A stretch of DNA of 59,543 bases, taken from assembly GCA_016927695.1 (NCBI GenBank), contig JAFGME010000193.1, positions 1-59,543 on the forward strand. Direction: 5' to 3'. The notes beneath the pieces are model-generated. The model worked only from the letters and a program-made list of their open reading frames with translations. It did not search any database and had not been told where the DNA came from. Shown here piece after piece: positions 1 to 59,543 of the stretch. Both the position numbers and the translations under genes were made by a program. Positions within the stretch are counted from its first letter, which is position 1, and every line of letters starts with the position of its first letter. The DNA comes from Bacteroidales bacterium (GTDB taxonomy: Bacteria > Bacteroidota > Bacteroidia > Bacteroidales > JAFGHD01).

Positions 1-360
1 ATCCGTTGTCCCCCCTGCCGAATTCCCGAAACACAATACTTCTTAGTATCAACAACTTACACCCCTCACCCTGCAATGTGGGTTAACGGGAATTATACGA
101 ACGGAGTGGCTGTGTATTATCTTTTTCCGGATAACGGGCCGGATGAGGAGGTGTTGCCGGGCGACACCATTACGCTGAAGATGTCGAGCATCACAAAAGA
201 GTATTACAGGTTCATTTTTGAGCTTCAGGATCAGACATTTGAATACAGGAATCCCCTGTTCAGCGGGCCGCCTGCCAATATAACCACCAATATTTCAAAC
301 GGGGGATGCGGCTTCTTTGCAGCTTATTCAGTAAGTTATGCAAGCACGGTTTATCCTTAA
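1..360 (+). CDS. DUF4249-type protein, C-terminal fragment (cut by window edge)
   Basis: The reading frame is open from base 1 (IRCPPCRIPETQYF...) into the ORF-track protein, so the ATG at 76 is not the true start and the gene begins outside the window. The visible 119 residues end in FSGPPANITTNISNGGCGFFAAYSVS, which resembles the C-terminal signature of DUF4249 proteins (P..N..TNI.NG.G.FGAY), a Bacteroidota family of secreted or lipoprotein-anchored beta-rich proteins often encoded next to TonB-dependent receptors. The function of the family is not known. A terminator follows, so it is probably not co-transcribed with the receptor downstream. Confidence 0.7.
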   Translation: MRCPPCRIPETQYFLVSTTYTPHPAMWVNGNYTNGVAVYYLFPDNGPDEEVLPGDTITLKMSSITKEYYRFIFELQDQTFEYRNPLFSGPPANITTNISNGGCGFFAAYSVSYASTVYP

Positions 361-390
361 TCCTGCCTGCCGTTTTCCCGTGTGCAGGTA

Positions 391-417
391 AAAAGAAGTC
401 CACGGGGCTTCTTTTTT
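391..417 (+). terminator. Rho-independent terminator after the DUF4249 gene
   Basis: AAGAAGTCC and GGGCTTCTT form a 9-bp stem (one T-G wobble) with an ACG triloop, immediately followed by a T run. It lies 30 nt after the DUF4249 stop codon. Confidence 0.75.
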
Positions 418-432
418 GGCTTATTTAATGAT

Positions 433-440
433 TATTTTTG
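433..440 (+). promoter_or_regulatory. Candidate Bacteroidota -7 element before the TonB receptor
   Basis: TATTTTTG matches TAnnTTTG exactly. A TTTG at 415-418 could serve as the -33 element, but the 14-nt spacing is short. The box ends 6 nt before the ATG at 447, which would give an almost leaderless mRNA. Confidence 0.35.
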
Positions 441-446
441 CTGCTT

Positions 447-2801
447 ATGGACATATACCGGAAAATATCGCGTTTATTGGCTGTTTTTCTCATCATGCTG
501 TTTATTCTCCCTCCGGTTGCACTTTCACAGGTAATAAAACTGGATACTGCAAAGGGACAGGATGGGTTCAGATATCTTTTCAGAACAGGAAAAAAGAAGG
601 ACTGGCCTGAAGTTTATGACACCATTTCACTTTCCGATTTTTACGACATGTCGCTTGAGGAGCTTGAATCCGTGAAGGCTTCCGGCGTACCGAGCGAACT
701 CGAAAAATTCATCAACAGCCTGATATCCACTTCAACACAAAAGTCATTGCCCTCACGTTACAGTCCGAATATAGTGACCCTGATCACCGAGGAGGAGATA
801 AGGAACCTGGGCGCCCGTGATCTGATCGATGTGCTGCGGCTGATCCCCGGTTTTCATTTTGCACAGGACCGGAATGGCAATGTTGGATTGGGGATGAGAG
901 GTAACTGGGCCAACGAAGGGAAAGTGCTGCTTATGATCGATGGCAAAGAGATGAACGATCTGTATACGGCTCATTTGTATTTTGGCAACCATTATCCCGT
1001 TGATATGATCAAAAGGATCGAGATACTGCGGGGGCCCGGGTCAGCCATTTACGGTGGCTTTGCCGAATTCGGAGTCATCAACATAGTGACCCGTAAAGCG
1101 GAACAAAATGCGGAATTGTCGTTCCAATCTACCTTTGGGCGTATGGGTCCTGGAGTGGACAGGGGCAGTTTTCAGGTATACGGCGCCAGGCGCTGGAAGA
1201 ATGCCGGCCTGAGCGGCTTCCTCATCACCGGCAATGCACAAAGGAGCAACCGCCTCCATTATGGCTTTTATAGTTGTGAAGCCGACAGTGCGGTTTGTTT
1301 CGATACCCTGGGGGTGGGAAAATATGCCGGTTTAGGGGGGCAGTCGGATCTGTTCAACACCATCTTGAACCTTGACTTCACCTGGAAAGGCCTGAGTGTT
1401 TCCAATCTCAGCAATTTTTATACCGTTACCGACGTCACCTCCCTGGATTCCAAAGGCAACCGGCCCATGAAATTCGGCACGGCTTCCAACTTCTTTGAAA
1501 TGAAGTATAAACTACGGGCCGGTCATAACCTGACCATCACCCCAAAAGTGAACATGAGCATCCAGACCCCCCTTGAAGAAAACACACCGTATTCAAGAGC
1601 GTTGGAGAGCAACCCCGGATATGCCGATTCCATTGCCATTGCTATGGCCAGGCTGAGGACAGGACTTAACTTCAATTACGATGTAAACCACAGGATCAAT
1701 GTGATTGCCGGATTGGATACTTATGGTGACCATGCATTGAATCCTGACACACTGGAAAGTTTTTACCGGAATAAAGCGCCGCAGTCGTACTCGAACACGG
1801 CTTTCTATGGCCAAGCCATCTTCCGGCTCGACCCTTTCAACCTCGTTGCCGGGGCCAGGTATGAGTTCAGTTCCCTTTATAAACCTGCTTTTTCTCCCCG
1901 CCTGGGGATCACCCGGAAATTCAAAAAAGCACATTTGAAATTCCTCATCAGCGATGCGTACAGGTCGCCCACCCTTGGGAATATATTTTATTCCTTCGAT
2001 GGTAATTATTCCATCCTGCCCGATTCGAGCGGTATAACACAGGTCGGAAGAGGTTTGAAGCCTGAGAAAACACTGGTCTTTGAGGCAGAATTCGGTTATC
2101 AGTTCGGAAGTAAGACCTTCCTCACTGCCAATGTTTTTGATATTACCACACGCAATCCCATCGTTTACACTTATTATCAGGACGAGACCATCAGGGAGCT
2201 GTATGATTTCACGGCCGGGATTCTTGCGTATCAGAATTTCAAGAAATCGGGAACCAACGGGCTTGAGATTGACTTCCTCTTTAAAGACGACTGGGGTTAT
2301 CTCAACCTGAATTATTCCTTCTATACGGCAGAGTTTAAACCCAGGATATCGGCCTACACGGTGAGCACCTTCAACCGTGACGCCCAGTTGAGGGAAACGG
2401 TGGACGACTCTTACCTTCTTGCCTTTCCGAAACACAAACTGAACCTGAACTGGTGCTATTATATAAAGGACGATTTTACAGTCAACCTCAGCTCCACTTT
2501 TTTCGGCCCCCGTTGGGGATATGACATTGATCTGTACGGGCCGGGATTATATGATGTGGATGGCAGGCTCATCAAAAAGAGGTTTTCCTTCCTCACAAAT
2601 GTCTTTTTCCGCTATGACAATATTTTCACCAAAGGACTGGAAGCGGGGGCTGGGGTTTATGACATCTTCAACAAAGGGACCGATTACCTGCAGCCTTACT
2701 TCGGAATGGCCCCACCATTGCCGGGGTCGTCACGCGAATTATACCTCAGGCTTTCGTACCGCATTCCTTTCGGGAAAAAGGATAAACCCTCAGAAAACTG
2801 A
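447..2801 (+). CDS. TonB-dependent outer-membrane receptor
   Basis: 784 residues from the ATG at 447 (the track's 438 start is a TTG). Residues 1-28 are a signal peptide ending ALSQ. A short domain (LSDFYDMSLEELESVK) precedes the plug, whose typical signatures are SPNIVTLITEEEIRNLGARDLIDVLRLIPG, LLMIDG and IKRIEILRGPGSAIYGGFAEFGVINIVTR. The remainder is a long barrel-type region. The protein lacks the N-terminal carboxypeptidase-like extension and the SusD partner of SusC systems. It is followed after 5 nt by yfiR and then a kinase gene, which suggests that ligand binding or transport is coupled to signalling. The substrate cannot be read from sequence. Confidence 0.9.
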   Translation: MDIYRKISRLLAVFLIMLFILPPVALSQVIKLDTAKGQDGFRYLFRTGKKKDWPEVYDTISLSDFYDMSLEELESVKASGVPSELEKFINSLISTSTQKSLPSRYSPNIVTLITEEEIRNLGARDLIDVLRLIPGFHFAQDRNGNVGLGMRGNWANEGKVLLMIDGKEMNDLYTAHLYFGNHYPVDMIKRIEILRGPGSAIYGGFAEFGVINIVTRKAEQNAELSFQSTFGRMGPGVDRGSFQVYGARRWKNAGLSGFLITGNAQRSNRLHYGFYSCEADSAVCFDTLGVGKYAGLGGQSDLFNTILNLDFTWKGLSVSNLSNFYTVTDVTSLDSKGNRPMKFGTASNFFEMKYKLRAGHNLTITPKVNMSIQTPLEENTPYSRALESNPGYADSIAIAMARLRTGLNFNYDVNHRINVIAGLDTYGDHALNPDTLESFYRNKAPQSYSNTAFYGQAIFRLDPFNLVAGARYEFSSLYKPAFSPRLGITRKFKKAHLKFLISDAYRSPTLGNIFYSFDGNYSILPDSSGITQVGRGLKPEKTLVFEAEFGYQFGSKTFLTANVFDITTRNPIVYTYYQDETIRELYDFTAGILAYQNFKKSGTNGLEIDFLFKDDWGYLNLNYSFYTAEFKPRISAYTVSTFNRDAQLRETVDDSYLLAFPKHKLNLNWCYYIKDDFTVNLSSTFFGPRWGYDIDLYGPGLYDVDGRLIKKRFSFLTNVFFRYDNIFTKGLEAGAGVYDIFNKGTDYLQPYFGMAPPLPGSSRELYLRLSYRIPFGKKDKPSEN

Positions 2802-2806
2802 TCAGC

Positions 2807-3361
2807 ATGGCCTGCCAGGTATCCATATTCAGAATATCAGGATACAGGGGGCCTGTTTTCCCCGCGCTGATACTGCTTTTCCTTATGACCAACAATTTGT
2901 TTTCGCAGGAAATCGACTACCGGGCACAATCGCTTTTTATTTACAAATTCACCAAATACGTCTCCTGGCCGGAGAGTAAAAAAAAGGGGGATTTTATGAT
3001 TGGAGTGTATGGAAATTCTCCTGTTTTCGAAGAACTGGAAACCATGGCCGCTTTGAAGAAAGGGGGGAATGATCAGGATATCAAAGTGATACAAATTGCC
3101 GACCTGGAAGGGCTGGATAAACTGCATATTTTATATATCGCTTCTTCCAAAAGCCGCGATATCAGCGCTGTGGCTGAAAAACTGGATGGCAGGCCCACAT
3201 TGGTGGTGGCTGAAAGGAGCGGCATGGCCCGAAAGGGAGCAACCATAAGTTTTCTGATCATGGACAACGGCACTCTTAAATTTGAAATAAATATGAGCAG
3301 GCTGAAAGGCCATAAACTCGAAATATCTCAGGAATTACTCCATCTGGGATTTGAAATTTGA
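2807..3361 (+). CDS. YfiR-family (DUF4154) periplasmic protein
   Basis: 184 residues with an N-terminal hydrophobic signal segment (PALILLFLMTNNLFSQ). The mature part starts EIDYRAQSLFIYKFTKYVSWPES, the characteristic opening of the YfiR family, and carries ISFLIMDNGTLKFEINMSRLKGHKLEISQELL near the end, also typical. In Pseudomonas YfiR is a periplasmic repressor of a diguanylate cyclase. Here the next gene is a periplasm-sensing histidine kinase instead, so I infer that this protein modulates that kinase or links it to the receptor. It lies 5 nt after the receptor gene, and its stop is 5 nt before the kinase ATG. Confidence 0.85.
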   Translation: MACQVSIFRISGYRGPVFPALILLFLMTNNLFSQEIDYRAQSLFIYKFTKYVSWPESKKKGDFMIGVYGNSPVFEELETMAALKKGGNDQDIKVIQIADLEGLDKLHILYIASSKSRDISAVAEKLDGRPTLVVAERSGMARKGATISFLIMDNGTLKFEINMSRLKGHKLEISQELLHLGFEI

Positions 3362-3366
3362 ACACT

Positions 3367-6300
3367 ATGATGAGAATGACCGGAAATATTTTATTGATTT
3401 TTACTGCGCTGACTAACATTATACAACCGGCCCGGTCAGGGGATTTTAAAATGGATTACCTGACGACAAAACAGGGACTCTCCGAAAGCGTGGTAACATG
3501 TATTTTCAAGGACAGCAGGGGTTTTGTGTGGTTTGGTACACAAAATGGGTTGAACAGGTTCGATGGGTATGAATTTACCTGTTATTATCATTCCGACTCT
3601 GTGGCTGGCAGCATTTCGGGCAACTATATCAGGTCCGTTGCCGAAGATTCCGGGGGAAACCTTTGGGTGGGAACCGACAAAAACGGACTGAACAAATACT
3701 GCCGGTCTGCTGACACCTTCACCGTTTTCCGTCACAGCGAGGGGGATCAGAGCTCCATCTCTGACAATACGGTTTTATCCATAGTGAATTACGGACAGGA
3801 TTCCCTGCTGATAGGAACCGGTGCAGGTTTATGTTTTTTTGATCCGGTAAAGGAGATTTTTTCGGAGGTTCGCATCAAAACCGGTGATGAAATTGCCGGA
3901 AGCCTTTATGTTGAGTCAATACTTGCCGAAGGCAGAACGGTCTGGCTGGGTACCGAAAGGGGCCTGTTTCGTCTGAACCTTACGGATGGAAAGGCGGTGC
4001 GTTATGTTTCCGACCCTCTAAAGGACAACACATTGAGCAACAATATGGTGCATTGTATTTTCAGGACTTCAAAAGGGAACCTCCTGGCGGGCACAAATGA
4101 AGGTTTGAATGTACTGTCGGATGATGGAAGGACTTTTGCCCGGTATTACTACGGCCCGGGTTTGGAGGGAGACATGAGGAAAAGTGAAATACAGGCGATT
4201 ACAGAGGATCACCTGGGGAATATATGGGTCGGATCTTTCGGAGGAGGGGTGATCAGGGCTGATCCTGTCAGCGGCAAAAGCGAGATCATCACTTCGCTTG
4301 ACAGCCATGCTTATCCGTTGAACAATGATTATATTTATTCTCTTTATTATGATCCTTCGGGTTTGCTCTGGATTGGGACTTATGGGGGCGGGGTTAACAA
4401 ACTTGGAATACTCACAGTAAGTTTCGGACATTTCTCCAGGGGTTCCGACCCTGAACGTTCGCTGGTCAGCAATGAGGTTTACGCCATTCATGCAGGGAAG
4501 GAGGAGCTTTGGGTGGGAACCGACAACGGGTTGAGCATCAGGAATATGAAAAGCGGCAGTTTTCAGCATATCCCGTACCGCCCCGGCAGCCCCGGCGGGT
4601 TAAGCTCTAGCAGGGTGTATGCATTGCTGGAGGATTCCGCCGGAAACATGTGGATAGGCACGGCGGATAACGGGCTGAGCATGTTATCCTTTTCCGACAG
4701 GCAGGCAGGCAGGTTCAGATTCCGCAAAATAGCGCATGATCCTGGCAATCCAGGCTCTTTATCATCAAACAGCATACTTTGCCTTTCACGCGATGGTCAG
4801 GGGAAAATCTGGGTGGGTACGGAGGAAGGTCTGAATGTTCTGGATAATCAGGGGAATATCATTCATACCTATTTTCATCACCCTGACGATCCCCTGTCTC
4901 TGAGTTCTGACTTTGTGAATGTGGTTTACTGCAGTGAGGACGGAACGGTTTGGATAGGAACGTCTGACGGCCTGAACAGGTTCAGCAGGGAAAACAATGC
5001 TTTCGCAAGGGTCAGAATCCCCGGGCTGGATGAGGAAGATGGAAGCAGCCATGCTGTGTATTGCATCACAGGGGATGAAAATGGTTTTTTATGGATCGGA
5101 ACTGACAATGCAGGTCTTTTCCGTTATGATGCCATCCATGGTCATTGCCAGCAGTTTATGGTTGAACAAGGCCTTCCCGACAATGTGGTGTATGCCCTGC
5201 TCCCTGATCCGGACGGGTCTTTCTGGATAAGTACCAACAATGGGTTGGCCAGGATAAGGGCCGGCGGGGAGGCCGACAGGCTCACCGTGGTCAAATACAA
5301 CACTTCCGGCGGCCTTCCGGTGGACTCATACAACATTGGGGCCTATGCAAAAGGCGCTGACGGCAAATTGTATTTCGGCAGTTACAAAGGGCTGGTGTAT
5401 TTCCATCCTGATGAAGTGAGGGGAAATGCAGCCATCCCTCCGGTGTACATCACCGGATTCAGTCTTTTTTTCGAACCGGTTCCCATATCATCCGACGGGA
5501 GTACGCCACTCGACCGCCATATCACAGAAACCGGGCAGATAATTTTGAACCACCGGCAGAATGTGGTTCAGTTTAAGTTCTCAGCGCTCGATTATACGGA
5601 GCCTTCCAAAAATAATTATGCTTTTATGATGGAGGGATTGGAGCGCGAATGGAATTATGTGAAGAACCGGCGTGAAGCTCAATATCTTTATCTGCCCCCT
5701 GGTGAATACACCTTCAGGGTGATTGCTTCCGGCAGCAACGGCGTGTGGAACAGACAGGGGGCTTCATTGTCTGTTATCGTCAGGCCGCCGTTTACGGCAA
5801 CGATATGGTTTTATCTGGGGGTAGCCCTGGCAGTGATCCTGATTGTTTTGCTGATTCTTCACATCAGGACACGGAGGCTCAGGGCCATCAAGGTAAATCT
5901 TGAAAACCAGGTGGAACGGAGAACTTCCGAGTTGAAGGAAACCAATGAAGAACTCAATAAGGCGCTGGATGACCTCAGGAGGACACAGACACAGTTAGTC
6001 AATGCAGAAAAAATGGCCTCCCTGGGCCAGCTTACCGCAGGGGTGGCCCATGAAATCAACAATCCCATCAACTTTGTGAGCGGTAACGTAAAACCCCTGA
6101 AAAGGGATATCGGCGACATCATCAATATCCTACGTGCCTATGAGGAAGCCGTTGAAAAGAATAAGCTTCAGGATATTTTCAAGGACGTTGCCCATCTTAA
6201 AAAAAGCGTGGACTACCATTTGCTGACGGATGAGATCTATCAGCTGCTGAGCGGTATTGGAGAAGGGGCAGACAGAACGGCGGAAATCGTGAGAGGGCTC

Positions 6301-6786
6301 AGAAATTTTTCACGGCTGGATGAGGAAGAACTCAAAAAGGCCGATATCAACGAAGGTTTGAATGCCACACTGCTCATCCTGACGCATAAGCTGAAAAATG
6401 ATATTGAAGTGGTCAGGGATTTTGGCAGTATCCCCCCGGTGATGTGTTACCCTGGTCAATTGAACCAGGTTTTTCTGAATATCCTGAACAATGCGGCCGA
6501 AGCCATCCGCGGAAAGGGAACCATTACCATCAATACAAGACAGGAAGGCGGCCGGGTGGTGATCTCGGTGAAAGATACCGGAGCGGGGATGACCGAAGCC
6601 GTGCTGAAAAGGATTTTTGAGCCCTTTTACACCACCAAGGACGTGGGCAAAGGCACCGGACTTGGCCTGTCCATTTCATACGGAATCATTAAAAAGCACA
6701 ACGGAACAATCGAAGTGAAAAGCATTCCCGGGAAGGGCAGCGAGTTTATCATTGCATTGCCTGCGAACATAACAAACAAGGATTGA
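3367..6786 (+). CDS. Two-component histidine kinase with 14-blade periplasmic propeller
   Basis: 1139 residues from the ATG at 3367 (track start 3358 is TTG). A signal sequence is followed by 14 recognisable Reg_prop repeats of the type W(V/I)GT..GL (for example WFGTQNGLNRF, WVGTDKNGLNKY), consistent with two seven-bladed propellers over roughly residues 30-690. A Y_Y_Y-like domain (about 730-808), one membrane helix (about 812-832), a coiled coil and a HisKA domain with MASLGQLTAGVAHEINNP (phospho-acceptor His) follow. The C-terminal ATPase domain carries QVFLNILNNAAEAI and GKGTGLGLSISYGI. Unlike many Bacteroidota hybrid kinases it has no receiver or AraC domain. The receiver is supplied by the next gene, which starts 2 nt after this stop. 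Confidence 0.92.
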   Translation: MMRMTGNILLIFTALTNIIQPARSGDFKMDYLTTKQGLSESVVTCIFKDSRGFVWFGTQNGLNRFDGYEFTCYYHSDSVAGSISGNYIRSVAEDSGGNLWVGTDKNGLNKYCRSADTFTVFRHSEGDQSSISDNTVLSIVNYGQDSLLIGTGAGLCFFDPVKEIFSEVRIKTGDEIAGSLYVESILAEGRTVWLGTERGLFRLNLTDGKAVRYVSDPLKDNTLSNNMVHCIFRTSKGNLLAGTNEGLNVLSDDGRTFARYYYGPGLEGDMRKSEIQAITEDHLGNIWVGSFGGGVIRADPVSGKSEIITSLDSHAYPLNNDYIYSLYYDPSGLLWIGTYGGGVNKLGILTVSFGHFSRGSDPERSLVSNEVYAIHAGKEELWVGTDNGLSIRNMKSGSFQHIPYRPGSPGGLSSSRVYALLEDSAGNMWIGTADNGLSMLSFSDRQAGRFRFRKIAHDPGNPGSLSSNSILCLSRDGQGKIWVGTEEGLNVLDNQGNIIHTYFHHPDDPLSLSSDFVNVVYCSEDGTVWIGTSDGLNRFSRENNAFARVRIPGLDEEDGSSHAVYCITGDENGFLWIGTDNAGLFRYDAIHGHCQQFMVEQGLPDNVVYALLPDPDGSFWISTNNGLARIRAGGEADRLTVVKYNTSGGLPVDSYNIGAYAKGADGKLYFGSYKGLVYFHPDEVRGNAAIPPVYITGFSLFFEPVPISSDGSTPLDRHITETGQIILNHRQNVVQFKFSALDYTEPSKNNYAFMMEGLEREWNYVKNRREAQYLYLPPGEYTFRVIASGSNGVWNRQGASLSVIVRPPFTATIWFYLGVALAVILIVLLILHIRTRRLRAIKVNLENQVERRTSELKETNEELNKALDDLRRTQTQLVNAEKMASLGQLTAGVAHEINNPINFVSGNVKPLKRDIGDIINILRAYEEAVEKNKLQDIFKDVAHLKKSVDYHLLTDEIYQLLSGIGEGADRTAEIVRGLRNFSRLDEEELKKADINEGLNATLLILTHKLKNDIEVVRDFGSIPPVMCYPGQLNQVFLNILNNAAEAIRGKGTITINTRQEGGRVVISVKDTGAGMTEAVLKRIFEPFYTTKDVGKGTGLGLSISYGIIKKHNGTIEVKSIPGKGSEFIIALPANITNKD

Positions 6787-6788
6787 TT

Positions 6789-7739
6789 ATGGAAGAAAGG
6801 GATTTTAATATATTGTACGTGGATGACGAGGTGAATAACCTTATTTCGTTCAATGCCACTTTCCGCAGGGATTACCATATTTTTACCGCAGACAGCGGCA
6901 GGGAGGGCCTTGATGTGATGCGCAGCAACCCCATCCAGCTGGTGATCAGCGACCAGAGGATGCCTGAAATGACCGGGGTGGAATTTCTTGAAAAGGTCAG
7001 GGAAGAATTCCCCGAAACCATACGGATGATCATCACAGGATTCAGCGATATCGACGCCGTGATCGGCGCCATCAACAGGGGAGGGGTGTACAGGTACATC
7101 ACAAAACCCTGGGATGAAAGAGAAATGAGGGTTACCATAAACAATGCAAAACAGTTGTTTGGATTGCAGGAGGAAAACATCATATCCCAGTTTGAATCGC
7201 TTAAAGCACAGGTAAACCCGCATTTTCTCTTCAACAGCCTCAACGTGCTGTCTTCTCTCATCTATATCGATCAGGACAAGGCGGCAAAATTTGTGAGGCA
7301 GCTTTCGAGGGTGTATCGCTATGTGTTGGATTTTAAAGATAAAGACCTTGTAAAACTGAAAGATGAACTGCCTTTTCTGGAATCCTATATATTTCTGCTG
7401 AAAACCCGTTTTGATAAGAATCTTGTGGTGGAAACCGACATTGCCCCCGGTGATGAGGAAATGATGGTAGCTCCCGTAGTGTTGCAATTGCTGCTCGAAA
7501 ATGCAATCAAACACAATGTGATTTCAAAAAACAAACCGTTGACCATCAGTATTAAGAGCGGTAACAATGAGATAACGGTCAGGAACAACCTCCAGCTCAA
7601 ATCGAGCACCGAAGGGTCATCAAAAATCGGATTGAACAACATTAAAAAAAGATATGAATACCTTACCGGCAGGAAGATCGACATCCTCAATGATGAGAAT
7701 TTCTTTGCCGTAACTATCCCATTGCTTGAAAACAAATAA
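6789..7739 (+). CDS. Receiver domain fused to LytS-type histidine kinase
   Basis: 316 residues from the ATG at 6789 (track start 6783 is TTG). Residues 1-120 are a receiver of the RpfG-like type with acidic pair YVDDE and phospho-acceptor Asp in VISDQRMPEM, followed by KPWDE. A His_kinase domain follows directly, with LKAQVNPHFLFNSLN (phospho-acceptor His) and VLQLLLENAIKHN as N-box. I see no membrane segment. The order suggests a relay: propeller kinase to this receiver, then this LytS module to the LytTR regulator encoded 11 nt downstream. Confidence 0.88.
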   Translation: MEERDFNILYVDDEVNNLISFNATFRRDYHIFTADSGREGLDVMRSNPIQLVISDQRMPEMTGVEFLEKVREEFPETIRMIITGFSDIDAVIGAINRGGVYRYITKPWDEREMRVTINNAKQLFGLQEENIISQFESLKAQVNPHFLFNSLNVLSSLIYIDQDKAAKFVRQLSRVYRYVLDFKDKDLVKLKDELPFLESYIFLLKTRFDKNLVVETDIAPGDEEMMVAPVVLQLLLENAIKHNVISKNKPLTISIKSGNNEITVRNNLQLKSSTEGSSKIGLNNIKKRYEYLTGRKIDILNDENFFAVTIPLLENK

Positions 7740-7750
7740 AACTGACAATA

Positions 7751-8518
7751 ATGAAAGTATTGATCATTGAAGATGAGCCTTTTGCCCAGAAAGAACTTAT
7801 CAGGCTGCTCAGGGCCGGCGGGAGGCCGGTTGAAGTGGTGGCCACCCTTGATTCGGTGGAAGACAGTGTGGAATGGTTTGCTTCAGGAAACGAAGCCGAT
7901 CTGGTTTTTATGGATATACAGCTTTCCGATGGATTGAGCTTTGAGATTTTCAGCCAGACAGAAGTAAAGCCCCCCGTCATTTTTACCACTGCTTACGATG
8001 AGTATGCCCTCAAAGCGTTTAAGGTCAACAGCATCGACTATTTGCTTAAACCCGTGGATGAGGAGGAGCTCAGGGCGGCTCTGGCCAAATTCGACAGGAT
8101 CATAAGCAGCCGTGAAAAAGCGGTGCAATACCTGTCGGAAGTACAGTTACAGGAGATTATCGGATTATACCGTCCGGCCTATAAAAGCCGCCTAGTGGTG
8201 AGGCTGGGCGACAAGATCAGACATATTGATGCCGAAAACATTGCCTATTTCTTCTCTGAGGATAAAGTCACTTTTTTGATGACCACCGAAAAGAAGAAGT
8301 ACATTATGAACTATTCCCTCGAGCAAATAGAAAGTTTCATGAATCCGGCGACGTTTTTCCGCTTAAACAGGAAATACATTGCCAGCATCAGGGCCATTGA
8401 GGGTATTGATAAGTATTTCAACAGCCGCTTAAGGATTGATCTGAAACCTCCGGTGGAAGAAGATGTTCTCGTGAGCAGGGTTAAGGTCAACGATTTCCTT
8501 AACTGGCTGGAAAGATGA
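7751..8518 (+). CDS. LytTR-family response regulator
   Basis: 255 residues. The N-terminal receiver has MKVLIIEDEP, the phospho-acceptor Asp in LVFMDIQLSDG, TAYDEYALKAF and KPVDEEEL. The C-terminal LytTR DNA-binding domain spans about residues 150-250 (RLVVRLGDKIRHIDAENIAYFFSEDK, FFRLNRKYIASIRAI). It is the last gene of the signalling operon and its likely transcriptional output. The target promoter is unknown; the outer-membrane barrel gene 110 nt downstream is a candidate by position only. Confidence 0.92.
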   Translation: MKVLIIEDEPFAQKELIRLLRAGGRPVEVVATLDSVEDSVEWFASGNEADLVFMDIQLSDGLSFEIFSQTEVKPPVIFTTAYDEYALKAFKVNSIDYLLKPVDEEELRAALAKFDRIISSREKAVQYLSEVQLQEIIGLYRPAYKSRLVVRLGDKIRHIDAENIAYFFSEDKVTFLMTTEKKKYIMNYSLEQIESFMNPATFFRLNRKYIASIRAIEGIDKYFNSRLRIDLKPPVEEDVLVSRVKVNDFLNWLER

Positions 8519-8606
8519 CAGTGCATTCCGGCGGGCAGAAGATTCATTCCGGTTGATCAAAATGCCATTCTGTCGGATAAATGATGGAGAAACAAGCAGG
8601 AAATTA

Positions 8607-8614
8607 TAAATTTG
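8607..8614 (+). promoter_or_regulatory. Candidate -7 element for the small outer-membrane protein
   Basis: TAAATTTG is a perfect TAnnTTTG match, 15 nt before the ATG at 8630. No convincing TTTG -33 element is present at 17-23 nt, so an activator may be required. Confidence 0.35.
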
Positions 8615-8629
8615 CATAAAAGGAAGGAA

Positions 8630-9292
8630 ATGAAGAATCGGATGGATAAAGTTTTGTTTATGGCTGTTATTGTTTGCTTCATTACCGTTGGGGTAAGGGG
8701 GCAGGACAGCACTGAATTTCATACCATTTTCGGCAATGTCAATTCATCGGGCGGATACGGAGCGCCGGAGCTGAAATTTTCGAATGTGAATATCAAAAAC
8801 AGTCTGCTGATGGGTGGTAAGGGCGGTTGGATCATAGGGCACAGGTTCGTTTTGGGTGGCGGAGGATATGGCCTGGTGACCAACAACACTTTCCCGTACA
8901 CTGAGAATGTGGGAGGAGTTGACTCGGTCAGGGATTACCGGATCGATATGGGTTATGGCGGGTTATTGTTAGAATATATTGCTTTCCCGAAAAATGCCAT
9001 TCATTTCACGGTGCCGGTGCTTATTGGCACCGGGGGCGCAAGTCTGGCTTATAAAATCAGCGATGAACCCGAATACATTGAGGATGACTGGACAAACTGG
9101 CAATACACGGAAAGTTCAGCCTTCTTTTTTATTGAACCCGGCTTGGGTCTTGAATTAAATATGACGAGGTTTTTCCGGCTTGACCTGGGTGTGAGCTACC
9201 GTTACATCTCCGGAATGAATCTGAAAAGACTTAAAGAGCAGGATTTTAATGACTTCAGTCTGAACCTGGCATTGAAGTTCGGTAAATTCTGA
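8630..9292 (+). CDS. Small outer-membrane beta-barrel-like protein
   Basis: 220 residues from the ATG at 8630 (track start 8612 is a TTG; AGGAAGG lies just upstream of the ATG). A signal peptide MKNRMDKVLFMAVIVCFITVGVRGQ precedes a glycine- and aromatic-rich sequence with alternating pattern (GGKGGWIIGHRFVLGGGGYGL, LGLELNMTRFFRLDLGVSYRY) and a terminal LNLALKFGKF strand ending in Phe, as expected for an 8-stranded barrel. The specific function is unknown. It is convergent with the DUF3352 gene, with 2 nt between the stops. Confidence 0.65.
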   Translation: MKNRMDKVLFMAVIVCFITVGVRGQDSTEFHTIFGNVNSSGGYGAPELKFSNVNIKNSLLMGGKGGWIIGHRFVLGGGGYGLVTNNTFPYTENVGGVDSVRDYRIDMGYGGLLLEYIAFPKNAIHFTVPVLIGTGGASLAYKISDEPEYIEDDWTNWQYTESSAFFFIEPGLGLELNMTRFFRLDLGVSYRYISGMNLKRLKEQDFNDFSLNLALKFGKF

Positions 9293-9294
9293 TT

Positions 9295-12042
9295 TCAGTT
9301 CAGAAGGTAGTTATAAACCTTATTTCCTTCGCAGATGATCAGGTTGATGTGGTCATCGTTGTTGAGGCTACCCGTAACAAAAGGCGTTTTACCTGATATA
9401 TAGGAAAGCGGTTCAAACATTCCCGATTTGTCAAAAAGAAGCACCTTTCCGCTTTCTTCCGATATGACCCCGATGATTTTACCTCTGCCGGGGATTTCAA
9501 ACAACCCGGCAAATTCAATCAGTTTTTCCGGAGAATAATAATCCAGAAGCAGGTTTTTTTGCCTGTCGAAAACGGCTATCCTTTGGTTATCGGTAAAAAT
9601 AAAGTCAAAGGCTTGATTGTTATCAAAATCGGAATAGAAAAAGCAATGCTCCGCAGAAAACACATCGAATTGGGTATCAGATACCGAACCCCCTGAAGTC
9701 AGGTAGCATAGTCTTCCCTGCCTGTCGGTGGTGATCAGAAAACCTTTGGAGTTGGTTTTATTGATGTAGAAGACTGAGTTGCTCGCCTTAACTAGCGCTT
9801 TCTCAGGTGAAAACCTTGTTTCTCCCCTGCGGTTATAGAAATAAACGCTGCCGGTCTCATCGGTGACAATAATATAATCTTTACCTTTATCAGTCAGGTA
9901 CTCAACAGGCATAACCACCTTATGGCTCACAATGGGTTTGCTCCAGCCCTCCACCTGCTTTCCGTCCATGTCGTAATTGTAAATCCTGTTATCCTCACCT
10001 GCCACCAGAATCCGGTAATCTTTCAGTTTATCGTAATCGGTCACTGATATCCCGTTGGTGGCTTTTGAAGCCAGTTTCACAGGAAAGTTGCCTACATAAT
10101 TTCCGTTGAGATCAATGAGGTACAAATAATCGGCAGTATTAAAGATGTATTGTATTTTTCTGTTTTTGAATGCATCCACCATGAAAACATCCCCGACAGG
10201 CTGTTGCATAAGGGGGATTTTCCATTTAATGCGGCCTTCATGATCGATGAGGTACATGGTGTTCATTTCATCAAAAACGATCACCTTAAGCCTGCCTGTG
10301 ATATGGTCGCGGATCAGGAAAGGCTTTCCTGAAACAGGTGCGTCAGTTACGGCCTCCCAGTTCGATGGGTTTACCTCACGGTATTCAGGGTTGTATTTTA
10401 TGTACACATTGGTGAAAAACATATTGTTTATGTAACTGAACTGCAATGCAATGCCCTCAAAATTCACCAGTGTGGACTGGTTTGTCCGGAGGATATCTGC
10501 CACTGAAGGCTGAAAACAGGAGGTGATCGCAGGGATGGATTTTCTGATGTTGCAATACAGCTGCAGGTTCGTCCTGTCGCTGATGTTATCCGAGAATGTC
10601 TCAAAATTATAATTGTCATCCAATGTTTTCTGCCCATAGAACGAGTTAATCTGGTGTACAAGATACTCAGGGTTGTTTGCCAGTACAAGATAATCCTTCA
10701 GAATGATGTAATAGTTTTCTGTAATCCCATGAAATACCGGACCGAAGAGGCATTCCATCAGATTGCCTTCGGGCAGTTTCTTTATGTTGTAATCATAATC
10801 TTTCAGGTCAGGGCTTTCCAGGGGGATATCTTTAAGGGAAAGATCTCCCAGTGTTATGAATGCCTTTTCAGCATCTTTCAGGCGGATGATCCCTGCAAGG
10901 TTTTCGCGGGTTTCATTGCCACTGGCAGAGGTGATGGCCAGAGCCACTTCGTCCCCGATCAGGGGGATGATCCTGTTCTCCAGGTCTGCTCCGTGAATTG
11001 ACGGGTATTCAGTGATGCTTCTGTTGTATTCGGCAAGTCCGCCTGCAACATTCAGGTATTGCCTGTATTCGTCAAGGTATCTTTCAATTTCGCCTGTCGA
11101 TAAAACGGTAAGGAATGTTGTGTTGTAAGGCAGTATGGAAGTTACCTCTCCCTGATGGGGTTCATGCCTGAAAACGTCCAGATAATTTGTGGTTGTGTCA
11201 CTTGTCGCTGTGTAGCCATTCAGGAGAATTTCATCATTTTTAATGATCAGGTCGAGTTCCGACCAGGAGGCGAAGTTCCCTGCATTTCCGGTTATATCAA
11301 GACAAAACGGGGAAAGTATCCCCGCCATGGAGGGATGTGCTGCACCGAAATGAAAATATATGTTCGCGTCCACATTTTTTCCTGCAGTGGCGCGCACTTT
11401 CAAAAATTCAGGGCGCTGAACCACAGGATTTCCCTTTTCAAGCCTGTCGATACAGCTTTGAATGCTGTTTTCGTTAAAACCGGCAATAAGAAGATTATTT
11501 ACCGTTGTATATTGAAATGGTTGGTCAAATGCCGGGATATTGACATAGCGGATCATGGCCTTTTTGTATTCACGGTTCAGAATGATGCTCCTTTCACCAT
11601 TCACCTGTTTCACAAACCGGTCGATCCCCGAAACATCTGTGTTTTGCGACAACTCCATGATAAACAGTACTTCATGCACTCCGTTTTCCCGTGAAATGGC
11701 AGCAGTAAGTTTTTGGTTTTTCAGCAATTCACCGGTGGTATTTTCTGACATCAGTGAATCGAGGGTGGCAACGATGCTGTTGAGCCCGCAGACTTCCTTT
11801 ATCCTGCAGAGTTCACCCCAGAGGGCGCTTCGCTCCGAAAGCTTCTCCCATGTCCCGCCGGGATTGCTGAATTCGATAAATACAATGGCATTCGGCGGCA
11901 CAGCATCAATCGCTTCGATCTGCGGCTTATGGAGGCTCCTCAGAAAATTCACAGCCAGATAAAAAACAACGGCAGTGATTATGACTGCGACAATATACCC
12001 TGCAAATCTCAGCATATTACCGACACTTTTTCCCTTTGCCAC
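9295..12042 (-). CDS. Membrane-anchored DUF3352-like protein with C-terminal propeller
   Basis: 915 residues, starting at a GTG (12042) with a -7 box just upstream; the next ATG is at codon 10. An N-terminal helix (about residues 12-32, FAGYIVAVIITAVVFYLAVNFL) anchors a large extracytoplasmic region. Residues 40-560 resemble DUF3352 (IDAVPPNAIVFIEFSNPGGTWEKL). Residues about 590-915 are repeated short strands of the form YLIDLNGN, IYNYDMDGK, VYFYNRRGE, which suggest a PQQ/WD-like propeller. No enzymatic motif is visible. The gene stands alone on its strand. Function unknown; a cell-envelope role is an inference from topology. Confidence 0.7.
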   Translation of the reverse strand: MAKGKSVGNMLRFAGYIVAVIITAVVFYLAVNFLRSLHKPQIEAIDAVPPNAIVFIEFSNPGGTWEKLSERSALWGELCRIKEVCGLNSIVATLDSLMSENTTGELLKNQKLTAAISRENGVHEVLFIMELSQNTDVSGIDRFVKQVNGERSIILNREYKKAMIRYVNIPAFDQPFQYTTVNNLLIAGFNENSIQSCIDRLEKGNPVVQRPEFLKVRATAGKNVDANIYFHFGAAHPSMAGILSPFCLDITGNAGNFASWSELDLIIKNDEILLNGYTATSDTTTNYLDVFRHEPHQGEVTSILPYNTTFLTVLSTGEIERYLDEYRQYLNVAGGLAEYNRSITEYPSIHGADLENRIIPLIGDEVALAITSASGNETRENLAGIIRLKDAEKAFITLGDLSLKDIPLESPDLKDYDYNIKKLPEGNLMECLFGPVFHGITENYYIILKDYLVLANNPEYLVHQINSFYGQKTLDDNYNFETFSDNISDRTNLQLYCNIRKSIPAITSCFQPSVADILRTNQSTLVNFEGIALQFSYINNMFFTNVYIKYNPEYREVNPSNWEAVTDAPVSGKPFLIRDHITGRLKVIVFDEMNTMYLIDHEGRIKWKIPLMQQPVGDVFMVDAFKNRKIQYIFNTADYLYLIDLNGNYVGNFPVKLASKATNGISVTDYDKLKDYRILVAGEDNRIYNYDMDGKQVEGWSKPIVSHKVVMPVEYLTDKGKDYIIVTDETGSVYFYNRRGETRFSPEKALVKASNSVFYINKTNSKGFLITTDRQGRLCYLTSGGSVSDTQFDVFSAEHCFFYSDFDNNQAFDFIFTDNQRIAVFDRQKNLLLDYYSPEKLIEFAGLFEIPGRGKIIGVISEESGKVLLFDKSGMFEPLSYISGKTPFVTGSLNNDDHINLIICEGNKVYNYLLN

Positions 12043-12060
12043 AAGCGTTTCCTTTTTTTA

Positions 12061-12068
12061 CAAAGATA
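12061..12068 (-). promoter_or_regulatory. Candidate -7 element for the DUF3352 gene
   Basis: On the minus strand TATCTTTG is a perfect TAnnTTTG match, 18 nt upstream of the GTG start. This supports the GTG start over the ATG at codon 10. No clear -33 element. Confidence 0.4.
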
Positions 12069-12188
12069 TCCCAAAGCAGGCCCCCTTCGCGAACATTTTC
12101 AGGATATAGCTAACATCAGTATGTTAATAGATGTAAGGATTGTATAGTCCAACGGCTGATGCAGGCAGGGCAGATTTGTTTATTTTAG

Positions 12189-12210
12189 CCGCCATGATTT
12201 TCTCATGCGG
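12189..12210. other. Hairpin in the 218-nt spacer before the TruA-like gene
   Basis: CCGCCATGA and TCATGCGG form an 8-bp stem with one bulged C and a 5-nt loop. No T run follows on either strand, so it is not a standard terminator. It lies 50 nt before the start of the TruA-like gene; its role is unknown. The rest of the spacer shows nothing recognisable. Confidence 0.3.
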
Positions 12211-12260
12211 AAGAAAATTTTTATGCAGCACAAGGATGATAAACGATTGTGCGTTTGTAA

Positions 12261-13037
12261 ATGAAAAGTGAGTTGAATTGTAACTATGAAACCCCGGATA
12301 TGCCTGTAACGAGATATTTTTTCGACATTTCTTTTGAGGGTACTGAGTATGCGGGTTGGAACAACAGCCGGAAAACTCCCACCGTGAAGGGAATGACAGA
12401 CAAGGCCCTTTCAGTGATTTTGCGCTGTCCGGTCAGAACCACCGGTTGCACCCAAACGGAAAAGGGGATACATGCCCGGCAGTTTTTCTTCCATGCGGGA
12501 ATTTCCTGCCTCCCCCCGGACCTCTTCATCCAAAGGCTTAACGGTTACCTTCCGGGTGACATTGCAGTGAACAGCATAACAAAAAACATTCCTTGCAATG
12601 CCCATGCCCGTGAAAGTAAAATCTCCGAAACCTGGGAGTGCCGTATCCATTTTCTAAAAGATCCCTTTCTGGATTTATTAAGCATATTTTGGCCTTATGG
12701 TGTGCCTGACCTGAAGATGATGCAGCTGGCGGCCGCTTTTATCCAAAGTAAGGAGATGGCATTCCCAGCAGGCGGGTCGCACGTCAATGCAGCAGCTCCG
12801 GAAATCCTGTTTTCACAGGATCAACACAGCCTGATCCTCCGTTTCACCGGCCAATATGCCTCTGCCGTATCCGTCAGAAAACTTGCATTTGCAATGCTAT
12901 GGGCAGGCAGCCGGAAAATTTCCCCGGAAGCATTGCCGTATGAAATGCGTAATATGGCCAATTCCGGCAGGGTGTTCTGCTTGCCTGCCAAAGGGTTGCA
13001 TCTTACCGGGGTCAGGTATCCTTTCGATATGGAATGA
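12261..13037 (+). CDS. TruA-like tRNA pseudouridine synthase paralogue lacking the catalytic Asp
   Basis: 258 residues from 12261; an ATG at 12300 (MPVTRYFFDISFEG) gives 245 residues and aligns better with the usual TruA N-terminus. The TruA fold is recognisable: RYFFDISFEGTEYAGW, TVKGMTDKALS, then GCTQTEKGIHARQFFFH, where TruA has GAGRTDAGVHA. The catalytic aspartate is Glu67 and the preceding Arg is Gln65, both confirmed in the nucleotides (CAA ACG GAA). The downstream region (LKDPFLDLLSIFWPYG, LRFTGQYASAVSVRKLAFAML) still follows the family. The frame is intact, so this is a retained protein rather than a decayed gene. It may bind RNA without modifying it, or have changed chemistry. A bona fide truA would have to lie elsewhere in the genome. 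Confidence 0.8.
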   Translation: MKSELNCNYETPDMPVTRYFFDISFEGTEYAGWNNSRKTPTVKGMTDKALSVILRCPVRTTGCTQTEKGIHARQFFFHAGISCLPPDLFIQRLNGYLPGDIAVNSITKNIPCNAHARESKISETWECRIHFLKDPFLDLLSIFWPYGVPDLKMMQLAAAFIQSKEMAFPAGGSHVNAAAPEILFSQDQHSLILRFTGQYASAVSVRKLAFAMLWAGSRKISPEALPYEMRNMANSGRVFCLPAKGLHLTGVRYPFDME

Positions 13038-13052
13038 ATTAACAATAAATTA

Positions 13053-13084
13053 ACGGAAACAAAAAATAATTGTTTTGTTTCCGT
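13053..13084. promoter_or_regulatory. 32-bp palindromic operator upstream of tetR
   Basis: ACGGAAACAAAA and TTTTGTTTCCGT are perfect 12-bp inverted arms around the spacer AATAATTG. The right arm contains the TTTG -33 element of the tetR promoter, so bound protein would block transcription. Length, symmetry and position fit an autoregulatory TetR-family operator controlling the efflux operon. Confidence 0.7.
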
Positions 13085-13104
13085 CAGGGCAAGTTATACC
13101 TTTG
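13074..13104 (+). promoter_or_regulatory. Promoter of the tetR-efflux operon
   Basis: TTTG at 13074-13077 and TACCTTTG at 13097-13104 are separated by 19 nt, a canonical Bacteroidota promoter (TTTG-N19-TAnnTTTG). The ATG at 13127 follows 22 nt after the box. Confidence 0.75.
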
Positions 13105-13126
13105 CAGCCCCAAATTAACAAATATA

Positions 13127-13747
13127 ATGAGGGAAGAAGACAAATTAAAGTATATCACCGAAGAATCCTTTGAGTTGTTTGTGAAGCATGGTGTGAAAAA
13201 GACCTCCATGGATATGGTAAGCAGGAATCTGGGCATATCCAAAAAGACACTTTACCGGCATGTAAAAAACAAAGAGGATCTCCTGAAAAAGGTTTTCGCT
13301 TATGTTGACGGACAGATCAGGACAAGGATACATGCACTTCTTGATCTCAAACTGAATGCCATTGACAACCTGATGAAAATGAGCCTGATAGCGACTGCCC
13401 GGCATCAGATCATCAATCCTGTGATATCTATCGAACTCAGGCAATATTATCCGGGGATTTATCAGGATTATCTTGTCAAAAAGAAAAAAGTCATCATTGA
13501 TTATATCATACAAAATCTTGAAAGGGGAATAAAAGAGGGTTATTACCGTCTTGATCTCAACAAAGACATTATTGCATATTTATATTTTCAAAAAATTGAA
13601 GATTTGCATTTTGCATCCGGCGAAAAGGAAGAATACTCTTTTGAGGATATTTTTTCTGTCATGTTCGACAGCCATATACGGGGAATAGCCAACAGCAGGG
13701 GCATAAAGTATTTTGAGCAGAATAAGGAAAAGTTAACGGTAAAATAA
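13127..13747 (+). CDS. TetR-family repressor of the efflux operon
   Basis: 206 residues from the ATG at 13127; the track start at 13070 lies upstream of the promoter. The N-terminal helix-turn-helix is clear: ITEESFELFVKHGVKKTSMDMVSRNLGISKKTLYRHVKNKEDLL. The C-terminal ligand domain is unspecific. It precedes tolC by 6 nt and sits behind a 32-bp palindrome that overlaps its own promoter, so autorepression and control of all five genes are likely. The inducer is unknown. Confidence 0.88.
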   Translation: MREEDKLKYITEESFELFVKHGVKKTSMDMVSRNLGISKKTLYRHVKNKEDLLKKVFAYVDGQIRTRIHALLDLKLNAIDNLMKMSLIATARHQIINPVISIELRQYYPGIYQDYLVKKKKVIIDYIIQNLERGIKEGYYRLDLNKDIIAYLYFQKIEDLHFASGEKEEYSFEDIFSVMFDSHIRGIANSRGIKYFEQNKEKLTVK

Positions 13748-13753
13748 GGGAAA

Positions 13754-15163
13754 ATGATCAGGACTTTAGCAATTTGTTTATTTACGGCAATTGGGGTTCA
13801 GTGGGCCGGTAACACAGCATCAGCACAGGAGGTTTTGAAGCTTTCATTGTCAGATGCCCAGGCTTATGCCCTGAACCATAATTATGATATCAAAAATGCC
13901 AGGATCGATGTTGAAATCTCCAGGAGGAAGGTTTCTGAAACCACGGCAATTGGTCTTCCACAGGTGAATGCCTCAGTCGCTTACAATAACTTTTTAAACA
14001 TTCCCACCCAGCTTATTCCCGATTTTCTCACTCCGGCCATTGCGGGGGTAAATGAGGGTTATTACGGTTTGACTCCGGAAGTGCCTTTGCCTGTTGGAGC
14101 ACAGTTTTTTGAAACCCAATTCGGGGTGCAGCATAATATGACGGCCGGCATCAGCGCTTCGCAGTTGATTTTCAGCGGACCATATATCGTCGGGCTTCAG
14201 TCCGCAAAGGCTTATGTTGGGTTGTCCCAAAGCAACCTGGTAAAAAGTGAAACCGATATAAGAACACAGGTGGCAAAAGCTTATTTCCCTATCCTGGTAT
14301 TAATTGAAAACCAAAAGACCATTGATTCCATACTGGTGAGCCTGCGAACCATGTTTAATGAGTCAAAGGAATACCTGGGGCAGGGATTTATTGAAGATAC
14401 AGAGGTCGATCAGCTTGAGCTTCTGGTCAGAGATGCAGAAACCCAGCTCGCCAATACAATCAGCCGGCTTGAGTTGTCCTTTAATTATCTGAAACTCATT
14501 TTGGGATTGCCTGCTTCAACGGTGATTGAAGCGACTGAAAACCTCGACAGCCTTGTCGGTTCCATCGGGCCCGACTATCTTTCAGACAATCCGTTCGACA
14601 TCCATAACAACATCGAATACCGTATAGTGAAAAACCAGCAGGAACTGGCATTCCTCAACATGAAAAGGTACCGGTCGGAGTATCTTCCCTCCCTGTCTGC
14701 TTTTTATGCTTTTGAGGAAACCGGGATGAGGGACAAATTCAACTTTTTAGACAAGGATGGGGATTGGTATCCCAACCAGGTGCTGGGAGTTCAGCTTGAT
14801 ATACCTATTCTGAGCGGCGGCAGCAGAAAGCATAATATCCAGCAGGCCCGGCTTACCCTGGAGAAGGTGCAAACCATGGATAAACAGGTACAGGAATCAT
14901 TAACCCTTGCGGAAAGGACTGCCCGGACTGAGTTTTCAAATGCATGGAAGGTGGCCATCAACAAGAAAAGCAATATGGAACTGGCCAAAAGGATTCATGG
15001 AAAAACAGAAATCAAATACAGGGAAGGCCTGGCATCCAGCCTCGACATGTCGCAAACCCACAACCAGTATATGCAGTCCGAGATGGAATATCTGCTGGCT
15101 GCGCTGGACCTGCTGAACAAAAAGGCCGATCTCGACAAGATACTAAGCAAAGTCACCGATTAA
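13754..15163 (+). CDS. TolC-family outer-membrane efflux protein
   Basis: 469 residues with a signal peptide ending ASAQ. The mature protein opens LKLSLSDAQAYALNHNYDIKNARIDVEIS, the TolC-family (OEP) helical signature, and repeats it in the second half (VKNQQELAFLNMKRYRSEYLPSLSAFYAF and a long heptad-rich helix). It forms the outer-membrane exit duct for the RND pump encoded three genes downstream. There is a 21-nt gap to the FKBP gene. Confidence 0.9.
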   Translation: MIRTLAICLFTAIGVQWAGNTASAQEVLKLSLSDAQAYALNHNYDIKNARIDVEISRRKVSETTAIGLPQVNASVAYNNFLNIPTQLIPDFLTPAIAGVNEGYYGLTPEVPLPVGAQFFETQFGVQHNMTAGISASQLIFSGPYIVGLQSAKAYVGLSQSNLVKSETDIRTQVAKAYFPILVLIENQKTIDSILVSLRTMFNESKEYLGQGFIEDTEVDQLELLVRDAETQLANTISRLELSFNYLKLILGLPASTVIEATENLDSLVGSIGPDYLSDNPFDIHNNIEYRIVKNQQELAFLNMKRYRSEYLPSLSAFYAFEETGMRDKFNFLDKDGDWYPNQVLGVQLDIPILSGGSRKHNIQQARLTLEKVQTMDKQVQESLTLAERTARTEFSNAWKVAINKKSNMELAKRIHGKTEIKYREGLASSLDMSQTHNQYMQSEMEYLLAALDLLNKKADLDKILSKVTD

Positions 15164-15184
15164 CACATCAAATATCAATATGCA

Positions 15185-15883
15185 ATGAAAATGATCACCT
15201 TATCAGTCATCCTTTTGTCATTGGCCGTTTCCTGTACCTCCGACACGGAAAAGTCGATAGAAAAGGCAAAAGTCATAAACAAGACAGATTCTGTGAGTTA
15301 TATCATTGGACTGGATTACGGGCAGGGTGTTAAAGAGCAGGATATTGAGATCAATCCGCTGATGGTTTACAAAGGATTTCAGGATGCCCTGAAAGGCAAA
15401 AGCCTTTTCAGCGATTCAATCCGTGAGTTAATCATAAATGATTTTAATGTTTTTCTCAAATCGCGTGAAGAGGAAAAAACGTTGAAAGAGGTGGAAAAGA
15501 ACATCTCCGATGGGGCCGCCTTCCTAAACGCAAACAGAAATGCACCGGGGGTGGTCGAACTTCCCGGAGGCTTACAATATAAAATTCTGAAAGAAGGCGC
15601 CGGGCGCAGGCCATCGGCTGATGACAGCGTCAGAATTCACTATCGTGCCATGTTCACCGACAGGGTCACTTTTGACATGTCGTACGACCGGGGCCCTGCG
15701 GGGATCAGACTTGGATCTGTGATCCCCGGACTTGCACAGGGCATCGTACTCATGAAAGAAGGGTCGATTTTTGAACTTTATATACCTCCGGAATTAGGAT
15801 ATGGAAATCAGAATTTTGCCAATATCATTCCCGGAGGCTCAACCCTTATTTATGCGGTTGAACTTTTTGAAATCATTGAATAA
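15185..15883 (+). CDS. FKBP-type peptidyl-prolyl isomerase lipoprotein
   Basis: 232 residues. Signal peptide II with lipobox LAVSC (Cys at about residue 17). Residues 30-115 resemble the FKBP_N dimerisation/chaperone domain (SVSYIIGLDYGQGVK...). Residues about 120-232 are the FKBP domain: LPGGLQYKILKEGAGRRPSADDSVRIHYRAMFTDRVTFDMSY, IPGLAQGIVLMKEGS, YIPPELGYG and PGGSTLIYAVELFEI. This is a periplasmic folding factor of the FkpA/Mip type. Its position between tolC and the fusion-protein gene is unusual and suggests a role in assembling the pump, or simple co-expression. Confidence 0.9.
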   Translation: MKMITLSVILLSLAVSCTSDTEKSIEKAKVINKTDSVSYIIGLDYGQGVKEQDIEINPLMVYKGFQDALKGKSLFSDSIRELIINDFNVFLKSREEEKTLKEVEKNISDGAAFLNANRNAPGVVELPGGLQYKILKEGAGRRPSADDSVRIHYRAMFTDRVTFDMSYDRGPAGIRLGSVIPGLAQGIVLMKEGSIFELYIPPELGYGNQNFANIIPGGSTLIYAVELFEIIE

Positions 15884-15912
15884 CCATCATTTTATCGTAA
15901 ATAAGTCAGCGA

Positions 15913-17043
15913 ATGAGAAAATTATTGTTATTAGCAACCATATTGGTTTTTGGGGCTTGTGGCAGCAGCCCTGAATCGCAGGATGAAATAAAGGATCAGA
16001 TTGCGAAATATAAAAAGGAAGTCATTGACCTGAATGCAAAAATTGCCGGGTTGGAGGAAAAGCTTGCCGTTGATTCTGCCGGCGCCGGATTTGCCGTTCC
16101 GGTTTATGTAGCAGCGCTTGAGCTCAGGGAATTCAATCACTATATTGAAGCAAACGGATCGGTGGAAGCGGTTAACATGGCTTTTATCAGCCCTGAAACC
16201 GGCGGCCAGATCGACAGGATATATGTCACTGAAGGGCAAATGGTAAACCAGGGTGATCAGCTCATTAAACTGAATGCGGCCATTGTTGAAAGCTCAATTG
16301 AGGAAGTGAAGACTTCCCTTGTTTTAGCCAAAACAGTTTATGAAAGGCAAAAATACCTGTGGGACAAAAAGATAGGCTCTGAAATTGAATACCTCACTGC
16401 CAAAAACAACATGGAAGCTCTTGAAAGCAGGCTGAATACATTGTATGCCCAGTCCGATATGGCGGCCATTAAATCACCCATTGACGGGATCGTGGATGAG
16501 ATATTCATGAAAGAGGGAGAACTGGCCCTGCCCGGAATGCAGGTCATGCAGATTGTAAGTCTTACCGATCTGTATGTCAATGCAGATGTGTCGGAGGCTT
16601 ACCTCGCCAATGTCAGCAAGGGTGATGCTGTATTGCTGGAGTTCCCTTCACTCCCCGGATTTTCAATGGAAGTGCCGGTGTTCAGGGTAGGCAATGTAAT
16701 CAAGGAAGCCAACCGTACTTTTACCCTTCAGTTGAAAATCAGAAACCAGAACGGTATGATCAAACCCAATTCATTGTCCGTGGTCAAGATCAATGATTTT
16801 TCATCCGACTCGGCGCTGGTGGTACCCTCTTTGGTCATCAAGCAGGACCTTAAAGGATCTTATGTTTATGTGGCAGCACGGCAAAGTGATAACTTCCGGG
16901 CCCAAAAAAAATACATCAGGACAGGGAAGTCTTATGGTGAGGAAACCATGGTGGTGGAAGGTCTGGACAGCGGCGATCAGGTGATTGTTAGCGGATACAA
17001 CCAGGTTTCGGACGGGGCACCGGTGGCAATTAAAAATCAGTGA
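15913..17043 (+). CDS. RND efflux membrane fusion (periplasmic adaptor) lipoprotein
   Basis: 376 residues. Lipobox VFGAC, then a short coiled coil (residues 25-55, KYKKEVIDLNAKIAGLEEKL). The adaptor core follows: FNHYIEANGSVEAVNMAFISPETGGQIDRIYVTEGQMVNQGDQLIKL is the first lipoyl half-motif, a helical hairpin follows, and IKSPIDGIVDEIFMKEGELALPGMQVMQIVSL is the second half. It bridges the inner-membrane pump and the TolC-like duct. It lies 27 nt upstream of the RND gene. Confidence 0.92.
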   Translation: MRKLLLLATILVFGACGSSPESQDEIKDQIAKYKKEVIDLNAKIAGLEEKLAVDSAGAGFAVPVYVAALELREFNHYIEANGSVEAVNMAFISPETGGQIDRIYVTEGQMVNQGDQLIKLNAAIVESSIEEVKTSLVLAKTVYERQKYLWDKKIGSEIEYLTAKNNMEALESRLNTLYAQSDMAAIKSPIDGIVDEIFMKEGELALPGMQVMQIVSLTDLYVNADVSEAYLANVSKGDAVLLEFPSLPGFSMEVPVFRVGNVIKEANRTFTLQLKIRNQNGMIKPNSLSVVKINDFSSDSALVVPSLVIKQDLKGSYVYVAARQSDNFRAQKKYIRTGKSYGEETMVVEGLDSGDQVIVSGYNQVSDGAPVAIKNQ

Positions 17044-17070
17044 TGACTGGCGCTTAAATATTGATTTGTA

Positions 17071-20000
17071 ATGGAAAACCGCAAAGACGAAAACATCAAG
17101 AGGGAATTTGGCCTGACCACTTTGTCACTGAACAACAAAAACACCATTTTTTTGCTGTTGGTGGTGCTGGTGGGTTTTGGAATTTACAGCTACAGGTCGT
17201 TGCCCAAAGAGCTTTTCCCCGATATTTACATTCCTACCGTCATGGTGCAGACCCTGTATTACGGGAATCCGCCCATTGATATTGAAAACCTGATTACCAG
17301 GCCCATCGAAAAGGAGTTGGAGTCGATCCGCGGGATTAAAAAGATTACTTCCAATTCACTTCAAGATGCTTCTGTGATTTTTGTGGAATTCAACACCGAT
17401 GTCGATATCAACCAGGCGCTTCAGGAGGTGAGAGACGCCACCGACAAAGCCAAAAGAGAACTCCCGAACGATCTTCTCGAAGATCCGTTGATCACTGACA
17501 TTGACTTTTCCGAGTTTCCCATCATATTCATCAACCTTTCAGGGGAATACAGTATCAATGAGCTGAAGGCATACGCCGAATACCTTGAGGACGAAATAGA
17601 GAGCATCTACGAGATTTCAAAAGTGGACATCTCTGGTTTGAATGAAAGGGAAGTGCAGGTGAATGTCGACCTCCATAAAATGGAAACCTATGAGCTGAAT
17701 TTCGATGATATTGAGAATGCCATTGCCGGTGAAAATATTTCCATGTCGGGAGGAGAGATAAGGTTAGGCGAGACACGCAGGTCGCTCAGGGTCATCGGTG
17801 AATTCAAAAATGTGAGGGAAATAGCCGGTATTATTGTTAAAAATGAGGATCAGGACATTGTGTATCTGAAAGATGTTGCAGATGTGATTTATGGCTTTGA
17901 AGATCCGTCAAGCTATGCCCGTTTAAACAGGCAACCGGTAGTTACCCTGCAGGTTGTGAAAAAGGGCGGGGAGAATCTGCTCAATGCCACCGATAAAATT
18001 TTCAATGTCCTGGATGAGGCAAAGGCAACCCGCGCCATACCGGAGAATCTGAAAATAACCATTACCAACGATCAATCGGATATAATACGGAAACAGCTCA
18101 AAGAACTTGAAAACAGTATATTCATGGGGGTGATTTTTGTGCTGCTCATACTCTATTTTTTTCTTGGCATAAGAAATGCGCTTTTTGTCGGCCTCGCCAT
18201 CCCCACCTCAATGTTCCTTTCCTTTATGGTGCTTGGGCTGATGGGATCAAGAGTGAATATGATCGTTCTGTATTCCCTTATTCTTGCGCTGGGAATGCTC
18301 GTTGACAACGCCATTGTAGTTGTCGAGAACATTTACCGCTTTGTCGACAGGGGTTACAGTAAGTTCGAGGCGGCTAAGAACGCTGTTGGGGAAATCGCAT
18401 GGCCCATCATCACCTCCACGGCAACCACTTTGGCTGCATTTTTTCCATTGCTTTTCTGGGACAGCCTCATGGGAGAGTTCATGTGGTTCCTGCCCATGAC
18501 CCTTATCATTGTGTTAACCTCATCCCTGTTTGTGGCATTGGTTATTATTCCGGTGGTCTCTTCCACCTTTATCAAGTACGGCGATCAGAACCCAAAACCC
18601 AAACTGAAACGTTCCGTTGCCATTGCCGTTATTTTTATTACCACTGCATTAATTTTTTATGCAGCAGGTGTAAATGCTCTGGCAACCCTTTTGATGATCT
18701 TTGCCATTATCGGCATCTGCAACCTGCTTTTTTTGCAACGTTTTGCAGCATGGTTTCAGAACCGTTTTCTTCCATGGCTCGAAAACACATACCTCAATAC
18801 CCTGACCTTCGTTTTAAGAAAAAGAAACCCCAATTACTTCATTGGCGGCACTTTTGTTCTTCTTATCATAACAGTAATGTTTTATTTTTCGCGACAGCCT
18901 GAAGTGGAGCTGTTTCCTTCAACAGATCCTCAGTACATCAATGTTCTTGCTGAACTTCCAATAGGAACTGATATTGATAAAACAGACCTCCTGGTAAAAG
19001 ATATTGAGGAAAGAATATATGAAATTCTGGAACCCTCTGCTCATATTGTTAAGTCGGTACAGACCATTGTGGGTGCCGGCGCCATAAGCGAAAATGAAGG
19101 TTTCAGCGGCAAATCCGGAGGCCCGAACAGGGGCTTGGTCACCATTCATTTTGTTGACTATGAGTTCAGGGATGGGATCAATACAGGCCACCTGATGAAG
19201 CAGATCGCCGACTCACTGATAAACCGGTATCCCGGTGTTTTGATGTCGGTTGAAAAACAAAGCGAGGGTCCTCCCACCGGCAAACCGGTCAACATTGAAG
19301 TCAGCGGCAAGGATTTCGATAAGCTTCTTACCATCACTGACGATATGCAGGATTATATTGAGAATTCGGGCATCCGGGGGATGGAAGGGCTCAAAATTGA
19401 CCTGGATGTGGGAAAACCGGAGATCATTGTGCATATCGACAGGGAAAAGGCCCGCAGGTTCGGGCTCTCTACTTATTCTATTGCCATGACCATCAGGACG
19501 GCTATTTTTGGGAAAGAGGTGTCCGATTTTAAAGTGGGCGAAGATGAATACCCGATACAGCTCAGGCTGAAAGAAGAATACAGGTATAACGTCGCTGCCA
19601 TTATGAATCAGAAAATCACTTTCAGGAGTCAAACCAGCGGAAGGATCATACAGGTGCCTATATCTGCTGTTGCCGATATTGAATATGGTACCACTTACGG
19701 CTCGGTGCTCAGGAAAGACCTCAGCCGCGTGGTCACCCTATATAGTAATGTTCTGGAAGGATATAATGCTACGGAAATCAACAATCAGATCAGGGAAATA
19801 TTACAGGATTTTCAAATGCCCGAGGGGTATAATTATGAATTCACAGGTGAGCAGCAGGAACAGGCTGAATCCATGGAATTCCTGTCACGTGCCATGCTTA
19901 TCGCCGTGGCGATTATCATTATTATCCTTGTCAGTCAGTTCAATTCCATTGTAAAGCCGGCCATTATTATCTTCACCATTTTACTGAGCACCATCGGGGT

Positions 20001-20511
20001 TTTTGGCGGTTTGGGAACTTTTAAAATGGATTTTATTGTGATCATGACAGGGATTGGGATTGTTTCATTAGCCGGGGTGGTGGTAAACAACGGGATAGTC
20101 CTGATCGATTATATCAACCTGCTGAAAAAAAGAAAAAAGAAAGAGATCGGTATCCCGGAAGATGGCTTTCTTTCGGTTAAAGATTCGACAGATTGCATAA
20201 TCGAAGGCGGTAAAACAAGGCTCAGGCCGGTATTGCTGACCGCCATTACAACCATCCTTGGGCTGCTTCCGCTCGCTTCCGGATTAAATATTGATATTGG
20301 AGGTATGCTTACGGATCTAAAACCCAACATCTATTTCGGAGGGGACAATGTGAAATACTGGGGGCCAATGTCATGGACTGTCATCTTTGGACTTTCTTTT
20401 TCCACATTCCTCACCCTGCTTATTGTTCCGGCTATGTACCATGTGTTGTACCTGGCCAAGGTAAGACTTTATGCACTGAAGGATAAATATTTCGGTCAGC
20501 CGGATGAATGA
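17071..20511 (+). CDS. RND-family inner-membrane efflux transporter (AcrB/HAE-like)
   Basis: 1146 residues with the RND layout: TM1 at the N-terminus (NTIFLLLVVLVGFGIYSYRSLPKELFPDI), a large periplasmic loop, TM2-6 with LVDNAIVVVENIYRFVDRGYSK, a second loop and TM8-12 with VVVNNGIVLIDYINLLKK. In TM4 the AcrB Asp-Asp pair is Asp-Asn, and in TM10 the AcrB Lys position is not Lys, so the proton relay differs from AcrB; this variation is common in Bacteroidota RND proteins. The substrate (drug, bile-salt-like compound or other) is not readable. It is the last gene of the TetR operon. Confidence 0.92.
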   Translation: MENRKDENIKREFGLTTLSLNNKNTIFLLLVVLVGFGIYSYRSLPKELFPDIYIPTVMVQTLYYGNPPIDIENLITRPIEKELESIRGIKKITSNSLQDASVIFVEFNTDVDINQALQEVRDATDKAKRELPNDLLEDPLITDIDFSEFPIIFINLSGEYSINELKAYAEYLEDEIESIYEISKVDISGLNEREVQVNVDLHKMETYELNFDDIENAIAGENISMSGGEIRLGETRRSLRVIGEFKNVREIAGIIVKNEDQDIVYLKDVADVIYGFEDPSSYARLNRQPVVTLQVVKKGGENLLNATDKIFNVLDEAKATRAIPENLKITITNDQSDIIRKQLKELENSIFMGVIFVLLILYFFLGIRNALFVGLAIPTSMFLSFMVLGLMGSRVNMIVLYSLILALGMLVDNAIVVVENIYRFVDRGYSKFEAAKNAVGEIAWPIITSTATTLAAFFPLLFWDSLMGEFMWFLPMTLIIVLTSSLFVALVIIPVVSSTFIKYGDQNPKPKLKRSVAIAVIFITTALIFYAAGVNALATLLMIFAIIGICNLLFLQRFAAWFQNRFLPWLENTYLNTLTFVLRKRNPNYFIGGTFVLLIITVMFYFSRQPEVELFPSTDPQYINVLAELPIGTDIDKTDLLVKDIEERIYEILEPSAHIVKSVQTIVGAGAISENEGFSGKSGGPNRGLVTIHFVDYEFRDGINTGHLMKQIADSLINRYPGVLMSVEKQSEGPPTGKPVNIEVSGKDFDKLLTITDDMQDYIENSGIRGMEGLKIDLDVGKPEIIVHIDREKARRFGLSTYSIAMTIRTAIFGKEVSDFKVGEDEYPIQLRLKEEYRYNVAAIMNQKITFRSQTSGRIIQVPISAVADIEYGTTYGSVLRKDLSRVVTLYSNVLEGYNATEINNQIREILQDFQMPEGYNYEFTGEQQEQAESMEFLSRAMLIAVAIIIIILVSQFNSIVKPAIIIFTILLSTIGVFGGLGTFKMDFIVIMTGIGIVSLAGVVVNNGIVLIDYINLLKKRKKKEIGIPEDGFLSVKDSTDCIIEGGKTRLRPVLLTAITTILGLLPLASGLNIDIGGMLTDLKPNIYFGGDNVKYWGPMSWTVIFGLSFSTFLTLLIVPAMYHVLYLAKVRLYALKDKYFGQPDE

Positions 20512-20567
20512 CCGTCACCACCCGGGTTTAAAGGGGGGGTATTCTGACAGATCGAAAATGCCTGCTT

Positions 20568-22019
20568 TCAGTTGATTTTTTTTCGGAATAGTTTGTAATT
20601 CCTGAGATCAGGGCAAACTTCCGAATAATCCGGCAGTTCCGCATCAACTGTATCCCGGAGAGTCAGATGAAACTTCCTGAATTTGCCGGAACGGTCGAGG
20701 CTGATACCATGGTATCTTTTGAAATAGGCCATCAGGCTCCAGTCGCGGTATAATAACGGATCGATGGAAATGATATCCTCCATTCCCTCTGTTGAACTTA
20801 TTTTTGCAATGTCTGCCAGTTTTTCCCTGTCTCTCGAATAACCCCCAAAATGTGAAAAGGTGATGATCAGCATGGCTGCAAAGGCAAGCAGGGAAATTGT
20901 CCGGATTGATTTTTGATAACGAAAGGTAACTTTTTCAATACATCCCGAAATTAATTTCTGCAAAAGAAATCCGGCGGCCATGGCAAAATATGGCATGGAA
21001 GGCACCAGGTAAAAAGTCAGTTGTTTCGGGCTGATCATAACCGGCAGTGAAGCTGCAAGTCCGATGGCCAGAAAGAAAAGGCTGAGGCGCAGCATGTCCG
21101 GATCCTTTACCTCCCGGCGCTTTCCGGCTGAAGAAAGAAGCAGTAACAGGGCTGAAAAGGCAATGACCGGCAGCAGTTGCCAAAATAAACTTTCTACAAT
21201 GTGAAAGCGGTTGACAACGATCCTGTCCCCCTTCAGGCTGGCCAAAAGCTGTGTGTCAAGGTATGTGGAAATGCTCCGTACTGATTCGGGCCAGAGGATG
21301 ACGATCAATAAAGCCGGGAGAAGAATGCCTGCAACCACCATGACCATACTTTGCAGCGATTTCTTCATGGAAAATGACGGGAACAGAAAATAACCGATCA
21401 CAGGCACTGCAAGCGGGAACAATGCGGGAAGGCCTTTGGAAAGCATACCGGCAAGGATGAATAACCCGGCAAAAAAGGATCTTAAGATGAACCTCCCGGA
21501 CCTGGAAACGGCGCCGGTCAGAATGAGCCATACAGATACAATGGCAAACAGGCCCAGGGTGTTTTCCAGCATATTGTTTGCATACGACCAGTAAACCACA
21601 GGCACCGTGATCCACAAAAGAACCGGGATCCAGGCCGTGTTTTTTTGACCTTGAAATGCCCAATGCCATATTTTTGCTATGAAAAAGGCTGTGAAAACAG
21701 CAGTGAGAAGGGAGTAAATCCTTTCGGTGAGAAATCCATCGCCCAAAAGTCTGAAAAACAGCGATTGTATCCCGAACGCCAGGGGAGGATGATCGTGAAA
21801 GGCCGGATAGATGGTTTCGGTGAAGGAGGGAAACCAGAATGTGCCTTCACCATGCGCCAGGTTCATGGAGATCACGGCATACATCAGCCCGTCCATGAAC
21901 ATGCCGTGCTTTACCAGGAAAGGAAGCAAAAGAAACCCCATAACCGCAGCCGTCAGCAGCATAAAGTGCCGGTCAGCGCCTGTAGTATGAAATAAATTTC
22001 CCGCGCGGGTCAGTTTCAT
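20568..22019 (-). CDS. ArnT/PMT-like membrane glycosyltransferase (GT39/83 superfamily)
   Basis: 483 residues from the ATG at 22019 (track start 22049 is TTG). There are about ten hydrophobic helices. The first extracytoplasmic loop carries GMFMDGLMYAVISMNLAHGEGTFWFP and FHDHPPLAFGIQSLFFRLLGDGFLTERIYSLL, the pattern of dolichyl/undecaprenyl-phosphate-sugar-dependent transferases such as ArnT. It would transfer a sugar from a lipid carrier to an envelope acceptor at the periplasmic face. The gene lies 30 nt after another membrane glycosyltransferase gene in the same orientation. Confidence 0.82.
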   Translation of the reverse strand: MKLTRAGNLFHTTGADRHFMLLTAAVMGFLLLPFLVKHGMFMDGLMYAVISMNLAHGEGTFWFPSFTETIYPAFHDHPPLAFGIQSLFFRLLGDGFLTERIYSLLTAVFTAFFIAKIWHWAFQGQKNTAWIPVLLWITVPVVYWSYANNMLENTLGLFAIVSVWLILTGAVSRSGRFILRSFFAGLFILAGMLSKGLPALFPLAVPVIGYFLFPSFSMKKSLQSMVMVVAGILLPALLIVILWPESVRSISTYLDTQLLASLKGDRIVVNRFHIVESLFWQLLPVIAFSALLLLLSSAGKRREVKDPDMLRLSLFFLAIGLAASLPVMISPKQLTFYLVPSMPYFAMAAGFLLQKLISGCIEKVTFRYQKSIRTISLLAFAAMLIITFSHFGGYSRDREKLADIAKISSTEGMEDIISIDPLLYRDWSLMAYFKRYHGISLDRSGKFRKFHLTLRDTVDAELPDYSEVCPDLRNYKLFRKKIN

Positions 22020-22049
22020 TGTCGATAAACATGAGTTTAAAAATAGCAA

Positions 22050-23546
22050 TTACCGTTCTGACTCATACAAAAAAATGATTTCGTCGGGGTTTAAAGCCCC
22101 GTAATACCGGTTTATTTTTTCAATCCATGAAGGAATGCTTCTTTTTTTCAGAACAAAACCTTTATTAACGGCAACACCCAGGCAGCCGGCATTTCTAAGG
22201 TCAGGATATCGTGCGCAAAGGAGTGTAATTTTCTCTTGTGACAATAACATCGTGTCCAGATCACACAGCGTCCGTATCCTGATTTCTTCAGTGTTTTTGT
22301 CCTGATAGTATTTCACCGGGAGGCTGTGCCAGGGATTGTACGGATTGCTGTACGATGTGAAGACCAGCATTTTGTCATTCTGCTCATAATGGTCATGGAT
22401 GTATTTGGTGATGGCCATACGTCCTGTGCCCGCTGTCTTCGACATCATGGCAATGATCCCCGTCATGTTCAGCATGGCTGCAATGATTAAAACCGCATAC
22501 AGGAAAAACCGTGTCCGTTTTTCTGCGGCAACTTTAAACCATCCGGCTGTTTCCTGCCATGCAGTGAAAACAATCACCGGAACAAAATTTACAAGCGGAA
22601 AAAGAAACCTTGCCTCTTTATGCCCGATCATCGAATGGATCACGATGAAAGGCAGGCTGATCCACAAAAAAAGATTCATTGGCTGCCTGATCAACAGGGT
22701 GCACAATGAAACAAGTATGATCACCCCGAAAGGATAACCGGGAAATTTGAGGATGTCTGTGATATACTGATACCAGGGCGATGTTCCGAATCCCGCAGTG
22801 GCATTCTCCAAAATATTGACCCTGAAGTAATTCCATGAGGTAAGAGTGAAATTTCCATAAAACCAGGTATCCACTGCAATCCCGCAAAGAAACACCACAG
22901 CCGCCGGAAGTAACAACAAAGTCATCCGGTGCAGTTTCTCCCTTTTTATGATGGCCAGCCATAAAATCAGAAACACGATCTGTATGGCCGCCTGATACCG
23001 GAACAGAAAGCTCAGTCCCAGCATAGTCCCGGTGAAGAGAATACAAACGGGTTTCCTGTTTTCAAGATATTTCAGCAGAAAAGCCACAGAAAGCACAAAA
23101 AACAATCCTGACCAGGTTTCTGATGAAAACCGCACATTGATGAACGGGATGAACCACAATAAAAAACTTGTTGTCAGAAATGCCGTTTTGGCCTGAATGT
23201 TATAATGCCTGGTAACCTGTTTCACGAAAAAAGACAATGCAGTCAGAGCAAGAAGGGCTGTGAAGACCCTGAGGAGGGAGGCCTGTGCATAAGGATCTGA
23301 AATATGTAATCTTTCGGCCAGGGAAAGCGCAAGGTAACATATTGCCGGTTGTATGGCAGGCCTGAGTTGCAGCCTGAATTCCCAGGCCAGTTCAGCAGGG
23401 GTGTGGGTCCCCGTTTTTAAACCGGCAAACTCAATGATCTGGTAATGTTCATCGGCATGATAATATCCGTGGCTGTTCATGGCAGTGATCAGGTAAACCA
23501 TTCCGATGACGGTGAAAACTGCAATATGAATGACCTTTTTTTTCAT
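22050..23546 (-). CDS. GT22-like (PIG-B/Alg9-type) membrane mannosyltransferase
   Basis: 498 residues from the ATG at 23546 (MKKKVIHIAVF); the upstream track start would overlap the ClC gene. It is a multi-helix protein with the loop motif HGYYHADEHYQIIEFAG and EFRLQLRPAIQPAICY, matching the HPDE-type acidic motif and L-R motif of the GT22 GPI-mannosyltransferase-like family. The donor is probably a lipid-linked sugar and the acceptor is unknown. Together with the preceding gene it suggests a small envelope-glycan locus. Confidence 0.8.
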   Translation of the reverse strand: MKKKVIHIAVFTVIGMVYLITAMNSHGYYHADEHYQIIEFAGLKTGTHTPAELAWEFRLQLRPAIQPAICYLALSLAERLHISDPYAQASLLRVFTALLALTALSFFVKQVTRHYNIQAKTAFLTTSFLLWFIPFINVRFSSETWSGLFFVLSVAFLLKYLENRKPVCILFTGTMLGLSFLFRYQAAIQIVFLILWLAIIKREKLHRMTLLLLPAAVVFLCGIAVDTWFYGNFTLTSWNYFRVNILENATAGFGTSPWYQYITDILKFPGYPFGVIILVSLCTLLIRQPMNLFLWISLPFIVIHSMIGHKEARFLFPLVNFVPVIVFTAWQETAGWFKVAAEKRTRFFLYAVLIIAAMLNMTGIIAMMSKTAGTGRMAITKYIHDHYEQNDKMLVFTSYSNPYNPWHSLPVKYYQDKNTEEIRIRTLCDLDTMLLSQEKITLLCARYPDLRNAGCLGVAVNKGFVLKKRSIPSWIEKINRYYGALNPDEIIFLYESER

Positions 23547-23547
23547 A

Positions 23548-25329
23548 TTACTCTTCAGAGAAGTCTTCCAGCATTTTTCGGTAAGTGGAGAAAACCTGCG
23601 CCCTCGAAACAAAGCCCAGGTACCTGCCGTTTTTGATCACCGGAAGGTTGAAATTTTCCGATTCGCTGAACTTTTTTGCAACATCCTCCATCGTTTCGTC
23701 AGGATCAACCAGTGGAGACGGCATGTACATCAGGTCGCGGATATATGTGGTATCATATATTTCACGGTCGAAAATGATATCGCGGATGTTGTTGATAAAA
23801 ACAACCCCGTAAAAGTTCATTTCGTCATCAATCACAGGAAATACATTGCGTTGCGACCTGGTCACCACTTTGACAAAGTCGCCCAGGGTGGCATCTTTAT
23901 GAACCGTACTGAAATTGGTTTCAATCAGATCTTTAACCGACATCATCGAAAGGACGGCCTTGTCTTTATGGTGTGTGATGAGTTCTCCCCGGAGAGCCAG
24001 CCGTTTGGCATAAATGGAGTGAGGTTCGAAATACTTTATGGTGAGATAAGAAATGGTGGCGGTGATGATCAATGGGGTGAAAAGCTCATAACCACCTGTG
24101 ATTTCGGCAATGAGAAAGATGGCTGTTAATGGCGCATGCATTACCCCCGACATAATCCCTGCCATTCCGACGAGGATAAAGTTGATCTCAGAAACCTGGA
24201 TAAAAGGGAGAAGGTTGATCATTTTTGCGGCAAATAAGCCCGAGAGACCTCCGACAAAAAGTGAGGGAGCAAATATTCCCCCGATACCTCCGCTGCCGGT
24301 GGTTATGGCCATGGCCGCCACCTTCATCAGCATGATCGATAAAATCACAGCAAAAAGAAACCATGCCTGATTTTTCAGGGGTAAAAACAACCCTTCGTTG
24401 ATGAGATCGCTTTGACGTCCGTTCATGATGGCATCGAGCACCTCATAACCCTCGCCGTAAAGTGAAGGGAATACAAAAATGATGATCCCCAGAATGATTC
24501 CACCGGCAATGGCTTTGGTGAAAGTCCCCCTGATTTTTGCCATTAAGCTTTCGAGGCGTTGGGTTGTGCGGGTAAAATAGAGGGATGTAATCCCTGTGAA
24601 AAGACCTAATGCGATGAATGCAGGAATGTGCCGCAGGTAAAAGGGATCGGTGTATTCTGTGAAGAAAAGAACGCTTTTTCCCATAAAGAAAAAAGCCACC
24701 ATCGAACCGGTTGCTGCTGAAATCAGCAAAGGGATGAGTGTTGTCATAGTGAGATCAAGCATGAGTACCTCAATGGCAAACACAAGGGCTGCGATCGGGG
24801 CTTTGAATATCCCTGCAATGGCGCCTGCTGCTCCACACCCGATCATAATGACAATGGTTTTATAGTTGAGCCCGAACAGCCTTCCCAGATTGGATCCGAT
24901 GGATGAACCCGTGAGCACTATCGGGGCCTCAAGTCCCACGGAACCCCCGAAAGAAATGGTGATGGTGCTGGCGATCATCGAAGAATAGGTGTTGTGTCTC
25001 TTAAGCCTTCCGTTCTTTTTTGATATGGCAAACAATATCCTGCTCACACCATGGCCAATGTTATCTTTAATAATAAACTTCACAAAAACAACCGTGATCA
25101 GTATGCCGGTCAGTGGGAAAGCAAGGTAAAGGTAGTTCTCCCTTTCAAAGTGAAACCCGTTGGTGATGAAATAATGGGTGTAGTACACCGTATTCTTCAG
25201 GATGACGGCCGCTGTGCCGCTCAGCAGGCCAACAACAAAACTGAGCAGCAGCACAAACTGCCTTTGTCCTCCCTTCCGGCTTTGCCAGAGAATGACCCGT
25301 TCAATGACTTTTTGAAATTGTTTCTTCAT
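23548..25329 (-). CDS. ClC-type chloride channel or Cl-/H+ antiporter with C-terminal CBS pair
   Basis: 593 residues. The ClC core has the gating-glutamate motif as GSVGLEAPIVLTGSSIGSNLGRLF (usual GSxGxEGP; here Ala replaces the last Gly), and GGIGGIFAPSLFVGG for the second selectivity loop. Residues about 450-593 form two CBS domains (MSVKDLIETNFSTVHKDATLGDFVKVV and DLMYMPSPLVDPDETMEDVAKKF), which usually sense adenine nucleotides. The stop at 23548 is 1 nt from the GT22 start, so the two may be translationally coupled. Confidence 0.92.
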   Translation of the reverse strand: MKKQFQKVIERVILWQSRKGGQRQFVLLLSFVVGLLSGTAAVILKNTVYYTHYFITNGFHFERENYLYLAFPLTGILITVVFVKFIIKDNIGHGVSRILFAISKKNGRLKRHNTYSSMIASTITISFGGSVGLEAPIVLTGSSIGSNLGRLFGLNYKTIVIMIGCGAAGAIAGIFKAPIAALVFAIEVLMLDLTMTTLIPLLISAATGSMVAFFFMGKSVLFFTEYTDPFYLRHIPAFIALGLFTGITSLYFTRTTQRLESLMAKIRGTFTKAIAGGIILGIIIFVFPSLYGEGYEVLDAIMNGRQSDLINEGLFLPLKNQAWFLFAVILSIMLMKVAAMAITTGSGGIGGIFAPSLFVGGLSGLFAAKMINLLPFIQVSEINFILVGMAGIMSGVMHAPLTAIFLIAEITGGYELFTPLIITATISYLTIKYFEPHSIYAKRLALRGELITHHKDKAVLSMMSVKDLIETNFSTVHKDATLGDFVKVVTRSQRNVFPVIDDEMNFYGVVFINNIRDIIFDREIYDTTYIRDLMYMPSPLVDPDETMEDVAKKFSESENFNLPVIKNGRYLGFVSRAQVFSTYRKMLEDFSEE

Positions 25330-25489
25330 CCTGCCTGATGCAGTTTCATAAAAAGGGCGAAATTAAGAATATTTCAACTGAATTTGTACGGGCGCCGATT
25401 CAATTAATGATACAGACCTGTCGTTTCAGTATTGTTTACATCGGAAAACATATTTTTAGTAATTTAGTGCCGGAATATTATGATTAATT

Positions 25490-25558
25490 ATGAGAATTGT
25501 CACCTATAATGTCAATGGGATCAGGGCAGCGATGAAAAAGGGTGTGGCTCGAATTTGA
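25490..25558 (+). pseudogene. Remnant of an exonuclease III (xth/exoA-type) gene, 5' end only
   Basis: ATG at 25490 encodes MRIVTYNVNGIRAAMKKGVARI and then stops. The first 18 residues match the N-terminus of exodeoxyribonuclease III (M.I.(S/T)YNVNGIRAA..KG), including the metal-binding Asn; real enzymes continue F..WL and run to about 250 residues. After MKKG the sequence no longer resembles the family, and no continuation is found before the radical SAM gene 50 nt on. It is a decayed or deletion-truncated copy. The rest of the 25330-25609 spacer shows no gene. Confidence 0.7.
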
Positions 25559-25609
25559 ATCCCAGGGCAATAAAACCTAAATGAAACAAACTGAAATTTG
25601 CAAAAATTT

Positions 25610-27046
25610 ATGATGCGAATACTTCTTGTAGGCAATCCCAAAACCGTGATGGGTTTCAACAGGATGACCAAGATTCCGAGCCTGAACCTGGCTTCCATTG
25701 CTGCCAATGTCGACCGTCGCCTTTGTGAAGTTAAGATTGCCGATCTGGTTGTCAAAGACAAAAATCCGCATAAAGCGCTGCTGAAGGTGCTGCACGATTA
25801 TAAGCCCCAGTTGGTGGGGCTTACGGCCATGTCGTTCCAATACAATACGGCCCTGGCGCTGGCCAAAACAGTGCGTGAATTCGATCCTGACATCAAAACA
25901 GTGATGGGAGGGTATCACGTGTCTGGTGACAGTGAGAACATCTTACTGAGCCGGGATATGGAGTATCTCGATTTTCTGATCGTTGGGGAAGGGGAGATTC
26001 CTTTCAGGGAGCTGGTCAAAGCCTTGTCAAACGGGCAGGTTATGAGCTCTGTTCCAGGGCTGTCATATCTGAAGGATGGAAAACCCGTTCACAACCCCCG
26101 GCCACCTCTTGCCGATGTTTCGGCCATAAAAATTCCCGACAGAAGCGCCCGGATTTATAAAAAAGGATTTCATGTAATGGGTGTACCGGGCGATGTGATT
26201 GAAACCTCACGCGGCTGTGTTTACAACTGCAATTTCTGCAGCATCAGGCACATGTATGGAAAATCGTTCAGGAAATACAGCATCGGGCGCATTCTTGAAG
26301 ACCTTCAGGATGCAAGAAATCACGGCGTCCGGTTCATCTTTATCACCGATGATAACATTACTCTTGATGGGAAAAGATATATTGAACTCTGTGAAAGTAT
26401 TATAGAGGCTAAACTCAACATGTACTTTGCCGTTCAGGCCAGCGTCCGCGGAATCAAACAGACCCCCGGCCTGGCAAAGCTCATGGCGGAGTCCGGAACG
26501 AAAATTGTTTTTTTAGGCATAGAAAATGCTTCCGATGAGGTGTTGAAATCCATGAAAAAGAGTGATCAGCTTAAAAGCTCCGATACTTTTGAGGTGATGG
26601 AAGAACTGCACAAATACGGGATCATTGTCGTTGGCGGATTTATATTCGGGTATCCCGACGACAACAGGGAGACCCTCATGCATAATTACAGATATGCCAA
26701 AAAACTGAAGGTTGACCTGCAGTTGTTCAATATCCTTACCCCTCACCTGAAAACGGAGATCAGGGAAGACCTGCTGCGCGACGGTTTTGTCACCAATCCG
26801 GATGACTATTCAAAATACAACCATTATGCCGCCAATGTAAAGACAAAGCATCTTACTGATAAAGAATTATACATGATAAGAAACAGGATGGATGCAAGAT
26901 ATCCGGTGGAGTCGGGTGGAATTTTCAGGTTCATCAGGGCCAATCCGGGATTCTTTTTCCGTCTTATGTTATGGATGTTAAGAAATGAGCCAAAAAACTG
27001 GTGGTCGTTTGTTTCGGGAATTTTGAATCCCAAAAACTACGGATAA
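25610..27046 (+). CDS. B12-binding-domain radical SAM protein
   Basis: 478 residues from the ATG at 25610 (an in-frame ATG follows at 25613; the track start 25598 is TTG). Residues 1-130 are a cobalamin-binding-like Rossmann domain (MRILLVGNPK, LVGLTAMSFQYNTALALAKTVREFDP, VMGGYHVS). The radical SAM domain has ETSRGCVYNCNFCSIRHMYG (Cx3Cx2C binding [4Fe-4S]). The overall layout is that of the BchE-like class, whose members methylate or rearrange unactivated carbons. The substrate is unknown and no biosynthetic neighbours identify it. Confidence 0.88.
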   Translation: MMRILLVGNPKTVMGFNRMTKIPSLNLASIAANVDRRLCEVKIADLVVKDKNPHKALLKVLHDYKPQLVGLTAMSFQYNTALALAKTVREFDPDIKTVMGGYHVSGDSENILLSRDMEYLDFLIVGEGEIPFRELVKALSNGQVMSSVPGLSYLKDGKPVHNPRPPLADVSAIKIPDRSARIYKKGFHVMGVPGDVIETSRGCVYNCNFCSIRHMYGKSFRKYSIGRILEDLQDARNHGVRFIFITDDNITLDGKRYIELCESIIEAKLNMYFAVQASVRGIKQTPGLAKLMAESGTKIVFLGIENASDEVLKSMKKSDQLKSSDTFEVMEELHKYGIIVVGGFIFGYPDDNRETLMHNYRYAKKLKVDLQLFNILTPHLKTEIREDLLRDGFVTNPDDYSKYNHYAANVKTKHLTDKELYMIRNRMDARYPVESGGIFRFIRANPGFFFRLMLWMLRNEPKNWWSFVSGILNPKNYG

Positions 27047-27057
27047 AAGGATTTTGG

Positions 27058-27065
27058 TATTTTTG
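27058..27065 (+). promoter_or_regulatory. Candidate -7 element for the cyclophilin gene
   Basis: TATTTTTG is a perfect TAnnTTTG match 27 nt before the ATG at 27093. No properly spaced -33 TTTG was found. Confidence 0.35.
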
Positions 27066-27092
27066 CCATGAAACGGCTTAAATTTCAATGCA

Positions 27093-27728
27093 ATGAAAAT
27101 TAAACTTCTCTTTGTCAGCGCCCTGATTCTGGGGATAGTGGTTTCCGCATGTAAAAAGGATGAAGAACCCAACGAACAGGTCACGCCTCCGGTGAAGTAT
27201 AAAACCATTAAGGTGGAAACCTCCTTCGGTAATTTCAGGATATGGCTTTACAATGAAACGCCGCAACACAGGGATAACTTCCTGGAGCTGGCCGGACAGG
27301 AATTTTACGACAGCCTGATTTACCACCGGGTAGTTGACAATTTTGTAGTGCAGGGCGGCGATCCCGAAGGTACGGGATATGGCGGTCCGGGCTATACCGT
27401 GCCGGCTGAATTTGTGAGTTCGCTACACCATGTTTACGGTGCGGTCGGCATGGCCAGGATGAGTGATAACATCAATCCGGATAAAGAATCGAACGGCTCA
27501 CAATATTATATAGTGGTTGATACTGCCGGCACTTCATTTCTGGATATGAATTACACCGTGTTCGGCTTTGTGTTCCATGGGATGGATGCAGTATTTAATA
27601 TTTCCAAAGTGGATGTAGACACCAACGACCGCCCTCTGGAAACGGTATATATGAATAAAATGACCATCGAGGAATACACCGCTGCCGAGCTTAAAAACCT
27701 TTTCGGATACACTGCACCCGTTAAATAA
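27093..27728 (+). CDS. Cyclophilin-type peptidyl-prolyl isomerase lipoprotein
   Basis: 211 residues with lipobox VVSAC (Cys at about residue 16), then KKDEEPNEQ. The cyclophilin domain includes VETSFGNFRIWLYNETPQHRDNFLELA, YHRVVDNFVVQGGDPEGTGYGGPGYTVPAEF, GAVGMAR and NGSQYYIVVD, retaining the catalytic Arg of the FxR segment as YHRVV. It acts in the periplasm or cell surface on proline bonds. The GNAT gene downstream overlaps its stop codon. Confidence 0.92.
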   Translation: MKIKLLFVSALILGIVVSACKKDEEPNEQVTPPVKYKTIKVETSFGNFRIWLYNETPQHRDNFLELAGQEFYDSLIYHRVVDNFVVQGGDPEGTGYGGPGYTVPAEFVSSLHHVYGAVGMARMSDNINPDKESNGSQYYIVVDTAGTSFLDMNYTVFGFVFHGMDAVFNISKVDVDTNDRPLETVYMNKMTIEEYTAAELKNLFGYTAPVK

Positions 27729-27991
27729 TGGAAAAGCCGGAAGTGCTGCATACAGAAGGAAAATTTTACTTCCGGGTGGAGGGCAGGGAGTGTCATTTGC
27801 TCTATTCAAAACACAAGGAAAACATCGATTTTTTTTCCACTTTTGTACCGGAAGAGCTGAGAGGCAGAGGGCTGGCTACTCACCTCATCTCCCATGGTCT
27901 TGCCTGGGCCAGGGACAATAATCTGAGTGTCATACCAACCTGCTCTGCAGTGCTCAGATACATCCGTAAGTACCCTGATTCGGTAACCTGA
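27728..27991 (+). CDS. Small GNAT-fold N-acetyltransferase (YjdJ/NATD1-like)
   Basis: 87 residues, starting within the previous stop (TAATG). The core FVPEELRGRGLATHLISHGLAWARDNNLSVIPTCSAVLRYIRKYPD is the minimal acetyl-CoA-binding GNAT form (R/Q-x-x-G-x-G/A and the P.C..(V).Y...HP segment; here KYPD). Proteins of this size belong to the Acetyltransf_CG group, whose substrates are mostly unknown. Confidence 0.85.
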   Translation: MEKPEVLHTEGKFYFRVEGRECHLLYSKHKENIDFFSTFVPEELRGRGLATHLISHGLAWARDNNLSVIPTCSAVLRYIRKYPDSVT

Positions 27992-28014
27992 AATACTGAT
28001 TTGAGAATCCGGTT

Positions 28015-31000
28015 TTAGCGATTTTCAGGCTGTTCGTGCATAGTCCCGGTTTCATCCGGAACGAGTTCGGGAACCTGCCCTCCCATCCCTGTATTCGGTA
28101 TCCAGAGGTCGTTTTTGTCGCCATTGTTCACCTGAACATCCAGGTTGAAATCTCCCACGTAATATCCGCCGCTGCCGGCTTCCATTGCCCATATATCATT
28201 TTTATCGCCGTTGTTCACCTGGCTGTTGGCATCACCGTCGGCGCCTGTCATACCCCAAACGCCCGGGCCTACTTCCTTGTGGCCGTTAACGCCGCCGAAA
28301 ACACGCTCTGCACTGAGGGTGAAATCATAACTGTACACTCCGCCGCTTGCCGTCAAAGGCGCTGCCGACATGATGTCGATATGATTTCTGTGCCTTACCA
28401 CGGCATAAAGAGAGTGTTGAAGAGTCAACCCGTTAAACTGCAGATGCGACTGCCCGTCGGTTTCTGTAACAGAGCCATCCCGAAGGATAAATGCTGCCTT
28501 TTCTGCCACTTTGGTCTGACCTGTTGCCGAAGCGGCATCGGTGGCATCCCGTATTTCCACCAGCACCCAGTCAACCACGTCATTGTTGGGGATGGAAGCC
28601 ACTGCTTCTGACCCGGAATAATTCCAGGGAACTGTATTGTAGGGCTGTGACAAGGGAAGAACACCCCCGATATTGAGATCGGCGGCCATGACAGGTCCGG
28701 TATAAGGCCCTTCGAGAAATGCTTTCAGACTGAGGATGATACCACCGGATTCGGTGGTGTAACTCCATATCCCGCAACCCGTGGCATCGCCTCCGTTATT
28801 GTATGGGATGATTTTCCAGTAATAGGTCTGGTTGTTGTTCAGATCGCCGGCAGGATCGAAAAAATTGATAAATCCCAGGTCTGTGCCATTTTCCATATTG
28901 GTGGGAGGGTTGTCGGTTCCCATGAATATCTTGTATCCCAGCGCTCCTGAAACGTGGTTCCATGCCATGGTTGCATTAACGGGTATGTTAACGGCTCCAT
29001 CTGCCGGATACAAGGGTGTGGTGCATGCAGGAACCTGCGGTCCCTCGGCTACGAGCACATAATTGACAAAAATATCGCCGCCAAGGCCGGAATACCCTTT
29101 AAACCTCAGCAGAATCGTTCCTTTGGTGTTGTAAGGCGAAAGATCGATTTGCTCTTCCACAAATGAACCGGGTGCAGTGGCAGTGGCGCCGTCATTGGAG
29201 TTCAGCTGGGCTCCTGCCCTGATCCACAGTGAAGCCCAGCTCCCCCCGCCATTCGTGGAAACAAGAACTTCAAGGATGTCGGCAGGATAGCTGGGATTAT
29301 ACAGGTGCGACCACTCGAAAGTAAGCCGTGGGCTGGAAAGTCCGGTTATATTCAAAGGAGGACTTTCCATAATAGCGTTAGTATTCAGGGTCATGTCCTT
29401 TACAGGGCATTCTGCACAGAAATTGCCATATTGAATCCAGTAATAAGGCCCGGTTCCCGGATTCCAGCCTGCAGGAGGCCAGTTAACAAACGGTTCCATC
29501 CAGGGGAAAGTGGTTACTGTGGGATTGTTTTCCGTGGTGAAATTCCAGACGCTGCATGAATTGTTGGTGCCATTGGCATTGTATGGGGCTATTCTCCAAT
29601 AGTAAACCTGGCTGTAATTCATGGGCGATGCCGGTACATACAGCGTAGTATTGCCTAAATCCGTACCATTGATGAGGTTGGTAGGCGGATTGTTGGTGCC
29701 GAAGTATAATTTGTAACCGGTTGCGCCGGTAACGGCATTCCAGTTCAATGATGCATAAATACTTACCCCGCTTTGTGCCTGTGTGGGCGATACCGGAGAA
29801 GAACAGCCCGGAAGGCCCTGCAGTGTGGTGAATGTCCAGGTAGCACAGCCTGTAGCATCGCCTGACAGGTTGAAAGGAACTATCTTCCAGTAATAGGTGG
29901 TGTTGTAATTCAATGACGGATTGGGAGTGTAAGTGGTGGAACTGCCCAGGTTTGTCCCGTTCTCAATGTTGGTGGGGGGATTGTTGGTCCCGAAATATAT
30001 CTTGTACCCTGTAGCTGTTGACACAGTGTTCCATATCAGACTTGTGCTTACCGGAACGGAAGTGGCGCCGTTAAGAGGTGTAACGGGCGTGGTACATCCC
30101 GGCGGGGCCACCTGGTTGGGGTCATATCCGTTCAGGTAAATAACACCGGTATTTCCCGGGTCAAGCCAGTCTTTCAGCCGCGTTGCAGAAGTTGATCCGT
30201 TTTGATCCCATGAATACCATACTTTTCCATAAAAGGCAGGGGAGGGGGTATTGCAGGAGTTGTACGTGTAACCCCCGGTGAGGTCACCCACGATCCTGCC
30301 GTTGTTGTCAAACATCGGGGAACCGGAAGAGCCCCCTTCCATGATTCCTCTTCCGTTGGTGGTGTTCGACCACGACAGCCTCCAATGCGTGGGAAGTCCG
30401 TTCCAGGCAGTGCTCGACTGTGCAGGACTGGAATAGGTGCTGATTTTTTTGATATCCCCTGCCGGGTGATGGATGCTTACACCGCTTGGACTTGCGGTAT
30501 TGCTGCGGTTCCAGCCGTTGTAATAAGGGTTGTAGTAAAGAGGGACATTGTAATTCAAACGCACCAGAAGAAAGTCGGACCCCGAATTGCCCGAAGAGGG
30601 ATCATTGGCCCTGAATGATGCGCCTGTTATGGAATTATAGGGCGGAGAAGAAGGAGGATTGGAACATCCTGAAGCTTCGTAGTTAAAATAAAATATCCAC
30701 TGGTTCATGTCAGACGCGCTGGCCCCTTCCCCGCAATGGGCTGCCGTAAGAAAATAGGGCGTCGCATCTTCATTGGTGTTGTTGATGAGCGAACCGGAGC
30801 ACCAGTAATAGCCTGATCCTATCTTAAGGAGGATGCGTGCCACGCCTCTTTTTTCGTCCTGCCAGTTATTCCCTTCAGGAGAGCAGTTTACATTGATCTG
30901 GCACCAGTATGAATCCCCGAAATCCTCACTGTTGCCGAAAAGGAAGGAAACGCCCCTGTAACCATAAGCCATCTCTGATATGCTGATGACAGGAAGTTCT

Positions 31001-31515
31001 TCTGTCCATACCGGCTGATAGTATTCCAGAGTCACCGAGGATCCCTGGATATATTCATTGGAAAACAGCCCGGTTTCAGAGTTGTTGAAAAAGGTGTACG
31101 CCCCTAACACCTGGTCCTTATACTCGTTATACAGGTATAGCTCTCCGCCAACCGGTAGCCTGAAATGGTCGTAATATAAGGCAAGGCCCCTGGCGCCGGG
31201 GGAAGATAGTTTCAATCTCCATACCTTCCCACCGTTGGGAAGCTCCTCCCACGTGCCCGAATTATCAATGGATTTGTTTACCGTGATGCCAACCCCGTTA
31301 CGGTATGGGATACCCATGCTTTCATTGTCGACATCTTCCTGTTCAAGCGCATAAACATCCGGAGGAGTGAAAATGATCTCTTCAAATTCTCCTGATATAT
31401 TGCATTTGAAACTTGGAGGAAGGCCTCCCTGACTGATTTGTGAATGTAAGCCTGCTGAAAAAAATGCCGGCAATATGAAAACAACACCCAATGAAAAAAA
31501 TAACTTCCGCATCAT
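28015..31515 (-). CDS. Secreted lysyl-endopeptidase-like serine protease with Fn3-like and calcium-binding repeats
   Basis: 1166 residues from the ATG at 31515 (track start 31545 is TTG). A signal peptide and propeptide-like region (about 25-200) precede a trypsin-fold domain with catalytic His in YFLTAAHCG, Asp in SGSDFLLVRL and Ser in IMEGGSSGSPMFD, matching Achromobacter protease I-like (S1) enzymes. Downstream are two Fn3-like repeats, an adhesin/jelly-roll-like domain (FPWMEPFVNWPPAGW...) and a third Fn3-like repeat. A C-terminal segment carries two Asp-rich motifs, DANSQVNNGDKNDIW and FNLDVQVNNGDKNDLW, resembling dockerin/EF-hand calcium loops. No clear type IX secretion C-terminal domain is visible. 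It is likely an exported protein-degrading enzyme. Confidence 0.85.
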   Translation of the reverse strand: MMRKLFFSLGVVFILPAFFSAGLHSQISQGGLPPSFKCNISGEFEEIIFTPPDVYALEQEDVDNESMGIPYRNGVGITVNKSIDNSGTWEELPNGGKVWRLKLSSPGARGLALYYDHFRLPVGGELYLYNEYKDQVLGAYTFFNNSETGLFSNEYIQGSSVTLEYYQPVWTEELPVISISEMAYGYRGVSFLFGNSEDFGDSYWCQINVNCSPEGNNWQDEKRGVARILLKIGSGYYWCSGSLINNTNEDATPYFLTAAHCGEGASASDMNQWIFYFNYEASGCSNPPSSPPYNSITGASFRANDPSSGNSGSDFLLVRLNYNVPLYYNPYYNGWNRSNTASPSGVSIHHPAGDIKKISTYSSPAQSSTAWNGLPTHWRLSWSNTTNGRGIMEGGSSGSPMFDNNGRIVGDLTGGYTYNSCNTPSPAFYGKVWYSWDQNGSTSATRLKDWLDPGNTGVIYLNGYDPNQVAPPGCTTPVTPLNGATSVPVSTSLIWNTVSTATGYKIYFGTNNPPTNIENGTNLGSSTTYTPNPSLNYNTTYYWKIVPFNLSGDATGCATWTFTTLQGLPGCSSPVSPTQAQSGVSIYASLNWNAVTGATGYKLYFGTNNPPTNLINGTDLGNTTLYVPASPMNYSQVYYWRIAPYNANGTNNSCSVWNFTTENNPTVTTFPWMEPFVNWPPAGWNPGTGPYYWIQYGNFCAECPVKDMTLNTNAIMESPPLNITGLSSPRLTFEWSHLYNPSYPADILEVLVSTNGGGSWASLWIRAGAQLNSNDGATATAPGSFVEEQIDLSPYNTKGTILLRFKGYSGLGGDIFVNYVLVAEGPQVPACTTPLYPADGAVNIPVNATMAWNHVSGALGYKIFMGTDNPPTNMENGTDLGFINFFDPAGDLNNNQTYYWKIIPYNNGGDATGCGIWSYTTESGGIILSLKAFLEGPYTGPVMAADLNIGGVLPLSQPYNTVPWNYSGSEAVASIPNNDVVDWVLVEIRDATDAASATGQTKVAEKAAFILRDGSVTETDGQSHLQFNGLTLQHSLYAVVRHRNHIDIMSAAPLTASGGVYSYDFTLSAERVFGGVNGHKEVGPGVWGMTGADGDANSQVNNGDKNDIWAMEAGSGGYYVGDFNLDVQVNNGDKNDLWIPNTGMGGQVPELVPDETGTMHEQPENR
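28752..30097 (-). repeat. Three Fn3-like repeats within the protease gene
   Basis: Three about 92-residue units share C(T/S)(T/S)P..P, WN.V..A.GYKI(Y/F)(F/M)GT(N/D)NPPTN, NGT(N/D)LG, YYWKI.P(Y/F)N and a closing (F/Y)TT. Units 1 and 2 are adjacent (about 29540-30097); unit 3 (about 28752-29030) is separated by the jelly-roll-like domain. The DNA is also similar, e.g. recurring GGNGGATTGTTGGT, consistent with tandem duplication. Confidence 0.8.
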
Positions 31516-31549
31516 GATCAGTTTTTTAAGATAAGAAATGTTCAATATA

Positions 31550-31557
31550 CAAAGATA
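31550..31557 (-). promoter_or_regulatory. Candidate -7 element for the protease gene
   Basis: On the minus strand TATCTTTG is a perfect TAnnTTTG match 34 nt upstream of the ATG at 31515. No clear -33 element. Confidence 0.4.
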
Positions 31558-31627
31558 ATTGAAATTTTGAAATTTTCTGCCTGACGCCGGAAGGATTTTG
31601 AGGTGTGAAGTTCTGAATGATAAAGCC

Positions 31628-31661
31628 TTTGCAAATTCTTTGGCTTTTTAGTTTAATTTTG
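31628..31661 (+). promoter_or_regulatory. Candidate secA promoter
   Basis: TTTG (31628-31631) and TAATTTTG (31654-31661) are 22 nt apart, within the range of Bacteroidota promoters. The ATG follows 40 nt later. Confidence 0.5.
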
Positions 31662-31701
31662 CCTGGTATTTGATAAAGGTTTTCATTGTAATTATAATCA
31701 A

Positions 31702-34700
31702 ATGGTATCTTTTCTTAAAAAACTGATGGGAAACAAATCCCAGCGCGATATAAAAGCTATCAGCCCGTTACTGGCTACCACCCTGAATGCATACGAATAT
31801 ATCAGCAAACTGAGCAATGATGAGCTTAGGCTGAAAACTGCAGAATTCAGGAAGAAGATCAGGGAAAAGACAGAGGCAGAGGATTCGGAGATCATCAGGC
31901 TGAAACAGGAGGTGGAAAACAATACTGACATGGAGGTTTCCGGGAAAGAGGATATCTGGAAGAGGATCGATGACCTGGAGAAGCTGAGTTATGAGAAAAC
32001 ACAGGAGGCACTGAACGAGATACTCCCCGAAGCTTTTTCCGTCATCAAGGAAACAGCAAAGCGGTTTATGGAAAATAAAACCGTGGAAGCAACCGCCACG
32101 GAATTCGACAGGGAACTTGCCGCCACAAAAGATCATGTCAATATAAAGGGGGATAAAGTGCTGTTCAGCAACGAGTGGATGGCAGGCGGAAACCTGATCA
32201 AATGGGATATGGTACATTACGATGTCCAGCTCATTGGCGGGATTGTTCTTCACCAGGGCAAGATAGCCGAGATGGCCACCGGTGAAGGAAAAACCCTTGT
32301 GGCAACCCTTCCGGTATATCTGAATGCATTGCCGGGTAAAGGCGTCCATATCGTTACAGTGAACGATTACCTTGCCAGGCGCGACTCGGAATGGATGGGG
32401 GTGTTGTTCGAATTTCACGGCCTCAGGGTGGATTGTATCGACAGGCATCAACCCAATTCCCCGGATCGCAGAAAGGCATATTTAGCCGACATCACCTATG
32501 GCACCAACAATGAATTCGGCTTCGATTACCTGCGTGACAATATGACAGCTTTCCCTGACGAGCTGGTGCAAAGGGTCCACAATTATGCCATAGTGGATGA
32601 GGTGGACTCGGTGCTTATCGACGACGCAAGAACCCCTCTGATCATTTCAGGCCCGACACCGAAAGGTGAAACGCAGGAATTTGATGTGTACAGGCCCAAT
32701 GTGGAAAAACTTCATAACCAGCAAAGGAACCTGGTTACAAAAATCCTTGCCGAAGCGAAAAAATTGCTGGCCGACAATCCTACCTCGGAAAATGAAAAGG
32801 AGGGTGGAAAACTTCTGCTAAGGGCTTTCAAAGGACTGCCTAAGAACAAAGCCCTCATTAAGTTTCTCAGTGAGGAAGGGATGAGGTCCCTCCTCCAGAA
32901 AACAGAGAATTTCTATCTTCAGGAACAAGCCAAAAATATGCATCTCGTCACGGATGAACTGTATTTCGTCATCGAAGAAAAAAACAATTCTGTCGACCTT
33001 ACCGAAAAGGGAATCAACTTCATCAACGATGCTGCCAACGATCCCGATTTCTACGTTCTTCCGGATGTGGGCGCTGATCTTGCTGAACTGGAAAAGGAAC
33101 CGCTTTCCGAAGAGAAAAAGCTGGAAAGGAAAAATGAGATTATGCGCGATTTCTCGATCAGGTCGGAGAAAGTGCATACCGTCAACCAGCTTTTGAAAGC
33201 TTATACCCTCTTTGAGAAGGATGTGGAGTATGTGATCATGGACAATAAGATCAAGATCGTGGATGAGCAAACAGGCCGTATCATGGAAGGAAGGCGGTAC
33301 TCCGACGGGCTCCATCAGGCCATTGAGGCCAAAGAGAACGTGAAGGTGGAAGCAGCGACTCAGACTTATGCCACCATCACACTGCAGAATTATTTCAGGA
33401 TGTATAAAAAGCTTGCCGGTATGACCGGTACTGCTGAAACGGAAGCCGGGGAGTTATGGAATATTTATAAGCTCGATGTGGTGGTGATTCCTACCAATAA
33501 ACCCATCGTCCGCGATGACCGCGATGACCTTGTTTACCGGACCAAGCGTGAAAAATACAATGCCGTAATTGACAATATCGACGAACTGGTGAAGAAAGGC
33601 AGGCCGGTGCTGGTGGGCACCACCTCGGTGGAAACTTCGGAACTCCTCAGTCGCATGCTCACCAGGCGCAACATTAATCATAATGTACTGAATGCCAAAC
33701 TCCACCAGCGTGAAGCCCATATTGTAAAGGAAGCAGGGCAGCCGGGCACAGTCACAATAGCTACCAACATGGCAGGCCGCGGTACCGACATTAAACTTGG
33801 GCAGGGGGTCAGAGAAGCAGGTGGTTTGGCCATCATTGGCACGGAAAGGCATGAGTCAAGGAGGGTCGACAGGCAATTGAGAGGACGGTCAGGAAGGCAG
33901 GGAGACCCGGGAAGCACTCAGTTCTTCGTATCTTTGGAAGACGATCTGATGAGAATGTTCGGATCGGAGAGGATCGCTAAAATCATGGATCGTTTAGGCT
34001 TGAAAGAAGGGGAGGTGATCCAGCATTCCATGATCACCAAATCCATTGAAAGGGCGCAGAAAAAGGTGGAAGAAAACAACTTCGGAATCAGGAAAAGGCT
34101 GCTGGAGTATGATGATGTGATGAATGCCCAGAGGGAAGTGATTTACCGGAAAAGACGGCACGCCCTTTTCGGAGAAAGACTCTCCATCGATATTTCCAAT
34201 ATGATCTATGACGCCATTGAACAAACTGTGGCCGATTTCCAGGAAACCCGCGATTTTGAAGGTTTTCGGCTGGAACTCATCAAGGTTTTTGCCATCGATT
34301 CGCCTGTGGACGGGGATGAGTTCCTGTCTTCCGGCAAAGAAAATCTGGCAGAAAGGATATTTGAACTGATTACAAAGGCTTATAGAACCAAAAATGAACG
34401 CATCAGGGAAAGAGTGCTTCCCGTGGTAAAGGATGTACTCGAAAACCAGCCTCAGTTTGACAATATTGCCATTCCCATCACCGACGGCAAAAAAGAGATT
34501 CAGGTGATTGCCAACCTGAAAAAATCCGTTGATTCAGAAGGAAGGGAGGTGATAAATGCGGTGGAGAAAGGCGTTGTGCTCAGCTATATCGACAATGCCT
34601 GGAAAGAACACCTCCGGGAGATGGACGACCTGAAGCAGTCGGTTCAAACCGCCACCTACGAACAGAAAGACCCCCTCCTTATTTATAAGTTTGAGTCATT

Positions 34701-34992
34701 TGAACTTTTTAAGGGTATGATACAACGGACCAATAAGGAAATTGATTCCTTCCTGCTCAGGTGCAACCTGCCCGGACAGGATGCCGCCGTAAGGCAGGCA
34801 CAGGCGCCGCGAAGGACGGATATGTCGAGGTTTAAGGAGCAAAGGACCGACCTGTTATCGCAGGCGCACAGTAACACACAGGCACCACAGAAAACCCAGC
34901 CGGTGAAAGTGGAAAAGAAAACGGGCAGAAACGACCCCTGTCCCTGTGGCAGCGGTAAGAAATACAAGCATTGCCACGGCAAAATGGCCTGA
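31702..34992 (+). CDS. secA: Protein translocase ATPase SecA
   Basis: 1096 residues, longer than the E. coli protein (901) as is usual in Bacteroidota, mostly through insertions in the N-terminal third (residues about 55-85) and in the region around residues 325-480. Walker A is [21 protein letters not shown]-type motif is [21 protein letters not shown], and motor domain 2 has [13 protein letters not shown] and [10 protein letters not shown]. The C-terminal zinc site is [14 protein letters not shown]. It drives post-translational export through SecYEG. It stands at the head of a plus-strand run with the ABC ATPase gene 18 nt downstream. Confidence 0.98.
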
Positions 34993-35010
34993 TATTAAAG
35001 AAGTCAGATA

Positions 35011-35934
35011 ATGCCGATAGAAGTTAAGCATGTAACCAAATTATTCGGAGAGCAAAAAGCCCTCGATGATGTTACGCTCACCGTACATCCGGGTGGCATC
35101 GTGGGATTGCTGGGACCCAACGGCGCCGGTAAGTCAACCCTCATGAAGATCATCACTTGCTTTTTACCCCCATCCGACGGGCAGGTGTCGGTAAACGGAT
35201 ACAATATCTTTGGACAGTCATTGGAAATCAGGAAAATAACAGGATATCTTCCGGAAAATAATCCCCTGTACACCGACCTCTACGTGAAGGAATACCTGAT
35301 GTTTGTGGCAGGGCTCCATAAAATGGGTAAAAAGAAAAAGGCAAGGGTGGAGGAGATGATTGATATTACAGGGCTTACAGGAGAGCAGGGGAAAAAGATA
35401 GGCGCCCTGTCAAAGGGCTACCGGCAAAGGATCGGACTCGCACAGGCGCTTATTCATGATCCGGAAGTGCTGATCCTCGATGAACCCACCTCCGGCCTGG
35501 ACCCGAACCAGCTTGCCGGAATGAGGGAACTGATCAAAGCCCTTGGCAGGGAGAAAACAGTGATGATCTCCACACACATCATGCAGGAGGTCGAAGCCGT
35601 TTGCAGCCATGCCGTCATCATCGACAAAGGAAAGATCATGGCCTATGACCGGACGGAGAATTTATTAGGCTCACCATCGGAAAACCAGGTCGTAGAAGTG
35701 GAGTTTGACAAAGCGGTGGACAGATCGCTCATTGAGTCGCTTGAAGGGGTGGTTTCGGCGCTTGAGGCAGGGGATAATACATGGAAAGTGTCAGCAAGGG
35801 TAAAAAGCGATATCCGTTCCGGGATATTTAATTTTGCCGTTGCCAACAACCTTAAAGTACTTTCCATGAAAAAAACAGGTCAAAGCCTGGAAGAGGTTTT
35901 CAGGAAGCTTACAAGATCTGCAGGGGAGGTATGA
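35011..35934 (+). CDS. GldA-like ABC transporter ATP-binding protein
   Basis: 307 residues. Walker A LLGPNGAGKSTLMKI, Q-loop region TGYLPENNPLYTDLYVKEYL, signature LSKGYRQRIGLAQALIHDPEVLILDEPTSGLDPNQ (Walker B) and H-loop ISTH. The PENNPLY.D..V.EYL stretch is typical of GldA, the ATPase associated with gliding motility and ABC-2 export in Bacteroidota. The usual partners gldF and gldG are not adjacent (the next gene is metK), so the membrane subunits must lie elsewhere or the ATPase serves another transporter. Confidence 0.85.
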   Translation: MPIEVKHVTKLFGEQKALDDVTLTVHPGGIVGLLGPNGAGKSTLMKIITCFLPPSDGQVSVNGYNIFGQSLEIRKITGYLPENNPLYTDLYVKEYLMFVAGLHKMGKKKKARVEEMIDITGLTGEQGKKIGALSKGYRQRIGLAQALIHDPEVLILDEPTSGLDPNQLAGMRELIKALGREKTVMISTHIMQEVEAVCSHAVIIDKGKIMAYDRTENLLGSPSENQVVEVEFDKAVDRSLIESLEGVVSALEAGDNTWKVSARVKSDIRSGIFNFAVANNLKVLSMKKTGQSLEEVFRKLTRSAGEV

Positions 35935-36115
35935 ATTCAACGCACCACTTGGCAGGACAGGGATTCAATCCATTAATTCTGTGAACCTGAAGGTACCGGT
36001 CAGGCAAGCTAACCAATGATCACCGTCAATAGCTCACTTGTGTATCCCATTTTTCAAAATGGCTCATTTTTGTACCTCAGCTTTGCGGTACTTCAAAAAA
36101 AATTAAAAATTAGTT

Positions 36116-36123
36116 TACCTTTG
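36116..36123 (+). promoter_or_regulatory. Candidate metK promoter (-7 element)
   Basis: TACCTTTG is a perfect TAnnTTTG match and leaves a leader of about 75 nt. The leader does not show a recognisable SAM riboswitch. In the 271-nt spacer (35935-36205) I otherwise see only a weak inverted repeat (CCATT...AATGG, 36048-36063) that could help terminate the ABC gene. Confidence 0.45.
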
Positions 36124-36205
36124 TCGCTTTTTAAGGTTTGCGTTGCAATCAAAGCACAATTAAGCCGGTTGAAAGTTTTAGTATGAACTGAAATAATGTT
36201 TTTTT

Positions 36206-37507
36206 ATGGGATATTTATTTACATCTGAATCGGTTTCTGAAGGACATCCCGATAAGGTTGCCGATCAGATTTCCGACAGCCTTCTGGACGAGTTCCTGCG
36301 CCACGACCCTGACGCCAGAGTTGCCTGCGAAACGCTTGTCACCACAGGCCTTGTGATGTGCAGCGGCGAAGTCAGAACCAATTCGTACATTGATATTGAA
36401 AAAGTGGTCAGGAACACCATCAGGAAAATAGGCTATACCAAAGCTGAATACAGGTTTGATGCGGAATCCTGCGGCGTTATCTCTACCTTGCATGAGCAGT
36501 CCGACGACATCCGCAGAGGTGTGGCACGCGAAAAGGAGGAAGATCAGGGCGCCGGCGACCAGGGAATGATGTTTGGCTACGCCACCAGGGAAATGGACAA
36601 TTACATGCCAATGCCCATTGAGGTGGCACATATTCTGCTTCAGGAGTTGGCTGCCATACGCAAGGAAGGAAAGCAGATGACCTGGCTGAGGCCCGATTCC
36701 AAATCACAGGTAACCATTGAATATGATGATGATCATAATCCTTTGGAGGTGAACACCATCGTACTCTCCACCCAGCATGATGAATTTGGTCCGGATGAAA
36801 AGATGCAGGCGAAAATCAGGGAAGATGTGCAGAACATCCTGCTCCCCCGTGTAAAAGACACCCTGCCTGAAAGGATCAGGGCGCTCTTTACCGAAAGATG
36901 CAAGCTGCTGGTGAATCCCACCGGCAAATTCGTCATTGGCGGCCCTCATGGTGACACCGGCCTGACCGGCAGGAAGATCATCGTTGACACCTACGGCGGC
37001 ATTTGTGCCCACGGAGGCGGCGCTTTCTCAGGTAAGGACAGCTCCAAGGTGGACAGGTCAGCGGCTTATGCTGCCCGGCATATTGCCAAAAATATCGTAG
37101 CTGCAGGGGTTTCCGGTGAAGCGCTTGTCCAGCTTGCCTATGCCATCGGTGTGGCTGATCCGGTGGGCGTGTACGTCAATACCTACGGGAAATCCAGGGC
37201 TGTGAACAAGGCGGGCAAAAGACTCACCGACGGGCAGATCGCCGAAACCATACGCCATATTTTCGACCTGCGCCCTTATGCCATCGTGAACAGGTTTGCG
37301 TTGAAAAATCCTGTTTTTGAAAAGACCTCAACCTATGGCCATTTTGGACGTGATCACTACAAAAAGGCCGTTAATGTATTTTATTCCGGTAAGGACGTCA
37401 GAGTACAAAGTGTTGAAGGAAAACAGTCGTTGGAAAAGGATGCTGATTTTTTTGCCTGGGAAAAACTTGACTTTGTGGATGTCATTAAAACGGAGTTCGG
37501 CCTTTGA
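36206..37507 (+). CDS. metK: S-adenosylmethionine synthetase
   Basis: 433 residues. N-terminal [27 protein letters not shown], the methionine/ATP-site [12 protein letters not shown], the glycine-rich [27 protein letters not shown] and C-terminal TYGHFGRD are all present. It makes SAM from methionine and ATP. It is slightly longer than the E. coli enzyme (384), through an insertion around residues 120-175, as in other Bacteroidota. It runs tail to tail with tilS with no base between the stop codons. Confidence 0.98.
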
Positions 37508-38839
37508 TCAATCCTGAAGGGATAATCTTAACACCTCTTCTGTGGATTCCGTCACCCTGAAACGGTCATCTATCCTGTAACCTGCAACCCATACTATGTC
37601 ATTGCCGGAGAGGATCAGCCAGGTGTTTTGCTTGTCAATCAGAGAAATTTTGTCATCGGTAAAGAAATCGCTGATTTTTTTCCGGTGTTTCATACCCAGG
37701 GGATAAAACATATCTCCTTTCTTCCATTTTCTTATCATAAGCGGAAAAGAAAGGCTTTTCATATCCAGGTCGGCTGTCCGGGGATCCCTTGAGAGTGCAT
37801 AGTTTTCGTCCTTTGTAATCCTTTCCGTTTTCAACCTGAAAGGCTCGTACATTATATGTGCATCGTCAGATATGATATACTGTTCTTTTTCCTCTTTATT
37901 TTTCCGGATCTCCGTCAGGAGTATCTCTTCCCTGTCTAAAAGCATCCAGTGCGTTTTAGAAAAAAAGCCTCGTCCTGACGATGTGTCTTTTACTTTGAGG
38001 ATCTCTTCGGCCTGAAGATGATCAAAACCGTAAGCCCGTATCATCTCAAACAGGTATATAGCCGGGTATTCCAGCAGAAGGAGCCCTTTAAGTCCGATCC
38101 GGATTCGCCCTTTCTCATGAGACATCAGCAGGGGCTTCTTATCTTCAATCTCTTTCAGGTAAACCTGTTCCGCGTTGCGGATATGCATGATGTTCCGGGT
38201 AAGGATTTCTTTGCTTTCGTTGTTTATTGATTCAAGGGCCGGGATCAGTATATGCCTTATTTTATTGCGGATATACTTTGTTTCGGCATTGGTGTGATCT
38301 TCCCTGAACGGTATTTGTTTTTCCGCAGCATATTTTTCAATATCACTCCGCCAGGCGAAAAGCATTGGATGGATGCAGAGGCCCTGCCTGGGAAGGATGC
38401 CGTGCAGTCCTGCCAGTCCGGTTCCCCTTAAAAGATTGATGAAGAAGGTCTCGATCTGGTCGTCGAGATGGTGTGCTGTGGCATAACAGCCAAACCCGTG
38501 TTTTCTTACCATTTCCCCGAAGTAATCTATACGCAGTTCCCGTGCAGCCATCTGAACGGATATTCCTTTTGAGGAGGCATAGCTTGCGGTTTCGAACCGT
38601 TTGCAGAAAAAGGGAAGACCGTGTTCTTCAGAGAATTGACGCACCAGTTTCTCATCAAGATCTGAATTTCTTCCCCTGAGCGTGAAATTGATATGGGCAA
38701 CGGCCACGTCAATCCCTGCTTCCAGGAAAAGGGAGGTCATCACCATCGAATCAATGCCGCCGCTCACGGAAAGAAGTATCTTCTGATCTTCCGTGATGAG
38801 CCCTTCCCGCTTTGTAAAAGATAAAAAACTGCTCAGCAT
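37508..38839 (-). CDS. tilS: tRNA(Ile)-lysidine synthase
   Basis: 443 residues. The PP-loop ATP-binding motif is LLSVSGGIDSMVM; HINFTLRGRNSDLDEKLV, GCYATAHHLDDQIETFFINLLRGTGLAGLHGI and the C-terminal TilS substrate-binding domain (MIRKWKKGDMFYPLGMKHRKKISDFFTDDKISL) follow in order. It converts C34 of the CAU-anticodon tRNA-Ile to lysidine, which is essential for AUA decoding. The start is 7 nt after a -7 box, so the transcript may be leaderless. Confidence 0.96.
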   Translation of the reverse strand: MLSSFLSFTKREGLITEDQKILLSVSGGIDSMVMTSLFLEAGIDVAVAHINFTLRGRNSDLDEKLVRQFSEEHGLPFFCKRFETASYASSKGISVQMAARELRIDYFGEMVRKHGFGCYATAHHLDDQIETFFINLLRGTGLAGLHGILPRQGLCIHPMLFAWRSDIEKYAAEKQIPFREDHTNAETKYIRNKIRHILIPALESINNESKEILTRNIMHIRNAEQVYLKEIEDKKPLLMSHEKGRIRIGLKGLLLLEYPAIYLFEMIRAYGFDHLQAEEILKVKDTSSGRGFFSKTHWMLLDREEILLTEIRKNKEEKEQYIISDDAHIMYEPFRLKTERITKDENYALSRDPRTADLDMKSLSFPLMIRKWKKGDMFYPLGMKHRKKISDFFTDDKISLIDKQNTWLILSGNDIVWVAGYRIDDRFRVTESTEEVLRLSLQD

Positions 38840-38846
38840 AAGAAGG

Positions 38847-38854
38847 CAAAGGTA
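38847..38854 (-). promoter_or_regulatory. Candidate -7 element for tilS
   Basis: On the minus strand TACCTTTG is a perfect TAnnTTTG match, ending 7 nt before the tilS ATG. TTG occurs only 13 nt further upstream, shorter than the usual spacing. Confidence 0.4.
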
Positions 38855-38979
38855 ATGATTTTGCCCCCAATTTTCAGGAGTTAGCGCTAAAAACCAGATG
38901 GCTCATCGTGAAAACATCCGCCCTGCCTCAGAGTGCACCGGATTTCAGTAATCGCAACGGCAGATAGAGTTTTGCAGGA

Positions 38980-40479
38980 TCAGTTATAAGAAACTTCCCA
39001 ACTGTCCTCCCTTTTTTTTGCTTCTTCAAGCCAGCGGGGCAGCAGGTTGATTTTAAAATCCTCTTTTTCTTTGATGAGCTTCTCCATCGGAAGGCCGATG
39101 AATTCCTGGGCTTTGGCCTTGGTTGTAATGTCAGGATAAGGCACTTCTTCGTTGTGCCCCAGGGTGGATAACAGCCTTGCCAGTTTGATCCGGCCTTCCT
39201 GTGCAATGGCAATCCCTGTGCTGATCACTCTGCCAATTTCCACCGGCGAGTGAAAGGAAGCGCCGTGGGCTGCGGCGGAGTAATCCCATCTCCATTGGGC
39301 ATGGCGGATATCCGTCAGAATGGCCTGCATTTGCGTTTCGGTGGCGCCCAGGTCCCAGGCTTTTTTGGCCTCCACATGCACCCTGACAATCAGTTCCTCC
39401 AGCTTGTCGCGGTTTTGAATGATCCTGTCCTGCCGTTCATACACATCCCTTACAAGGCGGTCCGTTTCCTCTCTGTGGCAAACCTGGCAGGAACCTGCTA
39501 CATTGTTGAGTGGGCTTTGTATGTGGTGATTGGTGAATTTCTGACCCCCTTCTGACATATAGGGCATGTGGCAATCGGCACACGAAACCCCGCGTGCAGC
39601 GTGAACCCCGGTGATGTAGGTTTCATATCCCGGATGCTGTGCCTTGAGCATGGGCGCCCTGCTCAATGCGTGTGTCCAGTCGGAAAAGTTCAGGTTATCG
39701 TAATACTCTTCCATGGCTTCGGCCGTAAAGCCATTGTCCCATGGAAAGGTCAGGTACTCGGCCCCTTCCACTGTATTTATATTGAAGTAGTATTCTACAT
39801 GGCACTGTGCGCAAACCAGGGAACGCATTTCCTGATGCGATGCCAAAGTGATGTCCCTGCCCATCCTTTCGAAGGCCTCGATCAATGCCGGCCTTGATAT
39901 CTGGAGATTCATCGTGCCCGGCTCATGGCAATCGGCGCATCCGATTGGATTGACAATTTCCGGGCCAAGGCGGGCCCATTTCCCTTTATAAAATTCAGCG
40001 ATTCCTTTTTCATTCATCATGCGGGGAACATCGGGCGACTTGCAGGTCCAGCAGGTGGTGGGCATCGGGCCGTCATCGGGTCCCGTGGGGCCTCCCGTAC
40101 GTAATGTGTTGTACACATCTTCCACAGCATAATAATGACCGCGGCCCTGGTTGTAATCCTTACTGAATCCGTATCCTGCCCATAAAACAACCATCCTGGG
40201 GTCAACTTCAAGCATGTCGATCATGATGCTGCCGTTGTATTTGCTTACAAAATCAGTCCCGGAAGTCTTCATGTAGGACTGGTACTCCCTGGGGAAGTTC
40301 TTTCCCCAAACCTCATTTCTGGGTTCCCACTTATTTATATTGACCTGGGGTTTGTAAACGTAAGCCGTTTCACTGCGTCGCTCTAAAATGGAGGATGCCA
40401 GTAATCCCAGAAAAAATACAATAATGACAGTGGTCCCGAATAAGAGCCAGTTTCTTGTTAAATTACTTTTTGCAGTCAT
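38980..40479 (-). CDS. nrfA: Ammonia-forming cytochrome c nitrite reductase (pentahaem NrfA)
   Basis: 499 residues from the ATG at 40479 (MTAKSNLTRNW). The longer track start begins in front of a poly-T run (FFFF). An uncleaved signal/anchor helix lies at 11-32. Five haem sites occur in NrfA order: CWTCK (143-147, the lysine-ligated active-site haem), then CADCH (181), CAQCH (223), CADCH (300) and CQVCH (331). It reduces nitrite to ammonium with six electrons at the outer face of the membrane, normally fed by NrfH. Here nrfH is not adjacent but about 14.5 kb away on the same strand. The upstream neighbour is the MobB-MobA fusion gene (40 nt gap). Confidence 0.97.
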   Translation of the reverse strand: MTAKSNLTRNWLLFGTTVIIVFFLGLLASSILERRSETAYVYKPQVNINKWEPRNEVWGKNFPREYQSYMKTSGTDFVSKYNGSIMIDMLEVDPRMVVLWAGYGFSKDYNQGRGHYYAVEDVYNTLRTGGPTGPDDGPMPTTCWTCKSPDVPRMMNEKGIAEFYKGKWARLGPEIVNPIGCADCHEPGTMNLQISRPALIEAFERMGRDITLASHQEMRSLVCAQCHVEYYFNINTVEGAEYLTFPWDNGFTAEAMEEYYDNLNFSDWTHALSRAPMLKAQHPGYETYITGVHAARGVSCADCHMPYMSEGGQKFTNHHIQSPLNNVAGSCQVCHREETDRLVRDVYERQDRIIQNRDKLEELIVRVHVEAKKAWDLGATETQMQAILTDIRHAQWRWDYSAAAHGASFHSPVEIGRVISTGIAIAQEGRIKLARLLSTLGHNEEVPYPDITTKAKAQEFIGLPMEKLIKEKEDFKINLLPRWLEEAKKREDSWEVSYN

Positions 40480-40519
40480 AAAAAAAAAAAATTCGTTGCG
40501 GATATTCATTGAAATTGTC

Positions 40520-41674
40520 TTATGGTAGGTCCCTGTAACACTGAGTCGTATCTTTAGCCTTGATGAAATTCATGTAATCGTCTTTACGGTTCAGGTTTTC
40601 GTACCAGTTGCTGTTTTCAAAATCAACAAACCTGACTTTTGAATAGTTGAAAAGCTCAATGATTTTTCTTCCGTTATTTTTTAAAATAGCCTCGGCAGTG
40701 GGGATGACATTTTTTTTATAAACCGCATATAAAGGCTCGTAGTGGCTTTCGCCTGAAACCGGCATCACTATATCATAATCGATGGAAAGCCGTATCATGT
40801 TATGAACCAGTTTCAGGTTCATCACCGGGATATCGCATGCGGTAATAAAATTTACATCATTGGATGATGCTTTAAGGCAGGATAAAATACCCATTAGGGG
40901 TCCTTTGTCAGGGGCAATGTCAGGAATGACAGGAAGTTGGAGGAATTTATATTTTTCCCGGTCGTTAGCGCCCACGATAATCTCATCAAAATGATTCTCT
41001 AACTGAGATATTATCTGAGCTATCATGGGTTTTCCGTGGATGGGAAGAAGGCTTTTATCCATCCCGCCCATCCTTGAGCTTTTCCCTCCGGCAAGCACAA
41101 TGGCTGTTGCAAATTCCCTGATCAGCCAGGCGTTATTTTTGATGATTATTCTGTCGGGAGGGAAATTCCAGTTCATATTGTCAAATTCAATGATCTTGCT
41201 GGCCAGGTGAATAACCCCGGCACAACTGGCCTTGACGTTTTTGTCGTTCAGATTTTTGATCACAATGAACAAACCCGGCTCAAGCACATTCCGCAACCGG
41301 TTCGATTCAACTACTACCGGAACATGATCCGGAATATACTGCAGCAAAGCATCCAGTCCTTTCTGAAGGGAGTCGGTAAAAACCTTGAGCCAGAACACTC
41401 TTTTTGCTCCTGAAGCAAGCAGTCGCTGTGTGTCTTTCACCTTGCCGGCGGTTTTTTCCTCAAGTATTTCGAAATCATCCTTCAGTGAGCTGCAAACACC
41501 GCATCCGTCGCCTCCTCTCGGGCATTTACCCTCAACGCGGTTGATGGAAGTTACCTTGACTGCATAACATTCCTGTTGAGCAGAATATCTCTGAATCAAA
41601 CGGCAGGCAAATTCGGTTTTCCCTGTGTTCCTGCCTGTGGAGCCTATGATGATGAAGTTCTCCCTGAATATCAT
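40520..41674 (-). CDS. MobB-MobA fusion: molybdopterin-guanine dinucleotide biosynthesis
   Basis: 384 residues. The N-terminal half (about 1-180) is a P-loop domain, FIIIGSTGRNTGKTEFACRLI, resembling MobB, with an unusual Cys-rich loop GKCPRGGDGCGVC. The C-terminal half (about 188-384) is MobA: ATAIVLAGGKSSRMGGMDKSLLPIHGKPM, DIAPDKGPLMGIL and FITACDIPVM are the GTP/Mg-binding and nucleotidyltransfer motifs. MobA attaches GMP to molybdopterin to give the (bis-)MGD form of the cofactor needed by formate dehydrogenase encoded in the same block. It is transcribed divergently from the tRNA-Sec/sel operon. No other molybdopterin genes are in the window. Confidence 0.88.
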   Translation of the reverse strand: MIFRENFIIIGSTGRNTGKTEFACRLIQRYSAQQECYAVKVTSINRVEGKCPRGGDGCGVCSSLKDDFEILEEKTAGKVKDTQRLLASGAKRVFWLKVFTDSLQKGLDALLQYIPDHVPVVVESNRLRNVLEPGLFIVIKNLNDKNVKASCAGVIHLASKIIEFDNMNWNFPPDRIIIKNNAWLIREFATAIVLAGGKSSRMGGMDKSLLPIHGKPMIAQIISQLENHFDEIIVGANDREKYKFLQLPVIPDIAPDKGPLMGILSCLKASSNDVNFITACDIPVMNLKLVHNMIRLSIDYDIVMPVSGESHYEPLYAVYKKNVIPTAEAILKNNGRKIIELFNYSKVRFVDFENSNWYENLNRKDDYMNFIKAKDTTQCYRDLP

Positions 41675-41678
41675 GGCA

Positions 41679-41686
41679 CAAAAATA
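41679..41686 (-). promoter_or_regulatory. Candidate -7 element for the mobBA fusion gene
   Basis: On the minus strand TATTTTTG is a perfect TAnnTTTG match ending 4 nt before the ATG at 41674; a TTTG lies 24 nt upstream of it. This would give a leaderless mRNA. Confidence 0.35.
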
Positions 41687-41696
41687 CTATAAATCG

Positions 41697-41716
41697 TATT
41701 TGATCAGATACAAATA
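41697..41716. promoter_or_regulatory. Inverted repeat between divergent mobBA and tRNA-Sec promoters
   Basis: TATTTG-ATCAGATA-CAAATA is a 20-bp inverted repeat in the 158-nt divergent spacer, about 47 bp upstream of the sel -7 box and just upstream of the mobBA box. A regulator binding here could co-ordinate molybdenum-cofactor and selenium genes. This is inferred from symmetry and position only. Confidence 0.3.
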
Positions 41717-41762
41717 TGGCTGCAGGATTTTTTCAAATTATAGAAACTTGAATATTTAATCA

Positions 41763-41770
41763 TATATTTG
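41763..41770 (+). promoter_or_regulatory. Candidate promoter of the tRNA-Sec/sel operon
   Basis: TATATTTG is a perfect TAnnTTTG match 62 nt upstream of the tRNA-Sec 5' end. No well-spaced TTTG upstream. It would drive tRNA-Sec and selA through selD. Confidence 0.45.
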
Positions 41771-41832
41771 CAATCGGATCAGGCGCTGACTGGCATACAA
41801 GCCCGGGCAACTGAGAAGTTCTGATAAACAAA

Positions 41833-41926
41833 CAGAGAGAACGGTACTGGTGTGCCAGCCGGTCTTCAAAACCGGTAGCAGACGGATAAAACCGGCTGTG
41901 GCAGGTTCGATTCCTGCTCTCTCTGC
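41833..41926 (+). tRNA. selC: tRNA-Sec (anticodon UCA)
   Basis: CAGAGAGA pairs with TCTCTCTG (8 bp acceptor stem). A D arm GGTAC-TGGT-GTGCC, an anticodon arm CCGGT-CTTCAAA-ACCGG with anticodon TCA (loop identical to E. coli selC), a long variable arm (CAGACGG...CCGGCTG) and a T arm GCAGG-TTCGATT-CCTGC follow, giving the 8+5 acceptor/T stack of bacterial tRNA-Sec. CCA is not encoded. With the 8-bp stem the discriminator is C; with a 7-bp stem starting at 41834 it is G, as SerRS normally prefers, so the exact 5' end is uncertain. It lies 34 nt before selA. Confidence 0.93.
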
Positions 41927-41959
41927 GAATATTCATAAGATGTTACACTGTTTCAGGAT

Positions 41960-43393
41960 ATGAGTGCAAAACAGGAGGTTCTTAAAAACCTTCCCGCTGT
42001 TGATAAACTTCTGCAATCGTCTGAGGTTGGGAGGCTTGTTGCGAGGCATGGCAAAGATGCGATACTCTTTTGCATTCGCCAGGCATTAGTCTTTTTCAGA
42101 AACCATATTCAATCAGGGCATCCCCCTCCTTCATCCGGTGATATTTTCCGGGAAATTGACCGGCTGGCAGGCATCTTTTTTGAAAGAAGTTTAAGAAAGG
42201 TTTTCAACGCCACAGGCATCATAATCCATACCAATCTTGGGCGTTCCCCTTTCTCCGGTGACTTTCTGAACGATAACTTTAAGGTTCTTAACGGTTATAA
42301 TAATCTTGAGTTCGATCTCAAAAAGGGTTCAAGGGGAAGCCGGAACGACCATGCCTCTGAAATACTGAAATACCTTACCGGGGCTGAGGATGTCCTTGTC
42401 GTGAATAATGATGCTGCAGCCGTAATGCTTGTTCTCAGCGCCTTTGCAAAGAAAAAAGAGGTAGTGGTTTCAAGGGGGGAACTGATTGAGATCGGCGGTT
42501 CATTCAGGTTGCCTGAAATTATGAAGGCCTCCGGCTGCAAAATGGTGGAAGTCGGCACCACCAATAAAACAAAACCCGATGACTTCAGAAATGCCATCGC
42601 CCCTAAAACGGCTTTGTTATTTAAAGCCCACAAATCAAATTATTTCATAAAAGGCTTCACCCAGGAAGTGGATATCAACCAACTGTCGAAATTGGGAAAA
42701 GAGTTTGGTATACCTGTGCTTTTTGATCTGGGGTCGGGCCTTTTACGAAAAAACCTTCATCCCCTATTTGCTGGTGAACCCACTGTTTCTGAAGCCGTCA
42801 GCAATGGGGTTGACCTCGTTTGCTTCAGCGGCGACAAGCTGATGGGCGGTCCTCAGGCAGGTATCATTGCAGGGAAAAAGGAGCTGATCATGAAACTGAA
42901 AAAGGAACCTGTGCTGAGGGCGCTGAGGGTATGTAAAACCACTCTTGCGCTGCTTGAAACCACATGCTCCTATTATCTTGATGAAAAGAAACTCAAAGAA
43001 AGGAATCATATTTACAGGATCATCCACCGAAAACCGGACGACATCAAACAGGCAGCCACATTGCTGAAAGACCGCCTGATAAGCCATAATGTTAACGCAA
43101 GAGTGGAACCGGGCAAAGGCTGCTTTGGCGGCGGCGCCCTGCCCGACAGTGAAATAGACAGCTTTGCCGTGGGCATTGTCAACGACAAACCAAATAAAAT
43201 CCGTTCAGCCTATGCTGAAAGGATGTACCGCGCCCTGATGCTACACAACCCACCGGTATTGAGCATCCTGAAAAAAGGCAATCTTTGCTTTGATGTGTTA
43301 ACCCTGTTTGATGAGGATATGGATGAAATGGCCGGGATCATAACTGAAACACACCGGATGATTATTGGACAAATGAATCTGCAACCTGAGTAA
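41960..43393 (+). CDS. selA: L-seryl-tRNA(Sec) selenium transferase
   Basis: 477 residues, normal for bacterial SelA. The N-terminal domain (LKNLPAVDKLLQSSEVGRLVARHG) binds tRNA-Sec. The PLP fold carries NATGIIIHTNLGRSPFS, EFDLKKGSRGSRNDHASEILKYLTGAEDVLVVNNDAAAVML and the PLP-lysine motif CFSGDKLMGGPQAGIIAG. It converts Ser-tRNA(Sec) to Sec-tRNA(Sec) using selenophosphate. It is the first protein gene after tRNA-Sec and is followed by selB after 10 nt. Confidence 0.97.
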   Translation: MSAKQEVLKNLPAVDKLLQSSEVGRLVARHGKDAILFCIRQALVFFRNHIQSGHPPPSSGDIFREIDRLAGIFFERSLRKVFNATGIIIHTNLGRSPFSGDFLNDNFKVLNGYNNLEFDLKKGSRGSRNDHASEILKYLTGAEDVLVVNNDAAAVMLVLSAFAKKKEVVVSRGELIEIGGSFRLPEIMKASGCKMVEVGTTNKTKPDDFRNAIAPKTALLFKAHKSNYFIKGFTQEVDINQLSKLGKEFGIPVLFDLGSGLLRKNLHPLFAGEPTVSEAVSNGVDLVCFSGDKLMGGPQAGIIAGKKELIMKLKKEPVLRALRVCKTTLALLETTCSYYLDEKKLKERNHIYRIIHRKPDDIKQAATLLKDRLISHNVNARVEPGKGCFGGGALPDSEIDSFAVGIVNDKPNKIRSAYAERMYRALMLHNPPVLSILKKGNLCFDVLTLFDEDMDEMAGIITETHRMIIGQMNLQPE

Positions 43394-43403
43394 TTCTGAT
43401 TTT

Positions 43404-45386
43404 ATGAAACACCTGATCATTGGAACGGCAGGTCATATTGACCACGGGAAAACCGCCCTGATAAAAGCGCTTACAAGCATTGACTGCGACACCCACAAGG
43501 AGGAGAAACTGCGGGGGATCACCATTAACCTTGGATTTGCCCACCTCAACCTGCCCGGTGGCCAATCCATCGGTATCATTGACGTTCCGGGGCACAGTGA
43601 TTTTATCAATACCATGGTGGGAGGCACCTGTGGAATTGATATGGTTTTACTTGTCATTGCTGCTGACAGCGGCATCATGCCTCAAACTGCCGAACATGTG
43701 AATATCATCACCGCATTGGGAATCAGTAACGGTGTGGTTGCCCTCGCGAAAACCGACCTTGTCGACGAAGAACTCATTGAAATGGCCCGGTATGAAATAT
43801 CTGATTTCCTTGATAAAACATCTCTGAAAAATGCACCCATTGTACCTGTTTCATGTGTGACGGGTCAGGGTATTGATGAATTGATTAATGCCATTGAGCA
43901 AATGGTTTCCGGAATTCAGGAGCCTGAGAAGGGCAATTTATTCAGGATGTATATTGACCGGATATTCACTGTTAAAGGGTTCGGAAGCGTTGTAACCGGA
44001 TCGGTCCTGGGTGGAAGTATCGAAACGGGAAAAGATGTGTTTCTGCTGCCGGGTTCCAATCAGAAACTGAGGGTGCGCTCCATCGAAAGGCATGGAAACA
44101 GCGTGGATAAAGTGGTGGCCGGCGACAGGGCTGCACTCAATCTGATCGGCCTGAAAAATGAAGATTATGAGAGAGGAATGTTGATTTCGGATAAACTTCT
44201 TCCGGATACACGAATGATTGACGTGTATGTTGCTTTGTTTGACAATGCTTCGCCGCTCTCCCTCTGGTCAAATGTGACTTTTATTTCCGGCACATTTGAA
44301 TCTCAGGCCCGCCTGCACCTTCTGAACAAGGATGAAGTCATGCCCGGTGAAAACGCAGTGGCTCAGATACATCTCTACCGGCCTGCCATTCTTATGAACA
44401 GGGATAAGTTCATTATACGAAACTCATCAGCCGATTTAACCCTTGGAGGGGGATATATCATTGATGCCTCTCCGCTTCACCATAAAAGAAGAACACCCAG
44501 GCTCATCGATTATCTTAACCGCTTGTCGGTTTCTTTGTTGAGCGATAACAGTGTGAGCGAGATCATCAGTGTGGAATTAAAAAAGGAGTTCAGGCCTTTC
44601 AGCCTGGCCGAAATGGCCGAAAAGCTGAATATGAGTGTAACTGAACTGAAAACAGAGCTGGAAAGTGGCAAAGTTGATTTTACCATCTATCTGGCAGGTG
44701 ATACTGCAATTGTCATTGACCCGGTCTGCGATAAAACATACAGGGATAAAATTATTGACATTCTTAAAGAACATCATGCCAGAAATTCTATTTTCCCCGG
44801 TGGGCTGGAGCTTAATGAAATCATAAGTAAATCAGGCATGATAAAAATGAAGCAGGGGAAAATTTACCTCGAAATTCTGTTAAAGGAGCTCAAAAGTGAA
44901 AATGCGGTCGAAAATTTCAAAAACACATGGATTATAAAAGGCCATAAGCCATTGATTGACAAACAAATGATGGAAGAGATCAACTGGCTCGAAAACACCA
45001 TTTTGAAATATGACAATGAAAAACCCGCCCTCTCCGAAATTGAAGAAAAGGCTTCTCAAACAAGAATTTCACCCCCAAAAATAAAAATATACCTGAATTA
45101 CCTGGCCGATGAAGGTAAAATCCGGTTTTATCAGAGTGAGTTTATTCATACCAAAATACTTGATAAATACAGAATTCTGTTATTGCAGGAACTTCAGAAA
45201 AGCGTCGAAGGCATAGACATACAGGAGTTTAAGGATTTGATGGGAGGCACAAAACGTTTCCGGGCTTTGTTAGGGGATATTTTTGAATCTGAAAAATGTA
45301 TTGCCATCCGGCGTGGAAGTGGTGTGGAAACCAGATTTTTTATTACAGAAAACGGAAAAAAAATACTTCATGAAAGTTTATCTTGA
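43404..45386 (+). CDS. selB: Selenocysteine-specific elongation factor
   Basis: 660 residues. EF-Tu-like GTPase: G1 GTAGHIDHGKT, switch I KLRGITINLGF, G3 DVPGHSDF, G4 AKTD (Ala where TKxD or NKxD is usual) and G5-region VSCVTGQG. Domains 2-3 (about 175-345) are followed by winged-helix domains to the C-terminus that bind the SECIS hairpin. It delivers Sec-tRNA(Sec) to UGA in the formate dehydrogenase mRNA encoded 8 kb away. It overlaps the next gene by 17 nt. Confidence 0.96.
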   Translation: MKHLIIGTAGHIDHGKTALIKALTSIDCDTHKEEKLRGITINLGFAHLNLPGGQSIGIIDVPGHSDFINTMVGGTCGIDMVLLVIAADSGIMPQTAEHVNIITALGISNGVVALAKTDLVDEELIEMARYEISDFLDKTSLKNAPIVPVSCVTGQGIDELINAIEQMVSGIQEPEKGNLFRMYIDRIFTVKGFGSVVTGSVLGGSIETGKDVFLLPGSNQKLRVRSIERHGNSVDKVVAGDRAALNLIGLKNEDYERGMLISDKLLPDTRMIDVYVALFDNASPLSLWSNVTFISGTFESQARLHLLNKDEVMPGENAVAQIHLYRPAILMNRDKFIIRNSSADLTLGGGYIIDASPLHHKRRTPRLIDYLNRLSVSLLSDNSVSEIISVELKKEFRPFSLAEMAEKLNMSVTELKTELESGKVDFTIYLAGDTAIVIDPVCDKTYRDKIIDILKEHHARNSIFPGGLELNEIISKSGMIKMKQGKIYLEILLKELKSENAVENFKNTWIIKGHKPLIDKQMMEEINWLENTILKYDNEKPALSEIEEKASQTRISPPKIKIYLNYLADEGKIRFYQSEFIHTKILDKYRILLLQELQKSVEGIDIQEFKDLMGGTKRFRALLGDIFESEKCIAIRRGSGVETRFFITENGKKILHESLS

Positions 45387-46530
45387 CAATTCAGCCACCT
45401 CATGGCCTAAACCGCCATCGGTGATCTCAGCAATAACCGGTTATCTCAATGATTATGGCGCCAGCCCGGGAAGATCGGGCCATAGCTTTGCCATCAAAGC
45501 CGCCAGGGAGATATTTGAAACGCGTGAATTAATCGCCGTGCTGTTCAATGCACCGGATTCCGAAAGGGTGATCTTTTCTGCCAATGCAACACATGCCATC
45601 AACATTGCCTTAAAAGGTTTATTAAAGCAGGGCGACCATGTCATCATCAGCCACATGGAGCATAATTCTGTGTACCGACCGCTGAAATACCTGGAAAATA
45701 AGGGATTGATTGAACTCACGGTCATCCCATGCAACGAAAAAGGTGAAACTGACACCCGGCTGATCTCCGGATCCATCAAAGCGAATACCCGTTTAGTCGT
45801 TATGATACATGGCTCAAATGCATCCGGCACAGTGATGCCCGTCGCCGGCATTGGAGAGATATGCAGGTTGAAAAATATCCTGTTTATGGTGGATGCAGCC
45901 CAAACGGCAGGCTTCATTCCCATTGATATTCAAAAGGACAACATCGATATTCTGGCTTTTACCGGCCATAAGAAATTGTATGGTCCCCCTGGTATTGGAG
46001 GTCTTTGTATCAAAGACAACATCCTGATCGAAACACTGATCCATGGTGGCACCGGCAGCAAATCTGAAATGGCGGATCACCCTGCATTTTACCCCGACCG
46101 GCTTGAGGCCGGAACCCTCAACACAGTGGGGGTGCTTGGCCTGAAAGCAGGGGTGCAGTTTATCCTCGGAAAAGGTATCGGAAGCATCCGTAATCAGCAG
46201 TTACAACTTACAGAATACCTGGTAGTGCAATTGAATAATATTGATGGCATCAGAATATATGGTCCGGGACTTTCAAATGAAAGACTGCCGCTGGTTTCGT
46301 TCAATATCGGCCGGATTCCTCCGAGCGATATAGCTTTTATCCTTGACAGGGATTTCGGCATCATGTCAAGGGCAGGCATTCATTGCACGCCTCTGGCTCA
46401 TCAGGCCATGGGCAGTTTTCCCCGGGGAACGGTCAGGTTGAGCCTGGGATGTTTCAACACACAGCAGGAAATTGATTATGTCGCTGAAGCCCTTAAAAAA
46501 ATTATTTCTGAAAAAAATTTCAATATTTAA
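45370..46530 (+). CDS. Cysteine desulfurase/selenocysteine lyase-like PLP enzyme of the sel operon
   Basis: 386 residues from the ATG at 45370 (MKVYLDNSATSWPKPP); the track start 45283 lies deep inside selB. Class V aminotransferase fold: LDNSATSWPKP, THAINIALKGLL, HMEHNS, and VDAAQTAGFIPIDIQKDNIDILAFTGHKKLYGPPGIGGL with the PLP lysine; the active-site Cys is in SRAGIHCTPLAHQ. This subgroup (often annotated as a cysteine desulfurase family protein) co-occurs with yedF and selD and is thought to supply selenium to SelD. Overlaps selB by 17 nt and touches yedF. Confidence 0.9.
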   Translation: MKVYLDNSATSWPKPPSVISAITGYLNDYGASPGRSGHSFAIKAAREIFETRELIAVLFNAPDSERVIFSANATHAINIALKGLLKQGDHVIISHMEHNSVYRPLKYLENKGLIELTVIPCNEKGETDTRLISGSIKANTRLVVMIHGSNASGTVMPVAGIGEICRLKNILFMVDAAQTAGFIPIDIQKDNIDILAFTGHKKLYGPPGIGGLCIKDNILIETLIHGGTGSKSEMADHPAFYPDRLEAGTLNTVGVLGLKAGVQFILGKGIGSIRNQQLQLTEYLVVQLNNIDGIRIYGPGLSNERLPLVSFNIGRIPPSDIAFILDRDFGIMSRAGIHCTPLAHQAMGSFPRGTVRLSLGCFNTQQEIDYVAEALKKIISEKNFNI

Positions 46531-47138
46531 TGAAAACAATCGATGCCAAAGGCAAAATGTGCCCGGTACCATTGATCATGACAAAAAAAGCTTTGTCTGA
46601 AATACAAGATAATGAACTTTTGGAGGTGATCATTGACAATGAAACTTCCGCTAAAAATGTCAGCAGGTTTTGCCAGGATAACGGAATGCAGGTGAAAACC
46701 GAAAGAACAGGGAATATTATCCACCTGGTTGTGTCCAAAACGGGAGTTATTGTGGAAAACATACCGGTAGAAGAGTACTGTGCCCTGGAAGCGCCTCTCT
46801 CTTCAAAAATGGTTATTGCATTTCAACGCAACAAGTTGGGTGACGGCGCTGATGAGCTTGGAATTTTGCTTATGAAGGCATTCATCAACACATTGCCCGA
46901 AATCACTGTCCGGCCCGGATCATTGGTTTTTCTTAATTCCGGGGTGTTTCTGACCCTCAGGGATTCGCCTGTGCTGGATGCCCTGAAAACACTTGAACAG
47001 AATCACAGCGAAATACTTGTATGTGGTACATGCCTCGATTATTACGCGAAAAAGGAGGAACTCGCAGTAGGTACAGTCTCAAACATGTTTGATATTCTGG
47101 AGCGCCTCAGTAAGGCAGGTCATATTGTTTATCCATGA
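46530..47138 (+). CDS. yedF: Selenium-metabolism protein YedF (TusA-like plus DsrE-like)
   Basis: 202 residues starting in the overlap TAATG. The N-terminal TusA-like domain (1-75) has IDAKGKMCPVPLIMTKKAL with the active CPxP cysteine (Cys11). The C-terminal DsrE-like domain (about 95-200) has VFLNSGVFLT and LVCGTCLDYY, the CG(T)CLxYY motif found in selenium-associated YedF proteins. It probably carries persulfide or perselenide between the desulfurase and SelD. Exact chemistry is not established. Confidence 0.92.
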   Translation: MKTIDAKGKMCPVPLIMTKKALSEIQDNELLEVIIDNETSAKNVSRFCQDNGMQVKTERTGNIIHLVVSKTGVIVENIPVEEYCALEAPLSSKMVIAFQRNKLGDGADELGILLMKAFINTLPEITVRPGSLVFLNSGVFLTLRDSPVLDALKTLEQNHSEILVCGTCLDYYAKKEELAVGTVSNMFDILERLSKAGHIVYP

Positions 47139-47163
47139 AATAATACACATGCAGTGTAACGCG

Positions 47164-47394
47164 ATGAGGTACATTATCCTGATATTCGACTCCACGCACA
47201 GGGTGCTTCTGGCTGAAAAAGTATTGCTGAAACAAGCCGTAAAATTTGACATCATTCAAACTCCGAAGGAGATATCCTCTTCATGCGGCATGTCAGTCCG
47301 GCTTGATCCGGAATTGACTGATCCCGTGAAAGCAATAACCTTGCTTAAGGCGCATAAAATAGAATGTATGGTATTTGAAAAAGACAGGAAATGA
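47164..47394 (+). CDS. DUF3343 putative Se/S carrier-like protein
   Basis: 76 residues from the ATG at 47164 (MRYIILIFDSTHRVLLAEKVL); an ATG at 47149 adds five residues. The FDSTH...AE..L.....F..IQTP.EISSSCGMSVR pattern is that of DUF3343, small proteins regularly found between yedF and selD in anaerobes. The single Cys in SSCGMS is the likely reactive residue. Its 3' end overlaps selD by 4 nt (ATGA). Function is inferred from neighbourhood only. Confidence 0.88.
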   Translation: MRYIILIFDSTHRVLLAEKVLLKQAVKFDIIQTPKEISSSCGMSVRLDPELTDPVKAITLLKAHKIECMVFEKDRK

Positions 47395-48428
47395 AAACTT
47401 TTGATCTTTTAAGCGCCGTTGAATATGGCGGCTGTTCGGCAAAACTGGCTGCCAGGGAGTTAAGTTTGGCCCTGGAGGGATTGCCTAAAGCATCCAACAA
47501 AAATGTGTTGGTAGATATTGAAACCCACGATGACGCAGGGGTGTATAGAATAAGTGATGATCTGGCGCTGATCCAGACCACCGACTTTTTCCCTCCGGTT
47601 TGCTCTGACCCTTACGAGTTCGGGCAGATCGCCGCTGCAAACGCACTCAGTGATGTGTATGCTATGGGAGGAGAAGTGATGACGGCCCTGAATATCGTAG
47701 CATTTCCGGCCACTTATCCCCTCGAAGTGCTGAAAGAAATCCTGAAAGGAGGCATTGACAAAGTAATAGAATCCGGCGGTGTAATGATCGGGGGACATAC
47801 GATTGTGGATGCTGTACCCAAATACGGGTTGGCGGTAACAGGTTCGGTTCATCCGGACCGGATCATCACCAATGCTGCGGCAAAGCCCGGAGACAACCTC
47901 ATACTTACCAAACCTGTCGGCGCCGGCGTGATTATGGCGGCACACCGGATTGGAGAGGCCAGGGACAGCCTGCTCCGTGTGGTGCTCGACAGCATGAAAC
48001 AATTGAATAAAGAAGCGGCTACTGTCATGCAGGAGTTCAATGTGCGATGCGCCACCGACATAACGGGCTATGGTTTGGCGGGACACGCCTTGAAAATGGC
48101 GGTCAGCAGCAATGTCACTCTTCACATTCATGCTTCAGAGGTACCCGCATTTGACACGGCTATCCGCCTGATTGACATGGGATGCATCCCGGGAGCATGT
48201 TTCCGTAACCTCGATTTTACTGATAATCAATGTGTATATTCAGATTCAGTAAGTTACAATCACAAAATGTTATCTCTGGATCCTCAGACTTCGGGGGGAT
48301 TACTGATTTGTTGTTCTGATGTAAACACCATTCGGATGGTTGAGCGGCTGAAGGAAGCCGGTTACCCTCACACAGCAGTAATCGGAAATGTCAGTAACCG
48401 GGGTAAGCATTATATTTCATTTGAATAG
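47391..48428 (+). CDS. selD: Selenide, water dikinase (selenophosphate synthetase)
   Basis: 345 residues, AIRS-type fold. The N-terminal active motif is YGGCSAKL: Cys15 and Lys18 match the catalytic Cys17 and Lys20 of E. coli SelD, while the second Cys of the usual GCGCK is Ala. It is a Cys form, not Sec. Also present: DDLALIQTTDFFPPVCSDPYEFGQIAAANALSDVYAMGG, MIGGHTIVDAVPKYGLAVTG and DITGYGLAGHALKMA. It makes selenophosphate from selenide and ATP for SelA. It is the last gene of the plus-strand sel operon and converges on the transporter gene. Confidence 0.97.
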   Translation: MKTFDLLSAVEYGGCSAKLAARELSLALEGLPKASNKNVLVDIETHDDAGVYRISDDLALIQTTDFFPPVCSDPYEFGQIAAANALSDVYAMGGEVMTALNIVAFPATYPLEVLKEILKGGIDKVIESGGVMIGGHTIVDAVPKYGLAVTGSVHPDRIITNAAAKPGDNLILTKPVGAGVIMAAHRIGEARDSLLRVVLDSMKQLNKEAATVMQEFNVRCATDITGYGLAGHALKMAVSSNVTLHIHASEVPAFDTAIRLIDMGCIPGACFRNLDFTDNQCVYSDSVSYNHKMLSLDPQTSGGLLICCSDVNTIRMVERLKEAGYPHTAVIGNVSNRGKHYISFE

Positions 48429-48444
48429 TTTGAACCATCATTCC

Positions 48445-48480
48445 AAAAAAAAAGTAACCCCGGGGTGCCGGGATTACTTT
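48445..48480. terminator. Terminator between selD and the OFA transporter gene
   Basis: AAAGTAAcCCCGG-GGTG-CCGGGaTTACTTT is a stem of 12 pairs with one mismatch and a 4-nt loop. On the minus strand it is followed by a run of T (A9 on plus), ideal for ending the formate operon. On the plus strand it ends in TTT only, so it may act in both directions. Confidence 0.85.
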
Positions 48481-48515
48481 GATCAGGATTAACCCTGAGC
48501 GGGTATGTTTCTTAA

Positions 48516-49778
48516 TCAATCTGTGATGGGCTTGTTCGTAACAAAAAATGAGAACAACAAACCTATGGCCAATAAAATCGCTCCTGAAATGAAAGAATAG
48601 GTCGAAGCATTTTCTGCAAAATTGTCTTTCATGTAAGCAACGATCTGGGGTCCAAGAAGTCCGCCTGCCGACCATGCGGTAAGGATTGTGCCGTAAACCA
48701 CCGGCATAAGACGCGGAGTGAATACATCGCCGACAAATGAAGGCATGGTGCCGAAGCCTCCGCCGTAGCAAAGCAGAATATAACACACCAAAAGGCCGAA
48801 GAGGTAGGGATTGCCGACAAACAGCAAAATGATGAATATGACGATCTGAGAACCCAGAATCAACCTGAAGGTTTGAACGCGTCCGAGTTTATCGCTCATA
48901 CCTCCCCAGAAGAAACGGCCAATGCCATTAAACAGTGAACTGATGGCAATAAGTGTGGCTCCGATGGATGCCAGTGCAACTGCATCCGTTCCGGGTTTGA
49001 ATTTCGCCCAGATATCCTGCATTAACGGGGACTGGAAGCTGATAAACATAATGCCGGCGGTGACATTGATAAACAGAAGCATCCACATAAAAAAGAATTT
49101 GGATGTCCGGATGGCCTGACCGGCTGTAATCTGCGGTGCGGCAGTCTGTGACGCTTTTGCTACCGGAGGTGTGTAACCTGCGGGAACAAAATTGGCCGGA
49201 GGGAAAACCACAAAATATGCAGAAATCACTCCCAGCACGAGGATTGTAATACCAATGTAGAGAAAGCCACTGATGAGGTTTTGACCGGCAATGTCCATCA
49301 TAATGGGAGCGATCACTTTCGACATCAATAATGCGCCGAATCCGAATCCCATAACCACCATACCGGTCACCAGGCCTTTTTTGTCAGGGAACCATTTTGC
49401 CGCTGAAATCACAGGTGTTACATAGCCAAGTCCTAAACCAATGCCTCCGATAAGGCCGAAGCCGATGATCAATACCGGAATGCTGTGCATTTTAAAAGCC
49501 AATGCAGCAAGCATATAACCGATACCATGCAGACTAACGCCGATCATTGCAAGTTTTTGCGGGCCATATTTGGGGAGGTTGATACCGCCCCAGGCTGCTG
49601 CAAACCCAATAAAAGCGATACTGGCGCTAAATGCCCAGGCGACTGTGGTGTTTGACCACCCGTATTCAGCAACAATGAGCTTCTGAAAGAAACTCCATGA
49701 ATAAATTGTTCCAAGTACAATCATTAAAATTGTACACATGATGGCAATCAGCCAACGGTTTTGTTTGTTTTTTTCCAT
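48516..49778 (-). CDS. OFA-family MFS transporter (oxalate/formate antiporter-like)
   Basis: 420 residues, twelve predicted helices. The start RWLIAIMCTILMIVLGTIYSWSFFQKLIVAEYGWSNTTVAWAFS and the loop FPDKKGLVTGMVVMGFGFGAL are hallmarks of the OFA (oxalate:formate antiporter) group of the major facilitator superfamily. As the last gene of the formate dehydrogenase operon (34 nt after the NuoEF gene), formate or a related small carboxylate is the likely substrate. The family also contains transporters of other organic acids, so this is an inference from context. Confidence 0.85.
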   Translation of the reverse strand: MEKNKQNRWLIAIMCTILMIVLGTIYSWSFFQKLIVAEYGWSNTTVAWAFSASIAFIGFAAAWGGINLPKYGPQKLAMIGVSLHGIGYMLAALAFKMHSIPVLIIGFGLIGGIGLGLGYVTPVISAAKWFPDKKGLVTGMVVMGFGFGALLMSKVIAPIMMDIAGQNLISGFLYIGITILVLGVISAYFVVFPPANFVPAGYTPPVAKASQTAAPQITAGQAIRTSKFFFMWMLLFINVTAGIMFISFQSPLMQDIWAKFKPGTDAVALASIGATLIAISSLFNGIGRFFWGGMSDKLGRVQTFRLILGSQIVIFIILLFVGNPYLFGLLVCYILLCYGGGFGTMPSFVGDVFTPRLMPVVYGTILTAWSAGGLLGPQIVAYMKDNFAENASTYSFISGAILLAIGLLFSFFVTNKPITD

Positions 49779-49812
49779 TTTAGTGTCAATAAATTAAAAC
49801 AATGTTTATTAA

Positions 49813-51540
49813 TTATTTTATCAAAGCCTCAAATTCATTCCGGTATTTTTCAATCATTACTTTCACTGGGTAGGAGTATGCAGTTCCGGTAGGACATAGG
49901 GTGTTTCCTTTAATGTTGTCACAAAACCATATTGCTTTTTCAATATCTCCTTTTTCACCCCTTCCTCCCGCGATCTTTTTAAGCAGTTCGGCTATCATTC
50001 CCGAGCCCAGCCGGCAGGGGGTGCATTGTCCGCAGGATTCATGATTATAAAACTGAATGGTGCGGGCAGCAATATCAGGCATGGAAAACTCTTCTCCGAT
50101 AACCATCACCCCGCCGGAGCCCAACTCGGTGCCAAACTGCGGGCAGGAATAATAATCCATCTTCAATCCGCCATTTTTTTTCAGTTCCTCGGGTTTTAAA
50201 ACAGGCACCGACAAACCCCCGACAATGACTCCTTTGATTTTCCCCTTGTATCCTCCTGCCATTTCAATCAATTCTTCAAACGGTATACCCATCGGGCATT
50301 CGTAAACCCCGGGCTTATTCACGGCGCCTGAAACGCCGAATAATTTAAAGCCGTATCCATCAGGCGAGCCCCATTTTTTAAAGGCTTCAGCTCCGTTTTC
50401 AACAATGTAGGGTACACTTGCCAGTGTCTCAACATTATTCACGATGGTTGGGCATCCGTACAATCCGGCGATGGCAGGAAACGGGGGTTTCATCCGCGGA
50501 AGGCCTCTTTTGCCTTCAAGTGATTCGATCAGGGCGGTTTCTTCACCGCAGATGTAAGAACCGGCGCCCTGATGAACAAGGATGTCAAGATCTTTCAACT
50601 GACCATCGGCTTTGGCTTCCTCAATGGCTTGCTCCAATATCCCGGCAATCCAGCTGAATTCACCTCTGATATAAATAAAAGCCTGTTTTGATCCCAACGC
50701 TAGAGCGGCAATTGCCATCCCTTCGACCAGAAGATGTGGGTCGTATGCCAGAATTTGCCTGTCTTTAAAGGTTCCCGGTTCGCCTTCATCGGCATTGCAG
50801 ATCAAATACACCGGCTTTCCACTTTCTTTAGGAATGAATCCCCATTTGGCTCCGGTGGGAAACCCGGCGCCGCCACGACCTCTCAGTTGAGATTCCCTTA
50901 CTTCATGGGTAATCTCCTCAGGTTTCATTTTGCGTGCTTTTTCAAGGGCTGTATAACCGCCGCGCTGTTTATAAACGCTTATTGATCTGGCATTTTCAAC
51001 ACCTCTGTTTTTTAGTAATACATTGCATTTCGTGCCCCAGTTGTATTCCACCGGCAATTCGGGCATTACACCCTTGCGTAATGAGTCAATAAGCATGTCA
51101 ACTTTTTCTTTGGTCATTAACTCATAGTAAACATCGTTTACCTGAATAACAGGGCAGGTGCCGCATGAAGCAAGGCATTCCACCTTTGAGAGAGTGAATA
51201 ATCCGTCGGCAGTGGTTTCGCCGTTTTTAATGCCCAGCTTCGCACTCAGATAATTATAGATTTCAACTGCCCCCATCAGCGTGGCAGGAATATTGGTATC
51301 CACCTGAAGGTGGTATTTCCCGACATGCCTGCTAATATTGAACATGGAATAATATGTAGCCACCCCAAAGGCCCTGGAATCTGATACGCCAATGATTCGG
51401 GCTACTTCATTGACCAGTTCTTTGGTCAGATTGTTATCGTATGCTTTTTGCACCAACGTTAGCGCAGGCAGCAGGGCAGATTCCTTTTTAGGATATCTGT
51501 TCATCAGTCCATGAATCGAATTTATAAGTTCAACTTGCAT
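49813..51540 (-). CDS. NuoE-NuoF fusion: NADH/FMN electron-transfer subunit of formate dehydrogenase
   Basis: 575 residues. Residues 1-160 are a NuoE-like thioredoxin fold. The second Cys pair is present (ECLASCGTC; C122, C126, plus C129), but the first pair is replaced by Asp81 and Ala86 (QVDTNIPATLMGA instead of CxxxxC), so the N1a-type [2Fe-2S] cluster is probably missing or differently ligated. Residues about 165-575 are NuoF: GRGGAGFPTGAKWGF (FMN), CNADEGEPGTFKDR (NADH), GAGSYICGEETALIESLEG, and ESCGQCTPCRLG plus TLCPTG for the N3 [4Fe-4S] cluster. It would pass electrons from the FdhA chain to NAD+. It lies 20 nt after fdhA. Confidence 0.92.
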   Translation of the reverse strand: MQVELINSIHGLMNRYPKKESALLPALTLVQKAYDNNLTKELVNEVARIIGVSDSRAFGVATYYSMFNISRHVGKYHLQVDTNIPATLMGAVEIYNYLSAKLGIKNGETTADGLFTLSKVECLASCGTCPVIQVNDVYYELMTKEKVDMLIDSLRKGVMPELPVEYNWGTKCNVLLKNRGVENARSISVYKQRGGYTALEKARKMKPEEITHEVRESQLRGRGGAGFPTGAKWGFIPKESGKPVYLICNADEGEPGTFKDRQILAYDPHLLVEGMAIAALALGSKQAFIYIRGEFSWIAGILEQAIEEAKADGQLKDLDILVHQGAGSYICGEETALIESLEGKRGLPRMKPPFPAIAGLYGCPTIVNNVETLASVPYIVENGAEAFKKWGSPDGYGFKLFGVSGAVNKPGVYECPMGIPFEELIEMAGGYKGKIKGVIVGGLSVPVLKPEELKKNGGLKMDYYSCPQFGTELGSGGVMVIGEEFSMPDIAARTIQFYNHESCGQCTPCRLGSGMIAELLKKIAGGRGEKGDIEKAIWFCDNIKGNTLCPTGTAYSYPVKVMIEKYRNEFEALIK

Positions 51541-51560
51541 AAAATCATTGATTTTTCAAA

Positions 51561-54284
51561 TTAACAACAACCGTTGATTTTTTCCACTTTAACGGCACAA
51601 ACTTTATATTCCGGAATTTTGGCCACAGGATCAAGTGCATCATTGGTCAGTACATTGGCTGCTGCTTCTGCAAAATGGAAAGGAATAAATACAATGCCTT
51701 TCATCACTCTTGCCGTAACTTCAGCCGTAATTTCTATCGACCCTCTCCGCGATGTAACTTTCACCTTTTCACCATTTCTGATATTCATCCTTTCTGCATC
51801 CTCGATATTGATTTCAACGGTTCCATGAGGTTTTATTCCGTCAAGAACTTTTGCCCTTCTTGTCATTGACCCGGTATGATAATGTTGCAGCAATCTGCCT
51901 GTGGTAAGCACGATGGGATACTCGTCATCCGTTTCTTCAGCAGGTGGAATATAGGTTAAGGGAACCAGCAATCCTTTACCGCGTGCGAACTTCCCGACAT
52001 GAAGAACAGGTGTTCCCGGGTGATCTTCGGACGGGCAGGGCCATCTTAAACCACATCCCTTCTCAAGCCTGTCGTAAGTGATTCCTTTATAAGAAGGGGT
52101 GAGTTTTCTTATCTCCTCAAATAAATCTTCAGGTGTAGCCGGGAAATTACTGGCGCCTAAGCGTTGGGCTATTTCTGCAATGATTTCGTAATCCTGTTTT
52201 GCTCCGGCAGGGCCTTGCAGGGCTTTTTTTGAGAGCTGAACGCGCCTCTCGGTGTTCACAAAAGTTCCTGTTTTTTCGGCGGATGCCTTTGCCGGCAATA
52301 CAACATCGGCAATTTGTGCCGTTTCTGTCAGGAAGATATCCTGAACCACCATGAAATCCAGTTTGGCAAATTGTTCGGCTGCATGATGGAGGTTCGGATC
52401 GGATATCATCGGGTTTTCACCCATGATGTAAATGGCTTTAATGCTTTCGCCTGCATTGTTAACCATGGTGGTTACCGTCTGACCGACCTTATCGTCCATT
52501 TCTTCGAATCTGATTCCCCATGCTTCGGCAAACTTCTTACGGTTATCTTCAACGGTTACCGGCTGATAACCCGTGAATACATTCGGAAGCGCTCCCATAT
52601 CACAGGCGCCCTGCACATTGTTTTGCCCGCGGAGCGGGTTAACACCTGTTCCTTCGAGACCATAGTTACCTGTAACCATGGCCAGGTTGGAGCATGCTTT
52701 AACATTGTCAACCCCGGAGGTATGCTGGGTGATGCCCATGGCATAGAATATGGCTCCCCGTCCTGATGTGGCATAAAGTTTAGCCGCCATGTACAGCTGT
52801 TCCTTCGGAATGCCGCTTAATTCTTCAACTTTTTCAGGTGTGAAGAATTCCAGGCTCTTGCTGTATTCTTCCCATCCTTCGCATCTTTCCTCAATAAATT
52901 CCTTGTTCTGCCAGTTTTCTTTCACTATGATGTGCTGCATTCCCATAAGCAGGGCAGTGTCTGAGCCCGGTTTTTGTGTCATGTGGACATCCGCTATTTT
53001 TGCTAATCCGGTTTCCCGTGGATCGGCAACTATCAGTTTTACCCCTTTTTCCTTCACTGCTTTTTTGATCATCCCGCCAAAAACCGGGTGATTCCAGGTA
53101 GTGTTGGTTCCAATAATTAAAATCACATCGGATTTTTCGGTTTCCTGCATGCTGTTTGTCATAGCACCTGAACCTAACGTGGCTGCCAGTCCCGCAACCG
53201 TTGATGAATGTCAAAGTCGGGCGCAGTGGTCCACATTGTTGGTTCCGATTGTCCCCCTGGCCAATCGCATTAAGGCATAATTATCTTCATTTGAAGCTCT
53301 GGCAGAGGTGAAAAAGCCAATGGATCCGGGTCCGTATTCGGCTTTGATCCGACCCAGCTTTTCGGCAACGAGGCTGAGCGCTTCATCCCAGGTGGCTTCC
53401 TCAAGTTGCCCGTTCTTTCTGATCAGAGGTGTGTTTAACCTGTCATCACGGTTAAGGAAATCCATTCCAAAACGACCCTTTACACATAGCATCCCTTTGT
53501 TGGTTTGTTTTTCCCAGTTTTCCTCTGTTCCCATGGAGTAAACCCACTTGTTGTCTTTAATATACAAGTCGATCGAGCATCCTACGCCGCAATAGGAACA
53601 AATGGTTGTTTTTTTCTCCAGTTCCCAGTACTGACCCACCCCTTTGGCATTTTTGAATGTCAATGCGCCCACAGGGCAAACCTGTACACATTCACCGCAC
53701 TGAACACAGCTTGAATCACCCATCGGCCTGTCGTCATCGCATATTACGCGCATATCGCCTGAGCGCCATCCGAAGTCAAGTACTTCGTGCATCACGTTAT
53801 GGTTGCATGCAGCAATACATCTGCCGCATTGAATGCACTTGTTGGCATCACGGATAATGCCTTCAGATGAAACATCTAATGCGATGGTTTCATGCTGCAC
53901 CGGGAAATGAGGCCTTTCAATACCGCAATGATAGGCCATATTCTGAAGCTCACAGTGCCCGTTCCGTTCACAGGCAATGCAGTTGTGCTCCCCATTCGCA
54001 AGGTGCAGTTCAACGATCATCTTTCGTACCTCAAGGATCTGTTGTGTATTGGTCTTTATAACCATACCTGCTTTGGCTTCCAGGGCGCAACTCTCTTTTA
54101 GTCCGCGGAGACCCTCCACTTCCACCAGACATGCCCGGCACTTTCCGGCTTTGCCAGTTCTGGGATGATAGCAAAGGGTAGGTATATAGATGTTGTTTTC
54201 ACGGGCAACATCCAACACCGTTTTACCGGCAGTAGTTTCATAAACCTTGCCGTCAATGGTAAACTTTATTGTGTTATTTTCCAT
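51561..54284 (-). CDS. NAD-linked formate dehydrogenase catalytic subunit, selenoprotein (UGA = Sec)
   Basis: One 907-residue protein; the two track ORFs (53211-54284, 51561-53162) are joined by an in-frame UGA at 53213-53211. Residues 1-80 bind a [2Fe-2S] cluster (C38, C49, C52, C66). HNCIACERNGHC is the NuoG-type His/Cys cluster. CIQCGRCIAAC and CVQCGECVQVCPVG hold two [4Fe-4S] clusters. CSYCGVGC...GMLCVKGRFG starts the molybdopterin domain. Sec358 sits in [27 protein letters not shown], the exact active-site context of Sec formate dehydrogenases. There is no signal peptide, so it is cytoplasmic. It oxidises formate to CO2 at Mo-bisMGD. The start is 21 nt after the zinc-ribbon gene. Confidence 0.95.
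53176..53202 (-). promoter_or_regulatory. Bacterial SECIS hairpin in the formate dehydrogenase reading frame
   Basis: Immediately after the UGA the minus strand reads AACG-GUUGC-GGGACUG-GCAGC-CA-CGUU: 9 bp with a 2-nt bulge and a 7-nt loop, the loop beginning 17 nt after the UGA. The apical part GGUUGC-loop-GCAGCC is close to the E. coli fdhF SECIS (GGUUGCAGGUCUGCACC). This is the SelB binding site. Confidence 0.85.
53211..53213 (-). other. In-frame UGA selenocysteine codon
   Basis: TGA on the minus strand (TCA on plus) inside GAC CAC TGC GCC CGA CTT TGA CAT TCA TCA. The reading frame is open on both sides and homologous to formate dehydrogenase throughout, and tRNA-Sec, selA, selB and selD are in the window. 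Confidence 0.95.
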
Positions 54285-54305
54285 CTTGTATAATTATTGC
54301 ATTGT

Positions 54306-54713
54306 CTATAAGTTTTCATATTTCTCCTGAAATAATCGAAGGGCTACATTTACATCCTCAAAAACCAGGTAATGGTTATGACATCCTTTTCTCGAACAGA
54401 TATTCACTTTTCCCCCTGCTGTTAAATTGAAACCTATCATTGGTGCGTTGCATACCTTACATAATATATCACGGACCAAAGTGTGGCTGCAATGCGGGCA
54501 AAAGACCTCCACAACCTCTTTTTCCCTGATCTCGATGGAACTTTCATGGTTAAAACAATCATAAATCGGACAAAGCCACAATGTGCCCAGTTCTCTTGGG
54601 GTTTTAACATCCACCTTAATGGCCGGCTTGCCATTGATCTGATAACTGTTATCAATAAAAATGTGTCCGCAATGGGGACACTTCACAGACAAAGTAACAC
54701 GATGAGTCATCAT
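54306..54713 (-). CDS. Small multi-zinc-ribbon protein heading the formate operon
   Basis: 135 residues, not assigned to a named family. It has five Cys pairs: CPHCGH (about 12), CPIYDC (about 48), CPHCSH (about 72), CKVCNAP (about 87) and CSRKGCHNH (about 106), compatible with two or three zinc ribbons or iron-sulfur sites. No DNA-binding helix or membrane segment is evident. It is the first gene of the operon, 21 nt before fdhA. A role as maturation factor, metal/sulfur carrier or regulator is possible but unproven. Confidence 0.7.
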   Translation of the reverse strand: MMTHRVTLSVKCPHCGHIFIDNSYQINGKPAIKVDVKTPRELGTLWLCPIYDCFNHESSIEIREKEVVEVFCPHCSHTLVRDILCKVCNAPMIGFNLTAGGKVNICSRKGCHNHYLVFEDVNVALRLFQEKYENL

Positions 54714-54764
54714 TTCCTGTTTTTATAATTTAACAACAACATATATAAAAAATAACATTATTAG

Positions 54765-54775
54765 ATAACTGTTAT
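54765..54775. promoter_or_regulatory. Short palindrome upstream of the formate operon
   Basis: ATAAC-T-GTTAT is a perfect 11-bp palindrome inside AATAACATTATTAGATAACTGTTATT, in the AT-rich 236-nt spacer between nrfH and the zinc-ribbon gene. It could be an operator for a redox or formate regulator. A near -7 box (TATATTCG, 54839-54846 minus) lies upstream. The rest of the spacer shows no gene. Confidence 0.3.
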
Positions 54776-54949
54776 TGAATTAACACTATAAAAGTAGAAT
54801 GATAATTTTAACCTGCAAGTTTTTTATAAAATTTAGAACGAATATAAACAAATGACTGACTTAAACGCCTTTATTTACTTAGGTTTGGCGGGGAAAAAGG
54901 ATTGCAGATAAACAGTCAGTGTAATATGGAACAAACTTTCTTAAAGGTG

Positions 54950-55531
54950 TTATTCTTTCATCAGCCTGTTCAGCCATCCCGGGACAGGGCTTTTGAGTTT
55001 CGGAATCCGTGCATTGGGTACGGATGCCAGGCTGTTTACCCTCCCGTGCGGGGTTTCTCTGTGGCATTGGATACAGGAACGTTCGATCCGGAAGTGCTTT
55101 GAAGCTTCAAAACGCGCAATGCCGTGATTATCGGACACGAGTTTTTCATGACACCGGATGCAGTTTTCCTGAACCACATTCTTTCCTGCACTTTTAATGA
55201 AAATCACCTGAGGCTCAGCCCGCATGGTGAATCTTGTGGCATGGCGCAATCCGTCTTTGGCTTTGAAGAAATACTTGTTCAATATATTATTATGTGGAAC
55301 ATGGCAATCGTTGCAGTGGGCAACTTCCCTGTGGGAACTGTGATTCCAGGTGGCATACTGGGGGTTCATTACATGGCAGTTGATGCATGTTTCGGGTTTG
55401 TCGGAAAGGTAGGACACAGCATTGGAAATGCGCATGATGTAAAGACCCAGTCCCGTGATGATGCCGGATAATATGACTACAGGAACCTGCCATCGGGCCG
55501 GCGGAGCTAACTTTTTTATCCATTGAATCAT
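54950..55531 (-). CDS. nrfH: Cytochrome c nitrite reductase small subunit (tetrahaem NrfH)
   Basis: 193 residues of the NapC/NirT/NrfH family. One N-terminal membrane helix (about 15-35, VPVVILSGIITGLGLYIM) is followed by four haem motifs: CINCHVM (the Met-containing quinol-site haem), CNDCHVPH, CIRCH and CIQCH. The spacing SSHREVAHCNDCHVPHNN and KAKDGLRHATRFT is typical of NrfH rather than NapC. It oxidises menaquinol and passes electrons to NrfA. Its usual partner gene nrfA is not next to it but about 14.5 kb downstream on the same strand. Confidence 0.93.
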   Translation of the reverse strand: MIQWIKKLAPPARWQVPVVILSGIITGLGLYIMRISNAVSYLSDKPETCINCHVMNPQYATWNHSSHREVAHCNDCHVPHNNILNKYFFKAKDGLRHATRFTMRAEPQVIFIKSAGKNVVQENCIRCHEKLVSDNHGIARFEASKHFRIERSCIQCHRETPHGRVNSLASVPNARIPKLKSPVPGWLNRLMKE

Positions 55532-55619
55532 AATCCCATTATTATTTTGAGGTTAAGATGTGAATCCCTGCAGCAAACCATTTCCTGTTTTCTATTTATA
55601 GGGCAATCCTTCTCAGTGG

Positions 55620-55627
55620 CAAATTTA
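55620..55627 (-). promoter_or_regulatory. Candidate -7 element for nrfH
   Basis: On the minus strand TAAATTTG is a perfect TAnnTTTG match in the 105-nt gap after the PepSY-TM gene, leaving a leader of about 80 nt before the nrfH ATG. No -33 element is obvious. Confidence 0.35.
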
Positions 55628-55636
55628 ATATTTTTC

Positions 55637-57163
55637 TTATTTTCTGTACATTTTCCACCAGAGCCAGAATCCTGTTATTAAAACTACGATCATACTGATG
55701 CCGTAAAGGGGAATGAACAGTATATACAGTTTCCCGAATAAAAATGAATAGTAACGGCCTGTATGGAATTCAAGCGCCAGGTTCCAAAGCGACATAGGAC
55801 ATTTGATTATTTCTTCCGGCATTTCAGGAAATGTATACGAATTTCCAAACGTAGTAACGCCGTGGTTATAATCGAAAATGTATTGCCTGTCGCCCATACC
55901 AATGTAGCCGGCAGTCATGTGTTCGCTTAGCGGAGAGCCATTGGTTTCAGGAATAATGGCGGCATTGGGATCATTCAGATCAATTAATAAATCTTTAAAA
56001 GGGTTCCATAAAAACAGCCCGTTGAACGACCCGATCAGGTATTGCTCCTTTTCCGTTTTCTCAAAAACATTTATGCCCATAATACTCACAGGCGGCTGAG
56101 GCCAGGGCTTTTCCAGGGGCCGGTTCAGGTCGCTGCCTGAAATGAAAACGCCCTGATTTGTCCCGATAAGGTAAACATGATTGTTTTCATCGTAAATGAT
56201 ACGCCTTAACTTATCGTACCACGGGTTCGGGGAATCGAGGAGGGTAAAGGGTATTTTTCCAATGGTTGCATTGGCGATAGAAATCAGTAAAGGCGGACGA
56301 AGGAACATGCCCGAGAGCGTAGTGATCAGCAGGAAAGCCAGCATCCAGACTCCTGCCTTATTGTGATACTTTAGTGAAAAACGGTTTGCCCTGACGATGT
56401 TTGTAACTTTTTTTTCTCTCTGCTTTCTTTTCCGTATCCATTTTGGGAATAACCAGTATATCATGCCGGTAAGCGTGAGAAAAATGAATACCAAACCGGT
56501 AAGGTCCACGAACAGTTGTCCTGCAAATCCAGCAATCTTGCCACTGTGAATGACCCAAAGCGTTTTAAACAAGCTTTCGCTGTTATCGTACCCTTCGGGG
56601 GCGGGGAGAGTTTTGCAGGTGAAATCCATATTGCCAGGTGCATCCGGAGCAATCAGCAGGTAATAGCGGGTAAGGACAAGGAGCGAATCATCCTTTCCGG
56701 CAATATCGGTCACCTGTGGATCGGAAACCTCAATATCCATGCTTTTCCACATTTTTTCATCAAAATTGTAATGGTAAAGTCCGAACAAAGTACCGGCATA
56801 CAAATGGCCCTTTTTTGATAAATATAAGCGTGAAATTTTCCGGTTATCAATCCCTTTGGGGAACCCTCTGTTGAAATCCACAAATAAGGAAAATGTGCTG
56901 TCGGTAAGCCAAACACCAATGTTACCGTAAATCAGGATGCTGTCGGGGCTTATCCGGCAGGCCGACCGCACTGAGGCATTGTTCCAGTTGTTGTAACGGT
57001 ATTCTTTATGCAAAAAGTTTCGCTGCACATCTATCCCGGAAAACAAATCCCGGTGATTCATAATGATCCCTGAAGCCGCGAAAACCAGTGTGAAAATGCT
57101 TAGTACCAGGGAAGGCCATTTGTGGTATTTCCTTATTGCCCCAATGATTCTCCTCCTGCTCAT
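55637..57163 (-). CDS. PepSY-associated transmembrane protein
   Basis: 508 residues. Four hydrophobic helices in the PepSY-TM layout: WPSLVLSIFTLVFAASGIIMNHRD near the N-terminus, FVDLTGLVFIFLTLTGMIYWLFPKW and AGVWMLAFLLITTLSGMFLRPPLL in the middle, and YILFIPLYGISMIVVLITGFWLWWKM at the end. HKW and HxGK-type motifs (IHSGKIAGFAGQ, YHNKAGVW, FHTGRYY) are characteristic. The loops contain propeller-like strands (YLYAGTLFGLYHYN, YLIGTNQGVFISG). Relatives include flavin/ferric-reductase-like membrane proteins, so an electron-transfer role beside nrfH is plausible but not shown. Confidence 0.82.
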   Translation of the reverse strand: MSRRRIIGAIRKYHKWPSLVLSIFTLVFAASGIIMNHRDLFSGIDVQRNFLHKEYRYNNWNNASVRSACRISPDSILIYGNIGVWLTDSTFSLFVDFNRGFPKGIDNRKISRLYLSKKGHLYAGTLFGLYHYNFDEKMWKSMDIEVSDPQVTDIAGKDDSLLVLTRYYLLIAPDAPGNMDFTCKTLPAPEGYDNSESLFKTLWVIHSGKIAGFAGQLFVDLTGLVFIFLTLTGMIYWLFPKWIRKRKQREKKVTNIVRANRFSLKYHNKAGVWMLAFLLITTLSGMFLRPPLLISIANATIGKIPFTLLDSPNPWYDKLRRIIYDENNHVYLIGTNQGVFISGSDLNRPLEKPWPQPPVSIMGINVFEKTEKEQYLIGSFNGLFLWNPFKDLLIDLNDPNAAIIPETNGSPLSEHMTAGYIGMGDRQYIFDYNHGVTTFGNSYTFPEMPEEIIKCPMSLWNLALEFHTGRYYSFLFGKLYILFIPLYGISMIVVLITGFWLWWKMYRK

Positions 57164-57183
57164 CCCTGGTTGCTCTGCTATAG

Positions 57184-57708
57184 TTAAACCGGCCTGATGA
57201 AATAGTTTCTGTACAGGGTTTCACTCTCTTTTTTTGTCCAGGCATCGAATCCCATTTCTTTCACCTTGTCAATGAGCGGAGCAGGCAGGAATGGGGTGAT
57301 GAGTTCATACATGCCGGCTTCTTCCCATTGGCGGAGATGACCCATCACCTCACCTAAAGGATGCCCTCCCTGTGCAATGATATCCCGTGCATCAAAGGAT
57401 TTAACCACCGGCTTTTGCTTGATCCATCCCGGCGCTACTTCACCGGTGATTGTTTCCTGCCCTCCGGTATCCAAAAATTCCTGTCCTGCGATTGCCCTGA
57501 GTTTATTGATGAGTATCTCCGCCGGAATCTCGCCGATGGCTGCTGCCTGTTGCAGGGAGGTTACCCGTGCAATGGTCCGGCGTAATACCGGATTTTTCAG
57601 CTTTCTGAAAGCAGGGGAGATTTCAGCAAGCGCATCTTCCAGTTCGGGCCAGGCATTCAGCAACTCCGCTATCTTTGTTTTGGGAGTAATCATTATTTGT
57701 GTGTTCAT
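57184..57708 (-). CDS. DUF1858 plus DUF2249-like protein
   Basis: 174 residues. The N-terminal half (MITPKTKIAELLNAWPELEDALAEISPAFRKLKNPVLRRTIARVTSLQQAAAIGEI) is DUF1858 (ScdA_N-like), and the C-terminal half (KSFDARDIIAQGGHPLGEVMGHLRQWEEAGMYELITPFLPAPLIDKVKEMGFDAW) resembles DUF2249 in its D.R......HPL and F.P.PL....MG patterns. Such proteins accompany hemerythrin-domain DUF438 proteins and iron-sulfur repair or nitrosative-stress genes. The start overlaps the DUF438 stop by 4 nt (ATGA), indicating translational coupling. Confidence 0.82.
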   Translation of the reverse strand: MNTQIMITPKTKIAELLNAWPELEDALAEISPAFRKLKNPVLRRTIARVTSLQQAAAIGEIPAEILINKLRAIAGQEFLDTGGQETITGEVAPGWIKQKPVVKSFDARDIIAQGGHPLGEVMGHLRQWEEAGMYELITPFLPAPLIDKVKEMGFDAWTKKESETLYRNYFIRPV

Positions 57709-58949
57709 GACTGATTATTTGTGTATGATAAAATCCTTTGTTCGCCTTCGAGTTTTCTCTTTTCCGACAAATTTTGTGAAACTTCGAGAGTGCCCAGGTA
57801 TTCGCCTTTTTCATTTCGTAAGGCGAAGTATTCAATATGTATAAACTGTCCTTTTATTTGTATCCAGAACGGGGCTGAATCCTGCCTGCCACTTTTGAAA
57901 TCATCCACGATCTGGTTTACAACGTGTACGCTTGAGGGAGGGTGGCACATGCGGACGTCCCTGTTCAGAATGGCCCTGTTGCGGTGAAAAATACGCTCCT
58001 TTCCCTGGGAGAAATACTTCACTTTATCTTCTTTGTCTACAAATGTGATATCCACAGGCAGGGTGTTCAGAAGGGCAAGAAGTTCTTCATTGGAAAAACT
58101 TCCACTGGGCAGTTGAATCCGACCGTTTTTTTTCTGATCCGGCCGGGTAAACTCCGGGTTTTCAGGTTCCCAGTCAATTTGAGGATCATACAGACAGTAA
58201 CCGATTTCGTTGGTTTGCTGTGCAATTTCATACCAGTTGCCCTCCCTGAGTTTGTCCATCGACATGGGGAACAGAATCTCCTCTTCCTTCATGATCATAT
58301 CTTCTATTCCGGTCAATGCAGGCTTAAGAACCATTTCAATCATGGCGGCAACTTCTTCTCCTGTCACGGACTCCTCCACCGACAAGGCTTCGATGGAACC
58401 CTTAAGCATTTCCCTGACTTCATCATGCTTCTCCCACATCACTTTGGGCGGACCGGTAATACCCGCCTTTTCCAGAAATGGAAACAACAGGTTTTCTTTC
58501 CGTTGATAATGTTTGTCAACATCCATCAGGCTGTTGAAATGCCGGCGTAGTTCCATGACCAGTTCGGGAATAATCTCCTCTGATGAAGCTCTTTTCAGGT
58601 TCCCGAACAATTCTCTGCATTGAGTCGTTACTTTCTGAAGGGCTCTGTTCTCGTTTATGAATACATCCACAGGGTGGCCTGTCGGGATTTCCTTTGCCCC
58701 GGATGGGTCGATTTGCCCCTCCAGAGCCTGGGTGTGCAGGTCGCAGAATTTCAACACCTCTTCATCGGTGAGTATTCCCTCTGAGATCAGTTCCTGCTCC
58801 ACTTCTACCACTTCACCGTAGGGTATCCCCGCCATCAGTCTCACCAGTTGCTGCCTCACCGCTTCAGGGGCTTCACCCTGGTGAAGCTGAAGGATCATGT
58901 GTTTCAGTAATTCTTTTCTTTTGTCGGAATTATTGATAAGTTCGCTCAT
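57705..58949 (-). CDS. DUF438 protein with hemerythrin and PAS domains
   Basis: 414 residues in three parts: DUF438 (about 1-80, LKHMILQLHQGEAPEAVRQQLVRLMAGIPYGEVVEVEQELISEG), a hemerythrin HHE domain (about 90-245, with HPVDVFINENRAL, LRRHFNSLMDVDKHYQRKENLLFPFLE, EKHDEVREML and KEEEILFPMSM as di-iron ligand segments) and a PAS domain (about 290-405, LNTLPVDITFVDKEDKVKYFSQGKERIF...VRMCHPPSSVHVVNQIV). The family is linked to sensing or handling of O2 or NO. It forms a coupled pair with the DUF1858 gene. Confidence 0.9.
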   Translation of the reverse strand: MSELINNSDKRKELLKHMILQLHQGEAPEAVRQQLVRLMAGIPYGEVVEVEQELISEGILTDEEVLKFCDLHTQALEGQIDPSGAKEIPTGHPVDVFINENRALQKVTTQCRELFGNLKRASSEEIIPELVMELRRHFNSLMDVDKHYQRKENLLFPFLEKAGITGPPKVMWEKHDEVREMLKGSIEALSVEESVTGEEVAAMIEMVLKPALTGIEDMIMKEEEILFPMSMDKLREGNWYEIAQQTNEIGYCLYDPQIDWEPENPEFTRPDQKKNGRIQLPSGSFSNEELLALLNTLPVDITFVDKEDKVKYFSQGKERIFHRNRAILNRDVRMCHPPSSVHVVNQIVDDFKSGRQDSAPFWIQIKGQFIHIEYFALRNEKGEYLGTLEVSQNLSEKRKLEGEQRILSYTNNQS

Positions 58950-59002
58950 ATTTTCTCATTATTAAGTTTGTATAAAATTTTACATTTTTGCAAAACCTTG
59001 CC

Positions 59003-59335
59003 TTAATCACTCTTGATCATGGTGAGAAGCATTTTAAATTTTTCAACAGCGTAAACGGCATGGGGAATATTTGCCGGCATAATCAGTGATTCACCTGATT
59101 TCAGCATAAAAGGTTCTTTGTCGATGGTGATCCGTGCTTCCCCTTCAATGGCCTGTACCAGGGCATCGAATGGAGCCGAATGTTCACTGAGTTGCTGCCC
59201 CTTGTCAAAAGCGAATAGTGAAATGTTGCCTTTTTCTTTTTGGATCACCCTTTTGCTGACAATCCCTTCCGGAGAATAGTCGACCTTTGAGGAAAAGCGG
59301 ATGACTTTCGAATGCATGAATTCTTTTGTTTCCAT
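59003..59335 (-). CDS. Small cupin-domain protein
   Basis: 110 residues, single cupin barrel: ISLFAFDKGQQLSEHSAPFDALVQAIEGEARITIDKEPFMLKSGESLIMPANIPHAVYAVEKFKMLLTMI. The first motif retains one His (EHSAPFDAL) and the second has PANIPHAV. Single-domain cupins of this type occur next to hemerythrin/DUF438 and redox genes in anaerobes; ligand and activity are unknown. It sits between two DUF438-type genes, 53 nt before the complete one. Confidence 0.88.
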   Translation of the reverse strand: METKEFMHSKVIRFSSKVDYSPEGIVSKRVIQKEKGNISLFAFDKGQQLSEHSAPFDALVQAIEGEARITIDKEPFMLKSGESLIMPANIPHAVYAVEKFKMLLTMIKSD

Positions 59336-59348
59336 TGTGCTTAATATA

Positions 59349-59543
59349 TTAATGTATAAATAGTAATTTTTTAGTTTTCTTCACTTTTCTGCCGATAATG
59401 GCCGGCAATCTGGGGAAAATTCTTTTACCCGGAGATGAAAAATATCTGACCTCATCCTTCTCGTCCACCAGCGTAATGTCAACAGGAAGGTGGTTGAGCA
59501 GGGTTTTTAGCTGTTCAATGCCAAGAATGCCTGTTCCTAAATC
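59349..59543 (-). pseudogene. C-terminus of a second DUF438-type PAS protein, PAS truncated (cut by window edge)
   Basis: Not in the ORF track. Reading the minus strand from the window end gives DLGTGILGIEQLKTLLNHLPVDITLVDEKDEVRYFSSPGKRIFPRLPAIIGRKV and then KKTKKLLFIH and a stop. It aligns with the PAS part of the DUF438 protein nearby (ALLNTLPVDITFVDKEDKVKYFSQGKERIF), but where that one continues VRMCHPPSSVHVV this one runs into AT-rich sequence and stops. The second half of the PAS is missing. It is either a truncated gene or a functional shortened variant; the 5' part lies outside the window. Confidence 0.65.

Follow-up and report, generated by a model that had tools for sequence, protein, structure and literature searches.

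The window, that is, the whole stretch of 59,543 nucleotides analysed here (contig C263 of the source assembly), carries at positions 12261-13037 on the forward strand an intact gene for a TruA paralogue whose catalytic aspartate is replaced by a glutamate. The best fit, to which we assign a probability of roughly 0.62, is a pseudoenzyme of the TruA family, retained because it binds RNA or pairs with TruA. This agrees with one of the two possibilities raised in the first-pass annotation, a catalytically dead RNA-binding protein, while the other, an enzyme with new chemistry, has no positive evidence behind it since the paralogue has also lost the Arg of motif II, the active-site Tyr and the motif III FLxxM.

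Reading frame of the paralogue

The ORF at 12261-13037 (+) encodes 258 aa and includes RTTGCTQTEKGIHARQFFFH. Homology to TruA begins at MPVTRYFF, about residue 14-17 of this longer ORF, and the structural model described below has a pLDDT below 50 over residues 1-14. Given that both homology and model confidence begin at about this point, the start is probably not ATG 12261 but ATG 12300, so that the most likely CDS is 12300..13037 (+), encoding 245 aa. The product is basic, with a pI of 8.65 (homologue median 8.8). The source assembly comprises 4.36 Mb in 317 contigs and is incomplete, with an estimated contamination of 5.8%; its gene content and the named relative L002 point to the phylum Bacteroidota.

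Residues of the active site

In motif II (12444..12476, +) the paralogue displays GCTQTEKGIHA in place of the G[AC]GRTD[AT]GVHA seen in the homologue columns. Gapless alignment to E. coli TruA sets Glu67 (codon GAA, 12459-12461, +) at the catalytic D60 and Gln65 (codon CAA, 12453-12455, +) at R58, which bears out the two replacements read in the first-pass annotation. However, the altered positions extend beyond these two adjacent residues and reach most of the conserved active site. Indeed, Trp125 stands at the active-site Tyr (E. coli Y118) and Cys127 at the next conserved Tyr (12633..12641, +), and motif III (12855..12878, +) reads YASAVSVR in place of RFLRNMVR; from FLxxMVR, the V and the last Arg alone are retained in the corresponding ASAVSVR. 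Hence the catalytic Asp, the motif II Arg and the active-site Tyr are all absent from the paralogue.

Among 140 reference homologues, the Asp column holds D in 99%, the remainder being a gapped fragment; every one of them with a readable motif has D, and the one other Glu is that of L050, a protein discussed below. In the same set the R58 column is R in 99%, both Tyr columns are Y in 99% and the F of motif III is found in 100%. At columns conserved in at least 90% the changes include D67E, R65Q, Y125W, Y127C, F200A, L201S and M204S. The paralogue keeps 26 of the 41 columns at this threshold and loses 15, mostly in or beside the active site, whereas at variable columns its agreement with the consensus is limited to 24 of 113 (for the comparison with 26/41, Fisher p 1.8e-6). 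Arg206, which ends motif III, is retained, as are HAR, LPxDI and GLxL. Because the conserved columns are kept selectively and the losses lie mostly at the active site, the alignment indicates conservation of the fold without that of the chemistry.

TruA, TruB, RluA and RsuA all lose their activity when the conserved Asp is mutated, according to PMC3919597, where RluA is also described as inactivated by Arg-to-Met or Lys at the R58 equivalent. Likewise, P. putida TruA with Asp70-to-Ala is inactive according to PMC7822408, in which inactive E. coli TruA is said to have been reported to retain substrate binding.

Homology to TruA and predicted fold

The paralogue is a genuine TruA homologue, as it matches PF01416, TruA sequences in the PDB and, through its model, TruA structures. 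Its score against PF01416 is 25.1 bits, above the cut-off of 23.3, which places it in the PF01416/TruA superfamily. It falls outside the TruA enzymes as defined by the TIGR00071 equivalog, with 43.4 bits against a cut-off of 142.85, compared to 150.9 for the genome's own normal TruA and 159.1 for that of G001, a sister species. With phmmer, the paralogue matches the TruA of 2nqp at an E value of 4e-10, and both E. coli and Thermus TruA were matched by sequence in the PDB.

An AlphaFold model built from a six-sequence alignment (mean pLDDT 73, pTM 0.69, and thus of moderate confidence only) displays TM scores of 0.78-0.80 to E. coli TruA, including the tRNA-bound 2nqp and 2nre; the motif II loop (67-71) is among its least confident parts. 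The top Foldseek matches of this model are all TruA (E 2.6e-18, TM 0.78 to 2nqp). Compared to TruA, the tRNA pseudouridine(38-40) synthase of TIGR00071/PF01416, the paralogue has the same fold, length and motif order, keeps most of the conserved residues outside the active site and has its best structural matches in 2nqp/2nre, but it differs by Glu at the catalytic Asp, Gln at R58, Trp at Y118 and the loss of the motif III FLxxM. The paralogue thus represents an uncommon variant within a known family.

A normal truA in the same genome

The presence of a normal truA elsewhere, as anticipated in the first-pass annotation, was confirmed. Contig C151 of the same genome (G000:C151) bears a separate RTD truA upstream of rex (L001, motif GCGRTDAGVGAMK), and G001 likewise has an RTD truA upstream of rex (L047). 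The tetranucleotide distance between the C151 stretch and the window is 0.113, compared to 0.22-0.49 between either of them and the stretches from other genomes; moreover, neighbours of the paralogue in the window have orthologues in G001 (DUF3352, 43%; TetR, 48%). Given this close make-up and these neighbour orthologues, it is most likely that a single organism carries the two truA genes. The whole-genome PF01416 search listed the C151 copy alone, and the window copy came up in the protein search. The genome's normal TruA (L001:1045-1803) itself exhibits RTDAGVGA, with a Gly for the GVHA His that is present in 98% of homologues; the normal TruA of G001 keeps that His.

A second glutamate-bearing homologue

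Across 393 genomes of the order, 395 genomes of the class and 4 further contig loci, the nearest matches read are RTD enzymes of 28-38% identity, and no orthologue above 38% identity was found in the 393 genomes of the order. Close homologues with RTD, which in the first-pass annotation would have pointed to a sequencing error, did not come up in these searches: the nearest are ordinary TruAs at the identities given, and one other protein also has the Glu. This sole other Glu-bearing TruA, 32% identical to the paralogue, is found in G214, a genome of the same order (L050, identical to L191; motif GCCRTEAGAHAPLFFLH), which also carries a normal truA elsewhere (L109). The L050 contig fits the G214 genome by tetranucleotide make-up (0.152). 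When 393 genomes of the order and 396 of the phylum were searched with a degenerate DNA pattern for GxxxTExGxHA, the TruA matches were the window and G214 alone, all other matches being unrelated proteins. No Glu-bearing second truA was found in G116, a genus mate of G214.

The window and G214 proteins have 13 rare residues in common, compared to a mean of 2.75 (sd 1.8, maximum 9) between the window protein and the others. Among these features, E67, K207 and R237 are found in none of the 140 others, R237 being also present in L036, a shortened ORF of the sister species. Furthermore, a one-residue insertion before HAR gives both proteins a DI..HAR spacer of 13 residues, seen in these two alone among 110 readable sequences, 106 of which have 12. 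A second common insertion, before DLKMM, is unique in the alignment but is not counted, as raw spacer lengths did not confirm it. Given the rare residues and the unique insertion, a sequencing error is unlikely and the two proteins likely descend from a common, already altered ancestor, on which the trees are equivocal. In contrast to the paralogue, the G214 protein keeps R58 and Y118, has Leu where motif III ends in Arg (R206) and lies in a different gene neighbourhood. Hence, of the E and Q whose conservation the first-pass annotation had proposed to look for, the G214 protein has the E alone, with Arg at the position of Q.

Trees and other second copies

The branch of the paralogue is about five times as long as usual, with 2.0-2.6 changes per column where the median is 0.4-0.45. 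In a quick tree the window protein, L036 and L050 were grouped (SH-aLRT 92), but this grouping was lost in a careful tree from which the motif columns and L036 were left out and in which the window and G214 proteins stand apart. Given the long branches and this disappearance, the quick-tree grouping is not relied on. A tree holding the window protein and L050 together was not rejected and had a slightly better score (AU p 0.54). A recent duplication of the genome's own truA was not resolvable, grouping of the paralogue with its own and the sister truA being likewise not rejected (AU p 0.67).

Many genomes of the order have a second truA, and those read retain RTD. A well-supported, separate clade of second TruAs from 13 genomes, which also have a normal truA, is characterised by RTD[AS]-x-VHA (L020, L073, L075, L077, L078, L095, L101, L103, L107, L108, L114, L117 and L119); in this clade the Gly after RTDA becomes E, K, M, Q, L or R. 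These Bacteroidota proteins resemble the paralogue in coming from genomes with a normal truA and in having FFH-type residues after the motif, but both the Asp and the Arg of the catalytic motif are present in them.

In the sister species G001, L036:5287-5700 (G001:C70) is a second TruA-like ORF shortened in frame, without its middle including motif II; R237 and H247 are common to it and to the window protein. The shortening may be a real deletion or an assembly fault. A canonical-type RTD truA at L043:1319-1765 (G048:C416) also exhibits an in-frame absence of the protein middle, possibly through an assembly fault, and this calls for caution about L036. A phage or plasmid origin of the paralogue was rejected: no relative was found in viral contigs, and the phage and plasmid matches are distant TruA-like proteins, with 23-29% identity among those listed.

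Selection and alternative explanations

In neutral simulations taking a normal truA to 32% identity, stops appeared in 300 of 300 runs, with a mean of 7.4. As substitutions alone were simulated and indels left out, the test is conservative, and it demonstrates protection of the frame during most of the divergence. A persistence of this protection beyond the loss of the active site is suggested by a single feature, the Glu common to G214. Meanwhile, codon usage of the paralogue exceeds a uniform synonymous control by 4 sd but has a weaker bias than that of most window genes, and its second-position GC is the highest among the genes compared, which together represent a mild sign of relaxed constraint. 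The relaxed selection that the first-pass annotation would have counted against its proposal is therefore seen in part, namely in the long branch, in a codon bias weaker than in most neighbours and in the shortened truA of G001.

These signs are also what the main rival explanation would predict, a decaying duplicate under weak or no selection, devoid of function and still intact by chance of timing, which we regard as possible but doubtful. The very long branch, a codon adaptation that is low and a second-position GC that is high by the standards of the window, the internally deleted in-frame copy of the sister species, the absence of a copy from G116 and the lack of any closer orthologue in the order all speak for it, and the divergence could have built up while the gene was still active. 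However, the frame has come intact through far more change than would be possible under neutral decay, the fold residues are selectively retained, and the E together with other unique features is common to a relative as distant as G214. That an acid is kept in both Glu-bearing proteins, though many residues would be possible, and that the remaining fold is kept would instead suit an active enzyme whose Glu takes over from Asp, acting on U in tRNA or another RNA, or performs an altered chemistry. Such an enzyme appears improbable: D to E is the easiest step, since it takes a single third-base change, R58 is now Gln, Y118 is now Trp and FLxxM is gone, the G214 protein has lost the motif III Arg, and RluA is inactivated by Met or Lys in place of the R58-equivalent Arg (PMC3919597). 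Equally slim is the chance of a small, old lineage of Bacteroidota TruA paralogues in which the Glu would be functional, in a new RNA reaction or a modified pseudouridylation.

Given that D-retaining TruA paralogues are common in the order, including the 13-member RTDA-x-VHA clade, the gene might also be an ordinary duplicate with a changed target that still makes pseudouridine, but those paralogues keep RTD whereas the window protein is without RTD, the Tyr and FLxxM, and this explanation is very improbable. Least credible is an artefact of sequencing, assembly or binning, for which the incomplete, fragmented assembly and its estimated contamination would leave room. Against it, the amino-acid changes are many and concerted with no stop or frameshift, the composition of the contig is like that of the normal-truA contig, the neighbours have sister-species orthologues, and a second genome, G214, also has the E.

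Proposed role of the paralogue

Under the pseudoenzyme reading, a truA copy beside a normal truA has lost its catalytic Asp, now Glu, together with most of the residues flipping and holding the target uridine, while its TruA fold and the majority of its conserved residues elsewhere remain, as judged from sequence and model. The protein would be unable to form pseudouridine but would still bind structured RNA, probably tRNA, in the TruA cleft. It could then act in a non-catalytic manner, as an RNA chaperone or competitor. Alternatively, it may form a mixed dimer with the normal TruA, since known structures show TruA as a homodimer.

A pseudouridine synthase fold with a catalysis-free role, as proposed here, is known from TruB, which is a tRNA chaperone independently of catalysis (PMC12503941), though TruB is of a different family and is also an active enzyme. 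Furthermore, among the nearest folds to the model is Trypanosoma brucei mt-SAF11 (6sga/9hny chain FB), deposited as 'tRNA pseudouridine synthase A-like protein', which has a TruA-like fold in mitoribosome assembly; mt-SAF11 is eukaryotic, 579 aa long and very distant from the paralogue. In bacteria, the catalysis-free RNA-binding roles of such folds rest so far on TruB and TrmA, and a natural Asp-less TruA homologue, retained beside a normal TruA and apparently having an old relative, would offer a ready test of them. No description of a bacterial TruA pseudoenzyme was found in the literature searched, which lay mostly outside subscription journals. Its rarity and the absence of a functional clue restrict the weight of this find.

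Genomic neighbourhood

The divergent upstream neighbour of the paralogue is a gene for a DUF3352 protein (9295..12042, -), whose G001 orthologue has no adjoining truA. On the other side, a TetR-family regulator (13127..13747, +) is the first gene of an efflux cluster that continues with TolC/FKBP/MFP/RND genes (13754-20511). Between the paralogue and tetR, a 14-bp inverted repeat (13051..13086, unstranded) is probably a TetR operator (or a terminator), which suggests that the efflux operon does not simply include the paralogue. Nothing indicates that the paralogue and the TetR/efflux cluster are functionally linked, neither DUF3352 nor TetR nor efflux genes adjoin truA in G001 or in the other truA loci read, and the locus gave no defence-system match. 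From this layout, the paralogue would represent its own transcription unit between two unrelated neighbours. Further along, the window holds a selenocysteine locus with a tRNA-Sec (41834-41926) and a SelB-like elongation factor (43404-45386), and the ORF lying between them (41960-43393) could be SelA.
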